Positions 1-64,000 of a stretch of 64,000 nt of DNA are shown piece by piece (the first letter of the stretch is position 1; every line of letters begins with the position of its first letter). Below the pieces are notes generated by a model that saw only the letters and a program-made list of their open reading frames with translations, was not told the origin of the DNA and ran no database searches. A program made the translations under genes and the position numbers. Source of the stretch: Cupriavidus malaysiensis. GTDB lineage: Bacteria; Pseudomonadota; Gammaproteobacteria; Burkholderiales; Burkholderiaceae. Location: NCBI RefSeq assembly GCF_001854325.1, contig NZ_CP017754.1:1488001-1552000 (forward strand), in the 5' to 3' direction.

Positions 1-666
1 GCGGATATCGAACTGGTGCGCCTGGGTATCGGCTCGGACCCCCGCATCGGCTACAGCTTCCTCTATGCCGGTGCCGGCTACGGCGGCTCATGTTTTCCCA
101 AAGACGTGCAGGCGCTGATGCGCACGGCTGCCGCCTACGGCAAGCCGCTGCGCGTGCTGGAGGCGGTCGAGGCTGTCAACGACGCGCAGAAGGCGATCCT
201 GGGGCGGAAGGTGGTGCGCCGCTTCGGCGAAGACCTGGCGGGGCGCACCTTCGCCCTGTGGGGGCTGGCCTTCAAGCCCAATACCGACGATATGCGCGAA
301 GCCCCTTCGCGCGTGCTGGTGCGCGAGCTGGTTTCGCGTGGTGCGGCGTTGCGTGTGCACGATCCGGTGGCGATGGAGGAGGCCCGCCGCGTGATGGCGA
401 TGGACCTTGCCGACATCGATGGCGGCATGGCGCGCGTGCACTTCTGCGAGCAGCAGATGCCGGCGCTGGAAGGGGCTGACGCGCTGATCATCATGACCGA
501 ATGGAAGGTGTTCCGCAGTCCTGACTTCGCGCAGATCCGCGCGCGCCTGAAGGCGCCGGTGATCTTCGATGGCCGTAACCTGTACGAGCCGGAGGCCATG
601 CAGGAGGCGGGCATCGAATACCACGCGATCGGACGGCCCTCGACGGCCGCGGCCGCAGAGCAATAG
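1..666 (+). CDS. ugd: UDP-glucose 6-dehydrogenase, C-terminal part
   Basis: Oxidises UDP-glucose to UDP-glucuronate with two NAD+, supplying precursors for surface polysaccharide and lipid A modification in the cytosol. The gene enters from the left edge; frame 1 is open from base 1, giving the last 221 residues. The active-site segment GGSCFPKD (nucleophilic Cys) lies near residue 31 of the visible part, followed by the central helical dimerisation region and the C-terminal UDP-binding domain with the typical [18 protein letters not shown] stretch. The TAG stop is at 664-666. It sits 71 bases upstream of hldE and hldD, so it belongs to an envelope-sugar cluster. The family assignment is secure; the N-terminal NAD-binding domain is outside the window. 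Confidence 0.96.
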
Positions 667-737
667 CCCACGAGGCAAACGGGTATGCAAGCCAGCCGCC
701 CCGCTGACGGGCCGGGCGGCGTTGCCAAGGGAAGCCG

Positions 738-1685
738 ATGAACAAGACCGTGATTCCGCAGGAGCAGATCCGCCAGGCCCGCATTCTGGTGGTCGGCGAC
801 ATGATGCTCGACCGCTACTGGTTCGGCGATGTCGAGCGCATCTCACCGGAGGCGCCGGTGCCGGTGGTGCAGATCAAGCGCAGCGACGAGCGCCTGGGCG
901 GCGCCGCCAACGTGGCGCGCAACGCTGCTGCGCTGGGCGCGCGCGTGGGCATGCTGGGCGTGATCGGCGACGACGAGCCGGGCCGCATGCTGGAGACCTT
1001 GCTGGAGGCCAGCGAGGTCAAGCCGTACCTGCACCGCGATGCGAACGTCAATACCACTATCAAGCTGCGCGTGGTGGCGCAGCAGCAGCAACTGCTGCGC
1101 GTGGACTTCGAGAAGCCGCCGACGCACGAAGTGCTGCGCTCGGTGCAGGACCGCTTCCAGTCGCTGCTGGCCGAGCACGAGGTACTGGTGCTGTCCGATT
1201 ACGGCAAGGGCGGCCTGGCGCACGTCGGCCGCATGGTGGAGGCCGGTCGGGCCGCCGGCCGCGCGGTGCTGGTCGACCCGAAGGGCGACGACTACTCACG
1301 CTACCGCGGCGCCACGCTGATCACGCCAAACCGCGCCGAGATGCGCCATGTGGTGGGCGCGTGGAAGACCGAGGCCGACCTGACCGTGCGCGCGCAGAAC
1401 CTGCGCCGCGACCTGCAGCTCGAGGCGCTGCTGCTGACGCGCTCGGAGGAGGGCATGACGCTCTATACCGAGACCGAGGTGCTGCACGTGTCGGCGCAGG
1501 CGCGTGAAGTCTATGACGTATCCGGTGCCGGCGATACGGTGATCGCCACGCTGGCGGCCATGCTCGGCGCCGGCGTGCCTCTCAAGGAAGCGGTGCAACT
1601 GGCTAACCGGGCCGGCGGCATCGTGGTGGGCAAGCTGGGCACGGCCGTGGTCAGCTACGCCGAACTGTTCGGCGCGGCGGGCTGA
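738..1685 (+). CDS. hldE: D-glycero-beta-D-manno-heptose-7-phosphate kinase (kinase domain only)
   Basis: Phosphorylates D-glycero-D-manno-heptose 7-phosphate at C1, a step in making ADP-heptose for the LPS inner core. At 315 residues it is a single PfkB/ribokinase-type domain: a substrate-binding [11 protein letters not shown] segment near residues 54-64 and the ATP/catalytic motif DVSGAGDT at 260-267 with Asp266 as predicted base. The C-terminal nucleotidyltransferase domain of enterobacterial bifunctional HldE is absent, so the adenylyltransferase (HldC/RfaE2-type) must be encoded elsewhere; this split form is common in this group. The ATG is preceded by AAGGGAAG. hldD follows after 65 bases, so co-transcription is likely. 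The name hldA/rfaE1 would be equally valid. Confidence 0.93.
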
Positions 1686-1711
1686 GGGCGCAACGTGCCC
1701 GCACAGCACCC

Positions 1712-1747
1712 GTCGGACCTGTTGGACTAGTTGGATTCGTTGGAACG
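1712..1747 (+). repeat. 9-bp tandem repeat in the hldE-hldD spacer
   Basis: Four head-to-tail 9-base units, GTCGGACCT, GTTGGACTA, GTTGGATTC and GTTGGAACG, fill the spacer and end three bases before the hldD start codon. It is degenerate but clearly periodic. The last unit occupies the ribosome-binding position of hldD. Function unknown. Confidence 0.7.
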
Positions 1748-1750
1748 ACC

Positions 1751-2743
1751 ATGACCATCATCGTGACCGGCGCTGCCGGCTTTGTCGGCAGCAACCTCGT
1801 CAAGGGCCTGAACGAGCGGGGCGAGGACAACATCATCGCCGTGGATAACCTGACGCGGGCGGACAAGTTCCACAACCTCGTCGACTGCGAGATCCGCGAC
1901 TACCTCGACAAGGAAGACTTTCTCGCCCGCCTGGCGCGCGGCGAGTTCGGCAAGATCCGCGCGATCTTCCACGAGGGCGCCTGCTCCGACACCATGGAGA
2001 CCGACGGGCGCTACATGATGGAGAACAATTTCCGCTACACCCAGACGCTGCTGCGGCATTGCCTGGACCTCGGTGCACAGTTCCTCTATGCCTCGTCGGC
2101 CGCCACCTATGGTGCCTCGCAGACCTTCCGCGAGGAGCGGGCCTACGAGAAGCCGCTGAACGTTTACGGCTATTCGAAGTTCCTGTTCGACCAGGTGGTG
2201 CGCCGCACGCTGCCGGGTGCGCTGTCGCAGATCGTCGGCTTCCGCTACTTCAATGTCTATGGTCCTCGCGAGGACCACAAGGGCCGCATGGCCTCGGTGG
2301 CCTTCCACAACTTCAACCAGTTCCGCAGCGAAGGCATCGTCAAGCTGTTCGGCGAATACGGCGGCTATGCCCCCGGCGGCCACAGCCGCGATTTCATTTC
2401 GGTCGAGGATGTGGTCAAGGTCAACCTGTTCTTCCTCGAGCATCCGGACAAGTCCGGCATCTTCAACCTCGGCACCGGCCGCGCTCAGCCCTTCAACGAT
2501 ATCGCCACCACGGTGGTCAACACGCTGCGTGAGGCCGAGGGCAAGCCGGCGCTGAGCCTGGCGGAAATGACGCAGGAAGGGCTGCTCGAGTACATCAAGT
2601 TCCCTGACGCGCTGCGCGGCAAGTACCAGTGCTTCACCCAGTCGGACATGTCGCGCCTGCGCGCAGCCGGCTATGACCAGCCCTTCCTGACGGTGCAGGA
2701 AGGCGTGGCGCGCTATTGCCGCTGGCTGCTGCAGCGCGGCTGA
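1751..2743 (+). CDS. hldD: ADP-L-glycero-D-manno-heptose 6-epimerase
   Basis: Epimerises ADP-D-glycero-D-manno-heptose at C6 to the L-form used by heptosyltransferases for the LPS inner core. It is 330 residues, the normal family length. It is a short-chain dehydrogenase of the extended type: N-terminal NADP-binding GAAGFVGSN at about residues 7-15, and the catalytic YxxxK at Tyr139/Lys143. It lies directly downstream of hldE and probably shares its transcript. No canonical Shine-Dalgarno is visible because the 9-bp repeats fill the leader. Assignment is secure. Confidence 0.96.
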
Positions 2744-2907
2744 TCCGGCCGGGTCGTTCCGGGGCCCGCCCCCGCGACGGACACATCCCGGTGCGGATGG
2801 TGTCAACTTGTGTGGCCGATCGACGCACAGCCGCCCGCTGCCTCTTATCCTGCGCTGGACCCGCCTCTTGCGGCGAGGTCCTGAGCAACCGGATAGGAGA
2901 GTCATCC

Positions 2908-3252
2908 ATGAGCAAACGAGCCTTGCTGGCCGTGTTGGGCGCACTGGCCTTTTCCCTGGGCAGCGCCGCCCACGCGGTCGACGTCAACAACGCCGACGAA
3001 GCGGCGCTGCGCACCATCAAGGGTATCGGGCCGGCCACGGCGGGCACCATCATCGAGGAACGCAGTCGGAACGGGCCCTACAAAGATGCCGACGACTTCG
3101 CCCAGCGCGTCAAGGGCGTGGGACCGAAGTCGGTGGTGCGGCTGCAGGAGCAGGGCCTGAGTTTCGGCTCGCGCCCGGCTACGGCGGCGAAGAAGGACGC
3201 CAGGCCGGACCCGAAGGCCGGTGCCAAGGCGGTGGCCAAGCCCGCACGCTGA
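2908..3252 (+). CDS. ComEA-family helix-hairpin-helix DNA-binding protein, exported
   Basis: A 114-residue protein with a cleavable signal peptide (hydrophobic LLAVLGALAFSLGSAAHA, residues 5-22) followed by a ComEA-type double helix-hairpin-helix domain (about 24-80) with the motifs GIGPATA and GVGPKS. These contact the DNA backbone non-specifically. In competent bacteria ComEA binds incoming DNA in the periplasm, and similar single-domain proteins are widespread in Burkholderiaceae. The tail after residue 85 is Ala/Lys/Pro-rich and basic. The start is fixed by the ATAGGAGAG ribosome-binding site seven bases upstream. A good intrinsic terminator follows, so it is probably monocistronic. A role in DNA uptake is inferred from the family. 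Confidence 0.85.
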   Translation: MSKRALLAVLGALAFSLGSAAHAVDVNNADEAALRTIKGIGPATAGTIIEERSRNGPYKDADDFAQRVKGVGPKSVVRLQEQGLSFGSRPATAAKKDARPDPKAGAKAVAKPAR

Positions 3253-3298
3253 GCGCGGCCGCGCCCTGGCGGCACCGTTTCGCGGCGCCGTCTCATGC

Positions 3299-3327
3299 AA
3301 GCCCCGGCATGTCCGGGGCTTTTGCTT
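3299..3327 (+). terminator. Rho-independent terminator after the ComEA-like gene
   Basis: A perfect 9-bp stem (AAGCCCCGG / CCGGGGCTT) with a five-base loop CATGT is followed by TTTGCTTT. It lies 46 bases after the stop codon of the ComEA-like gene. Confidence 0.85.
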
Positions 3328-3574
3328 TGGCGCCGCCGGGCGCTGGCCGCGTCCGGTCGTTCCGGGCAACTGGCATGACTCGTGCTCCGACGCAAGCTCG
3401 GGCGTTCCGCCGGACCGCTGGCGCGGAGTATCATGCGGACGCCGCCGGGGCTTCGCCATGGCGGAGCGGGTAGAGGCGGCGGAGCTGGCCACCGCCGATA
3501 GAGACAGTGAAGAGCGGTCCGGGCGCCAGCCGCCAGGTGGAAGGCGTACTCGCAACGATGCATTCATAAGAGCG

Positions 3575-3619
3575 GCACCGGCAGCACCGGCAGCACCGGT
3601 AGCACTGACAGCACTGACA
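3575..3619 (+). repeat. 9-bp tandem repeat upstream of the uracil/xanthine permease
   Basis: Five 9-base units: GCACCGGCA twice, GCACCGGTA once, GCACTGACA twice. It lies in the 394-base spacer between the ComEA-like gene and the permease, ending 27 bases before the permease start. The spacer otherwise holds only a terminator at its left end; I found no convincing gene in it. Confidence 0.8.
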
Positions 3620-3646
3620 AGAGAAGCAGATCGGGAGAAAAAACAG

Positions 3647-4951
3647 ATGCAGAACGAAGAGATCGGCGGCACGGGCTTCTTGCCGAAATGGAAGCTGAAG
3701 ACCGAGGGCGTGATCGCCCCGGACGAGCGCCTGCCAGCGGGGCAGACGCTGCTGGCGGGGATCCAGCACGTGGTGGCCATGTTCGGCTCGACCGCGATCG
3801 CGCCCATCCTGATGGGCTTCCCGCCGAATATCGCCATCCTGTTCTCCGGTATCGGCACCCTGATCTTCTTCCTGTGCGTGCGCGGCCGCGTGCCCAGCTA
3901 CCTGGGTTCGAGCTTTGCCTTCATCGCCGTGGTGATCGCTGCCACCGGCTATGGCGGCAGCGGCCCCAACGCCAATATTCCGCTGGCGCTCGGCGGCATC
4001 ATCGCCGCCGGTGCCTTGTACACGGTGATCGGCCTGGTGGTGCAGGCGATCGGCTATCAGTGGGTGGAGCGCCTGATGCCGCCGGTGGTGACCGGCGCCA
4101 TCGTCGCGGCCATCGGCCTGAACCTGGCGCCGGTGGCGGTCAAGGCCGTCAGCGGCGGTTCGCTCGACACCTGGGTCGGCCTGCTGACCGTGTTCGCGGT
4201 CGGCCTGGTGGCAGTGCGCATGCCCGGCATGCTGGGCCGCCTGCCGGTACTGCTGGGCGGCTTGGCAGGCTACCTGCTGTACTGGCTTGCCACCAATGTG
4301 ATGGGGCTGGGCAAGCCGATCGACTTCTCCGGCGTGGCGAGCGCGGCCTGGTTCGGCCTGCCGGTGTTCACCGCGCCGGTGTTCGACGCCAATGCGATGT
4401 TGCTGATCGCCCCGGTGGCCATCGTGCTGGTGGCCGAGAACCTCGGCCACATCAAGGCCATCGGCGTGATGACCGGCCGCAACCTGGATCCCTATATCGG
4501 CCGCGCCTTCATCGGCGATGGCATCGCCACCATGATCTCGGCCAGCGGCGGCGGCACCGGCGTGACCACCTATGCGGAGAACATGGGCGTGATGGCGGTG
4601 ACGCGCATCTACTCCACGCTGATCTTCGTGGTGGCGGCCGCGGTGGCTCTCGTGCTGGGCTTCTCGCCCAAGTTCGGCGCACTGATCCTGACCATTCCCG
4701 GACCGGTGATCGGTGGCCTGACCATCGTCGTGTTCGGCCTGATCTCGGCCACCGCCGGCCGTATCTGGGTGCAGAACCATGTGGACTTCTCCAGTTCCCG
4801 CAACCTGATCACGGTGGGCGCCACGCTGACCGTGGCCGCCGGCGACCTGACGTTGAAGCTGGGCGGCATGACCCTGGGCGGCATCGGCACCGCCACCTTC
4901 GGCGCGATCCTGCTCTACCACCTGCTCGGCAAGGGCCGCGAGCAGGGCTGA
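3647..4951 (+). CDS. NCS2-family uracil/xanthine permease (UraA/RutG-like)
   Basis: Inner-membrane proton symporter for nucleobases. It is 434 residues with about 12-14 hydrophobic segments from residue 35 to the C-terminus. Family signatures are present: the AENLGHIKAIG segment in the middle and GGGTGVTTYAENMG shortly after, which carry the conserved substrate- and proton-binding Glu residues of NCS2 carriers. The chosen ATG has CGGGAGAAAA upstream; longer open extensions to the left are non-hydrophobic and Arg-rich and look non-coding. The window also encodes upp, which would use imported uracil, but it is 44 kb away. Whether the substrate is uracil, xanthine or both cannot be told from the sequence. 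Confidence 0.9.
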   Translation: MQNEEIGGTGFLPKWKLKTEGVIAPDERLPAGQTLLAGIQHVVAMFGSTAIAPILMGFPPNIAILFSGIGTLIFFLCVRGRVPSYLGSSFAFIAVVIAATGYGGSGPNANIPLALGGIIAAGALYTVIGLVVQAIGYQWVERLMPPVVTGAIVAAIGLNLAPVAVKAVSGGSLDTWVGLLTVFAVGLVAVRMPGMLGRLPVLLGGLAGYLLYWLATNVMGLGKPIDFSGVASAAWFGLPVFTAPVFDANAMLLIAPVAIVLVAENLGHIKAIGVMTGRNLDPYIGRAFIGDGIATMISASGGGTGVTTYAENMGVMAVTRIYSTLIFVVAAAVALVLGFSPKFGALILTIPGPVIGGLTIVVFGLISATAGRIWVQNHVDFSSSRNLITVGATLTVAAGDLTLKLGGMTLGGIGTATFGAILLYHLLGKGREQG

Positions 4952-4960
4952 GCGCCGACC

Positions 4961-4991
4961 GTCCCTTGCCGGGGCGTCGCCGGCAAGGGAC
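4961..4991 (+). terminator. Strong hairpin after the permease gene, no U-tract
   Basis: A perfect 12-bp stem (GTCCCTTGCCGG / CCGGCAAGGGAC) with a seven-base loop begins ten bases after the permease stop codon. No T-run follows, so it may act as a 3'-end stabiliser or a weak or Rho-assisted terminator rather than a classic intrinsic terminator. Confidence 0.6.
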
Positions 4992-5003
4992 AGGCCGCTG
5001 CAT

Positions 5004-5022
5004 TACAATGTCCGCCGACATT
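5004..5022 (+). promoter_or_regulatory. Candidate cysM promoter -10 with overlapping inverted repeat
   Basis: A TACAAT -10-like hexamer at 5004-5009 overlaps a perfect inverted repeat AATGTC-CGCC-GACATT (5007-5022), about 15 bases before the cysM ATG. The repeat covers the expected transcription start, so it could be a repressor site or a short leader hairpin. No good -35 was recognised. Confidence 0.4.
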
Positions 5023-5036
5023 GATGATCCAGCACC

Positions 5037-5939
5037 ATGGCCTACAAGACGATCGAAGACACCATCGGCAACACCCCGCTGGTGCAACTGCAGCGCATCC
5101 CCGGGGCGGGCAACGCCGAACGCGGCAATGTGATTCTCGGCAAGCTCGAGGGCAACAACCCGGCCGGCTCGGTCAAGGACCGGCCCGCCGTGTCGATGAT
5201 CGCCCGCGCCGAGGCGCGCGGCCGCATCAAGCCGGGCGACACCCTGATCGAAGCCACCTCGGGCAATACCGGTATCGCGCTGGCCATGGCGGCGGCGATC
5301 CGCGGCTACAAGATGGTGCTGATCATGCCCGAGGACCTGAGCCTCGAGCGCCGCCAGAGCATGGCGGCCTACGGCGCCGAGATCCTGCTCACGCCCGTCA
5401 AGGGCGGCATGGAGTATGCGCGCGACCTGGCGGAGTCGATGCAGCGCGAGGGCAAGGGGGTGATCCTCGACCAGTTCGCCAATCCGGACAACCCATTGGC
5501 GCACTACGAGACCACGGGTCCCGAGATCTGGCGCGATACGGAAGGGCGCGTCACGCATTTCGTCTCCGCCATGGGGACCACCGGCACCATCACCGGCGTG
5601 TCGCGGTACCTGAAAGAGCAGAATCCCGCCGTCCAGATCGTCGGAGCGCAGCCGGCCGAGGGGTCGCGCATTCCGGGCATACGTAAATGGCCGGAAGCCT
5701 ACCTGCCCAAGATCTACGATCCGAAGTTCATCGACCGCACCGAGCCCGTCAGCCAGGCGGATGCCGAGCACATGGCGCGCCGCATGGCGAGCGAGGAGGG
5801 CATCTTCTGCGGCATCTCGGCGGCTGGCGCGCTGTGCGTTGCCCTGCGCGTTGCCGAGGAAGTCGAGAATGCCACCATCGTCTTCGTGGTGTGCGACCGC
5901 GGCGACCGCTACCTGTCGACAGGCGTGTTCCCGGCCTGA
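5037..5939 (+). CDS. cysM: Cysteine synthase B (O-acetylserine sulfhydrylase)
   Basis: PLP enzyme that makes L-cysteine from O-acetylserine and sulfide or thiosulfate in the cytosol. It is 300 residues, matching CysM. The PLP-binding lysine is Lys47 in NNPAGSVKDRPA, and the substrate-binding loop EATSGNTGIALA follows at about 77-88. The DxFxNPxNPxAH segment in the middle is typical of the B isoform. It is transcribed alone: a hairpin precedes it and the next gene (mltB) converges on it across a 124-base spacer in which I see no clear element. Assignment is secure. Confidence 0.94.
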   Translation: MAYKTIEDTIGNTPLVQLQRIPGAGNAERGNVILGKLEGNNPAGSVKDRPAVSMIARAEARGRIKPGDTLIEATSGNTGIALAMAAAIRGYKMVLIMPEDLSLERRQSMAAYGAEILLTPVKGGMEYARDLAESMQREGKGVILDQFANPDNPLAHYETTGPEIWRDTEGRVTHFVSAMGTTGTITGVSRYLKEQNPAVQIVGAQPAEGSRIPGIRKWPEAYLPKIYDPKFIDRTEPVSQADAEHMARRMASEEGIFCGISAAGALCVALRVAEEVENATIVFVVCDRGDRYLSTGVFPA

Positions 5940-6063
5940 GGCTGGTCTTGCGCCGCTCGTTCTGCAGCCCCCTGCGGGTTGCGGGAGAGCAACCGTGTCA
6001 AGCCGCGCCGTGGGACCGGCGGCGTCGGCGCACCGCCGGGGCATTTTCCCGTTTCCTGCCGTC

Positions 6064-7170
6064 TCAGCTCATCGCCGCCTTGACGGCTTCTCCCAGCTCG
6101 TACACCGCGAGCGCATAGAAGAAGCTGCGGTTGTAGCGCGTCAGCACGTAGAAATTGCGCAGCCCGACGCGGTATTCGGTCGGCTGGTCCGGCGTGGGCA
6201 GGTCGGCGATCAGCACGCCGGTTTCGCCTTCGCTCGCCAGGTCGATGGGTTCATCCACACGCAGCCCGGCCTTGAGCAACTGGTTCAGCGTGCGCGTGGG
6301 CCAGGGTTCGCCGTCGGCCGCGGCGGCGGCCACGCCCCGGCTGCCGTCGTCGCCGGCGATGCGCCACACCACCGGGCGGCCCGCTTCCCAGCCGTGCAGC
6401 TGGAGAAAGCGGCCGACGCTGCCGATGGCATCCGTGGGGCTGTTGCGCAGGTCGACGTGGCCGTCACCGTCGTAGTCGATGGCGTACTCGCGCAGGCTGG
6501 TCGGCATGAACTGCGGGATGCCGACGGCGCCGGCATAGGAGCCCAGCACGGAGAAGACGTCGGTGCCGGTGTCGCGGCACCACAGCAGGTAGTCGGACAG
6601 CTGGTTGCGGAACATCGCGCTGCGCGCGTCCCGGTTGGGCGTGGCGGGGTAGTCGAAGGCCAGCGTGGAGAGCGAGTCCATCACGCGGAAGGTGCCCATG
6701 TCGCGGCCGTAGATGGTCTCCACCCCGATGATGCCGACGATCACCGAGGCGGGCGCGCCGAACTCGGCCTCGGCGCGGCGCAGCGTGGCGCGGTTCTGCT
6801 GCCAGAAGCGCACGCCGGCGTTGATGCGGATCGGTTCGATGAAGCGCGAGCGATAGGCGCGCCAACTCTTGCGTCCTGGCGTGGCCGGCGGCAGGATCAG
6901 GCGTGCCACGGTCGCCGAATACACGGTCTGGCCGAACCAGTCGGCGAGCTGTTCGCGCGCGAAGCCGTGGCGGGTCGCCATGTCGTCGATGAAGGCCTGC
7001 GTCTGCGCGTTGTCGCGGTAGCGTCCGGGTTCGATCTCCTCTTCGCGCAGGGCGACACGGCGCTTGCCGGCGGCCATCGACAGGGGGGAGAGGCCGCACA
7101 GGCCCAGGCCCGCGGCGGCGATCGCGGCGCCCAGCAGCGGGCGGCGCAGGGAACGCTGTGAATCGGTCAT
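6064..7170 (-). CDS. mltB: Membrane-bound lytic murein transglycosylase B
   Basis: Cleaves the glycan strands of peptidoglycan between MurNAc and GlcNAc with 1,6-anhydro product formation, acting in the periplasm. It is 368 residues. The N-terminus (residues 7-35) is a signal sequence with a twin-arginine pair; no clear lipobox is present, so it may be soluble or Tat-exported rather than a lipoprotein. The catalytic Glu is Glu151 in GVETIYGRDMG, followed by the SLT_2-fold segments DYPATPNRDARSAMF and GAVGIPQFMPTSLREY. The start has AAAGGA six bases upstream; a much longer open extension to the left is antisense to the next gene and is not coding. Confidence 0.92.
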   Translation of the reverse strand: MTDSQRSLRRPLLGAAIAAAGLGLCGLSPLSMAAGKRRVALREEEIEPGRYRDNAQTQAFIDDMATRHGFAREQLADWFGQTVYSATVARLILPPATPGRKSWRAYRSRFIEPIRINAGVRFWQQNRATLRRAEAEFGAPASVIVGIIGVETIYGRDMGTFRVMDSLSTLAFDYPATPNRDARSAMFRNQLSDYLLWCRDTGTDVFSVLGSYAGAVGIPQFMPTSLREYAIDYDGDGHVDLRNSPTDAIGSVGRFLQLHGWEAGRPVVWRIAGDDGSRGVAAAAADGEPWPTRTLNQLLKAGLRVDEPIDLASEGETGVLIADLPTPDQPTEYRVGLRNFYVLTRYNRSFFYALAVYELGEAVKAAMS

Positions 7171-7305
7171 GTTGTCCTTTGCAAGTGCGCTTGAGTATAG
7201 CGGATGCGGCGTCCACGCCGCGCGCATTGGGCGGGACCGGCCTCCTGTGCTAACGTAGCGATTGGAGACAAATTTACCCCGCCACGGGCCTGACAAGAGC
7301 AGAGC

Positions 7306-8229
7306 ATGCCGACCGGCTACTACACCCATCCGTCCTTCCTGTTGCACGAGATGGGGCATTTCCATCCCGAATGCCCGGAGCGGCTGCAGGCGATCGAAGA
7401 CCACCTGATCTCGCACGGTCTCGACGGCCTGCTGGACCGGCGCGAAGCGCCGCCGGCCACCGCCGCGCATCTCGAGCGCGTCCATCGTCCCGACTATCTC
7501 GCCGCGCTGGCCGCGGCGAGCCCGGCCAGCGGCTACCACCCGATCGATCCCGATACGCTGATGAACCCCCGCACGCTGGAGGCGGCCGCGCACGCGGCCG
7601 GCGCCGCGGTGGCGGCGACCGATGCGGTGATCGCCGGCGAGCTGGAGAACGCCTTCTGCTGCGTGCGGCCGCCGGGCCACCATGCCGAGCCCGACCGTGC
7701 CATGGGCTTCTGCTTCTACAACAATGTGGCGATCGCTGCGCGGCACGCGCTGGAGGCGCACGGGCTGGAGCGGGTCGCCATCGTCGACTTCGACGTGCAC
7801 CACGGCAACGGTACCGAGGCGGCCTTCCGCGGCGACCGGCGCGTGCTGATGTGCAGCTTCTTCCAGCACCCGTTCTATCCCTACAGCGGCGCGGAAACGA
7901 TCGCGCCGAACATGTCGAACATCCCGTTGCCGGCCTACTCGAACGGCATGGCGGTGCGCGAGGTGGCCGAGACGATCTGGCTGCCCCGGCTGGAGGAGTT
8001 CAAGCCGCAGATGCTGTTCATCTCGGCCGGCTTCGATGCCCATCGCGAGGATGATATGGGGCAGATGGGCCTGGTCGAGCAGGACTACGCCTGGATCACC
8101 GAGCGCCTGCTCGAAGTGGCGCGTCGCCACGCGCAGGGACGCATCGTCAGCTGCCTCGAGGGGGGCTACAACCTGAGTGCGCTGGCGCGCAGCGTGGCCG
8201 CGCACCTGAAAGTGCTGATGGAGGGCTGA
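7306..8229 (+). CDS. Histone deacetylase superfamily hydrolase
   Basis: A 307-residue protein of the class II HDAC / acetylpolyamine amidohydrolase fold. Zinc-site and catalytic motifs are intact: PPGHHAEPDRAMGFC with the tandem His pair near residue 125, and DFDVHHGNGTE with the metal-binding Asp and His near 163-169, plus the C-terminal GGYNLSALA segment. In bacteria such enzymes deacetylate polyamines, small amides or acetyl-lysine; the substrate is not predictable here. It is followed after 36 bases by a crotonase-family gene on the same strand, so the two may be co-transcribed. Confidence 0.88.
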   Translation: MPTGYYTHPSFLLHEMGHFHPECPERLQAIEDHLISHGLDGLLDRREAPPATAAHLERVHRPDYLAALAAASPASGYHPIDPDTLMNPRTLEAAAHAAGAAVAATDAVIAGELENAFCCVRPPGHHAEPDRAMGFCFYNNVAIAARHALEAHGLERVAIVDFDVHHGNGTEAAFRGDRRVLMCSFFQHPFYPYSGAETIAPNMSNIPLPAYSNGMAVREVAETIWLPRLEEFKPQMLFISAGFDAHREDDMGQMGLVEQDYAWITERLLEVARRHAQGRIVSCLEGGYNLSALARSVAAHLKVLMEG

Positions 8230-8265
8230 CGGCGCGCCCGCGCCGCCGGCACTGGAGACTGGATC

Positions 8266-9066
8266 ATGGCCGAATCGGATAACAGGGCGGCCGCGCCCTT
8301 GCTGCAGGAATCACTCGACGCGCCGGGCGTGCTGCGCCTCACGCTCAACCGCCCGGACGCCTTCAACGCGCTGTCCGAAGGGCTGCTCGACGCGCTGTCG
8401 GCCGCGTTGGCGCGTATCGCTTCCGACCCGGCCGTGCGCGTGGTGGTGCTGGCCGGCGCGGGGCGCGCTTTCTGCGCCGGGCACGACCTGCGCGAGATGC
8501 GCGCGCAGCCTTCGCACGATTACTATCGCCGCCTGTTCGAACGCTGCACGCGCGTGATGATGGCGATCCAGAAGATGCCGCAGCCGGTCATTGCCCGCGT
8601 GCACGGCATCGCCACCGCGGCCGGCTGCCAGCTGGTGGCCATGTGCGATCTCGCGGTCGCGGCCGACGATGCGCGCTTCGCCGTCTCCGGCGTCAACCTG
8701 GGGCTGTTCTGCTCGACGCCGGGTGTGGCGCTGTCGCGCAACCTGGGCCGCAAGCAGGCCATGGAGATGCTGCTGACCGGTGACATGATCAGCGCCCAGG
8801 CGGCTCGCGAGCGCGGCCTGATCAACACCGCGGTGGCGCTGCAGGCGCTCGATGCGGAGGTGGCGCGGCTGGCCGCCAGCATCTGCGCAAAGCCGGCGGC
8901 GGCGGTCGCGGCAGGCAAGGGCCTGTTCTACCGCCAGCTCGAAATGGGTATCGAGGCCGCCTACCAACTGGCCGGCCAGACCATGGCCTGCAATATGATG
9001 GATGAGTCGGCACTGGAGGGCGTGCAGGCCTTCCTCGACAAGCGTGCGCCCGCTTGGCGGGCATGA
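8266..9066 (+). CDS. Crotonase-family protein (enoyl-CoA hydratase-like, catalytic Glu residues missing)
   Basis: A 266-residue crotonase-fold protein with an oxyanion-hole segment AGRAFCAGHDLREM (residues 66-79) and the second oxyanion-hole region GIATAAGCQL (114-123). Both catalytic glutamates of classical enoyl-CoA hydratase are absent: the position in GGGCEL is Gln122 and the position in QPEILLG is Gly142. The pattern FAVSGVNLGLFCSTPGVAL resembles the ECHDC3-like branch, whose reaction is unclear. It is probably co-transcribed with the upstream HDAC-like gene. The superfamily is certain; hydratase activity is doubtful. Confidence 0.85.
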   Translation: MAESDNRAAAPLLQESLDAPGVLRLTLNRPDAFNALSEGLLDALSAALARIASDPAVRVVVLAGAGRAFCAGHDLREMRAQPSHDYYRRLFERCTRVMMAIQKMPQPVIARVHGIATAAGCQLVAMCDLAVAADDARFAVSGVNLGLFCSTPGVALSRNLGRKQAMEMLLTGDMISAQAARERGLINTAVALQALDAEVARLAASICAKPAAAVAAGKGLFYRQLEMGIEAAYQLAGQTMACNMMDESALEGVQAFLDKRAPAWRA

Positions 9067-9210
9067 TGTAACTTATACATCACTTCAAGGTGTTATTCCT
9101 GGCGGATTTCCCATCGCTTTATGCGCTATTGGTATAAGAGAATCGGAAAAAATTCGTTTCTGGTATGAGGCGGTTCGCATAGAATAGGCGCCTCGCAGAA
9201 AAATAATGTG

Positions 9211-9255
9211 CGGCAACAGCGCTGGAGACCTTCTCGCCTGTTGCCGTTTTCTTTT
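9211..9255 (+). terminator. Terminator-like hairpin in the metN leader
   Basis: A perfect 9-bp inverted repeat (CGGCAACAG at 9211-9219, CTGTTGCCG at 9238-9246) is followed immediately by TTTTCTTTT. It ends only 12 bases before the metN start codon, and metN has no visible Shine-Dalgarno. A TAGAAT -10-like hexamer lies at 9180-9185, upstream of the hairpin. So it is either the terminator of the 8.3-9.1 kb transcript or an attenuator in the met leader. The surrounding 9067-9266 spacer is notably AT-rich. Confidence 0.6.
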
Positions 9256-9266
9256 CGTCTTCTCTC

Positions 9267-10301
9267 ATGATCGAACTGCAAGGTCTCTCGCAGCGCTTTC
9301 CCGGTGCGTCGGGCGAAGTGCATGCATTGCGGGACGTCAGCCTGTCCATCGCGGCAGGCGAGGTCTTTGGCATCATCGGCCGCAGCGGCGCCGGCAAGAG
9401 CACCCTGGTGCGCGCCATCAACCTGCTCAACCGTCCGACCAGCGGCCGCGTCATCGTGGCGGGCCAGGACCTGACCGCGCTCGACAAGGGCGCGCTGCGG
9501 CAGGCGCGCCGCGAGATCGGCATGATCTTCCAGCATTTCAACCTGCTGTCTTCGCGCACGGTCTACGACAACGTGGCCCTGCCGCTGGAACTGGCCGGCC
9601 AGAACAAGCAGCAGATCGCCGCCGCCGTGATGCCGCTGCTGGAGCTGGTGGGTCTCGACAAGCTGAAGGACCGCTACCCGGCGCAGATCAGCGGCGGCCA
9701 GAAGCAGCGCGTGGGCATCGCGCGAGCGCTGGCCAGCAAGCCCAAGGTATTGCTGTCGGACGAGGCCACCTCGGCGCTCGACCCGGAGACCACGCGCGCC
9801 ATCCTGGAGCTGCTGCGCAAGATCAATAGCGAACTCGGCCTGACCATCGTGATGATCACGCACCAGATGGAGGTCATCAAGCAGGTATGCGACCGCGTCG
9901 CGGTGCTCGACGCCGGTCGCGTGGTGGAGCAGGGGCGCGTGATCGATGTCTTCCTGCGCCCGCAGCACGAAGTCACGCGTGCCATGATCGGCGACGTGAT
10001 CGCGCAGGAACTGCCGGCCAGCGTGCTCAAGCGCGTGGAGAGCCGGCTCGGCAACGGCCGCGACCACGTCTACCGCCTGGCTTTCACCGGCGAAGGCGTG
10101 GACCAGCCGGTGCTGGCCCAGGCGATCCGCCGCCACGGGCTCGATTTCAACATCCTGCACGGCCACATCGACGAGATCCAGGGGCAGGCCTTCGGTTCGC
10201 TGGCCATCATGGCCACCGGCGAACTGGCCGACGTGAAGGCGGCGATGGCATACCTGCAGGAGCAGGGCGTGGTGGTCGAGGAGCTCGAGCATGTGGTCTG
10301 A
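9267..10301 (+). CDS. metN: Methionine ABC transporter ATP-binding protein
   Basis: ATPase of the MetNIQ importer for L- and D-methionine at the cytoplasmic face of the inner membrane. It is 344 residues. The Walker A motif GRSGAGKST is at 38-46, the ABC signature ISGGQKQR near 140, and Walker [14 protein letters not shown] follows. The C-terminal 90 residues form a NIL/ACT-type domain that in E. coli MetN binds methionine and inhibits transport when the pool is high. metI overlaps the 3' end by 11 bases, so translation is coupled. Confidence 0.95.
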
Positions 10302-10944
10302 GATGTTTGACCTGTTTCTGACCTCGTTCAACGAGACGCTGCTGATGGTCAGCATCTCGGGCGTGGTCGGTGCGCTGTTCGGCGTGCCGCTGGGCGTGCT
10401 GCTGCACCTGACCGACCGTGGCGGCGTGCTGTCGAATCCGCTGTTCAACCGCACCATCGGCGTGGTCGCCAACGCGGTGCGCTCGATTCCCTTCATCATC
10501 CTGCTGGTGGTGGTGATTCCGTTCACGCGCTTCATCGTCGGCTCGTCGATCGGTACCGCCGCGGCGGTCGTGCCGCTGACCATCGCGGCCATCCCGTTCA
10601 TCGCGCGGCTGGTGGAGTCGGCGCTGCGCGAGGTCGACAAGGGGCTGGTCGAGGCAGCCCAGTCGATGGGTGCGACGACCTGGCAGATCGTCTGGAAGGT
10701 ATTGCTGCCCGAGGCCATGCCAGGCATCGTCGCCGGCCTGACCATCACCTTCGTCAGCCTGGTCGGCTACTCGGCCATGGCCGGCGCGATCGGCGGCGGC
10801 GGCCTGGGCGACCTGGGCATCCGCTATGGCTACCAGCGCTACATCACCGAGGTGATGGTGGCGGTGGTGGTGATCCTGATCGTGTTCGTGCAGGCCGTGC
10901 AGAGCTTCGGCGACTGGCTGGTCCGCCGCATCAGCCACAAGTAG
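10291..10944 (+). CDS. metI: Methionine ABC transporter permease
   Basis: Membrane channel subunit of MetNIQ. It is 217 residues with five predicted membrane segments and the EAA loop [23 protein letters not shown] near residues 120-141 that couples to MetN. The start codon lies inside the metN 3' end (11-base overlap), and metQ follows 66 bases downstream. Length and motif match the family. Confidence 0.95.
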
Positions 10945-11010
10945 GCGGAGCCGGAGCGAATCGCGCCGCCGCCAGTCATCTCCAGCCATCACAGACAGGG
11001 AAGTCACAAG

Positions 11011-11817
<807 letters not shown>

Positions 11818-11885
11818 GTCGAAAAACAGAGGCGAATTCGCCGCCGCAGGGCATCCTGCGGCACAATTGACCTGGGTTTTCGAGC

Positions 11886-11912
11886 TTGCCGGGCTATGCC
11901 CGGCAATTCTTT
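11886..11912 (+). terminator. Rho-independent terminator after metQ
   Basis: A perfect 9-bp stem TTGCCGGGC / GCCCGGCAA with a three-base loop TAT, followed by TTCTTT, 68 bases after the metQ stop codon. Confidence 0.85.
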
Positions 11913-11924
11913 ACCGATAAAATA

Positions 11925-11972
11925 GTACGATCGTTCGAAAAACTAAGGCGCCGCCAGACCGGTGGTTATAAT
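11925..11972 (+). promoter_or_regulatory. etfBA promoter with near-palindromic operator
   Basis: A perfect TATAAT -10 hexamer lies at 11967-11972, about 49 bases before the etfB start; the -35 (TAAGGC-like at 11944-11949) is poor, suggesting activator dependence or an imperfect promoter. Upstream, GTACGATCGTTC at 11925-11936 is palindromic around ACGATCGT with one mismatched pair, the sort of site bound by TetR-family regulators of acyl-CoA metabolism. The regulator is not identifiable from the window. Confidence 0.5.
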
Positions 11973-12020
11973 GGCGAGCGATGCAAATTTCTGACTATCA
12001 GTGATCAGTGGAGTGAGCGC

Positions 12021-12770
12021 ATGAAAGTACTCGTCGCAGTCAAGCGCGTGGTGGACTACAACGTCAAGGTCCGGGTGAAGTCGGACGGCACGGGCGTGGA
12101 TCTGGCCAACGTCAAGATGAGCATGAACCCCTTTGACGAAATCGCCGTGGAAGAAGCGGTGCGTCTGAAGGAAGCCGGCGTGGCCACCGAGGTGATCGCC
12201 GTGTCCTGCGGCGTGGCCCAGTGCCAGGAAACGCTGCGCACCGCGATGGCCATCGGTGCCGACCGCGGCATTCTGGTGGAGTCGAGCGAAGACCTGCAGC
12301 CGCTGGCCGTGGCCAAGCTGCTGAAGGCCCTGATCGACAAGGAGCAGCCGCAGCTGGTGATCCTGGGCAAGCAGGCCATCGACGACGATTCCAACCAGAC
12401 CGGCCAGATGGTGGCCGCGCTGGCCGGCCTGCCGCAGGCGACTTTCGCCTCCAAGGTGGTCGTGGCCGACGGCAAGGCTTCGGTGACCCGTGAAGTCGAC
12501 GGCGGCCTGGAAACGCTGTCGCTGTCGCTGCCGGCGGTGGTGACCACCGACCTGCGCTTGAACGAGCCGCGCTACGTCACGCTGCCGAACATCATGAAGG
12601 CCAAGAAGAAGCCGCTGGACACCGTCAAGCCGGAAGACCTCGGTGTCGACGTCAAGCCGCGCCTGACCACGCTGAAGGTCGTCGAGCCGGCCAAGCGCAG
12701 CGCGGGCGTGATGGTGCCGGACGTCGCCACGCTGGTGCAAAAGCTGAAGAACGAAGCCAAGGTCATCTGA
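12021..12770 (+). CDS. etfB: Electron transfer flavoprotein beta subunit
   Basis: Small subunit of ETF, which takes electrons from acyl-CoA and other dehydrogenases and passes them to ETF-ubiquinone oxidoreductase. It is 249 residues, the usual length. It starts [20 protein letters not shown], has the AMP-binding ADRGILVES region near 80-88, and ends with the conserved alpha-contacting tail. The ribosome-binding site GTGGAGTGAG lies just before the ATG. etfA follows after 17 bases in the same operon. Confidence 0.96.
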
Positions 12771-12787
12771 GCGCGGGGAGAGAGAAC

Positions 12788-13723
12788 ATGACTGCACTCG
12801 TCATTGCTGAACACGACAACCAAACCATCAAGGCCGCCACGCTGAACACGGTGACCGCAGCCGCCCAGTGCGGTGGCGACGTCCACGTGCTGGTGGCCGG
12901 CTCCAATGCAGCGGCCGCCGCTGCCGCCGCCGCCAAGATCGCCGGCGTCACCAAGGTGCTGCTGGCCGATGCGCCGTACTTCGGCGACGGCCTGGCCGAG
13001 AACGTGGCCGAGCAGGCGCTGGCCATCGCCAACGACTACAGCCACATCCTGGCGCCCGCCACCCCGTACGGCAAGAACATCCTGCCGCGCGTGGCCGCCA
13101 AGCTGGACGTGGCCCAGATCTCGGAGATCTCCAAGGTCGATGCCCCGGACACCTTCGAGCGTCCGATCTACGCCGGCAATGCCATCGCCACCGTGAAATC
13201 GGCCGACAAGGTCAAGGTCATCACCGTGCGTGGTACCGCCTTTGACGCCGCCGCTGCCGAAGGCGGATCGGCTGCCGTCGAAAGCCTGCCGGCCGTGGCC
13301 GATGCCGGCGTCTCGCAGTTCGTTTCGCGTGAAGTGGCGAAGAGCGACCGTCCGGAACTGACTGCTGCCAAGATCGTCGTCTCCGGCGGCCGTGGCGTGG
13401 GCTCTGGCGAGAACTACACCAAGGTGCTGACGCCGCTGGCCGACAAGCTGGGCGCGGCGCTGGGCGCTTCGCGCGCCGCTGTCGATGCCGGCTTCGTGCC
13501 GAATGATTACCAGGTCGGCCAGACCGGCAAGATCGTGGCACCGCAGCTGTACATCGCTGTCGGTATTTCCGGCGCGATCCAGCATCTGGCTGGCATGAAG
13601 GACTCCAAGGTGATCGTAGCGATCAACAAGGATCCGGAGGCGCCGATCTTCTCCGTGGCCGACTACGGCCTGGTGGGCGACCTGAACACGGTCGTGCCCG
13701 AGCTGGTGGCGGCACTGGGCTGA
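12788..13723 (+). CDS. etfA: Electron transfer flavoprotein alpha subunit
   Basis: Large ETF subunit carrying FAD. It is 311 residues. The N-terminal half has the ETF fold with an Ala-rich linker, and the C-terminal FAD domain contains [13 protein letters not shown] near residues 198-210 and the family signature [20 protein letters not shown] near 243-262. It is translated from the same transcript as etfB and closed by an intrinsic terminator at 13772-13805. Confidence 0.96.
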
Positions 13724-13771
13724 GTCCCGCTGGCTGGCCCCGCGGGGCCAGCACCGACCGCATCGCAAGAG

Positions 13772-13805
13772 CCGTTCCCGGGGGCACCCGCGAACGGTTT
13801 TTTTT
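13772..13805 (+). terminator. Rho-independent terminator after etfA
   Basis: Stem CCGTTC-C-CGGG / CCCG-C-GAACGG with one internal mismatch and a four-base loop, followed by eight T residues, 48 bases after the etfA stop. The 362-base interval to dadA holds this terminator and the dadA terminator; I see no gene in it. Confidence 0.9.
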
Positions 13806-13981
13806 CATCCAGTACGCACCTGCCACAGGCCAGCGAGAAGGGCGGCGGGCGAGACCTGCTGCACAACAATCCAGGGCATGCTCTGGGCAAGAGGCGAATC
13901 GGCGGCCCTGGACCTCGCCGGGCGCATGCCGTCACGGGCCGGCGGGATGCGCGACGCCGTCAGGCAAGCGGAAAGGAAAGC

Positions 13982-14014
13982 AAAAACGGGTGCTTCCGAC
14001 CGGAAGCGCCCGTT
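13982..14014 (-). terminator. Rho-independent terminator after dadA
   Basis: Read on the minus strand, a 13-base stem AACGGGCGCTTCC / GGAAGCACCCGTT (one mismatch) with a GGTC loop is followed by a T-run (complement of the A-run at 13982-13986). It lies 71 bases after the dadA stop. Confidence 0.85.
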
Positions 14015-14085
14015 CTCATGGGTGCGCGCGGCAGGCGCCGCTGCCGGGAAGACCGGCGGAGGCCGTTCTCCGGGCCTCCAGGCCT

Positions 14086-15390
14086 TCAGGCCACGGCCGG
14101 GCGCGGCGAGGTGTGCCGCTGCGTGTCGTGCAGGTAGCGCGAGACCGACAGGTCGTCGGCGCGGATGGCCGGCTTGGCGCCCGACACCAGATCGGACAGC
14201 AGCTTGCCCGAGCCGCAGGCCATGGTCCAGCCCAGCGTGCCGTGGCCGGTGTTCAGCCACAGGCCCTTGACCGGGGTCGGCCCGACGATGGGCGTGCCAT
14301 CCGGCGTCATCGGCCGCAGGCCGGTCCAGAAGGTGGCGCGGCTGACGTCGCCGGCGCCCGGGAACAGGTCGGTGACCACGTGTTCCAGCGTGCGGCGCTT
14401 GGCTGGGTCCAGCGAACGGTCATAGCCGACGATCTGCGCCATGCCGCCGACCCGGATGCGGTCGTCGAAGCGCGTGATGGCCACCTTGAACGTTTCATCC
14501 AGCACGGTGGAGACCGGGCTGCGCGAGGCGTCGTTCATCGGCACCGTGATGGAGAAGCCCTTGAGCGGATAGACAGGCAGGTCGGAAAGGCCGGACAGGA
14601 AGGGCTTGACCATCTGCGTCGACCAGCTGCCCAGCGCCACCACCACCAGGTCTGCCGACATCGGCTCGCCGTCCACCATGGCGCCGGTCACCGCGTCGCC
14701 GCGCGTGAGCAGGTTGCCGATGGTGCGGTTGAAGAGGAAGCGCACGCCCTGGGCTTCGGCCATCGCGGCGAGCCGGCGCGTGAACAGCTGGCAGTCGCCG
14801 GTCTCGTCATTGGGCAGGCGCAGGCCGCCGGTCAGCTTGTGGCTGACCGTGGCCAGCGCCGGCTCTGCGCTCGCGAGTTGTTCGCGCGAGAGCAGTTCGT
14901 AGGGCACGCCGGCCTGGTCGAGGACGGCGATGTCCTTGGCTGCACCAGCCAGTTGCGCTTCGGTGCGGAACAGTTGCAGGGTGCCCTGCGTGCGGCCCTC
15001 ATAGGCGATGCCGGTGTCGGCCCGCAGTGCGCGGATGCAGTCGCGGCTGTACTCAGCCAGGCGCACCATCCGTTCCTTGTTGACGGCATAGCGGTCGGCG
15101 CTGCAGTTCAGCAGCATCTGCCAGATCCAGCGCAGCTGGAACAGCGTGCCGTCGGGGCGGATGCTCAGCGGCGCGTGCTGCTGGAACATCCACTTGATGG
15201 CCTTGAGCGGCACGCCGGGGGCCGCCCAGGGCGACGCATAGCCCGGTGAGATCTGGCCGGCGTTGGCGAAGCTCGTTTCCAGCGCCGGTCCGGCCTCGCG
15301 GTCTACCACCGTGACCTCGTGTCCGGCCTGGGCCAGATACCAGGCGCTGGTGACACCGATCACACCGCTGCCAAGAACAAGAACGCGCAT
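14086..15390 (-). CDS. dadA: D-amino acid dehydrogenase small subunit
   Basis: FAD enzyme at the inner face of the membrane that oxidises D-amino acids, mainly D-alanine, to 2-oxo acids and passes electrons to quinone. It is 434 residues. The N-terminal dinucleotide-binding motif [18 protein letters not shown] starts at about residue 6, and the DadA segments [22 protein letters not shown] and [15 protein letters not shown] are present. I chose ATG at 15390 because GGAG lies nine bases upstream. It is divergent from an Lrp-type regulator gene, the usual arrangement for dad genes. No catabolic alanine racemase (dadX) is adjacent. Confidence 0.94.
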
Positions 15391-15502
15391 TTCCACTCAC
15401 TCCGACTGGTCGACCGGGCATCCGGCGTTGGGGGCGTAACTGGGAGAACCAGTCACGGAAGCATTTACTACTATGCTATTGAAAATACGCTAGTTATAGT
15501 TG

Positions 15503-15516
15503 TCGAAAAATTTCGA
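15503..15516 (+). promoter_or_regulatory. Candidate Lrp-type operator in the dadA/regulator intergenic region
   Basis: TCGAAA-AA-TTTCGA is a perfect inverted repeat with an A/T-rich centre, 16 bases before the regulator start codon, in an AT-rich 142-base divergent promoter region. Lrp/AsnC regulators favour such sites and usually autoregulate. Binding by the adjacent regulator is inferred. Confidence 0.5.
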
Positions 15517-15532
15517 TAAACAGGAAGAAATC

Positions 15533-16051
15533 ATGAGAACGAGTCGGCAACCCGTGCGCAGCCTGGACCGGCTGGACCGTAGGATCCTGGCCTTGCTGCA
15601 GGCGGACGGGCGCATGTCGATGAAGGACCTTGCCGAGGCTGTGGGCCTGACCATCACGCCCTGCATCGAGCGGGTCAAGCGGCTCGAGCGCGATGGTGTC
15701 ATCATGGGCTACCACGCGCGCCTGAACCCGGTGCTGCTGGGTAGTGCCCTGCTGGTATTCGTGGAGATCACGCTGCGCGACAAGTCGGGCAATATGTTCG
15801 AGCAGTTCCGGCGCGAGGTGCTGCGCATCCCGGAGGTGCTGGAATGCCACCTGGTGTCGGGTGACTTCGACTACCTGATCAAGGCGCGCATCCGCGAGAT
15901 CGGCGAGTATCGCCGCCTGCTGGGTGACATCCTGCTGCAGTTGCCCGGCGCGGCCCAGTCCAAGAGCTATGTGGTGATGGAAGAGATCAAGGAGACCCTG
16001 GCCATTTCCGTCGAAGAGAAGGCGCCGGCGGCCGGCGCCGGGCGTAACTGA
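15533..16051 (+). CDS. Lrp/AsnC-family transcriptional regulator (DadR-like)
   Basis: A 172-residue feast/famine regulator: N-terminal winged helix-turn-helix (about 15-60, with LDRLDRRILALLQADGRMSM and the recognition region LTITPCIERVKRLE) and a C-terminal ligand-binding RAM/ACT domain (about 75-155). The start is set by CAGGAAGAAA upstream of ATG 15533. It is divergent from dadA, so it most likely controls dadA in response to D- or L-alanine; this is inferred from context. The C-terminus has a short Ala/Gly-rich extension. Confidence 0.88.
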   Translation: MRTSRQPVRSLDRLDRRILALLQADGRMSMKDLAEAVGLTITPCIERVKRLERDGVIMGYHARLNPVLLGSALLVFVEITLRDKSGNMFEQFRREVLRIPEVLECHLVSGDFDYLIKARIREIGEYRRLLGDILLQLPGAAQSKSYVVMEEIKETLAISVEEKAPAAGAGRN

Positions 16052-16070
16052 GGCGCCGGGCTGGCCAGGT

Positions 16071-17216
16071 ATGGGAGATTCCGGACGTCCAGGGCGGCCG
16101 CCCGCGCCGAGCAAGGGGCGGGGTGCCGTCAGCAACCTGCAGGGACGCTTCGAGCGCGACCGGCGCGAGGCGTTCGACGACGGCTGGGCGCCGGCCGGCG
16201 AGATGCCCGCGCGCGCCGACGCGGTGGAGGCCCCCGCCAGCGAGGCGGGGCCGCGGCTGGTCACCCATGTCACCCTCGAACAGGCGCGCTCGATCCTGAC
16301 GCGTAACGCGTCGCCGGATATTCCCTTCGATGTCTCGCTGAATCCCTATCGCGGCTGTGAGCATGGCTGCATCTATTGCTTCGCGCGGCCGACCCACGCT
16401 TACCTCGATCTGTCTCCCGGGCTGGATTTCGAGAGCCGGCTGTTCGCCAAGGCCAATGCCGCCGAGCGCTTGCGCCATGCCCTGTCGCGACCGTTCTATC
16501 GCTGCGAGACCATCGCGCTGGGCGTCAATACGGATGCCTACCAGCCCATCGAGCGCGAACACCGCATCACCCGCAGCGTGCTCGAGGTGCTGCACGCTTG
16601 CGACCATCCGGTCGCGCTGATCACGAAGTCGGCGCTGATCGAGCGGGATATCGACCTGCTGGCGCCGATGGCGGCCAAGCGCCTGGCCGTGGCCGCCGTC
16701 ACCATCACCACGTTGGATGCCGGACTGGCGCGCACCCTGGAGCCGCGTGCGGCGGCGCCATCGCGCCGGCTGCGCACGATCCGCACGCTCAGCGAGGCCG
16801 GCATTCCGGTGGGTGTCAGCGTGGCGCCCCTGATTCCCTTCGTCACCGAGCCGGACCTGGAGCGCATCCTCGAGGCGGCGCGCGAAGCCGGCGCGGTCTA
16901 TGCCAACTACATCGTGCTGCGGCTGCCGTGGGAGGTGAGGCCCCTGTTCGAGGAGTGGCTGCAGGCACACTTTCCGGACCGGGCCGAGCGCGTGATGAAC
17001 CGGGTGCGCGACATGCGCGGCGGCAAGGACTACGACGCGGATTTTGCCTCGCGCATGCGCGGCACCGGCATCTGGGCCGACCTGTTGCGCCAGCGCTTCT
17101 ACAAGGCGGCCGACCGGCTGGGCTACCGCTACAACCGCTATGAGCTGGACACCTCGCGCTTCCGGCCGCCGGCCCTTCCTGCGCCACCGGCGCCGCGCCA
17201 GGGATCGCTTTTCTGA
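16071..17216 (+). CDS. PA0069-family radical SAM protein
   Basis: A 381-residue radical SAM enzyme related to SplB-like proteins. The [4Fe-4S] cluster motif is C-x3-C-x2-C at Cys96, Cys100 and Cys103 within CEHGCIYCFARPTH. The N-terminal 60 residues are basic and poorly conserved in appearance, with GRGAVSNLQGRFERDRREAFDDGW-type sequence typical of the family. The substrate is unknown. It begins 19 bases after the Lrp-type gene and may share its transcript. Confidence 0.88.
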   Translation: MGDSGRPGRPPAPSKGRGAVSNLQGRFERDRREAFDDGWAPAGEMPARADAVEAPASEAGPRLVTHVTLEQARSILTRNASPDIPFDVSLNPYRGCEHGCIYCFARPTHAYLDLSPGLDFESRLFAKANAAERLRHALSRPFYRCETIALGVNTDAYQPIEREHRITRSVLEVLHACDHPVALITKSALIERDIDLLAPMAAKRLAVAAVTITTLDAGLARTLEPRAAAPSRRLRTIRTLSEAGIPVGVSVAPLIPFVTEPDLERILEAAREAGAVYANYIVLRLPWEVRPLFEEWLQAHFPDRAERVMNRVRDMRGGKDYDADFASRMRGTGIWADLLRQRFYKAADRLGYRYNRYELDTSRFRPPALPAPPAPRQGSLF

Positions 17217-17283
17217 GTGCGCACGGCGGTCGGGGCGCGTGCCCGCTTCCGGCTTCCCCGGCTGCCGCGGCGCGGTTTCGGCG

Positions 17284-17799
17284 CTACTGTGACAGCGCGC
17301 GCGCAGCTTCTACCTGCGATTCGAAGTAGGTCTGGAAACTGATGGCCAGGCCGGCCATCAACAGGCCGGTGCCGATCAGCAGCGAAAGGATCACCAAGAT
17401 GACGACGGGCCAGCCGGAGCGGGTCGGTGCGCCGTGCGGGTTGAAGCGCGCATCCCATTTTTCGTCCGGCCGCAGGCCGTAGACGATCGCAGCCAGGAAG
17501 GCCGAGGTCAGCGAGGTGCCGCCGAGCACGGCGAAGACCCAGTTCAATACCGGATTGCCGGCATCGGCCAGCAGCGAGGCCACGCCGATCGTGCCGGCCA
17601 GCGTGGCGAGCAGGTGCATCCAGCCGTAGCGGTCGCGCACGCCGGCAAGGTAGAAGCGGTGTGCCCCGAGGCTGCCCAGCAGGAAGGCGAGCGCGACGGT
17701 GGCCAGCTTGGACTTGCCGCGTGCCGGGCGGGCATTGGCAGTGGAGGGCGTGGCAGAGGCTTGGCTTGCAGCGGACATGGCAGAACGGGATCCGGTCAT
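17284..17799 (-). CDS. TM2-domain membrane protein
   Basis: About 171 residues with four predicted membrane helices. Residues 28-75 look like a TM2 domain (GSLGAHRFYLAGVRDRYGWMHLL), a pair of helices found in many bacterial envelope proteins of unknown role. The middle has VLNWVFAVLGGTSLTSAFLAAIVYGL and the C-terminal helix is WPVVILVILSLLIGTGLLMAGLA. The start is uncertain: ATG at 17799 or at 17778, neither with a clear ribosome-binding site. It converges on the radical SAM gene. Confidence 0.75.
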   Translation of the reverse strand: MTGSRSAMSAASQASATPSTANARPARGKSKLATVALAFLLGSLGAHRFYLAGVRDRYGWMHLLATLAGTIGVASLLADAGNPVLNWVFAVLGGTSLTSAFLAAIVYGLRPDEKWDARFNPHGAPTRSGWPVVILVILSLLIGTGLLMAGLAISFQTYFESQVEAARALSQ

Positions 17800-18032
17800 G
17801 CGGCGGGCAGGCACCCCCGCCGGGCGGCGTGCTGACTGGCGGCCAGCGTGCGGCGGGTCACATTGTAAGCCGTGGCGAGGCGCGATGGCCGTACCTTGCC
17901 ATCGTCGCCACATGTAGGGTGGGGGCTTGCGGTGGTGGAGCTTGCCGCGCGGGCAAGCTCGTGGAGTTCAGGGGGGGGCAGGATGCCAGGCGTTGCAGCC
18001 AGCCAGGGGTGGGCGCCGATCCGGCCCCTTGC

Positions 18033-18437
18033 TCAGCGGCCGTTTTCGCGCTCGCGCGCCTGCCAGCCCGGACCCATCCCGGTCGCGCGCGGATCGCCGC
18101 GCGCATTGTCGGACGGTCGTTCCCGTTCGGCGGGTGGGGGGCGCTCCTCATTGCGCAAGGCGGCTGGAGAGGGCGCGGGGCGCCCGCTCAGGCGATCGTC
18201 GGCGCGGGCCCTTGCTTCCATCCGCTCGATCTGCGCGCGGACATGGTCGCGGCTTTCGGCCCGCACGCTTGCCATCTCCCAGCCGCCTGCTTGCGCGCGC
18301 GGGCCTGCCTGGCGGGCATCGGGGCGCGCCTGGTGCCAGAAGGCGACCTGTGCGTGGCTGATCGCCGCGGTGCCGAGCAGGCCTGCAAGCAGTGCCAGGC
18401 CGGCCACGCCGTTGCGCAGGGGGGAGCGGGAAAGCAT
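18033..18437 (-). CDS. Small secreted hypothetical protein
   Basis: A 134-residue open frame with a convincing signal peptide (NGVAGLALLAGLLGTAAISHA, cleavage near residue 29). The mature part is hydrophilic, very rich in Arg, Ala, Glu and Pro, and probably disordered, with a helical RAQIERMEARARADDR stretch in the middle. I do not recognise a family. The signal peptide supports a real gene, but the high-GC composition makes shadow frames common here, so confidence is moderate. The flanking spacers (17800-18032 and 18438-18588) show nothing else. Confidence 0.55.
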   Translation of the reverse strand: MLSRSPLRNGVAGLALLAGLLGTAAISHAQVAFWHQARPDARQAGPRAQAGGWEMASVRAESRDHVRAQIERMEARARADDRLSGRPAPSPAALRNEERPPPAERERPSDNARGDPRATGMGPGWQARERENGR

Positions 18438-18588
18438 ACGGATTTCCAGAAGCCTGTCGCGCGGATGGGTTCACGAGATGGCTTCATGGTACGCATGCGC
18501 TCCGAGTGCGCCTATGCGAATCGCGTTACCGGTGTAACGGATTGTTTCCCCGTTTCGGGGCAGTTCGGGTGGCTGGACGGGCAGGGCG

Positions 18589-19728
18589 CTACGGTGCGTA
18601 GCGGATCCGGTAGATGGCACCGGCGAAGTCGTCGCTGACCAGCAGGGAGCCGTCGGGTGCGACCTGCACGTCGACCGGGCGGCCCCAAGGCTTGCCCCGG
18701 CGCAGCCAGCCCTCCGCGAACACCTGTTGGCCGGTGACCTTGCCCTGTTGATCCAGCATCACCCGTACCACCCGGTAGCCGACTGGTGTGCTGCGGTTCC
18801 AGCTGCCGTGCTCGGCGATGAAGATCGTATTGCGCCGGTATTCCGGCGGAAACGCATTGCCTGTGTAGAAGCGCATGCCAAGGGCGGCGACATGGGCGCC
18901 GAGCTTGGCGGCGGGCGGCGCGAATTCCGAGCACGGGCGCTGCTTGCCGAATTCGGGATCGGGGATGTCGCCGGCATGGCAGTAGGGGTAGCCGAAGTGC
19001 TGGCCGGGGCGGGACAGGCGGTTGAGTTCGTCGTCGGGCTGGTCATCGCCCATCCAGTCCCGTCCGTTGTCGGTGAACCAGAATTCACCGGAAGCCGGAT
19101 TCCAGTCGAATCCCACGCTGTTGCGCACCCCCTTGGCCACGACCTGCAGGTCGGAGCCGTCGGGCCGCATCTTCATGATATTGGCGTAGCGGTTCTCGTC
19201 CGGCGCGCAGATATTGCAGGGCGCGCCGACCGGCACGTAGAGGTAGCCATCGGGTCCGAAAGCGATGAATTTCCAGCCGTGGTGAGTCTCGCTCGGAAAA
19301 CGGTCGCTGACCGTCACCGGCTGCGGCGGGTCGTCCAGGCGTGCCTCGATCCCATCCAGCCGGACAATGCGCGAAACCGAGGAAGCGTAGAGCGCGCCGT
19401 TGCGGAAAGCGACGCCGACCGGCATGGTCAGGTCGCTGGCAATGGTGCGCACCCGTGGCCGCGGCCCCAGCGGATCGGAGATGGCGTAGACTTTTCCTTT
19501 TGCACTTGTGCCGACGAAGAGTGTGCCGCCCGGTGAGAACGTCATGCCGCGGGCATCCGGCACCTTGTCGCTGAGCAGTTCGATGTGGAAGCCCGGCGGC
19601 AGTTTGATCTCGTTGAGCGGGAGGGCCGCCCGCACTGGGGCAGCCAGGCACAGCATGCAGGGGAGCAGGGCGGCGCTGCGCCAGGCGGCCAGCGCGCGGC
19701 CCGGGTGGAAGTGCGGCAGGATCCTCAT
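18589..19728 (-). CDS. PQQ-dependent sugar dehydrogenase (sorbosone dehydrogenase family), exported
   Basis: A 379-residue periplasmic six-bladed beta-propeller of the L-sorbosone/soluble glucose dehydrogenase family. An N-terminal signal (residues 10-35, LAAWRSAALLPCMLCLAAPVRA) is followed by the family start LPPGFHIELLSDKVPDARGM. The central FTDNGRDWMGDDQPDDELNRL segment corresponds to the metal and PQQ region, and the C-terminus has APDGSLLVSDDFAGAIYRI. Many members oxidise sugars or aldoses through PQQ; the true substrate is not known. GGAG eight bases before ATG 19728 fixes the start. Confidence 0.88.
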   Translation of the reverse strand: MRILPHFHPGRALAAWRSAALLPCMLCLAAPVRAALPLNEIKLPPGFHIELLSDKVPDARGMTFSPGGTLFVGTSAKGKVYAISDPLGPRPRVRTIASDLTMPVGVAFRNGALYASSVSRIVRLDGIEARLDDPPQPVTVSDRFPSETHHGWKFIAFGPDGYLYVPVGAPCNICAPDENRYANIMKMRPDGSDLQVVAKGVRNSVGFDWNPASGEFWFTDNGRDWMGDDQPDDELNRLSRPGQHFGYPYCHAGDIPDPEFGKQRPCSEFAPPAAKLGAHVAALGMRFYTGNAFPPEYRRNTIFIAEHGSWNRSTPVGYRVVRVMLDQQGKVTGQQVFAEGWLRRGKPWGRPVDVQVAPDGSLLVSDDFAGAIYRIRYAP

Positions 19729-19797
19729 GATGCGCTCCTTCGCAGGGGTTCCCGCCACCATGCCTGCCCTGCCGTGCACAGTCAATTGGCTAAGTGT

Positions 19798-19826
19798 TTG
19801 TTTGGCCTTGAGAATTGGGCTATACT
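19798..19826 (+). promoter_or_regulatory. Promoter of the rpsP-rimM-trmD-rplS operon
   Basis: A -35 hexamer TTGTTT (19798-19803) and -10 hexamer TATACT (19821-19826) are separated by an ideal 17 bases. Transcription would begin near 19833, about 39 bases before rpsP. A good sigma-70 promoter for this operon. Confidence 0.7.
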
Positions 19827-19871
19827 CTCGTGTTTCGTGTTCGAACACCCCGTTTTCTGAGGAATTCATCC

Positions 19872-20126
19872 ATGGTCGTCATCCGTCTGGCTCGCGGCGG
19901 CAGCAAAAAGCGCCCGTTCTTCAACATCGTCGCTACCGACTCGCGTAACCGCCGTGATGGCCGTTTCATCGAGCGTATCGGCTTCTACAACCCCCTGGCT
20001 GCCGACGGCGCCGAAGGCCTGCGCGTTGTCGCCGACCGCCTGACCTACTGGCAAGGCGTCGGTGCCCAGCTGTCGCCGACCGTGGCGCGCCTGGTCAAGC
20101 AAGGCGCCGCCAAGGCCGCTGCCTGA
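19872..20126 (+). CDS. rpsP: 30S ribosomal protein S16
   Basis: 84-residue ribosomal protein that binds 16S rRNA early in 30S assembly. It starts [20 protein letters not shown] and contains the family signature [23 protein letters not shown] ribosome-binding site lies before the ATG. First gene of the classical rpsP-rimM-trmD-rplS operon. Confidence 0.98.
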
Positions 20127-20204
20127 TCGGCTTGAGCCGGGAGATGCGCCTGGCCATGCCGTGTGCGTGGCTGGCAGTCTCCGGCACAGATCTGTCCTCC
20201 TGCC

Positions 20205-20861
20205 GTGACTGAACGCAAGCAGGGCGCCGCGCCGCGGCGGCCGTTGACTTCGCCCGCCGCCCCGCAGCCTGCCAGGTTGCCTGCGGCACTGGTTCATGCC
20301 GATGCCCTGCCGGAAGATCTGGTGGAGGTCGGCTACGTCGGTGCTGCCTATGGCATCCGTGGCTGGATCAAGGTCCAGCCGCATGCCCAGGACGCCGAAG
20401 CATTGCTGAATGCACGTCGCTGGTGGCTGCTCGCCGTACCGCGGCCCGGCCTCGCCGGCAGTGCGGATGCCGGGGTGCCGCCACTGTGCCTGAAGATCGC
20501 GCAGGCGCGCGAGCACAGCGGTACGGTGGTCGCGCAGGCTGCCGGCGTGGCAGACCGCAACCTGGCCGAGGCGCTCAAGGGGCGCCGCGTCTGGGTCCGT
20601 CGTGCCGACTTCCCGGCGCCGCAGGAAAACGAATTCTACTGGGTCGACCTGATCGGTTGTGCCGTCAGCAACGAGTCGGGGGAATCCCTCGGCGAGGTGT
20701 CCGGCCTGATCGACAATGGCGCGCACCAGATTCTGCAGGTCGCCTGCACGCTGCCCGATGGCAAGCCGGGCGAGCGTTTGATCCCCTTCGTCGATGCCTA
20801 TCTGCGCGAGGTCGATACAGCGGCCAGGCGCATCGTGGTGGACTGGGGGCTGGATTACTGA
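20205..20861 (+). CDS. rimM: Ribosome maturation factor RimM
   Basis: Assists late 30S head assembly and binds S19. About 218 residues from a GTG start at 20205; an in-frame GTG at 20163 is also possible, and neither has a clear ribosome-binding site. The N-terminal 30 residues are a basic, Ala/Pro-rich extension. The RimM core starts at [23 protein letters not shown], and the PRC-barrel part begins near [16 protein letters not shown] and ends with [22 protein letters not shown]. Operon position and motifs make the assignment secure. Confidence 0.95.
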
Positions 20862-20902
20862 TTGGCCAGCCGCGCGGTGGCGGCGTGGTGGGGGAGGGGC
20901 GG

Positions 20903-21685
20903 ATGCAGTTCGATGTGATCACGCTGTTTCCCGAGATGTTTCGTGCGCTGACCGACTGGGGCATCACCAGCCGGGCAGCCCAGCAGCAGCGCTACGCGTT
21001 GCGGACCTGGAATCCGCGCGATTTCACCGCTGATAACTACCGCACGATCGATGATCGCCCGTACGGCGGCGGCCCCGGCATGGTGATGCTGGCCAAGCCG
21101 CTGGAGGACGCTCTCGATGCGGCGGCTGCCGTGCAGGCGCAGGCCGGCGTCGAGCGGCCGCATACGGTGCTGATGTCGCCGCAGGGCGCGCGCCTGGACC
21201 ATGCCAAGGTGATGGAACTGGTGCAGCGTCCCGGCCTGGTGCTGTTGTGCGGTCGCTACGAGGCGATCGACCAGCGCCTGATCGATCGGCGCGTGGATGA
21301 GGAAATCAGCCTCGGCGATTTCGTGCTGTCGGGCGGCGAATTGCCGGCCATGGCGCTGATCGACGCGGTGGTGCGACATCTGCCCGGCGTGCTGGGCGAT
21401 GCGCAGTCGGCGGTACAGGACAGTTTCGTCAATGGCCTGCTCGACTGTCCGCACTATACGCGGCCGGAAGTGTATGAAGGCGTGCGCGTACCCGAGATTC
21501 TCCTCGGTGGCCATCATGCCGAGATTGAAAAATGGCGGCGCCGTCAGGCGCTCGCCAACACCGCGAGCAAGCGTCCCGACCTGATCGAGGCGGCTCGCAA
21601 GCAGGGTTTGCTGACCCGCGCCGACGAGAAGTTTCTGTCGGAGTGGTCCGCGAAGGAAGGGCGGGAGCTCGCTCCCGCCAAGTGA
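20903..21685 (+). CDS. trmD: tRNA (guanine-N1-)-methyltransferase
   Basis: SPOUT methyltransferase forming m1G37 in tRNAs to prevent frameshifting. It is 260 residues. It begins [20 protein letters not shown], with the SAM-binding trefoil-knot segments [13 protein letters not shown] and [15 protein letters not shown]. The chosen ATG has a GGGGGAGGGG ribosome-binding region. It lies between rimM and rplS as expected. Confidence 0.97.
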
Positions 21686-21760
21686 AAACCCCATCCTCTG
21701 CCGGGGCCCGGGCAATGCCTGGGGCACACAACGCCGGTATGATGGTCTAGGAGAAAAACG

Positions 21761-22153
21761 ATGAACATCATCGAGCAAATCGAAAAGGACGAGATCGCTC
21801 GTCTGACCGCCAACAAGACCATTCCCGCGTTCGCCCCCGGCGACACCGTGGTGGTCAACGTGAACGTGGTGGAAGGTAACCGCAAGCGCGTGCAGGCGTA
21901 CGAAGGCGTCGTGATTGCCAAGCGCAACCGCGGCCTGAACTCGTCCTTCATCGTGCGCAAGATCTCGTCGGGTGAGGGCGTGGAACGTACGTTCCAGCTG
22001 TACTCGCCGCTGATCGCCGGCATCGAGGTGAAGCGCCGCGGCGACGTGCGCCGCGCCAAGCTGTACTACCTGCGCCAGCGCTCGGGCAAGTCGGCTCGTA
22101 TCAAGGAAAAGCTGGTTTCCAAGGCTTCGACCAAGGCAGCTGCCGCTCAGTAA
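21761..22153 (+). CDS. rplS: 50S ribosomal protein L19
   Basis: 130-residue protein at the 30S-50S interface. Family features include [29 protein letters not shown] and the C-terminal [20 protein letters not shown]. Last gene of the operon, closed by a terminator at 22195-22217. The tail is Lys/Ala-rich. Confidence 0.98.
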
Positions 22154-22194
22154 GGCGGTCACTCCGGCGGCTCCGGCCGTCGGCAGCTTTCCAG

Positions 22195-22217
22195 GGGCAC
22201 CTTCGGGTGCCCTTTTT
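22195..22217 (+). terminator. Rho-independent terminator after rplS
   Basis: Stem GGGCACC / GGTGCCC with a TTCG tetraloop followed by five T residues, 41 bases after the rplS stop. The UUCG-type loop is especially stable. Confidence 0.9.
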
Positions 22218-22274
22218 GCATGGTTGCGGCCGCCTCATATGCTGCGGCGCGGCTTCTGTCATACTACTGCCGCT

Positions 22275-22955
22275 ATGCGCCCTGCCTTTGATCCCGAAGC
22301 CCTTCCCGTCCTCGATACCGATACGCGCCACCCGGCGATCGCCGCTTCGCGGCTGCAGCCGGGCTTCATCCGGCAGCGCCTGCAGCTGCCACCCCCCTGG
22401 CAGCCCGAACTGGTCGACGATTCCCGCGCCAACGACCGCGGCCGCGCCTTGCGCGATGCCGCCGTGCTGATGCCGCTGGTGGAGCGCGAGCATGGGCTGA
22501 CGGTGCTGCTGACCGAGCGCAATGCCAACCTGAGCGCGCATGCGGGCCAGATCAGCTTTCCCGGCGGCAGCTTCGACGTGACGGACCCGGACCGGATCAC
22601 GACCGCATTGCGCGAGACCGAGGAAGAGGTGGGGCTGCCGCGCAATTTCGTCGAGGTGGTCGGCACCCTGCCCGATTACATCACCGGCACCGGCTTCCTG
22701 GTCAGTCCGGTGGTGGGGCTGGTACGCGATGGCTTCACGCTGCGCCCGAATGCCGGCGAGGTGGCCGATGTGTTCGAGGTGCCCTTGTCATTTCTGATGG
22801 ACCCGGCCCACCACCAGCGCAGGCTGCTGCGCTGGGTCGACGGTGAGCGCATGTTCTATGCGATGCCGTTCCCGCGCGAGGGCGGCGGCCACCGTTTCAT
22901 CTGGGGGGCGACCGCGGCGATGCTGCGCAACCTCTACCACCTGCTGGCTGCCTGA
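22275..22955 (+). CDS. Nudix hydrolase, CoA pyrophosphatase type
   Basis: A 226-residue Nudix enzyme of the CoA diphosphatase branch (NudL/YeaB-like), which cleaves CoA and derivatives to 4'-phosphopantetheine and 3',5'-ADP. The Nudix box spans residues 97-121: GGSF, then ALRETEEEVGL with the metal-binding Glu cluster. The extra upstream motif LLTERNANLSAHAGQISFPGG is typical of CoA pyrophosphatases. The start has no Shine-Dalgarno and may be leaderless. It is separated from rplS by a terminator. Confidence 0.88.
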   Translation: MRPAFDPEALPVLDTDTRHPAIAASRLQPGFIRQRLQLPPPWQPELVDDSRANDRGRALRDAAVLMPLVEREHGLTVLLTERNANLSAHAGQISFPGGSFDVTDPDRITTALRETEEEVGLPRNFVEVVGTLPDYITGTGFLVSPVVGLVRDGFTLRPNAGEVADVFEVPLSFLMDPAHHQRRLLRWVDGERMFYAMPFPREGGGHRFIWGATAAMLRNLYHLLAA

Positions 22956-22987
22956 GGCGCGGGCCCGCGCCGGGGGCGCGGCCGGGT

Positions 22988-23830
22988 TCAGGCGGCGGCC
23001 TGGCCGGCGGCGCAGTGAGGGCAGCTCTGGCCGACCACGTAGAGCGGGCTCTGCTGCTCCTCGGCGGTGACCACCGCGCGGCAGGCGAAGCATTGCTTGG
23101 GGCCGGCCGGTTCCAGCTGCGGGTTCAGTGCGGTGCGGTAGTCGAAGACGAAGCAATCGCCCTGGTAGTGGCTGCCACCGACTTCCTCGAAGTACTTCAG
23201 GATGCCGCCCTCGAGCTGGTAGACGTGCTCGACGCCGACTTCCTGCATATGGATGGCGGCCTTCTCGCAGCGGATTCCGCCGGTGCAGAACGACACCACT
23301 GTCTTGCCTTCCAGTTCGGCCCGATGCGCGGCGACCTCGGCAGGGAAGTCGCTGAACTTGTGGATGCCGTACTCGACTGCCCCGGCAAAGGTCCCCACCG
23401 CCACCTCGAAGGCATTGCGCGTATCCAGCATCACAACCGGGCGCCCGGCGTCGTCATGGCCCTGGTCCAGCCAGCGCTTCAGCTCGACCGGTGCCACCGA
23501 TGGCGCGCGCCCCTCTTCCGGGCGGATCAGCGGCATCTTCATGGTGATGATTTCCTTCTTCAGGCGCACCAGCATGCGCTTGAAGGGCTGGGTGTCCGAC
23601 ACGCTTTCCTTGGGCGCCAGGTCGGCGAAGCGCGCATCCGCGCGCAGCCAGCCGACGACCTCGTCGATGGCGGCGCGCGGGCCGGCCAGGAACAGGTTGA
23701 TACCTTCCGGCGCCAGCAGCACGGTACCCTTCAGGCCGGCGGCCTCACAGCGCTCGCGTAGTTGCTCGCGCAGCGTCTCGCGGTCTTCCAACGTGACGAA
23801 CTTGTAGGCGGAGATATTGATGATCTGCAT
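22988..23830 (-). CDS. trhO: tRNA uridine 5-oxyacetate synthesis hydroxylase, rhodanese-like (TrhO/YceA)
   Basis: Oxygen-dependent tRNA U34 hydroxylase forming ho5U. It is 280 residues: an N-terminal ferredoxin-like UPF0176 domain (1-95, starting [12 protein letters not shown]) and a rhodanese domain with the loop [12 protein letters not shown], active-site Cys182. The C-terminal part has two CxxC pairs (CFAC and CPHC), a zinc-ribbon-like tail seen in this family. It converges on the Nudix gene and diverges from dnaE. Confidence 0.92.
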
Positions 23831-24062
23831 GACGGCGCGTATCGATGCGCAGGCGCCGCCACGCGCGTTCTCGCTATGCGGGCGGTAACTGCCTGATTGG
23901 AAAGGCGAAATTATAGCGCCACGGGGCCGGGTGGCGCGCATGCCCCAGCGTCCTCGTCGGACTTGGCCCTGGGGGATGCCAGGCCAGGCGGGCGGGTGGC
24001 GGGGCCGGCCGCGGACACAAAGCCGTCAGCCAGGGCCGGCCGAGCCGGTACAATATCGCCCC

Positions 24063-27000
24063 ATGTCCGCACCCCGCTTCGTACACCTCCGCCTGCACTC
24101 CGAATATTCTGTCGTCGATGGCATCGTCCGCCTCGAGGACGCCGTCAAGGCCGCCGCGGCCGACGGCATGGGAGCGCTCGCCCTGACCGACCTCGCCAAC
24201 GCCTTCGGCCTGATCCGCTTCTACAAGGAAGCGCGCGGCGGCGGCGTCAAGCCGCTGGTCGGCGCCGACGTCTGGCTGACCAACGCCGATGACCGCGACA
24301 AGGCGCCGCGGCTGCAATTGCTGGTGCAGGACCGCCGCGGTTACCTGAACCTGTGTACCCTGCTGTCGCGTGCCTGGCTGGTCAACCAGTATCGCGGCCG
24401 CGCCGAGATCGACCCGGGCTGGTTCGAAGAGCCGGGCGAAGGCGGTGAGCCGCTGGCCACCGGCCTGATCGCGCTGTCCGGCGCCATGGGCGGCGACATC
24501 GGCATGGCGCTGGCCAACGGCAACCCGGCCGGCGCCGAACGTGCCGCGCAGCACTGGGCGGCACTTTTTCCGCAGCGCTTCTATATCGAACTGCAGCGCG
24601 CCGGCCACGCCGGTACGGAAAGCTATGTGCAGCAGGCGGTGCAGCTGGCCGCCGCACTGCGGCTGCCGGTGGTGGCCACGCATCCGGTGCAGTTCATGAC
24701 ACCGGACGACTACACGGCGCACGAGGCCCGCACCTGCATCGCCGAGGGCGAGCTGCTGGCCAACCCGCGCCGCACGCGCCGCTTCACCACCGACCAGTAC
24801 TTCAAGACACAGGACGAGATGTGCGCGCTGTTCGCCGACATCCCGTCGGCGCTGCAGAACACCGTCGAGATCGCGCGCCGCTGCAACCTGACGCTGGAAC
24901 TGGGCAAGCCGCGCCTGCCGCTGTTCCCGACGCCGGACGGCATGTCGCTCGACGACTACCTGGTGCACATGGCCAAGGAAGGCCTGGAGAAGCGCCTCGA
25001 AATCCTGTTCCCGGATGCGGCCGAGCGCGAGGCGAAGCGGCCCGAGTATTACGAGCGGCTGGAATTCGAGACCGGCACCATCATCAAGATGGGCTTCCCC
25101 GGCTACTTCCTGATCGTGGCGGACTTCATCAACTGGGCCAAGAACAACGGCGTGCCGGTGGGTCCGGGGCGGGGCTCCGGGGCTGGTTCGCTGGTCGCCT
25201 ACGCGCTGGGCATCACCGATCTCGACCCGCTCAAGTACGCGCTGCTGTTCGAGCGTTTCCTGAACCCGGAGCGGGTGTCGATGCCCGACTTCGATATCGA
25301 CTTCTGCCAGCACGGGCGCGATCGCGTGATCACCTACGTGAAGGAGAAGTATGGCAAGGACGCGGTGTCGCAGATTGCCACCTTCGGCACCATGGCGGCC
25401 AAGGCGGCGGTGCGCGACGTGGGCCGCGTGCTTGACCTGGGCTACGGCTTCGTCGACGGCGTCGCCAAGCTGATTCCGTTCAAGCCGGGCAAACTGGTCA
25501 CCATCGAGGAAGCGAAGAAAGAAGAGCCGCTGCTGACCGAGCGCGAGAACAACGAGGAAGAGGTCCGCCAGTTGCTGGAGCTGGCACAGCGCGTCGAGGG
25601 CATGACGCGCAACGTCGGCATGCACGCCGGCGGCGTGCTGATCGCACCCGGCAAGCTGACCGACTTCTGTCCGCTCTACACGCAGGGCGACGACGGTGGC
25701 GTGGTCAGCCAGTACGACAAGGATGACGTCGAGGCCGCCGGCCTGGTCAAGTTCGACTTCCTGGGCCTGACCACGCTGACCATCCTCGACTGGGCCGAGC
25801 GCTACATCCGGCGCCTCGACCCCAGCAAGGCCGACTGGAACTGCAGCCAGATTCCGCTCGCCGACGCCCCTGCCTTCGATATCCTGAAGACCGCCAATAC
25901 GGTGGCGGTGTTCCAGCTGGAAAGCCGCGGCATGCAGGGCATGCTGAAGGATGCCAAGCCCGACCGCTTCGAGGACATCATCGCACTGGTGGCACTCTAC
26001 CGCCCGGGCCCGATGGACCTGATCCCCAGCTTCTGCGCGCGCAAGCACGGCCGCGAGAAGGTGGAGTACCCGGATCCGCGCGTCGAGCCGGTGCTCAAGG
26101 AGACCTACGGCATCATGGTCTACCAGGAGCAGGTGATGCAGATGGCGCAGATCATCGGCGGCTACTCGCTGGGCGGCGCCGACCTGCTGCGCCGCGCCAT
26201 GGGCAAGAAGAAGCCCGAGGAAATGGCCAAGCATCGCGAGCTGTTCCGCGAAGGGGCCGACAAGAACGGCCTGAGCGGCGAGAAGGCCGACGAGATCTTC
26301 GACCTGATGGAGAAGTTCGCGGGCTACGGCTTCAACAAGTCGCACGCGGCCGCCTACGCTCTGCTGGCCTACTACACGGCCTGGCTCAAGGCGCACCACC
26401 CGGCCGAATTCATGGCAGCCAACATGTCGCTGGCGATGGACGACACCGACAAGGTGAAGATCCTGTTCGAGGACTGCAAGCTGAACGGACTCAAGCTGCT
26501 GCCGCCGGACATCAATGCCAGCGAATACCGTTTCGCCCCGACCGACGCCAAGACCATCCGCTACGGCCTGGGCGGCATCAAGGGCTCGGGGCAGGGTGCT
26601 ATCGAGGACATCCTGCGCGCGCGCGAGGAACGTCCCTTCGATGACCTGTTCGACTTCTGCGAGCGCGTCGATCGTCGCCAGGTCAACCGCCGCACCATGG
26701 AGGCACTGATCCGGGCAGGAGCCTTCGACAGCCTCAACAGCAACCGCGCGCAGATGCTGGCGTCGGTCTCGCGTGCGATGGAGGCGGCGGAACAGAAGGC
26801 GGAATCGGCCAATCAGGTATCGCTGTTCGACCTCATGGGTGACGCCGGCGATGCGCACAAGCCGGAGCTGGTCGACGAGCCGTTCTGGCCGCCCAAGCGC
26901 ACGCTGCAGGAAGAAAAGCAGGCACTCGGCTACTACTTCTCCGGCCACTTGTTCGATGCCTACCGCGACGAAGTCCGGCGCTTCGTCAAGGGCACACTGG

Positions 27001-27563
27001 CCGCGCTGGAGAAGGAGGTGCAGGGTAACGGCGGCGGCTACGGCCGCGACGTGCGCGGCAAGACCATCGCCGGCGTGATCACCGGCATCCGTACCCAGAT
27101 GACCCAGCGCGGCAAGATGCTGATCGTGCTGGTCGACGATGGCACGGCGCAGATCGAGATGACAGTCTTCAACGAGCTGTTCGACGCCAACCGCCACATG
27201 TTCAAGGAAGACGAACTGCTGATCGCCACCGGCAACGCGCGCCACGACACCTTTACCGGCGGCGTGCGCTTTACCGCGGAATCGGTGCTGGACCTGGTCG
27301 CCGCCCGCGGCCGTTTTGCCGAAGCGGTCGCTTTGTCCTTCAACGGCAATGCGTCGCTGCAGCGGCTGCGCGAATTGCTGACGCCGCACCTGGCCGGCGA
27401 GGCCGGCGGCCCCGGACTGCCGGTGCGTGTCAGCTACGCCGCCGCCAGTGCGCAATGCGAGGCCATCCTCGGCCGGCAGTGGGCAGTGACGCCGTCGGAC
27501 GAGGCGCTCGCCAGCTTCCGCGAGGCCTTGTCGAGCGAGAATGTCAGCATGGTCTATGGTTGA
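24063..27563 (+). CDS. dnaE: DNA polymerase III alpha subunit
   Basis: Catalytic subunit of the replicative polymerase. It is 1,166 residues, the usual size. The N-terminal PHP domain starts FVHLRLHSEYSVVDG; the polymerase core has PVGPGRGSGAGSLVAYALGI and the catalytic aspartates Asp409 and Asp411 in MPDFDIDFC. The helix-hairpin-helix, beta-clamp-binding and OB-fold (ITGIRTQMTQRGKMLIVLVDDG) regions follow in order. There is no clear Shine-Dalgarno; a TACAAT hexamer sits 15 bases upstream, so the transcript may be leaderless. Confidence 0.98.
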   Translation: MSAPRFVHLRLHSEYSVVDGIVRLEDAVKAAAADGMGALALTDLANAFGLIRFYKEARGGGVKPLVGADVWLTNADDRDKAPRLQLLVQDRRGYLNLCTLLSRAWLVNQYRGRAEIDPGWFEEPGEGGEPLATGLIALSGAMGGDIGMALANGNPAGAERAAQHWAALFPQRFYIELQRAGHAGTESYVQQAVQLAAALRLPVVATHPVQFMTPDDYTAHEARTCIAEGELLANPRRTRRFTTDQYFKTQDEMCALFADIPSALQNTVEIARRCNLTLELGKPRLPLFPTPDGMSLDDYLVHMAKEGLEKRLEILFPDAAEREAKRPEYYERLEFETGTIIKMGFPGYFLIVADFINWAKNNGVPVGPGRGSGAGSLVAYALGITDLDPLKYALLFERFLNPERVSMPDFDIDFCQHGRDRVITYVKEKYGKDAVSQIATFGTMAAKAAVRDVGRVLDLGYGFVDGVAKLIPFKPGKLVTIEEAKKEEPLLTERENNEEEVRQLLELAQRVEGMTRNVGMHAGGVLIAPGKLTDFCPLYTQGDDGGVVSQYDKDDVEAAGLVKFDFLGLTTLTILDWAERYIRRLDPSKADWNCSQIPLADAPAFDILKTANTVAVFQLESRGMQGMLKDAKPDRFEDIIALVALYRPGPMDLIPSFCARKHGREKVEYPDPRVEPVLKETYGIMVYQEQVMQMAQIIGGYSLGGADLLRRAMGKKKPEEMAKHRELFREGADKNGLSGEKADEIFDLMEKFAGYGFNKSHAAAYALLAYYTAWLKAHHPAEFMAANMSLAMDDTDKVKILFEDCKLNGLKLLPPDINASEYRFAPTDAKTIRYGLGGIKGSGQGAIEDILRAREERPFDDLFDFCERVDRRQVNRRTMEALIRAGAFDSLNSNRAQMLASVSRAMEAAEQKAESANQVSLFDLMGDAGDAHKPELVDEPFWPPKRTLQEEKQALGYYFSGHLFDAYRDEVRRFVKGTLAALEKEVQGNGGGYGRDVRGKTIAGVITGIRTQMTQRGKMLIVLVDDGTAQIEMTVFNELFDANRHMFKEDELLIATGNARHDTFTGGVRFTAESVLDLVAARGRFAEAVALSFNGNASLQRLRELLTPHLAGEAGGPGLPVRVSYAAASAQCEAILGRQWAVTPSDEALASFREALSSENVSMVYG

Positions 27564-27623
27564 GGCAAGGGTTTCCGCCAACCGTCCCGCGGCCGTCTGG
27601 CGCTGGACGGCCTGGAGTCTGCA

Positions 27624-28883
27624 TTGCCAGCCCATGCTCCCCTTACCGCCAGCCTGAATCGATTCCACGTGCCTGCGCTTTTCCCACCTGCCCGCCCGCC
27701 CCGTACGATCCTCGTGGTGGCCACGCGCCGTATCGGCGATGTTCTGCTGACGACGCCGATCGTACGCTCGCTCAAGGCGCGCTGGCCCGAGGCTCAGATC
27801 GATATGCTCGTTTTCCGGGGCACCGAAGGTGTACTCGAGAACAATCCGGATGTCCGTCGGGTGATCGTGGTAGCGCAGCGTGCCCGTCTCGGCGAGCGTT
27901 TGCGCGATGCCGCACGCGTCTGGCGGCGCTACGACCTGGCCTGCGCGGCGCTCAGCTCTGACCGTCCGCGCTTCTATGCCTGGTTTGCTGGCCGCCGGCG
28001 CGCCGGGCTGGTCGATCCTGAGCGCGTCACATGGTGGACGCGGTTGATGTTGCACCGTATCGCTTTGAATCGCCACGAGTCGGAGCATACGGTGTCGAGC
28101 ACGCTTGCTCTGGCCCCGGCCATCGGCATCGAGCCGGTGCCCGAGGTCGTGGCGCCGGGCATCGGTACGGATCCGCAGCGCATCGCCCGTTTCGACGCGC
28201 TTTTCGCTGCGCCGGCCTATCGGCCAGGCCAGCCATTGGCGGTGCTGCATCCATACCCGATGTACGCGTACAAGCAGTGGCATGTCGACGGCTGGATCAC
28301 CGCCTGCGACTGGCTGCTCGGGCAAGGCTTCGCGGTAGCGCTTAGCGGCGGGCCGGCTGCGGGCGAACGCGAGTATGCCGAGGGTATCGCGGCAGGCGCC
28401 GCAGGGCCGGTCCTGAACCTGGTCGGGAAGCTATCTTTCGGCGAGAGCGCCGAGCTGTTCCGTCGCGCCAGCCTTTACATTGGTCCCGATACCGGTGCCA
28501 CCCACGTTGCCGCTGCGACGGGGACTCCGACCATCGCATTGTTCGGCCCATCCGATGCGGTGCGTTGGGGGCCCTGGCCGAAGGGGGGGGTGGCGGGCGG
28601 CGGCGATCCGTGGCCACTGCGTGGCTCTGGGCGTCGCGGCAATGTCTACCTACTGCAAGGCGAGGGCGAATGCGTGCCTTGCCGGCAGGAGGGCTGCGAG
28701 CGGCGCCTCGATAGCCTGAGCCGCTGCCTGACGGGAATGAGTCCGCAACGCGTAATCCAGGTCGCGGCGGAAATGCTCGGGCTGCCAGCCGGGAGCGCCG
28801 ACGCGATGGCAGGGCGCCAGCGCATCCAGCTTATCGAGGTCTCCCGCCCGGATGCCGCAGGGGATATGCGGTCCCGACCCTGA
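27624..28883 (+). CDS. GT9-family heptosyltransferase
   Basis: Glycosyltransferase family 9 (GT-B fold), transferring heptose from ADP-heptose in LPS core assembly at the cytosolic face of the membrane. The N-terminal signature TRRIGDVLLTTPIVRSLKARWP is near residue 35, and the donor-site region YIGPDTGATHVAAATGTPTIALFGPSD lies in the C-terminal half, followed by a cysteine-containing segment GEGECVPCRQEGC that is common in WaaQ-type members. I used TTG at 27624 because GGAG lies six bases upstream; GTG at 27669 is an alternative. It begins an outer-core cluster after dnaE; the 277-base spacer after it shows nothing. Confidence 0.85.
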   Translation: MPAHAPLTASLNRFHVPALFPPARPPRTILVVATRRIGDVLLTTPIVRSLKARWPEAQIDMLVFRGTEGVLENNPDVRRVIVVAQRARLGERLRDAARVWRRYDLACAALSSDRPRFYAWFAGRRRAGLVDPERVTWWTRLMLHRIALNRHESEHTVSSTLALAPAIGIEPVPEVVAPGIGTDPQRIARFDALFAAPAYRPGQPLAVLHPYPMYAYKQWHVDGWITACDWLLGQGFAVALSGGPAAGEREYAEGIAAGAAGPVLNLVGKLSFGESAELFRRASLYIGPDTGATHVAAATGTPTIALFGPSDAVRWGPWPKGGVAGGGDPWPLRGSGRRGNVYLLQGEGECVPCRQEGCERRLDSLSRCLTGMSPQRVIQVAAEMLGLPAGSADAMAGRQRIQLIEVSRPDAAGDMRSRP

Positions 28884-29160
28884 CGTTCGTCGCCTGCATC
28901 GCTCAGGTTTTTCCGCCGTCGCCTGCGCAATTTCCGAAATTTGCTAGTGGTGACAGCACGGTTCGCCCACGATGGCATGAAGATGCTATTGTGAAAGACT
29001 TGGTGTGCCGGCCGGTGCAAGCTTGCTGCGCGCCCGAAGCTTGTTCTGATGGTCCGGGCCGTGGCTTGAGCGGCCGGGTCGGCCGCTGCCCATTCCCGGA
29101 CTCCTTGTGTCGGCACACGTGCCGTAGCGTGCCAGATGCCGAGTTCGGCGGCGACAAGCC

Positions 29161-30459
29161 ATGCCTATCCTCCCTTCGAGATTGCCAGGCAGCCCCGTTC
29201 CGCAGCGCTGGCTGTGGGGGGCGTTCCTGTTGTTGTATCCCGCCGCGACGCTGGTAGTGAGAGGCGGGGCGAGTGCGCTGCTGCTGGCAGCATCGCTCGT
29301 TGCCGTATATTCGTTGATCGTTTCGCGCTCCCTGCCGGCTCCTGTGCAGGACGCGTCCGCGCGGCTTGCCGTGGGCTTCTGCTTCGCCATGGCCGCGCCA
29401 CTCTGCGCGGTGGCCCTTAGCGAGCTGTGGCATCGGCAGCTGACACTCGGCGCCTTCGATTCCCCTGCGCGTTTCCTGGCTGCCGCCCCGCTCTTTCTCG
29501 CTCTACGCAAGGCGCCGGCGGCCACCCTGCGTTGGGCAGATCTGTCCTTTGGCGTTGGCGCGATGGCCGCCTTGGGCATCAGTGTGTTCGCGCCGCGTGA
29601 CTGGGGCGATGGCCGGCTTGGCAGTACCTTCCTCAATCCGATCCATTTCGGTGCCATTGCCCTCGTGCTCGGTGTCCTTTCAGCACTGTCTTTGAACTGG
29701 TGGGGCAAGGATCCCCTTGGCGTGCGGCTGTTCAAGCTGGCAGGGTTGGCAGCCGGCCTGCTGTCCTCGCTGCAGACCGGTGCGCGCGGCGGATGGCTCG
29801 CTATCCCGGTGATCGTCGTTGTTCTGGCCTTCGTGCCCCGGGAGCGGAAAGGGCGTGGGTGGCGTAAGGTGCTCCCGTTCGCTGCTCTGGCGATTGCCTT
29901 GGCTGGCTACCTGGCCTCCCACACGGTGCGAGAGCGGATCCACATGATCTGGTCCGATCTGTCGCAGTTCGAGCAGGGACACAAGGACACCTCGATCGGC
30001 ATCCGGCTTCAGATCTACCAGGCAGTGCTTTCCCTGATTCCACGCGATCCCGTCTTCGGCCTTGGTGCGGACGGGCTTGCCGCCAGCCTGCAGTCCCTGG
30101 TTGATACGGGGGGCATGACTCCGATCGCCGCGCAGTTCGGGAGAGGCGAGACGCACAACCAGATGCTGGCCTATGTGGGCAGCTTCGGCATCATCGGCGG
30201 ACTAGCGCTGGCAGCGCTTTATCTGATGCCTGCCGCGCTGTTCTGGAATTTTCGGGCGGCGCCGGCCAGGTGCGCCGCGCGCGCGGCGCTGATGGGCGTG
30301 GTCTTTGTCGTCGCCTTTGTGACGTTCGGCTTGACGGTGGAAACCTTCAACCTGAAGATGACGGCGTCGTTCTATGCGACCGTGATTGCAGTGCTGGCTG
30401 CCATCGCTTCGCACAATGCACCTCCGGTGGCGTCGGCCGCCGGGCGCTCCTTGCAGTAG
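29161..30459 (+). CDS. O-antigen ligase / Wzy-like polysaccharide polymerase, copy 1
   Basis: A 432-residue integral membrane protein with about 10-12 helices and a large periplasmic loop near residues 260-340, the O-antigen ligase (Wzy_C/WaaL) architecture. Key family residues visible are LQTGARGGWLAI and the loop motif ETHNQMLAYVGSFGIIG with the conserved His. It would join O-antigen to the lipid A core, or polymerise O-units, on the periplasmic side. It is followed by a GT2 gene. Third codon positions are less G/C-biased than in copy 2 at 31486. Confidence 0.82.
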   Translation: MPILPSRLPGSPVPQRWLWGAFLLLYPAATLVVRGGASALLLAASLVAVYSLIVSRSLPAPVQDASARLAVGFCFAMAAPLCAVALSELWHRQLTLGAFDSPARFLAAAPLFLALRKAPAATLRWADLSFGVGAMAALGISVFAPRDWGDGRLGSTFLNPIHFGAIALVLGVLSALSLNWWGKDPLGVRLFKLAGLAAGLLSSLQTGARGGWLAIPVIVVVLAFVPRERKGRGWRKVLPFAALAIALAGYLASHTVRERIHMIWSDLSQFEQGHKDTSIGIRLQIYQAVLSLIPRDPVFGLGADGLAASLQSLVDTGGMTPIAAQFGRGETHNQMLAYVGSFGIIGGLALAALYLMPAALFWNFRAAPARCAARAALMGVVFVVAFVTFGLTVETFNLKMTASFYATVIAVLAAIASHNAPPVASAAGRSLQ

Positions 30460-30477
30460 CTTCTACCGTGGACCGAC

Positions 30478-31470
30478 ATGTTCAGCATACTGATTCCGTC
30501 CTGGAATAATCTGCCGTATCTCAAATTGTGCATCGAAGGGATTCGCCGTCATTCCGCTCTCGCGCACGAGATCATCGTGCACGTCAACGATGGTTCGGAT
30601 GGCACGCTGGAGTGGGTCCGTTCCCAGGGCATTCGCCACACATGGTCGGCTGGAAACGTCGGCGTCTGCCTGGCACTGAATGATGCCGCGCGCCTTGCTA
30701 CCTGCGATACGCTGCTCTATCTGAATGACGATATGTACTGCACGCCGGGCTGGGACATCGCGCTCGATGCGGCGCGACGCCGGGCAGGGGGCTCATTTGT
30801 TTATCTGGCCGCCAATCTGATCGAACCGGTCGATACGGGCAATGCGCAGGTGATGGTTGCCGACTTTGGCAGGACCCCCGACGATTTCGATGCGGATGGC
30901 CTATGCGCTTTCGCTGCCGCAGTCGGGCAGATCGCTGACAGGGATGGCATCGCGTTGCAACCGATGCTGATCAGCCGCCGGCTCTGGCAACTCGTCGGCG
31001 GGTACAGCATCGAGTTCGGCCCCGGCATGAGCAGTGACGATGATTTTCTGATGAAGCTCTGGCTGGTGGGGTGCAGGACGTTCCGCGTGGTCGGCGGGGC
31101 GCGCGTCTATCACTTCAGTTGTGCGACGACGCGGCGCGTCCGGCGCAATCGCGGTGGGCGCGCATTCCTGCTCAAATGGGGCATCACGCAGCAGGCGTTC
31201 GTTCGTGGCCATGTGCGCGCATCGATGTCCGGTGGCAGAGGACGGCCGCCGGCAGCGATCCGCTCCGGATGGCTGGCCAGGATGAAGCGCGCGCTCTACG
31301 CCTTCCGCGGCCATCCGACCGCGGACCTCTACGCCTGGGAACCCGACTTGCCGGCGCAATTGGGGCGGGTGCTGGAAACGGCGGAAACGGCGGAAACGGG
31401 CGAGAAGCCTGGGGCCGACAGCGCCGCCGCCGGCGCCGCGACGACCTGGAGCGCGGCCCGGCAAGCGTAG
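30478..31470 (+). CDS. GT2-family glycosyltransferase, copy 1
   Basis: A 330-residue GT-A glycosyltransferase. It starts MFSILIPSWNNLPYLKLCIE; the nucleotide-binding NDGSDGTLEWV and the DxD-like metal site YLNDDMYC near residues 80-88 are present, and GPGMSSDDDFLMKLW lies around 180-195. It is clearly paralogous to the minus-strand copy at 32876, but uses more A/T-ending codons. After residue 295 the sequence is low complexity, with ETA-ETA-ETG tandem units. It probably adds a sugar to outer core or O-antigen; the donor is unknown. Confidence 0.85.
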   Translation: MFSILIPSWNNLPYLKLCIEGIRRHSALAHEIIVHVNDGSDGTLEWVRSQGIRHTWSAGNVGVCLALNDAARLATCDTLLYLNDDMYCTPGWDIALDAARRRAGGSFVYLAANLIEPVDTGNAQVMVADFGRTPDDFDADGLCAFAAAVGQIADRDGIALQPMLISRRLWQLVGGYSIEFGPGMSSDDDFLMKLWLVGCRTFRVVGGARVYHFSCATTRRVRRNRGGRAFLLKWGITQQAFVRGHVRASMSGGRGRPPAAIRSGWLARMKRALYAFRGHPTADLYAWEPDLPAQLGRVLETAETAETGEKPGADSAAAGAATTWSAARQA

Positions 31471-31485
31471 GCTGACTGCAGGCGC

Positions 31486-32754
31486 TCAGTTGGGAATCGG
31501 TGCGGCTGGCGATTTCGCACCACGGTATCCGCAGCCAAGCAGAATGCCGCCCAGCAGCATCATCATGTGCCCTTCGGCGAAATCGAGCAGCAGCGAGTTG
31601 GCCAGGCAGCCTGCGGTGAAGATGGCGAGCCAGGCCAGCAGAAGATGGCGCGACGGGCCGTCCAGGCGCGCCGCGCCGCGCGCGATCTGCAGCAACAGGT
31701 TGAGAAACAGCAGCAGGCCGACAGCGCCGAGCTGGACTGCCATCAGCAGGTATTCATTGTGCGGGTTGTAGGTCATCTGACCCGCTGCTTCCGTCTTGCC
31801 GCGTGTCATCTGCTCGAACTCGGTGCCGAGTCCAGCGGCACCGAAGCCCGCCAGTGGCCGTTGCGCGATCAGCAGCAGGCTCTTGCGATAAAACTCCAGG
31901 CGCAATCCCGACGAGGTGACGGCGTTGCTGTGCTCGTATTGCCGCACTTCGTCGCGGACTTCCAGCAGGCGCCCGCCGTGCATGGTGAAGGCGATGCCCA
32001 GCAGCACCCCCGCCCCAACGACCAGCACCGATGCCATGGCCATGGCGCGGCCCGGCGACCTCTTGCGCTGGCCTTGGATACAGCGCAGCGCCACGAGCAG
32101 CACGAAGGGCAGGGCGATCACTTGCCCAGTGCGGCCCTGCAGCATGACGAGGACGTTGATGAGCGAGAGGGCCGCCACGGCCGCCGACGCCCACTGCACG
32201 CGCCTCTCGCGGGCACGGAGCGCCATGTCGGCAGCAAGATAGAAGAGCAGTACGCCGAACATGCCGGCGGCGATGCGGTTCTTGAAGACCCAGGCGTGCG
32301 TTTCCGGCTCGTGCGCGAGATAGGCCGGGCCGATCTGGGTCAAGCCCAGATAGTTGCTCGTCGACAGCACCACGATCAGGGTCAGGGTGCCGAACAGCGC
32401 GTAGCGCACCGCTGGCGCCCAGCCCGAGTCCTTGAAGGCGATCACCGCCAGCGGCAGCAACAGCAGCTTGCGGTATTTGCCGACCCAGCCCCAGGCCTCG
32501 TGATGTGGGGCCACCGTATAGGACACGCTGATGATCAGGGCGCCGAGCAGCAGCAGGGCCGCGAGCGAGGCGCCATGGCGCGGCAGCAGCGGCAGGCCGC
32601 GCCAGAACTCGGGTGCCAGCAGCAGGCAGGCGGCGAACAGCCCGCAGGCGATATTGGTGCCTGCCGTCGAAACAGGCACCAGGCACAGGGCGGTGACCGC
32701 GAAGAGACGGGCTGCGGTCAGTTGCCGGGAAGCGCGGGTGGATTGGGATGGCAT
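31486..32754 (-). CDS. O-antigen ligase / Wzy-like membrane protein, copy 2
   Basis: A 422-residue polytopic membrane protein of the O-antigen ligase family with about 11-12 hydrophobic helices. The large periplasmic loop includes RPLAGFGAAGLGTEFEQM and the signature YNPHNEYLLMAVQLGAVGL with the conserved His-Asn. It is tail-to-tail with the GT2 copy 1 gene, 15 bases apart. It is the last gene of a minus-strand unit with GT2 copy 2 and a WaaE-like gene. The start at 32754 lacks a ribosome-binding site, so it may be a few codons off. One of the two ligase-like genes may be a polymerase instead. Confidence 0.82.
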   Translation of the reverse strand: MPSQSTRASRQLTAARLFAVTALCLVPVSTAGTNIACGLFAACLLLAPEFWRGLPLLPRHGASLAALLLLGALIISVSYTVAPHHEAWGWVGKYRKLLLLPLAVIAFKDSGWAPAVRYALFGTLTLIVVLSTSNYLGLTQIGPAYLAHEPETHAWVFKNRIAAGMFGVLLFYLAADMALRARERRVQWASAAVAALSLINVLVMLQGRTGQVIALPFVLLVALRCIQGQRKRSPGRAMAMASVLVVGAGVLLGIAFTMHGGRLLEVRDEVRQYEHSNAVTSSGLRLEFYRKSLLLIAQRPLAGFGAAGLGTEFEQMTRGKTEAAGQMTYNPHNEYLLMAVQLGAVGLLLFLNLLLQIARGAARLDGPSRHLLLAWLAIFTAGCLANSLLLDFAEGHMMMLLGGILLGCGYRGAKSPAAPIPN

Positions 32755-32875
32755 GGGGAGAGGGTTGGCCCGTGCGCGCAGCGACGGGTGCGTGTTCCGA
32801 CGTCGGTTCTTGGCTTGTGGCCGCGACCGCGAGTATATGCGATGCTGTGGCGTGCTTGCCGGGGCGCGGCTGCGC

Positions 32876-33721
32876 TTATCCTTGCAGGACCCGCTTGAGG
32901 CGCGCACGGAGCAGGGCGCGGCGCAGCCGCCCGTCCGCGGGCGGTTCACCCAGGACCGTGGTATGGCCTGCTGCCTGCCCGCGCCGCAGATAGAAGCGGT
33001 CGAAGGTGGCCTGCGTCATTCCCCATTTGTTCAGGAACTGGCGCCGGCCGTCGTTCTTGACGATCTTGCCGGTGCTCTTCTGCTGGAAGTGGTAGACCAG
33101 GCTGTCACCCACGCCGAGAAAGACGCGGCAGCCGGCATGCCAGAGTTTCATCGAGAAATCGTTGTCGCTGCTCATGCCCGGGCTCAGTTCGCTGCTGTAG
33201 CCACCCACCTTGAACCACCAGTCGCGATGCACCAGCGTGGGCGGCCAGGTGGCGCCGAGCCAGTCGGCGCGGGCGAGCCGCGTGGTGGCGGCGACCAGTC
33301 CGGCGGCGTCGAAGCGGTCGGCGTCACGGCCGAAATCCTGCACTACCACGCACGGGTTGCCGGTGTCGACCGGCTCGATCATGGTGCCGGACAACATGAA
33401 CAGGTCCGACGGCATCCGCTCGATATGGCGCACCAGGGCGCTGTCCCAGCCGGGGCAGCAGAACATGTCGTCGTTCATGTAGACGATGTAGTCGCGCGTG
33501 GCGCGGGCGGCTGCCAGGTTGACCGCATGGCAGATGCCGATGTTGCCCGGCGAGGCAGTGTGTTCGATGCCTTGTTCGCGTACCCAGTCCAGCGTACCGT
33601 CCGAGCCGTCGTTGACGTGCACGATGATCTGGTGGTCATGCGCCGAATGGCGGCGCAGGCTGTCGATGACCAGGCGGAGGTAGGGCAGGTTGTTCCAGGT
33701 CGGGATGATGATGGAGAACAT
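32876..33721 (-). CDS. GT2-family glycosyltransferase, copy 2
   Basis: A 281-residue GT-A glycosyltransferase closely resembling the enzyme at 30478: MFSIIIPTWNNLPYLRLVID, VNDGSDGTLDWVREQGIEHT, YMNDDMFCCPGWD and ELSPGMSSDNDFSMKLWHAG align without gaps. It has the G/C-ending codons typical of the window. It lies between the WaaE-like gene (84 bases upstream) and O-antigen ligase copy 2, all on the minus strand. Predicted role: sugar transfer in LPS outer core or O-antigen; the acceptor is unknown. Confidence 0.87.
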   Translation of the reverse strand: MFSIIIPTWNNLPYLRLVIDSLRRHSAHDHQIIVHVNDGSDGTLDWVREQGIEHTASPGNIGICHAVNLAAARATRDYIVYMNDDMFCCPGWDSALVRHIERMPSDLFMLSGTMIEPVDTGNPCVVVQDFGRDADRFDAAGLVAATTRLARADWLGATWPPTLVHRDWWFKVGGYSSELSPGMSSDNDFSMKLWHAGCRVFLGVGDSLVYHFQQKSTGKIVKNDGRRQFLNKWGMTQATFDRFYLRRGQAAGHTTVLGEPPADGRLRRALLRARLKRVLQG

Positions 33722-33805
33722 GGCAATCAGGGTGCGGGATCGTTGTGGGCGCGTGGGGGAGCGGCATGGTCTGCCGGCTGGCTGGCCTGGCGGGTGGCGA
33801 CGGGC

Positions 33806-34555
33806 TCAGGCCGAGGCTCCTAATGCACGGGCACGGCGGTACTTCTCGTAGCTGACGGCGGCATTCATGCGGGCGATGGCGAAGCCGGTGCGGCCGTCCA
33901 GGATGCCGCGCTTGACCAGCAGCGTGCGCAGGAAGGCCCAGGCGCCATGCAGGGCGGGCGAGAGGGGCCCGACCTGCTTGCCGCGCCGGCGCAGTTCGCG
34001 AGCGCCGGCCTCGGCATATTGGCGGCTCTTGGCCTCGACCTGCGCGCGCGAGGTATAGCTGTAGTGCAGCAGCGAGGTCTTGAGCCTGGCGACGGGGCCT
34101 CGCGGCTCCACGCTTTCGTGGACGAGGTTGTCGGAAAAGCGCGCGCTGCCACGCCGGAACAGGCGCACGATGTAGTCGGGCCGCCAGCCCGAATGATGGA
34201 CCCAGTGACCGCAGAACTGCGACAAGCGCGGCACGGCGTAGGCATCGGCGCGGCCGTCGGCCATGGCTGCGCGCAGTTCGGCGGCCAGTTCGGGCGTGAC
34301 GCGCTCGTCGGCGTCGATGCTGAACACCCAGTCGCCGGTGGCGGCGTCGAGCGCACGGTTCTTCTGCGGGCCGAAGCCCGGCCAGTCGGTTTCGATCACA
34401 CGAGCGCCGAGTTCGCGGCAGATGCGGACGGTGTCGTCGCGGCTGCCGGAATCCACCACGACGATCTCGTCGGCGAGGTCCCGCACCGAGCGCAGGCAGT
34501 CGCCGATATGCGCCGCCTCGTCGCGGGTGATGACTATGACGGACAGGGAAGGCAT
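33806..34555 (-). CDS. GT2-family LPS core glycosyltransferase (WaaE/KdtX-like)
   Basis: A 249-residue cytosolic GT2 enzyme similar to WaaE/KdtX beta-1,4-glucosyltransferases, which add glucose to the first heptose of the LPS core. It starts MPSLSVIVITRDEAAHIGDC; the metal site is in FSIDADERVTPEL near residues 79-91, and the C-terminal half has LVHESVEPRGPVARLKTSLLHYSY, a strong family signature. It is divergent from msbA with a 194-base spacer containing a large hairpin. No clear ribosome-binding site precedes ATG 34555. Confidence 0.88.
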   Translation of the reverse strand: MPSLSVIVITRDEAAHIGDCLRSVRDLADEIVVVDSGSRDDTVRICRELGARVIETDWPGFGPQKNRALDAATGDWVFSIDADERVTPELAAELRAAMADGRADAYAVPRLSQFCGHWVHHSGWRPDYIVRLFRRGSARFSDNLVHESVEPRGPVARLKTSLLHYSYTSRAQVEAKSRQYAEAGARELRRRGKQVGPLSPALHGAWAFLRTLLVKRGILDGRTGFAIARMNAAVSYEKYRRARALGASA

Positions 34556-34622
34556 CGGGGAGAGTGAGAGGGAATCCGAGGGATTACGGTTACAATGGCT
34601 GCCGCCCAGGTGCGCCAATGCG

Positions 34623-34679
34623 GCAGCAGCATCACACATCTGGCACCGGCTCCGCGTGCCAGATGTGTGATGCTGCTGC
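34623..34679. repeat. Perfect 24-bp inverted repeat between the WaaE-like gene and msbA
   Basis: Left arm 34623-34646 (begins GCAGCAGCATCACAC) and right arm 34656-34679 (ends GTGTGATGCTGCTGC) are fully complementary over 24 bases, with a nine-base loop CGGCTCCGC. Neither side has a T-run and both flanking genes point away, so it is not a terminator. If transcribed towards msbA it would form a very stable leader hairpin ending about 70 bases before the start codon. Confidence 0.92.
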
Positions 34680-34749
34680 GCCGGCGCCGATGGCGGTGGC
34701 CGGCCCTTCCACCGGCATGCCGGCTTCACGGGCCTTCTAATCAAGAGTG

Positions 34750-36525
34750 ATGGTGAGTATACAAGCAAAGCCCCAACAGACCACCGCGGAGGATGTGCAA
34801 GTCGGCAAGCGGCTGATGGGCTATCTGCGTCCCGAAGCCCGCGTTTTCCTCATCGCGATCCTGGCCATGGCGGTGGTCGCCGCCAGCGAGGGTATCATCC
34901 CCAAGGTCGTCAACGACCTGCTGGACAAGGGCTTCGGCGGCGACTACGCGGGGCGGCTGTGGCACGTGCCCGCCATCCTGACCGGCGTGGCGCTGATCCG
35001 CGGCGTGGCCCAGTTCGCCTCGGGCTACCTGCTGAGCCTGATCTCCAACCGGGTGCTGCTCAAGATGCGCATGCAGATGTTCGACCGCATGCTGCACGCG
35101 CCCGCGCTGTTCTTCCACCGCAACACCGCCGCCTCGCTTATCAATGCCGTGATCTTCGAGGTCAATCAGGTGCTGTCCATCCTGACCAATGTGTTCATCA
35201 CCCTGGTGCGGGACTCGCTCACAGTGCTGGCGCTACTCATCTACCTGTTCTATACGAACTGGCGCCTGACCCTGATCGTGGCCGTGATCCTGCCGGTGAT
35301 CGGCTACCTGATGTCGAAGATCAACCGCCGCCTGCGCCGCCTGAACCGCGATCACCAGGCGCTCACCAACAGCGCGGCCTATGTGGTGGAAGAGGCGGCG
35401 GGCGGCTTCAAGGTGGTCAAGCTGCACGGCGGCGAGGCCTACGAGATGGACCGCTTCCGCCGCATGTCGGAGCGGCTCAAGGCCTATTCGATGCGCATGG
35501 CTGTGGCGGGTGGCCTGAACCAGCCGGTGACCGCTTTCCTGGCCGCGCTGGCGCTGTCGGTGATCATCACCATCGCCATGGTGCAGGCGCAGGGCAACCA
35601 GACCACGGTAGGCGGCTTCACCGGCTTCGTGATGGCGATGCTGCTGCTGATCTCCCCGCTCAAGCACCTGACCGATATCAACCAGCCTCTGACGCGCGGC
35701 ATCACCGCCGCCGAGATGATCTTCCGCCTGATCGACGAGCCGATCGAGCGCCGCGAAGGCGGCCTGCCGCTGGCACGCGCGCGCGGCGACCTGGTCTTCG
35801 AGCGGATCGGCTTCCGCTACGGCGAAGCCGGCAAGGCGGCGCTGTCGGGCATCGATTTCCGCGTCGACGCCGGCGAGGTGGTGGCCCTGGTGGGGCCGTC
35901 GGGCAGCGGCAAGACCACGCTGGTCAACCTGGTGCCGCGCTTCTTCGATCCGACCGAGGGCCGCATCCTGCTCGACGGGAAGTCCATCGACGGCTACTCG
36001 TTGCAGGATCTGCGCCACCAGATCGCTTTCGTCAGCCAGGACGTGGTGCTGTTCAACGACACCGTGGCCGCCAACGTGGCCTACGGCGTGCATCCGCGCG
36101 AGCAGATCGACATGGCGCGCGTGGAGCGGGCGCTGGCGGCGGCCTACCTGACCGACGTGGTCAAGGGCTTGCCGGAGGGGCTGGAGACCAATATCGGCGA
36201 CAATGGCATGAAGCTGTCCGGCGGCCAGCGCCAGCGCCTGGCGATCGCCCGCGCGCTGTACAAGGATGCGCCGATCCTGATCCTGGACGAGGCCACTTCG
36301 GCACTCGATTCCGAATCGGAGCGCCAGGTCCAGGCCGCGCTCGAATCGCTGATGCAAGGCCGCACCACGCTGGTGATCGCGCACCGCCTGTCCACCATCG
36401 AGAACGCCGACCGCATCGTCGTGCTGGAGCAGGGCCGGGTGGCGGAACAAGGCACCCACGACGAACTGCTGTCCGCCGACGGCCTGTACGCCGGCCTGCA
36501 CCGCATCCAGTTCGCGGTGCAGTGA
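34750..36525 (+). CDS. msbA: Lipid A export permease/ATP-binding protein
   Basis: Homodimeric ABC exporter that flips lipid A-core across the inner membrane. It is 591 residues: six membrane helices in the first 330 residues, then the ATPase domain with Walker [10 protein letters not shown] at 382-390, signature LSGGQRQR near 490 and Walker [20 protein letters not shown] 34750 is directly preceded by an in-frame GTG at 34747, so either may be used; the ribosome-binding site is weak. The context beside LPS core genes supports lipid A transport. Confidence 0.94.
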
Positions 36526-36657
36526 GACGGCGCGGCCCCGGCCATCGTGCCGGGCTCCCGGCGCGGGGACGCCGAGCGCCGGCGCGGCAGGGCCGCGGCG
36601 GCATTCCAACAGGCCCGTCGAGGCCGGCCGGGGGGAACCCCGTACAAGGAGACAACG

Positions 36658-37251
36658 ATGACTCACGCACCGCAAGCCGCCATCAGCCGCTTTCCCGTTC
36701 CCGCCTTGCCGGATCTGCCCGAGGACATCCGCGCGCGCATCCTGGAAGTGCAGGAGAAAGCCGGCTTCGTGCCCAATGTCTTCCTCGCGCTGGCGCACCG
36801 GCCGGATGAATTCCGCGCCTTCTTCGCCTACCACGATGCGTTGATGCTCAAGGAGGGTGGCCTGAGCAAGGGCGAGCGCGAGATGATCGTGGTTGCCACG
36901 TCGGGCGCCAACCAGTGCCTGTACTGCGTGGTGGCCCACGGCGCCATCCTGCGCATCTACGAGAAGCAGCCGTTGCTCGCCGACCAGGTCGCGGTCAACT
37001 ACCGCAAGGCCGACATCACGCCGCGCCAGCGCGCCATGCTCGACTTCGCCCTCAAGGTCAGCCAGGCATCGGCCGAGGTGGGCGAAGAGGACTTTGCCGC
37101 CCTGCGCGCCCATGGCTTCAGCGACGAGGATGGCTGGGACATCGCGGCCATCACGGCCTTCTTCGGGCTCTCCAACCGCATGGCCAACACCATCGGCATG
37201 CGTCCCAACGATGAGTTCTTCCTGATGGGGCGGGTGCCCAAAGCGAAGTAA
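36658..37251 (+). CDS. Carboxymuconolactone decarboxylase/AhpD-fold peroxidase-related protein
   Basis: A 197-residue AhpD-like all-helical protein. The redox motif is Cys87-x2-Cys90 followed by His94 in NQCLYCVVAHG, with the upstream acidic relay GEREMIVVA. Such proteins act as alkylhydroperoxidases or thiol-redox enzymes. A strong AAGGAG six bases before ATG 36658 fixes the start. It lies 132 bases after msbA on the same strand; co-transcription is possible. The substrate is unknown. Confidence 0.85.
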   Translation: MTHAPQAAISRFPVPALPDLPEDIRARILEVQEKAGFVPNVFLALAHRPDEFRAFFAYHDALMLKEGGLSKGEREMIVVATSGANQCLYCVVAHGAILRIYEKQPLLADQVAVNYRKADITPRQRAMLDFALKVSQASAEVGEEDFAALRAHGFSDEDGWDIAAITAFFGLSNRMANTIGMRPNDEFFLMGRVPKAK

Positions 37252-37271
37252 GGAACGTATCCGCGCGCAGG

Positions 37272-37334
37272 CCGCGCCAGTCGCGCCAGTCGCTTCAGTC
37301 GCTTCAGTCGCTTCAGTCGCTTCAGTCGTCTCAG
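37272..37334 (+). repeat. 9-bp tandem repeat between convergent genes
   Basis: Seven consecutive 9-base units of consensus TCGCTTCAG (CCGCGCCAG, TCGCGCCAG, four exact TCGCTTCAG, TCGTCTCAG). The array fills the space between the AhpD-like gene and the convergent lipoprotein gene, and its last unit contains the lipoprotein stop codon. Four identical units suggest recent expansion. Confidence 0.9.
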
Positions 37335-37852
37335 CGGATCTGGGCGCAGCTGCCGCTCTCAGGATCGAACAGCACCGGCCAGGCATGCTCGTACGCGCCC
37401 GGTGTGCAGTGGCTTTCGCACTGCGCGAAGGCCAGTGTGATGCGGCGTGGATCCTGCCAGACCATCAGCTTGCAGGCGCTGCCGTCGACCGCCTGGAGTT
37501 CCACGTGCGGGGTCTGGCGCACCTGGTGGAATTCCCTCAGGTCGAAATGGCAGGTGCCATGGCGCCCCGCCTGCACGTTCCAGATCAGGACCTCGACCGC
37601 ATTGTGGGCGACGCGCATCTGGGCTTCCTCATGGAAACCGTCTTCCTCGGTACGCCTGCATTCACCGGCCAGCTCGATATCGCGCTGCGGGATCGGCGTC
37701 GGTGCGGCCTGTGGCAGGCCCGGGCCGGAGGAGACGCGCGGTGCGCCGACGACGGCTGGAGGGGTGGGCAGCAGAGGTGTCTCGCAGGCGGTGAGAAGGC
37801 AAGTCGCCAGCAGTCCGGCCACGCTGCCGGACATGATCGGTGCGATCCGCAT
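37331..37852 (-). CDS. Putative lipoprotein, unknown function
   Basis: A 173-residue protein with a lipoprotein signal: hydrophobic VAGLLATCLLTAC with the lipobox cysteine at residue 23, followed by a Pro-rich linker (24-55) and a compact domain containing several cysteines that may form disulfides in the periplasm. AAGGAG lies five bases before ATG 37852, so the start is firm. I do not recognise a family. The stop codon is inside the 9-bp repeat array, so repeat changes could alter the C-terminus. Confidence 0.75.
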   Translation of the reverse strand: MRIAPIMSGSVAGLLATCLLTACETPLLPTPPAVVGAPRVSSGPGLPQAAPTPIPQRDIELAGECRRTEEDGFHEEAQMRVAHNAVEVLIWNVQAGRHGTCHFDLREFHQVRQTPHVELQAVDGSACKLMVWQDPRRITLAFAQCESHCTPGAYEHAWPVLFDPESGSCAQIR

Positions 37853-38018
37853 GCTGGCTCCTTCCAGGCGCTGCCACGGTCCGCCGCGGTTGGCGAGCCT
37901 CGCCTGCATTCTTATTTATAGCCAATGGCGAGGGAAAGACGAGGGCGGAATCGTGTACGCAGGTGGTTCGCCACACACCGCCGGCCCGTCGATGCCGGAC
38001 GGCGCGGACGGCTGCCGT

Positions 38019-38627
38019 TCAGCGCGTCGGCGGAAGCGCGGACCCGCGGACATGGCGCGGTACGAACCGGTCGCGCAGCCGCGCCGCCGCTGCGCAAGCA
38101 ACGCATGACAGCGCGGCGCCCGTCGCCACGTCGAGCGGGAAGTGCAGTCCGGCGATGCAACGCATCGCCATCACCCAGGCCAGCAGCAAGACCAGCACGG
38201 CGCGTGCCACCGACCCCGCGCGCGCCCACAGCAGGCAGGCCAGAGCGGCGGCTGCGGCCGCGTGGCCGCTGGGGAAGCTGTAGGGATCGCCGGCTGCCAG
38301 CTGCGGCACCACTTCGGCGAGCAGCAGTGCCGGCCGCGGCGCCTGCACCAGGACCTTGGCGGCGCCGACCAGGCCGATTGCCAAGGTGAAACAGAACAGG
38401 CAATAGAGCAGGTCGCGCCAGCCGCCAGCCGCCGCGGACAGGGCGGCTGGCCTGTGCTGGCGGCTGCGCAGCCAGGCGCAGGCGGCGGCGTGCAGCGGGA
38501 ACAGGCGCGGGTCGAACAGTGCCGAGCTGGCGCGCAGCAGGATCGGGTCGAAGTGCCCGGCCTGGCTGGCGAGCCAGAGCAGCAGCGGAGCATTGCCGGG
38601 GACGGCGAGTTCATCGAGGACCAGCAT
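38019..38627 (-). CDS. PAP2-family membrane phosphatase
   Basis: A 202-residue membrane protein with about five to six helices and all three acid-phosphatase motifs: Lys91 and Arg98-Pro99 in KVLVQAPRP, PSGH at 119-122 with the nucleophile-assisting His122, and Arg156, His162, Asp166 in RCIAGLHFPLD. Members dephosphorylate undecaprenyl-PP, phosphatidic acid or lipid A. Near LPS genes, a lipid carrier or lipid A substrate is plausible but not proven. Confidence 0.88.
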   Translation of the reverse strand: MLVLDELAVPGNAPLLLWLASQAGHFDPILLRASSALFDPRLFPLHAAACAWLRSRQHRPAALSAAAGGWRDLLYCLFCFTLAIGLVGAAKVLVQAPRPALLLAEVVPQLAAGDPYSFPSGHAAAAAALACLLWARAGSVARAVLVLLLAWVMAMRCIAGLHFPLDVATGAALSCVACAAAARLRDRFVPRHVRGSALPPTR

Positions 38628-38771
38628 GGATTCCTTGTCGTGGAAAACGGCCGCGGTACAGGCGTGCGGTGCCTGTATGACGGTTTTGCGACAAGGAGGT
38701 TCGGCGAGGCCCTCGGGTGTGACCTCTAGCCTGACCCTCTGGTGCGGCGGCGCCTGCCTGGGTGCGCCTGC

Positions 38772-40238
38772 CTACATCAGGATGATGTCGTACTGCTCCT
38801 GGTGGAAGGTGGACTCCACCTGCAGCGAGATCGGCTTGCCGATGAAGTCGCCCAGCATGGCAAGGTGCTGGCTTTCCTCTTCGAGGAAGAGGTCGATCAC
38901 TTCCTGCGAGGCCAGGATGCGGAATTCGCGCGGGTTGAACTGGCGCGACTCGCGCATGATCTCGCGCAGTACGTCGTAGCAGACCGTGCGCGGCGTCTTG
39001 ACCTGGCCCTTGCCCTGGCAGACCGGGCATTGCTCGCACAGCACGTGCGCCAGCGATTCGCGCGTGCGCTTGCGCGTCATTTCCACCAGGCCGAGCTGGG
39101 AGAAGCCGTTGACGGTGATGCGGGTGCGGTCGCGCGACAGCGCACGCTTGAGTTCGGAGAGCACGGCATCGCGATGCTCCGCGTTCTCCATGTCGATGAA
39201 GTCGATGATGATGATGCCGCCCAGGTTGCGCAGGCGCAGCTGGCGCGCGATGGTGTGGGCGGCCTCGAGGTTGGTCTTGAAGATCGTGTCGTCGAAGTTG
39301 CGCGCGCCGACGTAGCCGCCGGTGTTGACGTCGATCGTTGTCATCGCCTCGGTCTGGTCGATCATCAGGTAGCCGCCCGACTTCAGGTCGACCCGGCGCG
39401 ACAGCGCGCGCTCGATCTCCGCATCGATGTTGTAGAGGTCGAAGATGGGCCGTTCGCCGGTGTAGTGCGACAGCCGAGGCAGCACGGCCGGCGTGTATTC
39501 CTCGGCGAACTCGACCAGCTTCTGGTAGTTTTCGCGCGAGTCGACCTGGATCTGGCCGGTGAGGTCGCTGACGAAGTCGCGCAGCACGCGCTGGGCCAGG
39601 TTCAGGTCCTGGTACAGCAGGCTGGGCGCCGGCAGGGTGGTGGCGCTCTGCCGGATCGTCGCCCAGATCTTGCGCAGGTAGGCGATGTCGTTGCCGAGTT
39701 CTTCGTCGCTGGCTTCCTCCGCGATGGTGCGCACGATGAAGCCACCGCGCTCGTCGGCAGGCACCAGGCCCTGCACGCGCGCGCGCAGGGCCTCGCGGTC
39801 GATCTCGCCCTCGATGCGCTGGGAAATACCGATGTGCGGGTCCTGCGGCAGGTAGACCAGGGTGCGGCCGGCGATGCTGACCTGGGTGGACAGGCGTGCG
39901 CCCTTGGTGCCGATGGGATCCTTGATCACCTGCACCATCAGCGCCTGCCCTTCGTAGAGCGTCTTTTCGATGGCCAGCGGCGCGCCGTTGCCGCCCTTGT
40001 CGCCATCGCGCGGATGCCAGATGTCGGCCACGTGCAGGAAGGCTGCGCGTTCCAGGCCGATGTCGATGAAGGCCGACTGCATGCCGGGCAGCACGCGCAC
40101 GACCTTGCCGAGGTAGATGTTGCCGACCAGCCCGCGCGTCAGCGTGCGCTCGACGTGCAGTTCCTGCACGGCGGCCTGTTGCACGATGGCTACCCGGGTT
40201 TCTTGCGGCGTGATGTTGACGAGGATGTCTTCGGTCAT
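38772..40238 (-). CDS. rng: Ribonuclease G
   Basis: RNase E/G family endoribonuclease that matures 16S rRNA 5' ends and decays mRNA. It is 488 residues: S1 RNA-binding domain in about 35-120, catalytic DNase I-like domain with metal-binding Asp303 (TTIDVNTGGYVG) and Asp346 (IIDFIDM), and the zinc-link CxxC at Cys401/Cys404. No C-terminal degradosome scaffold is present, as expected for RNase G. It lies 104 bases downstream of maf; the open frame continues upstream but overlaps maf and is not coding. Confidence 0.95.
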   Translation of the reverse strand: MTEDILVNITPQETRVAIVQQAAVQELHVERTLTRGLVGNIYLGKVVRVLPGMQSAFIDIGLERAAFLHVADIWHPRDGDKGGNGAPLAIEKTLYEGQALMVQVIKDPIGTKGARLSTQVSIAGRTLVYLPQDPHIGISQRIEGEIDREALRARVQGLVPADERGGFIVRTIAEEASDEELGNDIAYLRKIWATIRQSATTLPAPSLLYQDLNLAQRVLRDFVSDLTGQIQVDSRENYQKLVEFAEEYTPAVLPRLSHYTGERPIFDLYNIDAEIERALSRRVDLKSGGYLMIDQTEAMTTIDVNTGGYVGARNFDDTIFKTNLEAAHTIARQLRLRNLGGIIIIDFIDMENAEHRDAVLSELKRALSRDRTRITVNGFSQLGLVEMTRKRTRESLAHVLCEQCPVCQGKGQVKTPRTVCYDVLREIMRESRQFNPREFRILASQEVIDLFLEEESQHLAMLGDFIGKPISLQVESTFHQEQYDIILM

Positions 40239-40342
40239 GGTGAATGCGTCGCGTCGCCGGTCGGCCGGCCTTATCGTTGTGGCTGCCGCTGCCACGATCC
40301 TGCTGCGGGCGCCGGCACGCGCCGGCAGTCCCTGCGGAACCT

Positions 40343-40948
40343 TCAGAAGCGCAGTTGCGCCTGCCGCAGCAGCGCCGCTGTCTCGAACAGCGGCAGGCCC
40401 ATGATACCCGAATAGCTGCCGGCGATCCGCTCGACGAACTCGGCCGCGCGGCCCTGGATACCGTACGCGCCGGCCTTGCCGAGTGGCTCGCCGCTGGCGA
40501 CATAGCGTGCGATTTCGTCGTCCCGCAGCGGCCGGAAGGTGACTTCGGAGATCGACAGCGCGTGGTGCAGGCCTAGCGTGGAGGCGACCGTCACCGCCGT
40601 AAGCACGCGATGGCTGCGTCCGGCCAGCGAGGCCAGCATGCGCGCGGCCTCGTCGGCGTCGGCCGGCTTGCCGAGGATCTCTCCGTCGCGGCACACGGTG
40701 GTGTCGGCACACAGGATGGGGTTGTCGGGCAAGGCGCGCAGTTCGCGCCGGCGCAGCGCGGCCTCGGCCTTGAGCGCGCAGACGCGCTGCACATAGTCGT
40801 CGGGCGTTTCGCCGGACAGCACCACTTCGAGCGCTTCGGCATCCTCGTCTGCGCCCGCGAGCAGCAGGGTATGGCGCACGCCGATCTGGTCGAGCAGTTC
40901 GCGCCGGCGCGGGCTTTGCGAGGCGAGGTAGAGGGTGTCGTGGATCAC
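40343..40948 (-). CDS. maf: Maf-family nucleoside triphosphate pyrophosphatase
   Basis: Housecleaning pyrophosphatase that hydrolyses modified or canonical dNTP/NTP such as dTTP or m7GTP. It is 201 residues from a GTG start at 40948. The substrate-binding signature [18 protein letters not shown] is at the N-terminus, and the catalytic [18 protein letters not shown] and [27 protein letters not shown] follow. It sits between rlmH and rng in a conserved housekeeping cluster. Confidence 0.93.
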
Positions 40949-41092
40949 GGCGGCAACGGGGTGGGGCAAGGCGGATGGAAAGGGGGATCCGGGCGGATCG
41001 GAGCGCATCGAGACGGGCGGCGCGGCGCGCCTGCATGCGACTGGCCGCATTCTACCCGGCGCCGGCCGCTTCCGTGCCCGCGGCGCGGCGCC

Positions 41093-41572
41093 TCAGGCGC
41101 GGTGGTAGGGGTGGTTCTGCGTCACCGACCAGGCGCGGTAGAGCTGCTCGGCCAGCAGCACGCGCACCATGCCGTGCGGCAGGGTCAGGCTGGACAGGCG
41201 CAGCAGCATCTGCGCGCGTGCCTTGAGCGCAGGGTCGAGGCCGTCGGCGCCGCCGATCAGGAAGGCCACGTCGCCGCCTTCGCGCTGCCAGCCGGTCAGC
41301 TGTTCCGCCAGTTGCACCGTGCTGAGGTCGCGCCCGCGCTCGTCCAGCGCCACGATGCGGCACTGGCGCGGCAGCCCGGCCAGTACCGCGTCGATGCGCG
41401 CGGCTTCGCGCTGCATCACGGTGGCGGCATTGTTGCTCGACGAGCGGGTCTCGGGTTTCACCTCGCGCAGCTCGATACGCAGCTCGGGCGGCATGCGCTT
41501 GGCGTACTCGGCGAAACCGGTCTCGATCCAGCCGGGCATCTTGTGCCCGACCGCGACGATCACGAGCTGCAT
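41093..41572 (-). CDS. rlmH: 23S rRNA (pseudouridine1915-N3)-methyltransferase
   Basis: SPOUT methyltransferase modifying pseudouridine 1915 of helix 69. It is 159 residues, the usual length. The SAM-binding [12 protein letters not shown] and the C-terminal knot [18 protein letters not shown] are intact. It lies 41 bases after rsfS; pairing of these two is conserved across bacteria. Confidence 0.96.
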
Positions 41573-41613
41573 GGCACGGGGGGCTGGCGGCGTGGCTCAG
41601 GCATCGCGCCGGC

Positions 41614-42357
41614 TCAGGCCTGGCGCGTGGTGCGCTTGCGCGCGGCCGGCTTGGCCGCGGCGCTCTTGGCCGCCGTCTTGCCAGCCGTCTTGGTAGCAGG
41701 CTTGGCTGCGGCGCGCGTGGTCTTGGTGGCCGCGGTCTTGGCGGCCGTCTTGCGCGGCGCGGCGGTCTTGGCCGCGGCCTTGCGCGCGGGCGCGGCGCCG
41801 CCGGTGCTGGTGGTGCGGGGGCGCGCGGCCGGCTTGCGCAGGGTGGCGATGGCGTCGGGATCGGTGTCCTCGTGGCCGAGCGGCGGCGAGGGTTCCTTCA
41901 TGCCTTCCGGCAGGCGGGCCAGCGCCGGGCGCAGGCCGCTGGCGCGGCGCGGCGCGGCCGGGAAATCGTCCTCGGCATCGAGCGGCTCGCTGGCCTTGGC
42001 CAGGCCCTTGGCGGCGGCCAGCTTCATGCGCACCGGCTTGCCGCCCCAGATTTCCTCGAGGTTGTAGTACTGGCGCAGCTGCGGCTGCAGGATGTGCACG
42101 ACGGCGTCGCCGCAGTCGACCAGCACCCACTCGCCGGTTTCCATGCCTTCCACCGCGACGATGTGGCCGCCGGCCTCCTTGACCGTATCGCGCACCGAAG
42201 CCGCCAGCGCCTTGGTCTGGCGGTTCGAGTTGCCGCTGGCGATCACCACGCGGTCGAACAGCTCGGTCAGGTGGCTGGTGTCGAACACCTTGATGTCCTG
42301 CGCCTTGACGTCTTCGAGGCCGTCGACGATGGCGCGCTGCAGTTTGCGAATATCCAT
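41614..42357 (-). CDS. rsfS: Ribosomal silencing factor RsfS with a long histone-H1-like tail
   Basis: RsfS binds L14 and blocks 30S-50S joining in starvation. Residues 1-112 are a complete RsfS domain (DIRKLQRAIVDGLEDVKAQD, VEGMETGEWVLVDCGDAVVH, YYNLEEIWGG). Most RsfS proteins end here, at 105-130 residues. This one continues in frame to residue 247: a Pro-rich acidic linker (about 113-175), then an Ala/Lys/Thr-rich basic tail (176-247) of KTAAK-type units resembling histone H1/AlgP. The tail has no frameshift and is bounded by a normal stop. nadD is upstream and rlmH downstream. Confidence 0.92.
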   Translation of the reverse strand: MDIRKLQRAIVDGLEDVKAQDIKVFDTSHLTELFDRVVIASGNSNRQTKALAASVRDTVKEAGGHIVAVEGMETGEWVLVDCGDAVVHILQPQLRQYYNLEEIWGGKPVRMKLAAAKGLAKASEPLDAEDDFPAAPRRASGLRPALARLPEGMKEPSPPLGHEDTDPDAIATLRKPAARPRTTSTGGAAPARKAAAKTAAPRKTAAKTAATKTTRAAAKPATKTAGKTAAKSAAAKPAARKRTTRQA

Positions 42358-42408
42358 GGTGTGTTCTTGTTCAGCTCGGTTCGGTTGCGTTCGGGCGGTC
42401 GGCACGGT

Positions 42409-43155
42409 TCAAGCGGCGCGGTAGAGCCGCTGCTGCGCGATGTAGTGTGCCACGCCCGGGGGAAGTTGGTCATCCGCCGCCAGCCCGTCGGACAGGTGCT
42501 GGCGCAGGCCGGTGGAGGAGAGGTCGACGGCGAGCGTCTGGTCGATCCACATATGGCCGGAGGGCGTGCATTGTATCAGCCGGGTGTCGGCCTGGCGCTC
42601 CTGCAGCGCAGCGCGCACGGGCCCGTCCAGCGCATCCAGCGCAAAGCCGGGGCGGGTGGCCGTGCACAGGTGCACGTAGGCGAACAGGTCCTGCCAGCCG
42701 TGCCAGGTGTCCAGCCGCAGCAACTGGTCGGTGCCCATCAGCCAGGCGATCGAGGCGTGCGGCCCATACTGCTCACGGAGCTGGCGCACGGTATCGATCG
42801 TGTAGCTCGGGCCGGCGCGCTCGACCTCCATGCGGCTGACCCGTATCCTGGCGCCGGTGCCGGCCAGTGCGCCGGCGGCCAGCTCGGTCATGGCCAGCCG
42901 GTGGGCGGCTGGCGTCACGTCCGCACCCTTCTGCCAGGATTGCCCGGTCGGGATCCAGACCAGTTCGTCCAGGCCGAGGTGGTCGATGCACAGCCGCGCC
43001 AGCGCGACATGGCCCATGTGGGGCGGGTCGAAGGTGCCGCCCAGGATGCCAAGGCGGTAGGGGCGTTGGCTTGCCCCCGCGTCTGCTTCGGGGCGGGGGG
43101 TGGTGCTGCCTTGCTCGCGGGCGTCGGGGGCAGGGCCTGTTTCCTTGTTATGCAT
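42409..43155 (-). CDS. nadD: Nicotinate-nucleotide adenylyltransferase
   Basis: Forms nicotinate adenine dinucleotide from NaMN and ATP in NAD synthesis. It is 248 residues. The HxGH-type ATP motif GTFDPPHMGH spans 40-49 and the second motif SSTGLRQHL lies near the C-terminus. The first 31 residues are a charged extension not usual for the family; no better start is visible. It is part of purD-hemF-nadD-rsfS-rlmH. Its presence in the same window as nicotinate catabolism is probably coincidence, since this order is housekeeping. Confidence 0.94.
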   Translation of the reverse strand: MHNKETGPAPDAREQGSTTPRPEADAGASQRPYRLGILGGTFDPPHMGHVALARLCIDHLGLDELVWIPTGQSWQKGADVTPAAHRLAMTELAAGALAGTGARIRVSRMEVERAGPSYTIDTVRQLREQYGPHASIAWLMGTDQLLRLDTWHGWQDLFAYVHLCTATRPGFALDALDGPVRAALQERQADTRLIQCTPSGHMWIDQTLAVDLSSTGLRQHLSDGLAADDQLPPGVAHYIAQQRLYRAA

Positions 43156-43165
43156 GGTCTCGCGT

Positions 43166-44077
43166 TCAGGCCCAGGCGCGCGCGGGCAGGAAGTCGGTGT
43201 ACAGCGCCGCTTCCGCGCTGCCGGGCTCGGGCTGCCAGTCGTAGCGCCAGCTAGCTTGCGGGGGCATCGACATCAGGATGGATTCGGCGCGTCCGCCCGA
43301 CTGCAGCCCGAACAGCGTGCCGCGGTCGAAGACCAGGTTGAACTCGACGTAGCGGCCGCGCCGGTAGGCCTGGAAGTCACGCTCGCGCTCGCCGTAGGGC
43401 GTGTGCCGGCGGGCTTCCAGGATGGGTTGGTAGGCTGGCAGGAAGGCATCGCCGACCGCGCGCATCATGTCGAAGCTGCGCGCGAAGCCGAGTGCGGAGA
43501 AGTCGTCGAAGAAGATGCCGCCGATGCCGCGCGCCTCGCCGCGGTGCTTCAGGTAGAAATACTCGTCGCACCACTGCTTGAAGCGTGGATAGAGGTCGTC
43601 GCCGAAGGGCGCCAGGGTATTGCGGCAGGTGCGGTGGAAGTGCGCGCAGTCTTCCGCCACGCCGTAGTAGGGGGTCAGGTCCATGCCGCCGCCGAACCAC
43701 CAGACCGGATCCGCGCCGGCCTTGGTGGCCAGGAAGCAGCGCACATTCATGTGGACCGTGGGCACGTGGGGATTGCGCGGATGGAACACCAGCGATACGC
43801 CCATGGCCTCGAAACCGCGCTCGGCCAGCTCGGGCCGGTTGGCGCTGGCCGACGGCGGCAACGCGTCGCCGGTGACGTGCGAAAAGCCCACGCCCGCGCG
43901 TTCCATCACGGCGCCGCCTTCGAGAATGCGGGTGCGGCCGTTGCCGCGCAGGCGTTCGGTGGGCGGCTTTTCCCAGGCGTCGGTGCGGAATGCGCCGCCG
44001 TCGATGGCGGCGATCGTGTCGGTAATCTGGTCTTGCAGTCCGAGCAGGTAGTCTCGTACTGCCTGGGAATCGATCAT
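43166..44077 (-). CDS. hemF: Oxygen-dependent coproporphyrinogen III oxidase
   Basis: Decarboxylates coproporphyrinogen III to protoporphyrinogen IX using O2 in haem synthesis. It is 303 residues. Conserved segments are [29 protein letters not shown], the substrate-binding GGIFFDDF and [25 protein letters not shown]. It lies ten bases upstream of nadD and 151 bases after purD, all on the minus strand. Confidence 0.96.
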
Positions 44078-44228
44078 GGCGATGGAGGCGGGCGGACCCG
44101 CGGCGGGCCCTTCGGGCCGGGGACGGGGGCCGGGCGTGGCGGCGCCCGGCGTCATGGCGTTGTCATGATTGTACCGGCAGGCCGGAAGACCGGGCGCCGG
44201 CACCGGCGCCTGCGCCCGGCATGCCGGC

Positions 44229-45497
44229 TCAGTGCTTGATCGCCCGGTAGCCGATGTCGCTGCGGTACTGCATGCCGTCGAAGCGGATCTGCTCCACTGC
44301 GGCATAGGCCGCGCGCTGCGCCGCCTTGACCGTGTCGGCCAGCCCCACCACGCACAGCACGCGCCCGCCCGATGCCTGCAGAGTGCCGTCCTTGAGCGTG
44401 GTGCCGGCGTGGAAGGTCACGCTGTCCGCGGTCTCGGCAGGAATGCCGGTGATGGCGTCGCCCTTGCGCGGCGCGTCGGGATAGCCGTGGGCGGCGATGA
44501 CCACGCCCAGCGCGGTGCGGCGGTCCCATTCCAGTTCGATGCTGTCCAGCTTGCCGGCGACCGCGTGGTCGAGCACGTCGACCAGGTCGGTCTTCAGGCG
44601 CGCCAGGATCGGCTGGGTCTCGGGGTCGCCCATGCGGCAGTTGAACTCCAGCGTCTTCAGGTTGCCGTCCTTGTCGATCATCAGGCCGGCGTAGAGGAAG
44701 CCGGTGTAGGGAATGCCGTCCTTCTCCATGCCGCGCACGGTGGGCAGGATGATTTCGCGCAGCGCGCGCGCGTGCAGCGCGGGCGTTACCACCGGGGCCG
44801 GCGAGTAGGCGCCCATGCCGCCGGTGTTGGGGCCGGCGTCACCGTCCAGCAGGCGCTTGTGGTCCTGGCTGGTGGCCAGGGCCAGCACGTTCTTGCCGTC
44901 CACCATGACGATGAAGCTGGCTTCCTCGCCCTCCAGGAACTCTTCGATCACCACGCGCGCACCGGCGTCGCCGAGCTTGTTGTCGGCCAGCATCATGTCG
45001 ACCGCGCTGTGCGCTTCTTCCAGCGTCATCGCCACCACCACGCCCTTGCCGGCGGCCAGGCCGTCGGCCTTGATCACGATGGGGGCGCCCTGCGCGTCGA
45101 TGTAGGCATGGGCCTGCGCGGCGTCGGAGAAGGTCTGGTAGGCCGCGGTCGGGATGCCGTGGCGTTGCATGAAGGCCTTGGCGAAGTCCTTGGAGGACTC
45201 GAGCTGCGCGGCGGCCCGGGTCGGGCCGAAGATGCGCAGGCCCTTGGCGCGGAAGATGTCGACGATGCCGGCGGCCAGCGGCGCCTCCGGGCCGACCACG
45301 GTGAACTGCACGCCCTCGCGCTCGGCGAAGGCGGCCAGCACCTCGGGGTCGGTCAGCGGCACGTTCTGCAGGCGCTTGTCGAGCGCCGTGCCGCCGTTGC
45401 CGGGGGCCACGTAGACAACCTGTACCTTGGGGGACTGGGCCAGTTTCCAGGCCAACGCGTGTTCACGGCCGCCCGAGCCGACAACCAATACTTTCAT
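44229..45497 (-). CDS. purD: Phosphoribosylamine-glycine ligase (GAR synthetase)
   Basis: ATP-grasp enzyme of purine synthesis joining phosphoribosylamine and glycine. It is 422 residues. It begins [20 protein letters not shown], with the ATP-grasp segment [18 protein letters not shown] and the metal-binding [13 protein letters not shown]. It is the first gene of the purD-hemF-nadD cluster, 114 bases downstream of yebC on the same strand. Confidence 0.97.
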
Positions 45498-45611
45498 GAT
45501 CCACTGCCAGAAGAGATGCGCCCGTGCGATGCGACGGTGCCGAGGGGCGCGGAAAGGGCGGTGCCGGCGCTTGCGCCGCCGGCTGCCGCCAGCCGATTGC
45601 GGGAGGCCTGC

Positions 45612-46337
45612 TTATTCCTCGATGACCGCGTTGGTGAAGACTTCCTGCACGTCGTCCAGGCCTTCGATGGCGTCGAGCAGCTTCTGCATCTTGACCGCAT
45701 CGTCGCCGGTGAAGCTGACTTCGTTCTGCGGCTTCATCACCACGTCGGCGACCTCCGCCTTGAAGCCGGCGCCTTCCAGCGCCGCCTTGACGGCGGCAAA
45801 GTCGTTGGGCGGGCAGACCACTTCGATGGAGCCGTCGTCGTTGGTCACCACGTCGTCTGCGCCGGCTTCCAGCGCGGCGTCCATCAGCTTGTCCTCGGGC
45901 GTGCCGGGGGCGAACAGGAACTGGCCGCAGTGGGTGAACATGAAGGCCACCGAGCCTTCGGCCCCCATGTTGCCACCGTGCTTGGAGAAGGCGTGGCGCA
46001 CTTCCGCCACGGTGCGGGTGCGGTTGTCGGTCAGGCAGTCGACGATGATGGCGGCGCCGGACAGGCCATAGCCTTCGTAGCGGATCTCTTCGTAGTTGAC
46101 GCCTTCGAGGCCACCCACGCCGCGCTGGATGGCGCGCTGGATGTTGTCCTTGGGCATGTTGGCGTCGGTGGCCTTGTCCATGGCCAGGCGCAGGCGCGGG
46201 TTGGAGTCCGCGTCGCCGCCGCCGAGCTTGGCGGCAACCGTGATTTCCTTGATCAGGCGAGTCCAGATCTTGCCGCGCTTGGCGTCAGCGGCGGCTTTCT
46301 TGTGCTTGATGTTGGCCCATTTGGAATGACCGGCCAT
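45612..46337 (-). CDS. YebC/PmpR-family transcriptional regulator
   Basis: A 241-residue DUF28-family protein. It begins [25 protein letters not shown], with [20 protein letters not shown]. Family members act as transcription factors (PmpR, quorum sensing) or, in recent work, help ribosomes through proline-rich stretches. GGAGA lies five bases before ATG 46337. It is divergent from the HerA-like ATPase gene. Confidence 0.94.
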
Positions 46338-46564
46338 GATGTTCTCCGAGGCGGAATGCTGTGGCGGCGCGCAGGTTCCCGCCGCCGCCGGATGTGCCTG
46401 GCGCGCCCGCCATGCCGATGCGATCGGCCATGGCGGGCGCGCCATGTGCTTGTTATGCCTTGCTGCTGGCTATAATCAACCTTGCATTTTATCACGCGCC
46501 CCCGCCGGCGCCGGGGCTGCGCGCCCGCCGGCGCCCGGCGCCACCGCCGACACGAGACCCCGCC

Positions 46565-48091
46565 ATGGCCGAACCCATCGTCATCGCCAAGAACGCCCAG
46601 CATGAACTCGCCCTGCTGCCCGGGATGGGCAACCGCCACGGCTTGATCACGGGTGCCACCGGCACTGGCAAGACCGTGACCCTGCAGGCGCTGGCGCAGG
46701 GCTTCTCGCGGCTCGGGGTGCCGGTCTTCCTGGCCGACGTCAAGGGCGACCTGGCCGGCATCTCCCAGGCGGGCCAGCCGACCGACAAGCTCAAGGCACG
46801 CCTGCAGGAGCTGCAACTGCCCGAGCCGGCCTGGGGCGCCTGTCCCGCCACGTTGTGGGACGTGTTCGGTGAAAAGGGCCACCCGGTGCGGGCCACGGTG
46901 AGCCATATGGGGCCGCTGCTGCTGTCGCGCATGCTGGAGCTGAACGACACCCAGCAGGGCGTGCTGAACCTGGTGTTCCGCATCGCCGATGCCAGCGGCC
47001 TGCTGCTGCTCGACGCCAAGGACCTGCGCGCGATGCTGCAGTACGTGGGAGACAATGCCGGGCAGTTCACCACCGAGTACGGCAATATCTCGGCGGCCTC
47101 CATCGGCGCCATCCAGCGCAGCCTGATGGCGCTCGAATCGCAGGGCGCCGATGTCTTCTTCGGCGAGCCGATGCTGAACCTGGAGGATCTCATCCAGACC
47201 GACAAGGGCCAGGGCGTGGTCAACATCCTCGCGGCCGACCGCCTGCTGAACTCGCCCAAGCTGTATGCCACCTTCCTGCTGTGGATGCTGTCCGAGTTGT
47301 TCGAGAAGCTGCCCGAGTCAGGTGACCTCGACAAGCCCAAGCTGGTGTTCTTCTTCGACGAGGCGCACCTGCTCTTCAACGATGCCCCCAAGGCCCTGCT
47401 GGACAAGATCGAGCAGGTGGTGCGGCTGATCCGCTCCAAGGGCGTGGGTGTGTATTTCGTCACGCAGAACCCGGCCGACATTCCCGACGCCGTGCTCGGC
47501 CAGCTCGGCAACCGCGTCCAGCATGCCTTGCGGGCCTTTACCCCGCGCGACCAGAAGGCCGTCAAGGTGGCCGCCACCACCATGCGGGCCAACCCCGCGC
47601 TGGACCTGGAACAGGCCATCGGCGAACTGGGCGTGGGCGAGGCGCTGGTGTCGCTGCTCGACGCCAGGGGCACGCCCGGGGTGACCGAGCGCGCCTGGGT
47701 GCTGGCGCCGGGCAGCCGCATCGGCCCGATCAGCGATGCGGAACGCAAGCAGTTGATGGCGACGTCGCTGGTGGCCGGCGTCTACGACCAGGCCATCGAC
47801 CGCGAATCGGCCTATGAAAAGCTCAAGGGCCGCGCGGCCCCGGCGACCGGCGGGGCCGCGGCTCCCGCAGGCGAGGCAACTGGGGGCGACGGTGGCGGAA
47901 CCGGCGGCTGGCTCGGCCAGGCCGGCGAAATCCTCGGCACGCTGACGCGCGGCACCGGCAAGAGCGGGCGCGGGGATTCCATCCTGGAGTCGATGGCCAA
48001 GTCGGCGGCGCGTACCGTGGGCTCGCAGGTCGGGCGCGAGCTGATCCGCGGCGTGCTCGGCAGCCTGCTCGGCTCGGGCAAGAAGAAGTAG
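46565..48091 (+). CDS. HerA-like / DUF853 P-loop ATPase
   Basis: A 508-residue HerA/FtsK-superfamily ATPase (helicase HerA-like, DUF853). The Walker A motif GATGTGKT is at 30-37 and Walker [14 protein letters not shown] is near 260; the segment [35 protein letters not shown] carries the sensor and Arg-finger region. The last 100 residues are Gly/Ala-rich, then basic. Related proteins are found in many proteobacteria with unknown function; DNA translocation is inferred. The start is [10 protein letters not shown] at 46565; a longer upstream frame overlaps the yebC promoter region. Confidence 0.85.
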
Positions 48092-48183
48092 GCGCAGCGG
48101 GCAAGGCCGGCGGCCCTGCCGGAGCGGCAGCGCGCCGCTCCATTGCTGCTGCGTTGTCGCCCCAGGTCTGCTCCGGTTGCCGT

Positions 48184-48336
48184 TCAGTTCCCGCCTGCGG
48201 CGGCGCGCGCCGCGTCCTCGCGCATCTTCCTGCGGAACAGCCGGGCGAAGAAGGTGCCCATGCCGATGATGAAGGCGATGACGCCCAGGCTCATCAGGCC
48301 GACATCGGTGGTGAACAGGATCTTGATGGCTGCCAT
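48184..48336 (-). CDS. DUF3149-type small membrane protein
   Basis: A 50-residue protein starting MAAIKILFTTDVGLMSLGVI, with one membrane helix (about 13-32, MSLGVIAFIIGMGTFFARLF) followed by a basic cytosolic tail (RRKMREDAARAA). It matches the DUF3149 family of beta- and gammaproteobacterial microproteins of unknown role. AAGGAG lies in the right place before the ATG, which supports a real gene. It converges on the HerA-like gene and is upstream of nothing obvious. Confidence 0.8.
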   Translation of the reverse strand: MAAIKILFTTDVGLMSLGVIAFIIGMGTFFARLFRRKMREDAARAAAGGN

Positions 48337-48501
48337 GTCTCGTCTCCTTGCTCCTTGCGCGGCATACCGCGCACTGCGGTCAGGGGGCGACTGCGGCGCC
48401 GCAGGCTTGTACGGCGCTCAAGGGACGAGTGTAAGGATTCGCGGGCTGCGGACCTTGAGGTCCGTCAAGCCCGCCGCGAATGGCGCCTGCGGCGCTCAGT
48501 C

Positions 48502-49152
48502 TCAGTTCTTGGTGCCGAACAGGCGGTCGCCGGCGTCGCCGAGCCCCGGCACGATGTAGGCATCCTCGTTCAGGTGGCTGTCCAGCGAAGCCACGAACAG
48601 CTTCACGCCCGGATGGGCCTTCTGGAACACTTCCACGCCCTCGGGCGCGGCCACCAGCGCCACGAAGGTGATGGCCTCGTCCTTGACGCCGCGCCGCTTG
48701 AGCACGTCGACGGCATGCGCGGCGGAATAGCCGGTGGCCACCATCGGGTCGCACAGGATGAAGCTGCGGTCTTCCAGGTCGGGCAGCCGTACCAGGTATT
48801 CCACCGGACGGTGCTGCTCGTCGCGGTAGACGCCGATATGGCCGATGCGTGCCGAGGGAATCAGTTCGACCAGGCCGTCGCTCATGCCGACACCGGCGCG
48901 CAGCACGGGCACGATGGTCAGCTTCTTGCCGGCGATCACGGGGGCGTCCAGGGTGACCAGCGGGGTGTCGATGCGGCGCGTGGTCAGCGGCAGTTCGCGG
49001 GTGATCTCGTAGCCCATCAGCAGCGTGATCTCGCGCAGCAGTTCGCGGAAGGTGCGCGTGGAAGTCTCCTTGTCGCGCATGTGCGAGAGCTTGTGCTGGA
49101 TCAGCGGGTGATCGAGGATGAACAGGTTGGGAAAGCGCGGATCTTGTTTCAT
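48502..49152 (-). CDS. upp: Uracil phosphoribosyltransferase
   Basis: Salvages uracil with PRPP to give UMP. It is 216 residues. The PRPP-binding motif is [20 protein letters not shown], the uracil-binding tail [18 protein letters not shown] closes the protein, and the dimer-interface [16 protein letters not shown] is present. The upstream open frame continues antisense-like into the transporter gene and is not coding. Confidence 0.96.
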
Positions 49153-49304
49153 GGCGACGGCGAGGGCTCGGCGGGAGAGGGGAGGCGGGCGGCCGGGTCG
49201 GGGCGACCGGGCCGCCGCGCCGGTGTAGGCGGATTGTAATGGAAGCCGGCCGCCGCGCGGTCGGCCGGCCCGCCTTCCTCCGGGACCGCCCCCGGGATCC
49301 TGTC

Positions 49305-50705
49305 TCAGTCCAGCGCGCGGTTCTTCGACTCGATGTCCACCAGGAAGATGGCCAGGGCCGCCACGGCCAGGAAGGATGACAGCAGCGCCAGCGCGAGCGT
49401 GAACTGGCTGGCCATGATGGGGGCGACGATGGAGGGGGCGAAGAGGCCGCCGAAGCGCGCCATCGCGCCAGCGGTGCCCATGCCGCTGGCGCGCAGGTCG
49501 GTCGGGTAGACCTCGGGCGTGAAGGCATAGAGTGCGCCCCAGGTGCCGAGCAGCGCGAAGCTCATCAGCAAGGTCGAGCCGACCACGATGGCGGGGGACT
49601 GGCCCAGGCTGTAGAGCATGCAGCCCGCTGCGCTGAGCAGCAGGAAGCCGATCAGGGTCGGCTTGCGGCCCCAGCGCTCGACGCCGTGGGCGGCCAGCGC
49701 GAAGCCGGGCAGTTGTACCAGCGCCAGCAGGATCAGGAAGACCTGGCCACGCATGAAGCCGAAGCCCTGGCCTGCCAGCTTCACCGGAAGGTAGACGAAG
49801 ACGCCGTAGTAGGCGACAGAGATGAGCATCCAGGCGGCCAGCAGGCAGAGGGTGCGGCGCCGGCATCCCGCGGCGAACAGCGCCAGGACCGATTTGCGCT
49901 CGGCCTGCTGCGGTTCCAGCGGCGGGATCTCGGCGCTGACGCGATTGGCGGCTGCCACGCGCCGCAACACCGCGCGCGCTTCGTCGGAACGGCCCGAGCG
50001 GTTCAGGTAGAGCGGCGATTCTGGCACGAAGAGGCGGCACACCACGCCGACCAGGGCCGGGATGCCGGTGACGAAGAAGATCAGCCGCCAGGCGCTGTCG
50101 CCATGCGTGGTGGCGATCAGGGCCAGCACGGCGAGCAGGATGGTGCCGACCGCCCAGAACGACTCCAGCAGGACCAGCCAGCGGCCGCGGCGGTCGGCGG
50201 GGAGAAACTCGGCCATCATGGTGTAGTCGACCGGCAGGGTGCCGCCGACGCCGATGCCCGTCAGCAGGCGCAGCAGCAGCAGCCACTGGAAGTCCGGCGC
50301 GAAGGCGGAGGCGACGCCGCAGGCCGCGTCGATCACCACGGCCATCATCAGCACCGGGCGGCGCCCGATGCGGTCGGCCAGGCGGCCGAACACGAAGGCG
50401 CCGACCAGCATGCCGACGAAGAACATCGTCCCGGTCTGCAAGGCTGTCGGAACCGGGATGCCGAAGGTCGAGGCGATCGAAGGCGCGGTGAACCCGATCG
50501 ACAGCACCTGCATCGCGTCGGCCAGCCAGACCAGGCCGAAGATGACGAACAGGCGATACTGGAACTTGCCGACGCCGGCCGCGCGGATACCTTGCTCGAT
50601 CGTGATGGTGTGCGACATCGCCGGCCTCGGGCCTGGCTGGGAGGGGGAGCCGATCGTCGCCTCTGCGATGGTCGGGGATGGCAGGGATGAAATGGATGAT
50701 GACAT
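49305..50705 (-). CDS. MFS transporter, NiaP-type niacin transporter
   Basis: A 466-residue major facilitator with 12 predicted helices. The segments [44 protein letters not shown] and [27 protein letters not shown] match the SV2/NiaP group of aromatic-acid transporters. NiaP proteins of Ralstonia and Burkholderia have been shown to carry nicotinate or nicotinamide. Position next to the nic cluster suggests it supplies nicotinate for catabolism. AGGTGG lies before ATG 50705; a second in-frame ATG at 50618 gives a shorter N-terminus. The 456-base region upstream holds a triple 8-bp repeat and no gene. Substrate inferred from context. Confidence 0.85.
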
Positions 50706-51002
50706 ATTGTCCACCTGTTCTGTAAGGCTGGTTCCTGAATCCGGAAGCCAACGTCCATCGCGGCGAGGCCGGGCGCATGATGCCATGCGCGCCACATCGC
50801 AATGAAACGTGGTGACGACTGCAGTCTGGAAAAGCGAGAACTATGCCGGGGGCGCCGGCAGCGGGTTCATCGGGCGCATGTGATACGGATACGTCATCGT
50901 CTCTCCTTGTTGTCTACCCATGGTGCGTTTCTCGTCTTGTCTCCGGGCCGGTACGCCACGCCTGTGCGCCGTCCTTGTGCCGGCATGCACCGTGGCGCGT
51001 CT

Positions 51003-51052
51003 CGCTGCATGTATGTAGTGCTCGCTACATATCGATTCAGTGTGCGCTACAT
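51003..51052 (-). promoter_or_regulatory. Three spaced 8-bp repeats upstream of the NiaP-type gene
   Basis: CGCTGCAT (51003-51010), CGCTACAT (51023-51030) and CGCTACAT (51045-51052) recur at 20- and 22-base spacing, about two helical turns. ATGTAG-TGCTCG-CTACAT (51013-51030) is also a perfect 6-bp inverted repeat. On the minus strand a CTGAAT -35 and TACATA -10 with 17-base spacing overlap these repeats. They look like operator sites for the transporter promoter, 300-350 bases upstream of its start codon. Confidence 0.5.
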
Positions 51053-51161
51053 GAGGGGTGCGGTAAGGTCGATCGCCGGCAGGCCGGCTTCGCTTCGCTC
51101 GTTCCGTGGTGGCGCCTGCGCGGGAAGGCGGTGCGCGGCCAGCCTGCCGCGCGGATCTCCG

Positions 51162-54100
51162 TCAGGGGCGGTGAGCGGGAGCGGCGCGCAGGCGCGCAAC
51201 CGTGGCATCGACGTCCTGCCACGCGGGTTTGTCGGGGGCAAAGCGTGCGCGCAGGTACCTTGCAAGGTCGGCGACCTGGCCGTCGTCCAGGCTGTCCGCA
51301 TAGGACGGCATCGCGCCGAGCGCGCTGTCGGGCGGCGCCGGCATGCCTTGCAGCAGCACCTGGATCACATTGTCGGGGCGGTCGGCGTGCAGGTTCGTGT
51401 TCAGCGCCAGGGAAGGTTTCACGCCGAACTGGCGCATGCCCTGCCCGGACTGGTGGCATACCGCGCAGGCGCTCTGGTACAGGCGCGCAGCGGGGCCGCT
51501 GAGCGAGGCGGCGGCTTGCGCGCTGCGCCGCTCGGCCTGCGCGGCCAGCGCGTCGATGCGCTCGGGTGCGGGAGGCGGCGCGGCGAACGAGGCGATGTAG
51601 TGGGCGATGGCCTGCACGTCAGATGCGGGCAACTGGGTGAGTTCCTCCACCACCGGCGCCATCGGGCCGGCGGCGGCGCCATGATGGGCGGCGTAGCCGC
51701 CGCGCAGGTAGGTGAACAAGGCCTCCTCGGTCCACGGCACCGGTGCGCGCGACAGGGCGGTCAGGGCGGGCGCTTCCCAGCCCTCGGCGCTGCCCCCCGA
51801 CAGGTAGTGGCGGCCGCCTTTTTCCGCGCCGAGCGCGTTGCGCGGCGAATGGCAGGCGCTGCAATGGCCCAGGCCTTCCGCCAGGTAGGCGCCGCGGTTC
51901 CACAGCGGCGAGCGCGCGGCGTCGGGGCGGAATGGCGCGTTGCGGTGGAACAGCAGGTTCCAGCCCGCCAGCAGCGGCCGCAGCTGGAACGGGAAGGCGA
52001 GTTCGGTGCGGGGTGCGGTGGCCCGCACCGGCTCGGCCGACATCAGGTAGGCGTACAGCGCCTGCAGGTCGGCATCGCTGATCTTGGCGAAGGCCGTATA
52101 GGGGAAGGCGGGATACAGGCGGTGGCCGTCGCGGTGCACGCCTTCGCGCATGGCGCGCTCGAAGGCGGCGAACGACCAGGTGCCGATGCCGGTCTCGGCA
52201 TCGGGGGTGATATTGGTGCTGTACACCGTGCCGAACGGCGTTTCGAGCGCCAGCCCGCCGGCGTTCTTCGGGCCGCCGGGAGCGGTATGGCAGACGGCGC
52301 AATCGCCCGCGGCCGCCACCAGCCGGCCGCGCTCCAGCGTGGCCGCGGAGTAGAAGCCCGGTTCGGGTGGCGCCACCGGTGCGAGCGGTGCGCGCCAGGG
52401 CAGCACGGTGGCGCACAGGCTCGCCGCCGCTGCCGCGCCGGCGGCAAGCCAGCCGCGCCGGCGGCGCGCCTTGCCGGCAGCTTGCGCCGCCAGCGCCAGG
52501 CGCAGGCGGTCGGCGCTGAACGGCGGTTCGCGCAGGCGCACGCCGGTGGCGTCGAAGATGGCGTTGGCCACTGCCGCGGCGGCCGGCAGCGTGGCCGCGG
52601 CACCCGCCGCCAGCGTGGGGCGCGAGGCCAGGGCGCCGGCCATGCGGATGTCCGGCGCCCTGGTCCTGGTGGCAGGGAGAGCGGCTGTGGCCGGCGCCTG
52701 CAGTGCCGAGGCGGCCGGAGTCCACGGTGCCCCTGATGCCGCCCAGGTGTCGAACGCCGGCGGCGGAGCGGTCAGTTGCTGTGCGGTCTGCGCTGCCAGT
52801 TGCTCCATCGGCGGCGAGGTCGCGGAGGTAGGTCCGGGCGCCGCGGCTTCACTGTCGTGGCCGACGGTGACACGCGTGACCGCGAGCTCACCGGTGGTGC
52901 CGTCTATCTCCACTTCGGCCACCCAGGCCGACCAGCTCGGCGCCGCCTCGTCTTCCACTGCATGCGCGTAAGCGAAGCCGCGGCCGCGGCGCACATTGCC
53001 GCCACCGCCCGTCGCGCGGACGGGCGGTGGCTCCGAGGACCATCCGGCGCGCTGCGCCACCTCGCGGATCAGTGCCGCGCCGCGCGCGTCGTCGAGGTGG
53101 TCGAGCCGCAGCGACACCGGGTCGACCCGGGCGCCGACGGCGATCTCGTCGAAATGCGACTCCTGGGCGAAGACCCGGGCGCGTGCGTTGGCCAGGCTGT
53201 CGCCCCGGCCATCGGCCGATCGCGTGCCGGCCGCGCTCGCGTCGGTGCCGGCGGCGTGGATCTCGATATGGGGGATGCGATAGGGCAGCAGCGCTGTGCT
53301 GGGCGCACACGCGTTTCCGCTATCGATGGTTTCGGCGAACTCGTCGAACTCGGCGACGTCGGCGACCGGTGCCGCCGTGCGCGTCAGCCAGAGCGCCAGC
53401 GGTACGGCCGGGGCACGGGTGCCGCCGAGCGTGGCGGCATAGGCGTGGAGCGCGGCACCGCTGTGCGCGCTGTCGATCCGCCAGTCGAGCGTGGCATCGG
53501 CGAGGCCGGCATCGGCTGCGCTCAGGGTTCGCCGCACGCATGCCTGCGCCGCCTGTGCCAGCAGCGCGGCGTCGGCGGCGGCATGGTGCGCGAGCAGGGC
53601 GGTGTCGGCGCCATCGTGCGCGCTCTGCCAGCACAGTAGCGTGACCTGTCGCTCGTCGATGTCGAGCAGGGCGGCGAGTTCGGCGCGCAAGGCGCCCGGG
53701 CGGGTGCTGGGCAGCCAGACGCGCAATGTGCCGTCGCGCCAGTCGGCGATCGCGGTGCAGGTAGCGGAGTCCGGCTGCATGCCGGCCAGCGGCCAACGGT
53801 AGCGCCGCGACTGGCGCGTCTGCGCCTGCTCGAATGCGGCGGCGGCGTTGCCGTGCCGCGCCAGCGTCCGCCGTGGCACCGGCGCAGGGTCCGGCGCGGG
53901 CGGCGGAGCCCAGCGGGCGCACAGCGCCTTGGCGGCTTGCGCGGCCTGCTCGGCCGAATCGGCCACCACGCCCGCAAAGTCCTGGCGCACGACCACCGTC
54001 CGCGCGCCCGGCGCAGCCGCAGCGGCTTGCGTATCCGCGCCAAGCAGGCGTGCCACGAGCGGCCGCCCGCCCGACCAGCGCAGGCCGGGCGGGCGCAACA

Positions 54101-54188
54101 CATGCGCGGCCAGGCTGTGCGCCGGAGGCGGCTGGTCTCCTGGCCACGTGGCGGGCGCTGCCGGGTGCGGAGCCTGGGTGTCGTTCAC
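51162..54188 (-). CDS. Triheme cytochrome c with degenerate molybdopterin-like N-terminal domain (NicB-like)
   Basis: 1,008 residues from a GTG start that overlaps the nicA stop (GTGA). Residues about 20-560 align with the molybdopterin subunit at 59843 (for example ADWRDGTLRVWLPS beside ADWRDEGLTVWSG) but lack its first 230 residues. The catalytic motif GAGES is AAGAA here, with Ala530 at the Glu position, so this domain should be inactive. A helix GWLAAGAAAAASLCATVLPW follows an RRRR stretch, then three c-type haem sites: CAVCH 630-634, CSACH 776-780, CAVCH 908-912. Predicted role: membrane-anchored periplasmic electron acceptor of nicotinate dehydrogenase, with the degenerate domain as a docking scaffold. 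This role is inferred; the sequence features are seen. Confidence 0.85.
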   Translation of the reverse strand: MNDTQAPHPAAPATWPGDQPPPAHSLAAHVLRPPGLRWSGGRPLVARLLGADTQAAAAAPGARTVVVRQDFAGVVADSAEQAAQAAKALCARWAPPPAPDPAPVPRRTLARHGNAAAAFEQAQTRQSRRYRWPLAGMQPDSATCTAIADWRDGTLRVWLPSTRPGALRAELAALLDIDERQVTLLCWQSAHDGADTALLAHHAAADAALLAQAAQACVRRTLSAADAGLADATLDWRIDSAHSGAALHAYAATLGGTRAPAVPLALWLTRTAAPVADVAEFDEFAETIDSGNACAPSTALLPYRIPHIEIHAAGTDASAAGTRSADGRGDSLANARARVFAQESHFDEIAVGARVDPVSLRLDHLDDARGAALIREVAQRAGWSSEPPPVRATGGGGNVRRGRGFAYAHAVEDEAAPSWSAWVAEVEIDGTTGELAVTRVTVGHDSEAAAPGPTSATSPPMEQLAAQTAQQLTAPPPAFDTWAASGAPWTPAASALQAPATAALPATRTRAPDIRMAGALASRPTLAAGAAATLPAAAAVANAIFDATGVRLREPPFSADRLRLALAAQAAGKARRRRGWLAAGAAAAASLCATVLPWRAPLAPVAPPEPGFYSAATLERGRLVAAAGDCAVCHTAPGGPKNAGGLALETPFGTVYSTNITPDAETGIGTWSFAAFERAMREGVHRDGHRLYPAFPYTAFAKISDADLQALYAYLMSAEPVRATAPRTELAFPFQLRPLLAGWNLLFHRNAPFRPDAARSPLWNRGAYLAEGLGHCSACHSPRNALGAEKGGRHYLSGGSAEGWEAPALTALSRAPVPWTEEALFTYLRGGYAAHHGAAAGPMAPVVEELTQLPASDVQAIAHYIASFAAPPPAPERIDALAAQAERRSAQAAASLSGPAARLYQSACAVCHQSGQGMRQFGVKPSLALNTNLHADRPDNVIQVLLQGMPAPPDSALGAMPSYADSLDDGQVADLARYLRARFAPDKPAWQDVDATVARLRAAPAHRP

Positions 54189-54682
54189 GGCTGCGCTCCT
54201 GCTTCGTTCCTGCGCTGCAGCAATGCGGCGCGCTGCACCGCGCGCACGATCTCGACATGCGTGCCGCAGCGGCACAGGTTGAAGCGCAGGGCCTCGCGGA
54301 TCTCGTCCTCGCTCGGGGCCGGGTTGTCCGCCAGCAGTGCCTTGGCGGTCATGATCATGCCGTTGAGGCAGTAGCCGCACTGCGCGGCCTGCTCGTCGAT
54401 GAAGGCCTGCTGCACCGGGTCGGGCCGCTGCGGCGTGCCGAGTCCCTCCAGCGTGGTGACGGCGCGCCCCAGCACGGCCTTCACCGGCAGCACGCAGGCG
54501 CGCGCGGCGAGGCCGTCCACCAGCACCGTGCAGGCCCCGCACTGGCCCAGTCCGCAGCCGTACTTCGGGCCATTGCAGGCGAGGTCGTTGCGCAGGATAT
54601 AGAGCAGTGGCGTGTCGGGCGCCACGCAGAGCGTGTGCTCGGCGTGGTTGACATCGAGGGTCAGGGGGCGGGGCGTGTTCAT
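54185..54682 (-). CDS. nicA: Nicotinate dehydrogenase small FeS subunit
   Basis: 165-residue subunit of the xanthine-dehydrogenase family carrying two [2Fe-2S] clusters. The plant-type ferredoxin cluster is Cys43, Cys48, Cys51 and Cys63; the second is Cys102, Cys105, Cys137 and Cys139 in CGYC...CRC. It passes electrons from the molybdenum centre to haem in hydroxylation of nicotinate to 6-hydroxynicotinate. The next gene (NicB-like cytochrome) overlaps by four bases. nicC is 126 bases upstream. The catalytic partner is encoded at 59843. Confidence 0.92.
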   Translation of the reverse strand: MNTPRPLTLDVNHAEHTLCVAPDTPLLYILRNDLACNGPKYGCGLGQCGACTVLVDGLAARACVLPVKAVLGRAVTTLEGLGTPQRPDPVQQAFIDEQAAQCGYCLNGMIMTAKALLADNPAPSEDEIREALRFNLCRCGTHVEIVRAVQRAALLQRRNEAGAQP

Positions 54683-54808
54683 CGGAGCAAGGGGGCGGTT
54701 TGCACTGCACGCGTCGCGGCGCCGTTCCCCTTCATGAGCGAGGGGATGCGGCGCCAGGCACCGGTACCGCGTGGTCGCGGTGCGCCGGCTGGGTGGTTCA
54801 GGCGGACA

Positions 54809-56068
<1,260 letters not shown>

Positions 56069-56217
56069 GGAACAATGCAATGAACCTATGGAAAACCCTG
56101 ATGCTTAGATGGGGTCGGCATGTTGCTGCGCAATATTGGCGAATTTAACCGCGAAAACGGGGAATCGAATATTCAGCGTGCACTGAATGAGTGCCGCCTT
56201 GCTGGCGTGGAATCTGT

Positions 56218-56246
56218 TTGCTTATATAGAGTGTGTACACTACAAT
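56218..56246 (+). promoter_or_regulatory. nicE promoter with NicR-like operator
   Basis: -35 TTGCTT (56218-56223) and -10 TACAAT (56241-56246) with exactly 17 bases between. The same 12-mer AGTGTGTACACT lies at 56230-56241 between the two hexamers, in the same orientation relative to transcription as in the nicC promoter. Transcription would start near 56253. The 350-base divergent region 55970-56319 contains only these elements. Confidence 0.72.
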
Positions 56247-56319
56247 CGACCGCAGCCGCAGACAGGCGCCTGGCGCGATGGATCGGAGCGGCGGGTAGGC
56301 ATTCCCCGGAACAGACAAG

Positions 56320-57087
56320 ATGACGGAGTCGACAGTGCAGAACGTTTTCCGAATCGGCCAGATCGTGCCGAGCTCCAATACGACCATGGAGACCGAGATC
56401 CCCGCCATGCTCACTGCGCGGCAACAGATCCGCCCCGAGCGCTTCACCTTCCATTCGAGCCGCATGCGCATGAAGAAGGTGGTCAAGGAGGAACTGGCCG
56501 CGATGGACGCGGAGTCCGACCGCTGCGCCGTGGAGCTGTCCGACGCGCGCGTGGACGTGCTCGGCTACGCCTGCCTGGTGGCCATCATGGCGATGGGCCA
56601 TGGCTACCACCGCCAATCTGAGCGGCGGCTGCAGGCGCATACCGCCGGGAACGGCGGGGCGGCGCCGGTGATCACCAGCGCGGGCGCGCTGGTCGATGCG
56701 CTCAAGGTGATCGGCGCCAGGCGCATCGCCGTGGTCGCGCCCTATATGAAACCGCTTACCGAGCTGGTGGTCGACTACCTGCGCCATGAAGGCTACGAGG
56801 TGGTGGACTACCGCGCGCTGGAGATTCCCGACAACCTCGAGGTAGGCCGCCACGATCCGGCCAGGCTGCCGGGCATCGTCGCCCAGATGGACATTGCCGA
56901 GGCCGATGCCATCGTGCTGTCGGCCTGCGTGCAGATGCCGTCGCTGCCCGCGGTGGCGAAGGTGGAGGCGATGACCGGCAAGCCGGTGGTCACCGCCGCC
57001 ATTGCCACCACCTATGCGATGCTGCGCGCGCTGGACCTCGAGCCGGTGGTGCCGGGCGCGGGCGCGCTGCTGTCGGGCGCCTACTGA
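56320..57087 (+). CDS. nicE: Maleate cis-trans isomerase
   Basis: Isomerises maleate to fumarate, the last step of the pathway. It is 255 residues of the Asp/Glu racemase superfamily. The two catalytic cysteines are Cys85 in GYACLVAIMAMG and Cys203 in LSACVQMPSL. It begins MTESTVQNVFRIGQIVPSSN with the phosphate-free carboxylate-binding PSSNTTMETEIP loop. It heads the plus-strand unit nicE-nicD-nicX-nicF-nicB2 with nicD 10 bases later. Confidence 0.93.
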   Translation: MTESTVQNVFRIGQIVPSSNTTMETEIPAMLTARQQIRPERFTFHSSRMRMKKVVKEELAAMDAESDRCAVELSDARVDVLGYACLVAIMAMGHGYHRQSERRLQAHTAGNGGAAPVITSAGALVDALKVIGARRIAVVAPYMKPLTELVVDYLRHEGYEVVDYRALEIPDNLEVGRHDPARLPGIVAQMDIAEADAIVLSACVQMPSLPAVAKVEAMTGKPVVTAAIATTYAMLRALDLEPVVPGAGALLSGAY

Positions 57088-57097
57088 GGACCGGACC

Positions 57098-57931
57098 ATG
57101 AGCACCTTCCTGTATGGCGGAAACGTCCTGGCCAACGGCATCCGCCAGCACTACCTGCGCTATGGCGGCAGCGAGGGCGCGCGCGCCGCGCGCGATGCCG
57201 TGATCATCGTGCCGGGCATCACCAGCCCGGCCATCACCTGGGGTTTCGTCGGCGAGCGCTTCGGCCAGTGCTTCGATACCTATGTCATCGACGTGCGCGG
57301 GCGCGGCCTGTCCGCGGCCGGCGACACGCTCGACTACAGCCTGGACGCGCAGGCCGCCGACGTGATCGCGCTGGCCGGGGCGCTGGGCCTGCAGCGCTAT
57401 GCCATCGTCGGCCACTCGATGGGCGGGCGCATCGGCGTGCGCGCCGCACGCCAGCAGCCGGCCGGGCTGACGCGGCTGGTGATGGTGGATCCGCCGGTCT
57501 CCGGTCCGGGGCGCCGGGCGTATCCCGCGCAACTGCCCTGGTACATCGACTCCATCCGCCTGGCGCGCGCGGGCACCGATGCGGAGGGCATGCGCCGCTT
57601 CTGCCCGACGTGGACCGAGGAGCAGTTGCGCCTGCGCGCCGAGTGGCTGCACACCTGCGACGAGCGCGCGGTGCTGGCCAGCTTCGACGGCTTCCACCAG
57701 GACGATATCCACGGCGACCTGCCGCACGTGGCCGTGCCCACGCTGCTGATGACCGCCGGCCGCGGCGACGTGGTGGGCGCGCAGGACGTGCAGGAAATCC
57801 GTGCGCTGCTGCCGGGCGTGCAGGTCAGCCATGTGGCGGATGCCGGCCACATGATCCCGTGGGACGACGAGGCGGGTTTCTACCGCGCCTTCGGCGACTT
57901 CCTCGGTGCTGCGCTGGTGGCTTCGGCCTGA
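57098..57931 (+). CDS. nicD: N-formylmaleamate deformylase
   Basis: Alpha/beta hydrolase removing formate from N-formylmaleamate to give maleamate. It is 277 residues. The nucleophile elbow is GHSMGG with Ser107; the C-terminal His is in ADAGHMIPWDD, and an acidic residue lies in TAGRGDVVG between them. The start is ATG 57098, ten bases after the nicE stop. Position between nicE and nicX matches P. putida nicEDX context. Confidence 0.92.
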   Translation: MSTFLYGGNVLANGIRQHYLRYGGSEGARAARDAVIIVPGITSPAITWGFVGERFGQCFDTYVIDVRGRGLSAAGDTLDYSLDAQAADVIALAGALGLQRYAIVGHSMGGRIGVRAARQQPAGLTRLVMVDPPVSGPGRRAYPAQLPWYIDSIRLARAGTDAEGMRRFCPTWTEEQLRLRAEWLHTCDERAVLASFDGFHQDDIHGDLPHVAVPTLLMTAGRGDVVGAQDVQEIRALLPGVQVSHVADAGHMIPWDDEAGFYRAFGDFLGAALVASA

Positions 57932-57954
57932 TCTTTGCCTTCGGAGGAACAGAG

Positions 57955-59034
57955 ATGTCCGTAAGCGACTACGACCTGACCCGGGCGTGGCAGCAGGTGC
58001 TGGCACTGTCGAAGCTGGAGCCCGGCCAGACCGTCACCGTGCTGACCGGTGCCGCCACGCATCCGCAGACGCTGCGCACCGCGCTGGTGGCGGCCGCATC
58101 GATGGGCGCCATCGTCAACCGGCTGGACCTGCCGCCGGTCAACGGCGACAAGGCACTGAGCCGCGATGCGCTGGCCTACCTCGGCACCACGCCGCTGACC
58201 GGCAACGCGGCCGCCATCGCTGCGCTCAAGGCGAGCGACCTGGTGCTCGACCTGATGACACTGCTGTTCTCGCCCGAGCAGCATGACATCCTCTCCGCCG
58301 GCACCCGGATCCTGCTGGCGGTGGAGCCGCCCGAGGTGCTCGTGCGCATGGTGCCGACGGCAGCGGACCGCGCGCGCGTGAAGGCTGCCACGGCACGCCT
58401 GGCGCGCGCGCGCCGGATGCAGGTCGTCTCCGACGCCGGCACCGACCTGTGCTGCCGCCTGGGTGAGTTCCCGGCCATCAGCGAATACGGCTTCGTCGAC
58501 GAAGCCGGCCGCTGGGACCACTGGCCGAGCGGCTTCGTGCTGACCTGGCCGGACGAGGGGGGCACCGACGGCACCATCGTGCTGGACCGCGGCGACATCC
58601 TGCTGCCGATGAAGTCCTATGTGCAGGCACCGATCCGCGTCACGGTGGAGGCCGGCTACGTGACCGCCATCGAAGGCGGCCTGGATGCCGAACTGCTGGC
58701 CGACTACATGGCCTCGTTCAACGATCCCGAGGCCTATGCGATGTCGCATGTCGGCTGGGGCCTGCAGCCGCGCGCGAGCTGGGCGGCGCTGGCCATGTAC
58801 GACCGCGAGGCCACCATCGGCATGGACGCGCGCGCCTACGAAGGCAATTTCCTCTGCTCGTTCGGCCCCAACAACGAAGCGGGCGGCAGCCGCACCACCG
58901 CCTGCCACATCGATATCCCGATGCGCCGCTGCACCGTGAGCCTGGATGGTGAGCCGGTAGTGGTGCGCGGCCAGGTGATGGATGGACACCACGCACCCGT
59001 CGCCACACGGTTCAAGGAGAAGCGCCATGCATGA
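57955..59034 (+). CDS. nicX: 2,5-dihydroxypyridine 5,6-dioxygenase
   Basis: Fe(II) extradiol-type dioxygenase that opens the pyridine ring of 2,5-dihydroxypyridine to N-formylmaleamate. It is 359 residues. The metal triad is His265 (SHVGWGL), His318 and Asp320 (TACHIDIPM), the same numbering as reported for P. putida NicX. A strong GGAGGAA lies before ATG 57955. nicF overlaps the last eight bases. Confidence 0.95.
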   Translation: MSVSDYDLTRAWQQVLALSKLEPGQTVTVLTGAATHPQTLRTALVAAASMGAIVNRLDLPPVNGDKALSRDALAYLGTTPLTGNAAAIAALKASDLVLDLMTLLFSPEQHDILSAGTRILLAVEPPEVLVRMVPTAADRARVKAATARLARARRMQVVSDAGTDLCCRLGEFPAISEYGFVDEAGRWDHWPSGFVLTWPDEGGTDGTIVLDRGDILLPMKSYVQAPIRVTVEAGYVTAIEGGLDAELLADYMASFNDPEAYAMSHVGWGLQPRASWAALAMYDREATIGMDARAYEGNFLCSFGPNNEAGGSRTTACHIDIPMRRCTVSLDGEPVVVRGQVMDGHHAPVATRFKEKRHA

Positions 59035-59704
59035 GGAGGTCCAGACCTACCAGCGGCAGGGCTTCGGCACCGCGATGGAGATCGTGCCGCCGTTCGGGCT
59101 GCTGGTCATCGATTTCGTCAATGGCTTCGCCGACCCCGCGGTCTTCGGCGGCGGCAATATCCCCGAGGCCATCCGCCGCACGCAGCCGCTGTTGCGGGCG
59201 GCGCGCGAGCAGGGCTGGCCGGTGGCGCACAGCCGCATCGTGTTCGCCGACGACGATGCCGACCACAATATCTTCACGCTGAAGGTACCCGGCATGCTGA
59301 CGCTGAAGGAGCACGGCCACAACAGTGCCATCGTGCCGGAGCTGGCTCCGGTCGCCGGCGAACTGGTGGTGCGCAAGACGGTGCCATCCGCCTTCTTCGG
59401 CACCGCGCTGGCGGCCTGGCTGACGCAGCGCGGCGTGCGGACCTTGCTGGTGGCCGGCTGCGTCACCAGCGGCTGCGTGCGCGCCAGCGTGGTGGACGCG
59501 ATGTCGCTGGGCTTCCGCCCGCTGGTGGTCTCGGACTGCGTGGGCGACCGCGCGCTGGGCCCGCACGCGGCCAATCTGTTCGATATGGAGCAGAAGTACG
59601 CCACGGTGCTCAGCCGCGACGAGGCGCTGGCACAGATCGCGCAGATTGCGCAGATTGCGCAATCTGCGCGGAACGGCGCGGCGGGCAGGCGTGCCGAAGC
59701 CTGA
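59027..59704 (+). CDS. nicF: Maleamate amidohydrolase
   Basis: Isochorismatase-like cysteine hydrolase converting maleamate to maleate and ammonia. It is 225 residues. The catalytic triad is Asp29 (LLVIDFVNGF), Lys117 (VVRKTVPSAF) and Cys150 (VTSGCVRASVVDA). AAGGAGA precedes ATG 59027, which is inside the nicX 3' end. The C-terminal 25 residues carry a QIA-QIA-QIA repeat encoded by 9-bp tandem units, an addition to the usual fold end. Confidence 0.92.
   Translation: MHEEVQTYQRQGFGTAMEIVPPFGLLVIDFVNGFADPAVFGGGNIPEAIRRTQPLLRAAREQGWPVAHSRIVFADDDADHNIFTLKVPGMLTLKEHGHNSAIVPELAPVAGELVVRKTVPSAFFGTALAAWLTQRGVRTLLVAGCVTSGCVRASVVDAMSLGFRPLVVSDCVGDRALGPHAANLFDMEQKYATVLSRDEALAQIAQIAQIAQSARNGAAGRRAEA
59633..59668 (+). 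repeat. 9-bp tandem repeat at the nicF 3' end
   Basis: Units CAGATCGCG, CAGATTGCG, CAGATTGCG and CAATCTGCG encode the QIA repeats near the NicF C-terminus (about residues 203-214). Copy number changes would add or remove whole QIA triplets without frameshift. Confidence 0.8.
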
Positions 59705-59842
59705 GCGGCACCGCGCGCGCCGGGCCTGGCCTCATGCTTCCAGTTGGTCCGGCGCGTCGTCGTACCCAAGCTATGGCAGGATACCGGCAGCCATGGCCGC
59801 CCGCGCGGTGGCCGGTGCCCGGCGGTAAAGCATCCAGGATCC

Positions 59843-62185
59843 ATGACGGCGACTCTCTTCGACACCAATCCCGATCCCCGGCACGATCCCCGGCACGATG
59901 CCGCTGCGACGAGCTCCTCCCCGCGCGCTCAGCGCCTGGCGCTGCTGCAGGCCAGCGGCGTGCTGCTGGTGACGCGTGCGCCGCAGGCGGCGGCGCGGCC
60001 GGCGCCGGGCCAGCCGGGCGCCGCCTCGGACTACGTGCCGGCCTTGCCGGACATCTTCGTGGCGGTGCGCGAAAGCGGCGAGGTGCTGGCCTTCAACGGC
60101 CACGTGGACCTGGGCACCGGTATCCGCACCGCGCTGGCGCAGATCGTGGCCGAGGAACTGGATGTGCCGCTGTCGCGCGTGCGCATGGTGCTGGGCCATA
60201 CCGAGGCGACCCCCAACCAGGGGCCGACCATCGCCAGCGCCTCGATCCAGATCTCCGCCATACCGCTGCGCCGCGCCGCGGCGCAGGCGCGTGCGTGGCT
60301 GCAGGCGCGCGCCGCGCAGCGGCTCGGTGTGCCTGCCGACGCGCTCGAGGCCGAGGACGGCGCATGGCGCGTAGCGGGTCCGGCGGATCCGTGCGGGACG
60401 CGGGAACGGATCGGCTACGGGGCGCTGGTGGCGGGAGAGCATATCGAGCTGCCGCTGGCCGACGACGTGCCCACCAAGCCGGTCGAGTCCTACCGCATCG
60501 TCGGGCGCGCGGCGGGGCGCGTCGACATCCCGGGCAAGGTATATGGCGAGCTGACCTTCGTGCACGACGTGCGTGTGCCCGGCATGCTGCATGGACGGGT
60601 GGTGCGCCCGCCGTATGCCGGCCGCGACAGTGGCGGCTTCGTCGGCACCAGCCTGCTGGAGGTCGACCGAGCCTCCGTCGCCGGGGTGCCAGGCCTGGTC
60701 GCGGTGGTGGTGCAGGGCGACTTCGTCGGCGTCGTGGCCGAGCGCGAGGAGCATGCGGTGCTGGCGGCCCGCCGCCTGCGCGTGCGCTGGAAGCCGGTGC
60801 CGCCGCTGCCCGCGCTCGACGACCCCGAGCCCGCGCTGTGCGCCAATCCCGCCACGCGCCGCGCGCTGCTGGACGAGGGCGCAACGGTGCCGGCGGGGGC
60901 CGCCGCCACGCTGGCGCGGCGCTTCGTCTGGCCCTACCAGATGCACGGCTCCATCGGGCCCTCGTGCGCGCTCGCCGACTGGCGCGATGAAGGCTTGACG
61001 GTCTGGTCCGGCACGCAGAATCCGCATGTGCTGCGCATCGACCTGGCACGATTGTGCGGGCTGGACGAGGCGCACATCGAGATCGTGCGCATGGAGGCGG
61101 CCGGCTGCTATGGCCGCAACTGTGCCGACGACGCCAGTGCCGATGCGGTGCTGTTGTCGCGTGCCGTGGGCCGTCCGGTGCGCGTGCAGCTATCGCGCGA
61201 GCAGGAGCACCTGTGGGAGCCGAAGGGCGCGGCGCAACTGATGGATGTCAGCGCCACGCTGGGCGCCGGCGGCGAACTGCTGGCTTACGACTTCGTCAGC
61301 CGCTATCCGTCCAACGATGCCCCGACGCTGGCGTTGCTGCTCACCGGGCAGGTGTCCAACGCACCGCGCACGCTCGAGATGGGCGATCGCACCGCCGTGC
61401 CGCCCTACGCTTATGCCAGCCGCCGCATCGCCTGCGATGACACCCCGGCCATCGTGCGTGCTTCGTGGCTGCGCGGCGTCTCGGCATTGCCGAACACCTT
61501 CGCGCACGAAGCCATGATCGATGAACTGGCGGCCTCGGCGGGCGCCGATCCCTTGGATTTCCGCCTGCGGCATCTGCCAGACGAGCGCGCCGCGGAACTG
61601 GTGCGCGCCGTGGCCCGGGCGGCGGGCTGGCAACGCGGCGCGCGCGGCTCGCGTGGCGTGCCGGACGCCGACGGGCGCCTGCGCGGACGCGGCGTGGCCT
61701 ACGCCCGCTATATCCACAGCCGCTTCCCGGGCTTCGGCGCGGCGTGGGCGGCGTGGATCCTCGATCTCTGCGTCGATGCGGCCAGCGGCAGCATCCGCGT
61801 CGAACGGATCGTCGTGGGCCAGGACACCGGCATGATGGTCAACCCGGACGGCGTGAGGCACCAGGTCCACGGCAATGTGGTGCAGGCACTGAGCCGCGTG
61901 CTGAAGGAGCAGGTGCGCTTCGACGGTGCCGGCGTGGCCAGCCGCGAATGGGGCAGCTACCCCCTGCTGACCTTCCCGGAGATCCCGCCGATCGAGGTGG
62001 TGCTGGTGCCGCGCCAGGCGGAGCCGCCGCTGGGGGCGGGAGAATCCGCCTCCCTGCCGGGCGCGCCGGCCGTGGCCAACGCGCTGTTCGATGCCACCGG
62101 CCTGCGCCTGTGCCGGCCGCCGTTCACCCCCGAGGCCGTGCAGGCCGCGCTGGCGGCCCGCGATCACGGCGAGCGCGGAGGCTGA
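59843..62185 (+). CDS. Molybdopterin-binding catalytic subunit of nicotinate dehydrogenase (NicB-like, no haem)
   Basis: 780-residue aldehyde oxidase/xanthine dehydrogenase-family protein with permuted order as in IorB/NicB: an early molybdopterin segment GHVDLGTGIRTALAQIVAEELDVPLSRVRMV (about 83-113), then a hammerhead domain starting YRIVGRAAGRVDIPGKVYGEL, then the rest of the molybdopterin domains. The catalytic Glu is Glu734 in GAGES. There is no CxxCH motif. It is the size of the molybdopterin part of P. putida NicB (about 1,190 residues with its cytochromes). Residues 8-20 contain a DPRHDPRHD duplication. It is last in the nicE unit, 138 bases after nicF. Predicted to pair with NicA and the cytochrome at 51162. 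Confidence 0.88.
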   Translation: MTATLFDTNPDPRHDPRHDAAATSSSPRAQRLALLQASGVLLVTRAPQAAARPAPGQPGAASDYVPALPDIFVAVRESGEVLAFNGHVDLGTGIRTALAQIVAEELDVPLSRVRMVLGHTEATPNQGPTIASASIQISAIPLRRAAAQARAWLQARAAQRLGVPADALEAEDGAWRVAGPADPCGTRERIGYGALVAGEHIELPLADDVPTKPVESYRIVGRAAGRVDIPGKVYGELTFVHDVRVPGMLHGRVVRPPYAGRDSGGFVGTSLLEVDRASVAGVPGLVAVVVQGDFVGVVAEREEHAVLAARRLRVRWKPVPPLPALDDPEPALCANPATRRALLDEGATVPAGAAATLARRFVWPYQMHGSIGPSCALADWRDEGLTVWSGTQNPHVLRIDLARLCGLDEAHIEIVRMEAAGCYGRNCADDASADAVLLSRAVGRPVRVQLSREQEHLWEPKGAAQLMDVSATLGAGGELLAYDFVSRYPSNDAPTLALLLTGQVSNAPRTLEMGDRTAVPPYAYASRRIACDDTPAIVRASWLRGVSALPNTFAHEAMIDELAASAGADPLDFRLRHLPDERAAELVRAVARAAGWQRGARGSRGVPDADGRLRGRGVAYARYIHSRFPGFGAAWAAWILDLCVDAASGSIRVERIVVGQDTGMMVNPDGVRHQVHGNVVQALSRVLKEQVRFDGAGVASREWGSYPLLTFPEIPPIEVVLVPRQAEPPLGAGESASLPGAPAVANALFDATGLRLCRPPFTPEAVQAALAARDHGERGG

Positions 62186-62198
62186 GGCGGGGCTGGCG

Positions 62199-62687
62199 CT
62201 AGCGTTCGTCGTCGGCGCCGCCGCGCTCGTCGAATTCGCTCATCTTGCGCAGCAGGTAGGTCACCGCCACGCGTTCGGCCGGGTTCAGGCCGCCGAAGGT
62301 CTGCTCGGAGATGCGCTGGGCGAACGGCACGGTCTCGCGCACCAGGTCGAGGCCGGCCGGCGTCAACGTGACCACCACCTTGCGGCGGTCGTTGGGATCG
62401 TGCGAGACCGCGATCAGCTTGCGCGCCTTGAGCCGTTCGATCACGCCGCGCACGGTGGCCTGGTCGATCGCGGTGGCGCGCACGATCTCGTTGAGCGAGC
62501 AGGATTGCCGCTCATTGACCGCGCACAGCACTACGAACTGCGCGGCGGTCAGCTGCGAATCCGGGATGGTCTGCTGGAAGATCGCCACGTGGCGCTGGTA
62601 GGCGCGGCGCAGCAGGTGGCCCACCTGCTCGGTGAAGTCGTAGCCGGTGTCGGCCTGGCCGGCGGGCTGGTCGGGAGAAGAGGGCAC
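62199..62687 (-). CDS. MarR-family regulator, NicR-like
   Basis: A 162-residue MarR protein from GTG 62687 (upstream extension possible to 62816; neither start has a good ribosome-binding site). The winged helix is at about 62-108: SCSLNEIVRATAIDQATVRGVIERLKARKLI then the wing DPNDRRKVVVTLT. Flanking helices form the dimer. In P. putida NicR represses nicCDEFTP and is released by 6-hydroxynicotinate; BpsR does the same in Bordetella. It converges on the nicB2 gene with 13 bases between stops. It is the likely reader of the operators at 56040 and 56230. Confidence 0.85.
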   Translation of the reverse strand: MPSSPDQPAGQADTGYDFTEQVGHLLRRAYQRHVAIFQQTIPDSQLTAAQFVVLCAVNERQSCSLNEIVRATAIDQATVRGVIERLKARKLIAVSHDPNDRRKVVVTLTPAGLDLVRETVPFAQRISEQTFGGLNPAERVAVTYLLRKMSEFDERGGADDER

Positions 62688-62827
62688 GTCGATCGTGGTG
62701 CGAGAGAGGAGTGCCCCGAGTATACCGACGAAGGCATGATGCCGATGCGTGATCCCGGCAAGGCGTGCCGGTGACGCAGCGCGGCCCGCTGCGGGACCGG
62801 CTGCGTCGTCGGGCACCCGGGCGGGGT

Positions 62828-63898
62828 TCAGTCGACGGTGATACCCGCGCTCTTGGCCACCTTGCCGAAGCGCTCGTACTCCTGCAGCGTCAGCGCCTGC
62901 AGCGCCGCCGCGCTGGAACCCTGCGGGCTGAAGCCGGCCTGCACCAGCTTCTCGCGCACGGCAGCCTGGCCCAGTGCCTCGACGAAGGCAGCGTTGAGCA
63001 CTTGCACCACCGGCGCCGGCAGGTTGGCCGGGCCGTACACGCCGAACCAGGGATCGACCGCGTAGCCGGGCAGGCCGGCCTCGGCCAGGGTCGGCACGTT
63101 GGGCAGCGAGGGCGAGCGGTTCTTGCCCGCCACCGCGAGGGGACGCAGCTTGCCGGCCTGGATGTGCGGCAGCGAGGCCGGCAGGTTGTCGAACATCACC
63201 TGCACGTGGCCGCCCAGCATGTCGTTGATGGCGGGGCTGCTGCCCTTGTAGGCCACGTGGACCAGGCTGGTGTGCGTCATCTGCGAGAACATCGCGCCGG
63301 CCAGGTGCATCGAAGTGCCGGCGCCGGCGGTGGCGAAGGTCAGGCCGGGATGGGCCTTGGCGTAGGCGATCAGCTCGGGCACGCTCTTGACCGGCAGCGA
63401 GGGGCTGACCTCCAGCACGATGGTCGAGTTGCCCAGCAGGCTGATGGCGGTGAAGTCCTTGCGCGGGTCGAAGGGGACGTGCTGGTAGATGTGCGGGTTC
63501 AGGGCGTTGGTCGAGATGGCGCCGAAGCCGATGGTATAGCCATCCGGCGCGGCCTTGGCCACCGCGTCCATGCCGATGTTGCCGCCGGCGCCAGGCCGGT
63601 TTTCCACCACCACCGGCTGGCCCAGCTTCTGCGCGACCTTCTCGCCCACGGTGCGCGCCACCAGGTCGGTGGTGCCGCCGGCGGCGTAGGGGACGATGAA
63701 GCGGATGGGCTTGGCGGGGAAGTCGCCGGCGGCATGCGCGGCCGGCAGCGCCAGCGCCGCCAGGCCGCCGCCGAGCGTGCCGGCCAGCGCCGCCGTCAGC
63801 AGCCGGCGGCGCCGGCGTGCCGGGGCGCCGGACGTGCCGGACGTGCCGGACGCGGCAGGCTGGTGCGGATGCAGTGTGGGTGCGGACAGGGTTGCCAT
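62828..63898 (-). CDS. Bug-family tripartite tricarboxylate transporter substrate-binding protein
   Basis: A 356-residue periplasmic binding protein of the Bug (TctC-like) family. The signal is unusual: about 33 hydrophilic residues with SGTSGTSG tandem units, then RRRRRLLTAALAGTLGGGLAALALPAAHA, with cleavage near residue 55. The mature part has the Bug signature FPAKPIRFIVPYAAGGTTDLVAR and VVENRPGAGGNIGMDAVAKAAPDGYT. AGGAGAGA lies upstream of ATG 63898. The partner TctAB membrane genes are not in the window. It could bind nicotinate or an intermediate by context, but Bug genes are often orphans, so this is uncertain. The right edge (63899-64000) shows nothing. Confidence 0.88.
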   Translation of the reverse strand: MATLSAPTLHPHQPAASGTSGTSGAPARRRRRLLTAALAGTLGGGLAALALPAAHAAGDFPAKPIRFIVPYAAGGTTDLVARTVGEKVAQKLGQPVVVENRPGAGGNIGMDAVAKAAPDGYTIGFGAISTNALNPHIYQHVPFDPRKDFTAISLLGNSTIVLEVSPSLPVKSVPELIAYAKAHPGLTFATAGAGTSMHLAGAMFSQMTHTSLVHVAYKGSSPAINDMLGGHVQVMFDNLPASLPHIQAGKLRPLAVAGKNRSPSLPNVPTLAEAGLPGYAVDPWFGVYGPANLPAPVVQVLNAAFVEALGQAAVREKLVQAGFSPQGSSAAALQALTLQEYERFGKVAKSAGITVD

Positions 63899-64000
63899 CT
63901 GGGAGTCTCTCCTTGCTTGGTATTGTCTGGCATTGTTTCTGCCGGGGCAGGCCGCGCCGCGAAGCGAGGCAGGGCGCACAGCATACGGCACCGCGCGCAG

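Follow-up and report, generated by a model that had tools for sequence, protein, structure and literature searches.

A tri-haem cytochrome with a degenerate molybdopterin-like domain beside an intact molybdenum subunit in a nic gene cluster of Cupriavidus malaysiensis

Why should a bacterium that encodes an apparently complete molybdenum (Mo) subunit of a nicotinate dehydrogenase also encode, in the same gene cluster, a tri-haem cytochrome whose N-terminal part resembles that subunit with its active site gone? The question is raised by a 64,000-nucleotide stretch (the window) of the Cupriavidus malaysiensis genome (7.95 Mb in three contigs), in which a sequence-only reading had described two such genes as the parts of a divided NicB. 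The tripartite enzyme itself is already in print. According to the accessible part of PMC10269826, NA hydroxylases of Burkholderia gladioli and Bordetella consist of NicA, NicB1 and NicB2, and the cluster of Delftia acidovorans Cs1-4, as listed in the accessible part of PMC4572682, comprises marR, nicT, nicB2, nicA, nicC, nicE, nicD, nicX, nicF and nicB1. These bacteria thus have the same three genes, in Delftia in nearly the same order as here, whereas the accessible part of PMC6837509 mentions nicA and nicB alone. For the dead Mo domain in NicB2, no description was found in the accessible parts of the open full-text literature, where nicB1 and nicB2 are named as genes only.

Between positions 49305 and 62816 of the window, the genes follow one another as nicT, nicB2, nicA and nicC (minus strand), nicE, nicD, nicX, nicF and nicB1 (plus strand) and nicR (minus strand). 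Several of these names were assigned from the cluster order, which nearly matches the accessible Delftia list (PMC4572682). Family matches, relatives in other clusters and the Delftia order point to a nicT-like MFS transporter (49305..50795, minus). It is followed by the nicB2-type gene (51162..54188, minus), assigned from its translation, Pfam, a PDB sequence search and an AlphaFold2 model, and by nicA (54185..54682, minus), which encodes a [2Fe-2S] subunit of 165 aa with Fer2/Fer2_2 domains and whose stop codon overlaps the nicB2 start (GTGA). A nicC-like FAD monooxygenase gene (54809..56050, minus) was recognized by FAD hydroxylase families and relatives in other clusters and named by the order as in Delftia. 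On the opposite strand lie a nicE-like gene (56320..57087), a maleate isomerase by cluster order with family relatives among EutA/arylmalonate decarboxylase and relatives in other clusters, a nicD-like alpha/beta hydrolase gene (open frame 57002..57931, likely start near 57098 by eye) and a nicF-like amidohydrolase gene (58982..59704), both placed by family matches and order, and a nicX-like gene of 359 aa (57955..59034), named from cluster order alone. Behind nicB1 (59843..62185, plus) follows a nicR/bpsR-like MarR regulator gene (62199..62816, minus; MarR families, relatives in other clusters), which here adjoins nicB1, whereas marR is listed next to nicT in the accessible Delftia list. Past nicR, positions 62828-63991 appear by eye to encode a tripartite-tricarboxylate-type periplasmic binding protein. 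Judged by their place in a nic catabolic cluster, nicA, nicB1 and nicB2 probably encode a three-part nicotinate dehydrogenase, with the cluster pointing to nicotinate as the substrate. Among the matches listed, the closest named relatives of NicB1 and NicB2 are from Cupriavidus.

NicB1 is a complete permuted Mo subunit of 780 aa. Its MoCoBD_1 and MoCoBD_2 domains score far above the Pfam cut-offs and, together with the catalytic Glu motif GAGES (residues 731-735; Glu734 codon at 62042-62044, plus), place it among the Mo subunits of the xanthine oxidase family, while no CxxCH haem motif is present, as the sequence-only reading had stated. By its motifs, NicB1 alone of the pair looks catalytic. 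Motif alignment also locates GHVDLGTG in its N-terminal lobe (60098..60121, plus), a motif absent from NicB2. The best solved relative by sequence is chain C, the Mo chain, of the membrane-bound aldehyde dehydrogenase of Gluconobacter (8gy3).

NicB2, a protein of 1008 aa with a GTG start, combines three parts. A degenerate molybdopterin-like domain (residues 26-570; 52479..54113, minus) is followed by RRRR and a hydrophobic segment (residues 579-598; 52395..52454, minus), a likely single membrane anchor with the N-terminus probably inside; its hydropathy is weak, and none of the 19-residue windows exceeds 1.6. Behind it lies a tri-haem cytochrome of the ADH type by its three CxxCH motifs (residues 630, 776 and 908) and fold (residues 612-1005; 51174..52355, minus), whose best solved relative by sequence is 8gy3 chain A, aligning from residue 578 on. 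Pfam recognizes the cytochrome domains strongly and MoCoBD_1 below threshold. When NicB1 was used as query, it matched the Mo-like part with an E-value of 6.8e-44 and 36% identity in an alignment beginning at NicB1 residue 249, and about the first 240 residues of NicB1 lack a counterpart, close to the roughly 230 named before. Instead of GAGES, NicB2 has AAGAA (residues 527-531), with Ala530 (52599-52601, minus) opposite Glu734. The coordinates and this anatomy thus bear out the sequence-only reading, which had given no strands. Chance or a frameshift as the source of this form was ruled out; the frame is open and the two-gene pattern recurs in many genera.

Of the active-site losses, the same reading had named only that of the glutamate. 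This loss is real, but the description was incomplete, as four other active-site motifs are gone too. Motifs were counted in homologues taken from the best 120 of 141 matches for NicB2 and the best 120 of 7940 for NicB1. Among the matches listed, none of the five motifs GHVDLGTG, QxHxSxGPxC, GxYGRN, RASWxRG and GxGES occurs in any of 98 dead-class proteins, a class that takes in some incomplete sequences as well as P0115 and P0118, which are probably other cytochromes lacking a Mo domain. In that order, the motifs are present in 15, 15, 13, 15 and 15 of the 15 fused NicB proteins listed and in 117, 120, 120, 89 and 120 of the 120 listed NicB1 proteins. In 30 fetched genomes of the genus, all five were absent from every NicB2 (0/30) and present in every NicB1 (30/30). 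NicB2 accordingly lacks both the cofactor-binding motifs and the catalytic Glu expected of an active xanthine oxidase family enzyme.

Column conservation extends this picture. The 236 columns conserved in at least 95% of 48 active sequences (28 fused, 20 NicB1) were compared with 18 dead rows, and a column was regarded as lost when kept in fewer than 20% of them. By this criterion, 40 of 46 columns are lost at NicB1 residues 60-235, 10 of 18 at 351-400, 16 of 34 at 401-470 and again 16 of 34 at 471-560, followed by 6 of 23 at 561-640, 10 of 19 at 641-700 and 9 of 26 at 701-780. Lost residues include Q366, H368, Y423, G424, R425, N426, R539, W542, R544, G545, E734 and S735, while the dead domain mainly retains a core at NicB2 residues 340-445 and the ANAIFDATG helix at 541-549.

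Within the genus, NicB2 was found in 41 and NicB1 in 41 of 60 genomes, with both in 40 and either in 42. NicB2 occurs without NicB1 in G347 (78% complete) and NicB1 without NicB2 in G351 (86% complete). In G335 and G347, the NicB2 match spans the cytochrome part alone, with a contig end in the former and a match beginning at contig base 3 in the latter. Among named loci, the best 80 of 595 were surveyed, of which 65 were labelled fused and 13 possibly split; no cytochrome frame was assigned in the other 2, the fused L046 and the fragment L085. Second frames of L047, L048 and L087 had equal scores and were counted as the same gene. Two of the possibly split loci, L056 and L087, turned out to be fused with GAGES, leaving 11 dead-type loci. 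A separate NicB1 is present in 8 of these 11, seven with GxGES plus L031, which is cut by the end of the flank; they belong to Bordetella, Alcaligenes, Advenella, Achromobacter, Caballeronia, an Oxalobacteraceae, Halomonas JB37 (L031) and Vreelandella venusta (L074). In the remaining three (L067, L071, L073) the contigs end too soon to show a NicB1. Within the flank covered, which is short for some loci, a separate NicB1 accompanies none of the 65 fused ones; 16 of these lie in nic clusters, and most others, Paraburkholderia included, have nicA alone adjoining within that flank. Long proteins seemingly without GAGES were considered as fused but dead intermediates and rejected, as they have GVGES or similar; L055, L086 and L087 retain GAGES, as does the cut L056. 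Two records carry unexpected names: the L035 contig, attributed to Frankia sp. RB7, has a fused nicB with Bradyrhizobium-like motifs and is perhaps misnamed or contaminated, and P0334, listed for the fungus Aureobasidium melanogenum, shares 88% identity with a Paraburkholderia NicB.

At the level of the order, 10 of 300 sampled genomes contained a NicB-type Mo protein at an E-value of 1e-200 or better. Five of these are split with both parts (G000, G119, G133, G204, G237), four are fused (G102, G171, G179, G255), and G093 has a three-gene form, which G133 also carries as a second cluster. Some cytochrome match was obtained in 81 of the 300 genomes; the nine best places, G178, G269, G060, G234, G093 and the second G133 cluster were examined, and the weaker matches in G178, G269, G060 and G234 are plain cytochromes without a Mo domain. 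The split arrangement is also found in other Burkholderiales and in relatives of Halomonas. In Halomonas JB37 and V. venusta, whose split clusters may reflect either transfer or an early branch, the dead domain is less eroded, with a NicB1 bit score of 225-230 compared to 57-165 in other dead-type loci.

Several known systems resemble parts of this arrangement. NicAB of Pseudomonas putida, from work by Jimenez in 2008, is said to hold the Mo and tri-haem parts of NicB in one active chain. It belongs to the same pathway with the same Mo and tri-haem parts, and Pseudomonas nic clusters with fused NicB were found here, at which, unlike in C. malaysiensis, no separate NicB1 was seen. Unlike NicB2, the cytochrome chain of 8gy3 is too short, at 440-444 residues, to include a Mo-like domain. 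Three genes also occur in L162, L163 and L097, with a Mo subunit 38-53% identical to NicB1 and a cytochrome without a dead domain. L162 and L163 are unfused operons of a nicA-like, a Mo and a cytochrome gene (Mo subunit 51-53% identical), in which, out of 11 query proteins, NicA, NicB1 and the NicB2 parts alone found matches; L163 (row L102) branches near the base of the NicB tree. L097 (G000:C2:2748000-2762000) is a second cluster in the same genome, in which a tri-haem cytochrome without a Mo domain is encoded together with a NicA-like protein and a Mo subunit. This subunit shares 38-40% identity with NicB1 and has, by eye, a Tat-like N-terminus. The cluster adjoins weak FAD-monooxygenase matches and perhaps encodes another N-heterocycle dehydrogenase.

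What the dead domain does is best approached from the division of labour that the three proteins suggest. NicB1 would hold the molybdenum cofactor and hydroxylate nicotinate, and electrons would pass from there through the [2Fe-2S] clusters of NicA to the c-type haems of NicB2 at the membrane. NicB2 begins with what may be described as a pseudoenzyme, predicted to have the fold of a Mo subunit but lacking its N-terminal lobe and all five motifs examined for cofactor binding and catalysis. We consider it fairly probable that selection maintains this pseudoenzyme as a structural component of a three-part dehydrogenase, most likely as a dock that would hold NicA and NicB1 beside the cytochrome and the membrane and so do the job of the covalent link in fused NicB. 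Since inspection by eye reveals no export signal in NicA or NicB1 and RRRR precedes the NicB2 helix, the dead domain is probably cytoplasmic, where NicA and NicB1 would dock, which fits this account. The haems would lie on the other side, as c-type haems are attached outside the cytoplasm. A topological puzzle accompanies the gene at 51162-54188, in that the Mo, Fe-S and dead domains all seem cytoplasmic and the c-type haems external; electrons would have to cross the membrane to reach them, in fused NicB too. In many relatives, two active Mo subunits pair. A more specific and rather speculative version of the docking account, to which we would give a clearly smaller chance, is that the dead domain pairs with NicB1 as a membrane dock for its own active relative and passes NicA electrons to the haems, in an enzyme built from halves of two NicB lineages.

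The pattern of selection bears on whether the domain has a role at all. It might be ballast, without a role beyond folding, eroding since NicB1 took over catalysis and kept only as it is fused to a needed cytochrome. In keeping with this, the dN/dS of the dead domain is 0.29 compared to 0.13 for NicB1 (Nei-Gojobori), i.e., about 2.2-fold, and higher in 391 of 391 pairs, among which genomes recur, so that the pairs are not independent (of 406 pairs, 15 with dS outside 0.05-1.2 had been removed). Its branches are also much longer than those of its partners in the Mo tree including dead domains, additional parts are missing from the Caballeronia and G119 forms, and the unfused three-gene relatives have a cytochrome lacking such a domain altogether. 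However, dN/dS is still far below 1 and falls to 0.16 at residues 321-380 and 401-460, so that the domain is under purifying selection; 35 columns are at least 90% conserved within the 18 dead domains, and about 270 aligned residues of the Mo-type core persist even in the Caballeronia form, the shortest full form examined. Ballast is therefore judged improbable, and the pattern of selection agrees with the inferred docking role. That the domain still binds cofactor or substrate in another way appears very unlikely indeed. Conserved core residues remain, and an AlphaFold2 model predicts the fold of a xanthine-oxidase-family Mo subunit for the N-terminal part, with 14 active fused NicBs among the 64 alignment rows behind it (11 of 34 for Caballeronia), which may bias the fold towards the active one. 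Against such binding stand the absence of all five motifs in 98 of 98 listed proteins and the lack of an N-terminal lobe in those dead rows that were aligned. Furthermore, among the columns conserved in 90% of the 18 dead rows none differs from the active consensus, and there is thus no sign of a new active site.

The division into a catalytic subunit and a pseudoenzyme-cytochrome, as proposed in the sequence-only reading, is supported: the catalytic motifs of the haem-free subunit, the motif-less, apparently folded and selected domain and the co-occurrence of both proteins in 40 of the 42 genomes of the genus with either speak for it, whereas the origin by duplication proposed with it is not shown. 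To follow this origin, Mo trees were built with L046 and 27 of the 65 loci labelled fused (26 fused and 18 NicB1 in the mixture-model run), while 22 dead rows entered the cytochrome trees and 18 the Mo tree including dead domains, in which the L061, L091 and L094 rows carry out-of-gene sequence upstream of the true start. The cut L031 NicB1 was left out of the Mo trees, P0120-P0122, P0113, P0052, P0059, P0115 and P0118 were dropped between runs, with eight more rows dropped from the later cytochrome tree, and P0119 was rejected as outgroup, being itself a NicB1. As the groups were named after the trees had been seen, all p values are rough. The three-gene form with a cytochrome lacking a Mo domain branches outside fused NicB plus NicB1 in the Mo tree, where long branches call for caution, and this suggests a history of fusion followed by re-splitting.

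Two accounts of the re-splitting are live and neither is settled; the Mo and the cytochrome trees point to different fused NicBs as the closest relatives. NicB1 may have come from another NicB lineage, of the Paraburkholderia fused type or never fused, and joined the nic cluster, after which the fused NicB already present there lost its Mo function, with no duplication in place; we would give this close to an even chance. NicB1 and the Paraburkholderia fused NicBs group at 99/100 and share a similar N-terminal KPAxGQPG stretch, NicB1 with gamma nic-cluster fused NicBs is disfavoured in the Mo tree (p 0.033), and the cytochrome tree disfavours dead plus Paraburkholderia fused (AU p 0.04 without Caballeronia, 0.014 with all 22 dead rows). 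Yet resolution in the cytochrome tree is weak, and dead plus gamma nic-cluster fused is disfavoured there as well (p 0.035). The Mo tree recovers NicB1 as one clade weakly (71/31), with the L074 NicB1 outside the others once dead domains are included, and all fused NicBs as one clade has p 0.065, or 0.41 under the mixture model, which does not settle whether NicB1 was ever fused. Alternatively, a single fused nicB may have been duplicated in one lineage with complementary loss, a possible course to which we would give a somewhat smaller chance. The dead Mo domains form one clade (98, long branches warned of), a clade of dead domains and NicB1 is allowed (p 0.60), and the tests do not reject a single clade of all dead cytochromes (p 0.165 and 0.068). 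Duplication has to contend with the conflicting affinities of Mo and cytochrome parts, with free cytochrome trees that split the dead type (Caballeronia among gamma fused at 96 in one, three label changes in two others), and with the lack of a fused but dead intermediate among the 15 listed fused proteins and the odd fused loci L055, L056, L086 and L087. The observation on which the sequence-only reading was built is thus confirmed, and its interpretation is partly supported.

Some database records, among the matches listed, name either protein nicotinate dehydrogenase subunit B, which matters for annotation. The short forms of the Caballeronia type represent natural deletions that could help to find which part of the dead domain matters. 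If the proposed reading is true, a molybdenum hydroxylase would have been divided in two, one product being the active subunit and the other a pseudoenzyme incorporated into the electron acceptor, a split that is kept in several families of Burkholderiales and in Halomonadaceae.
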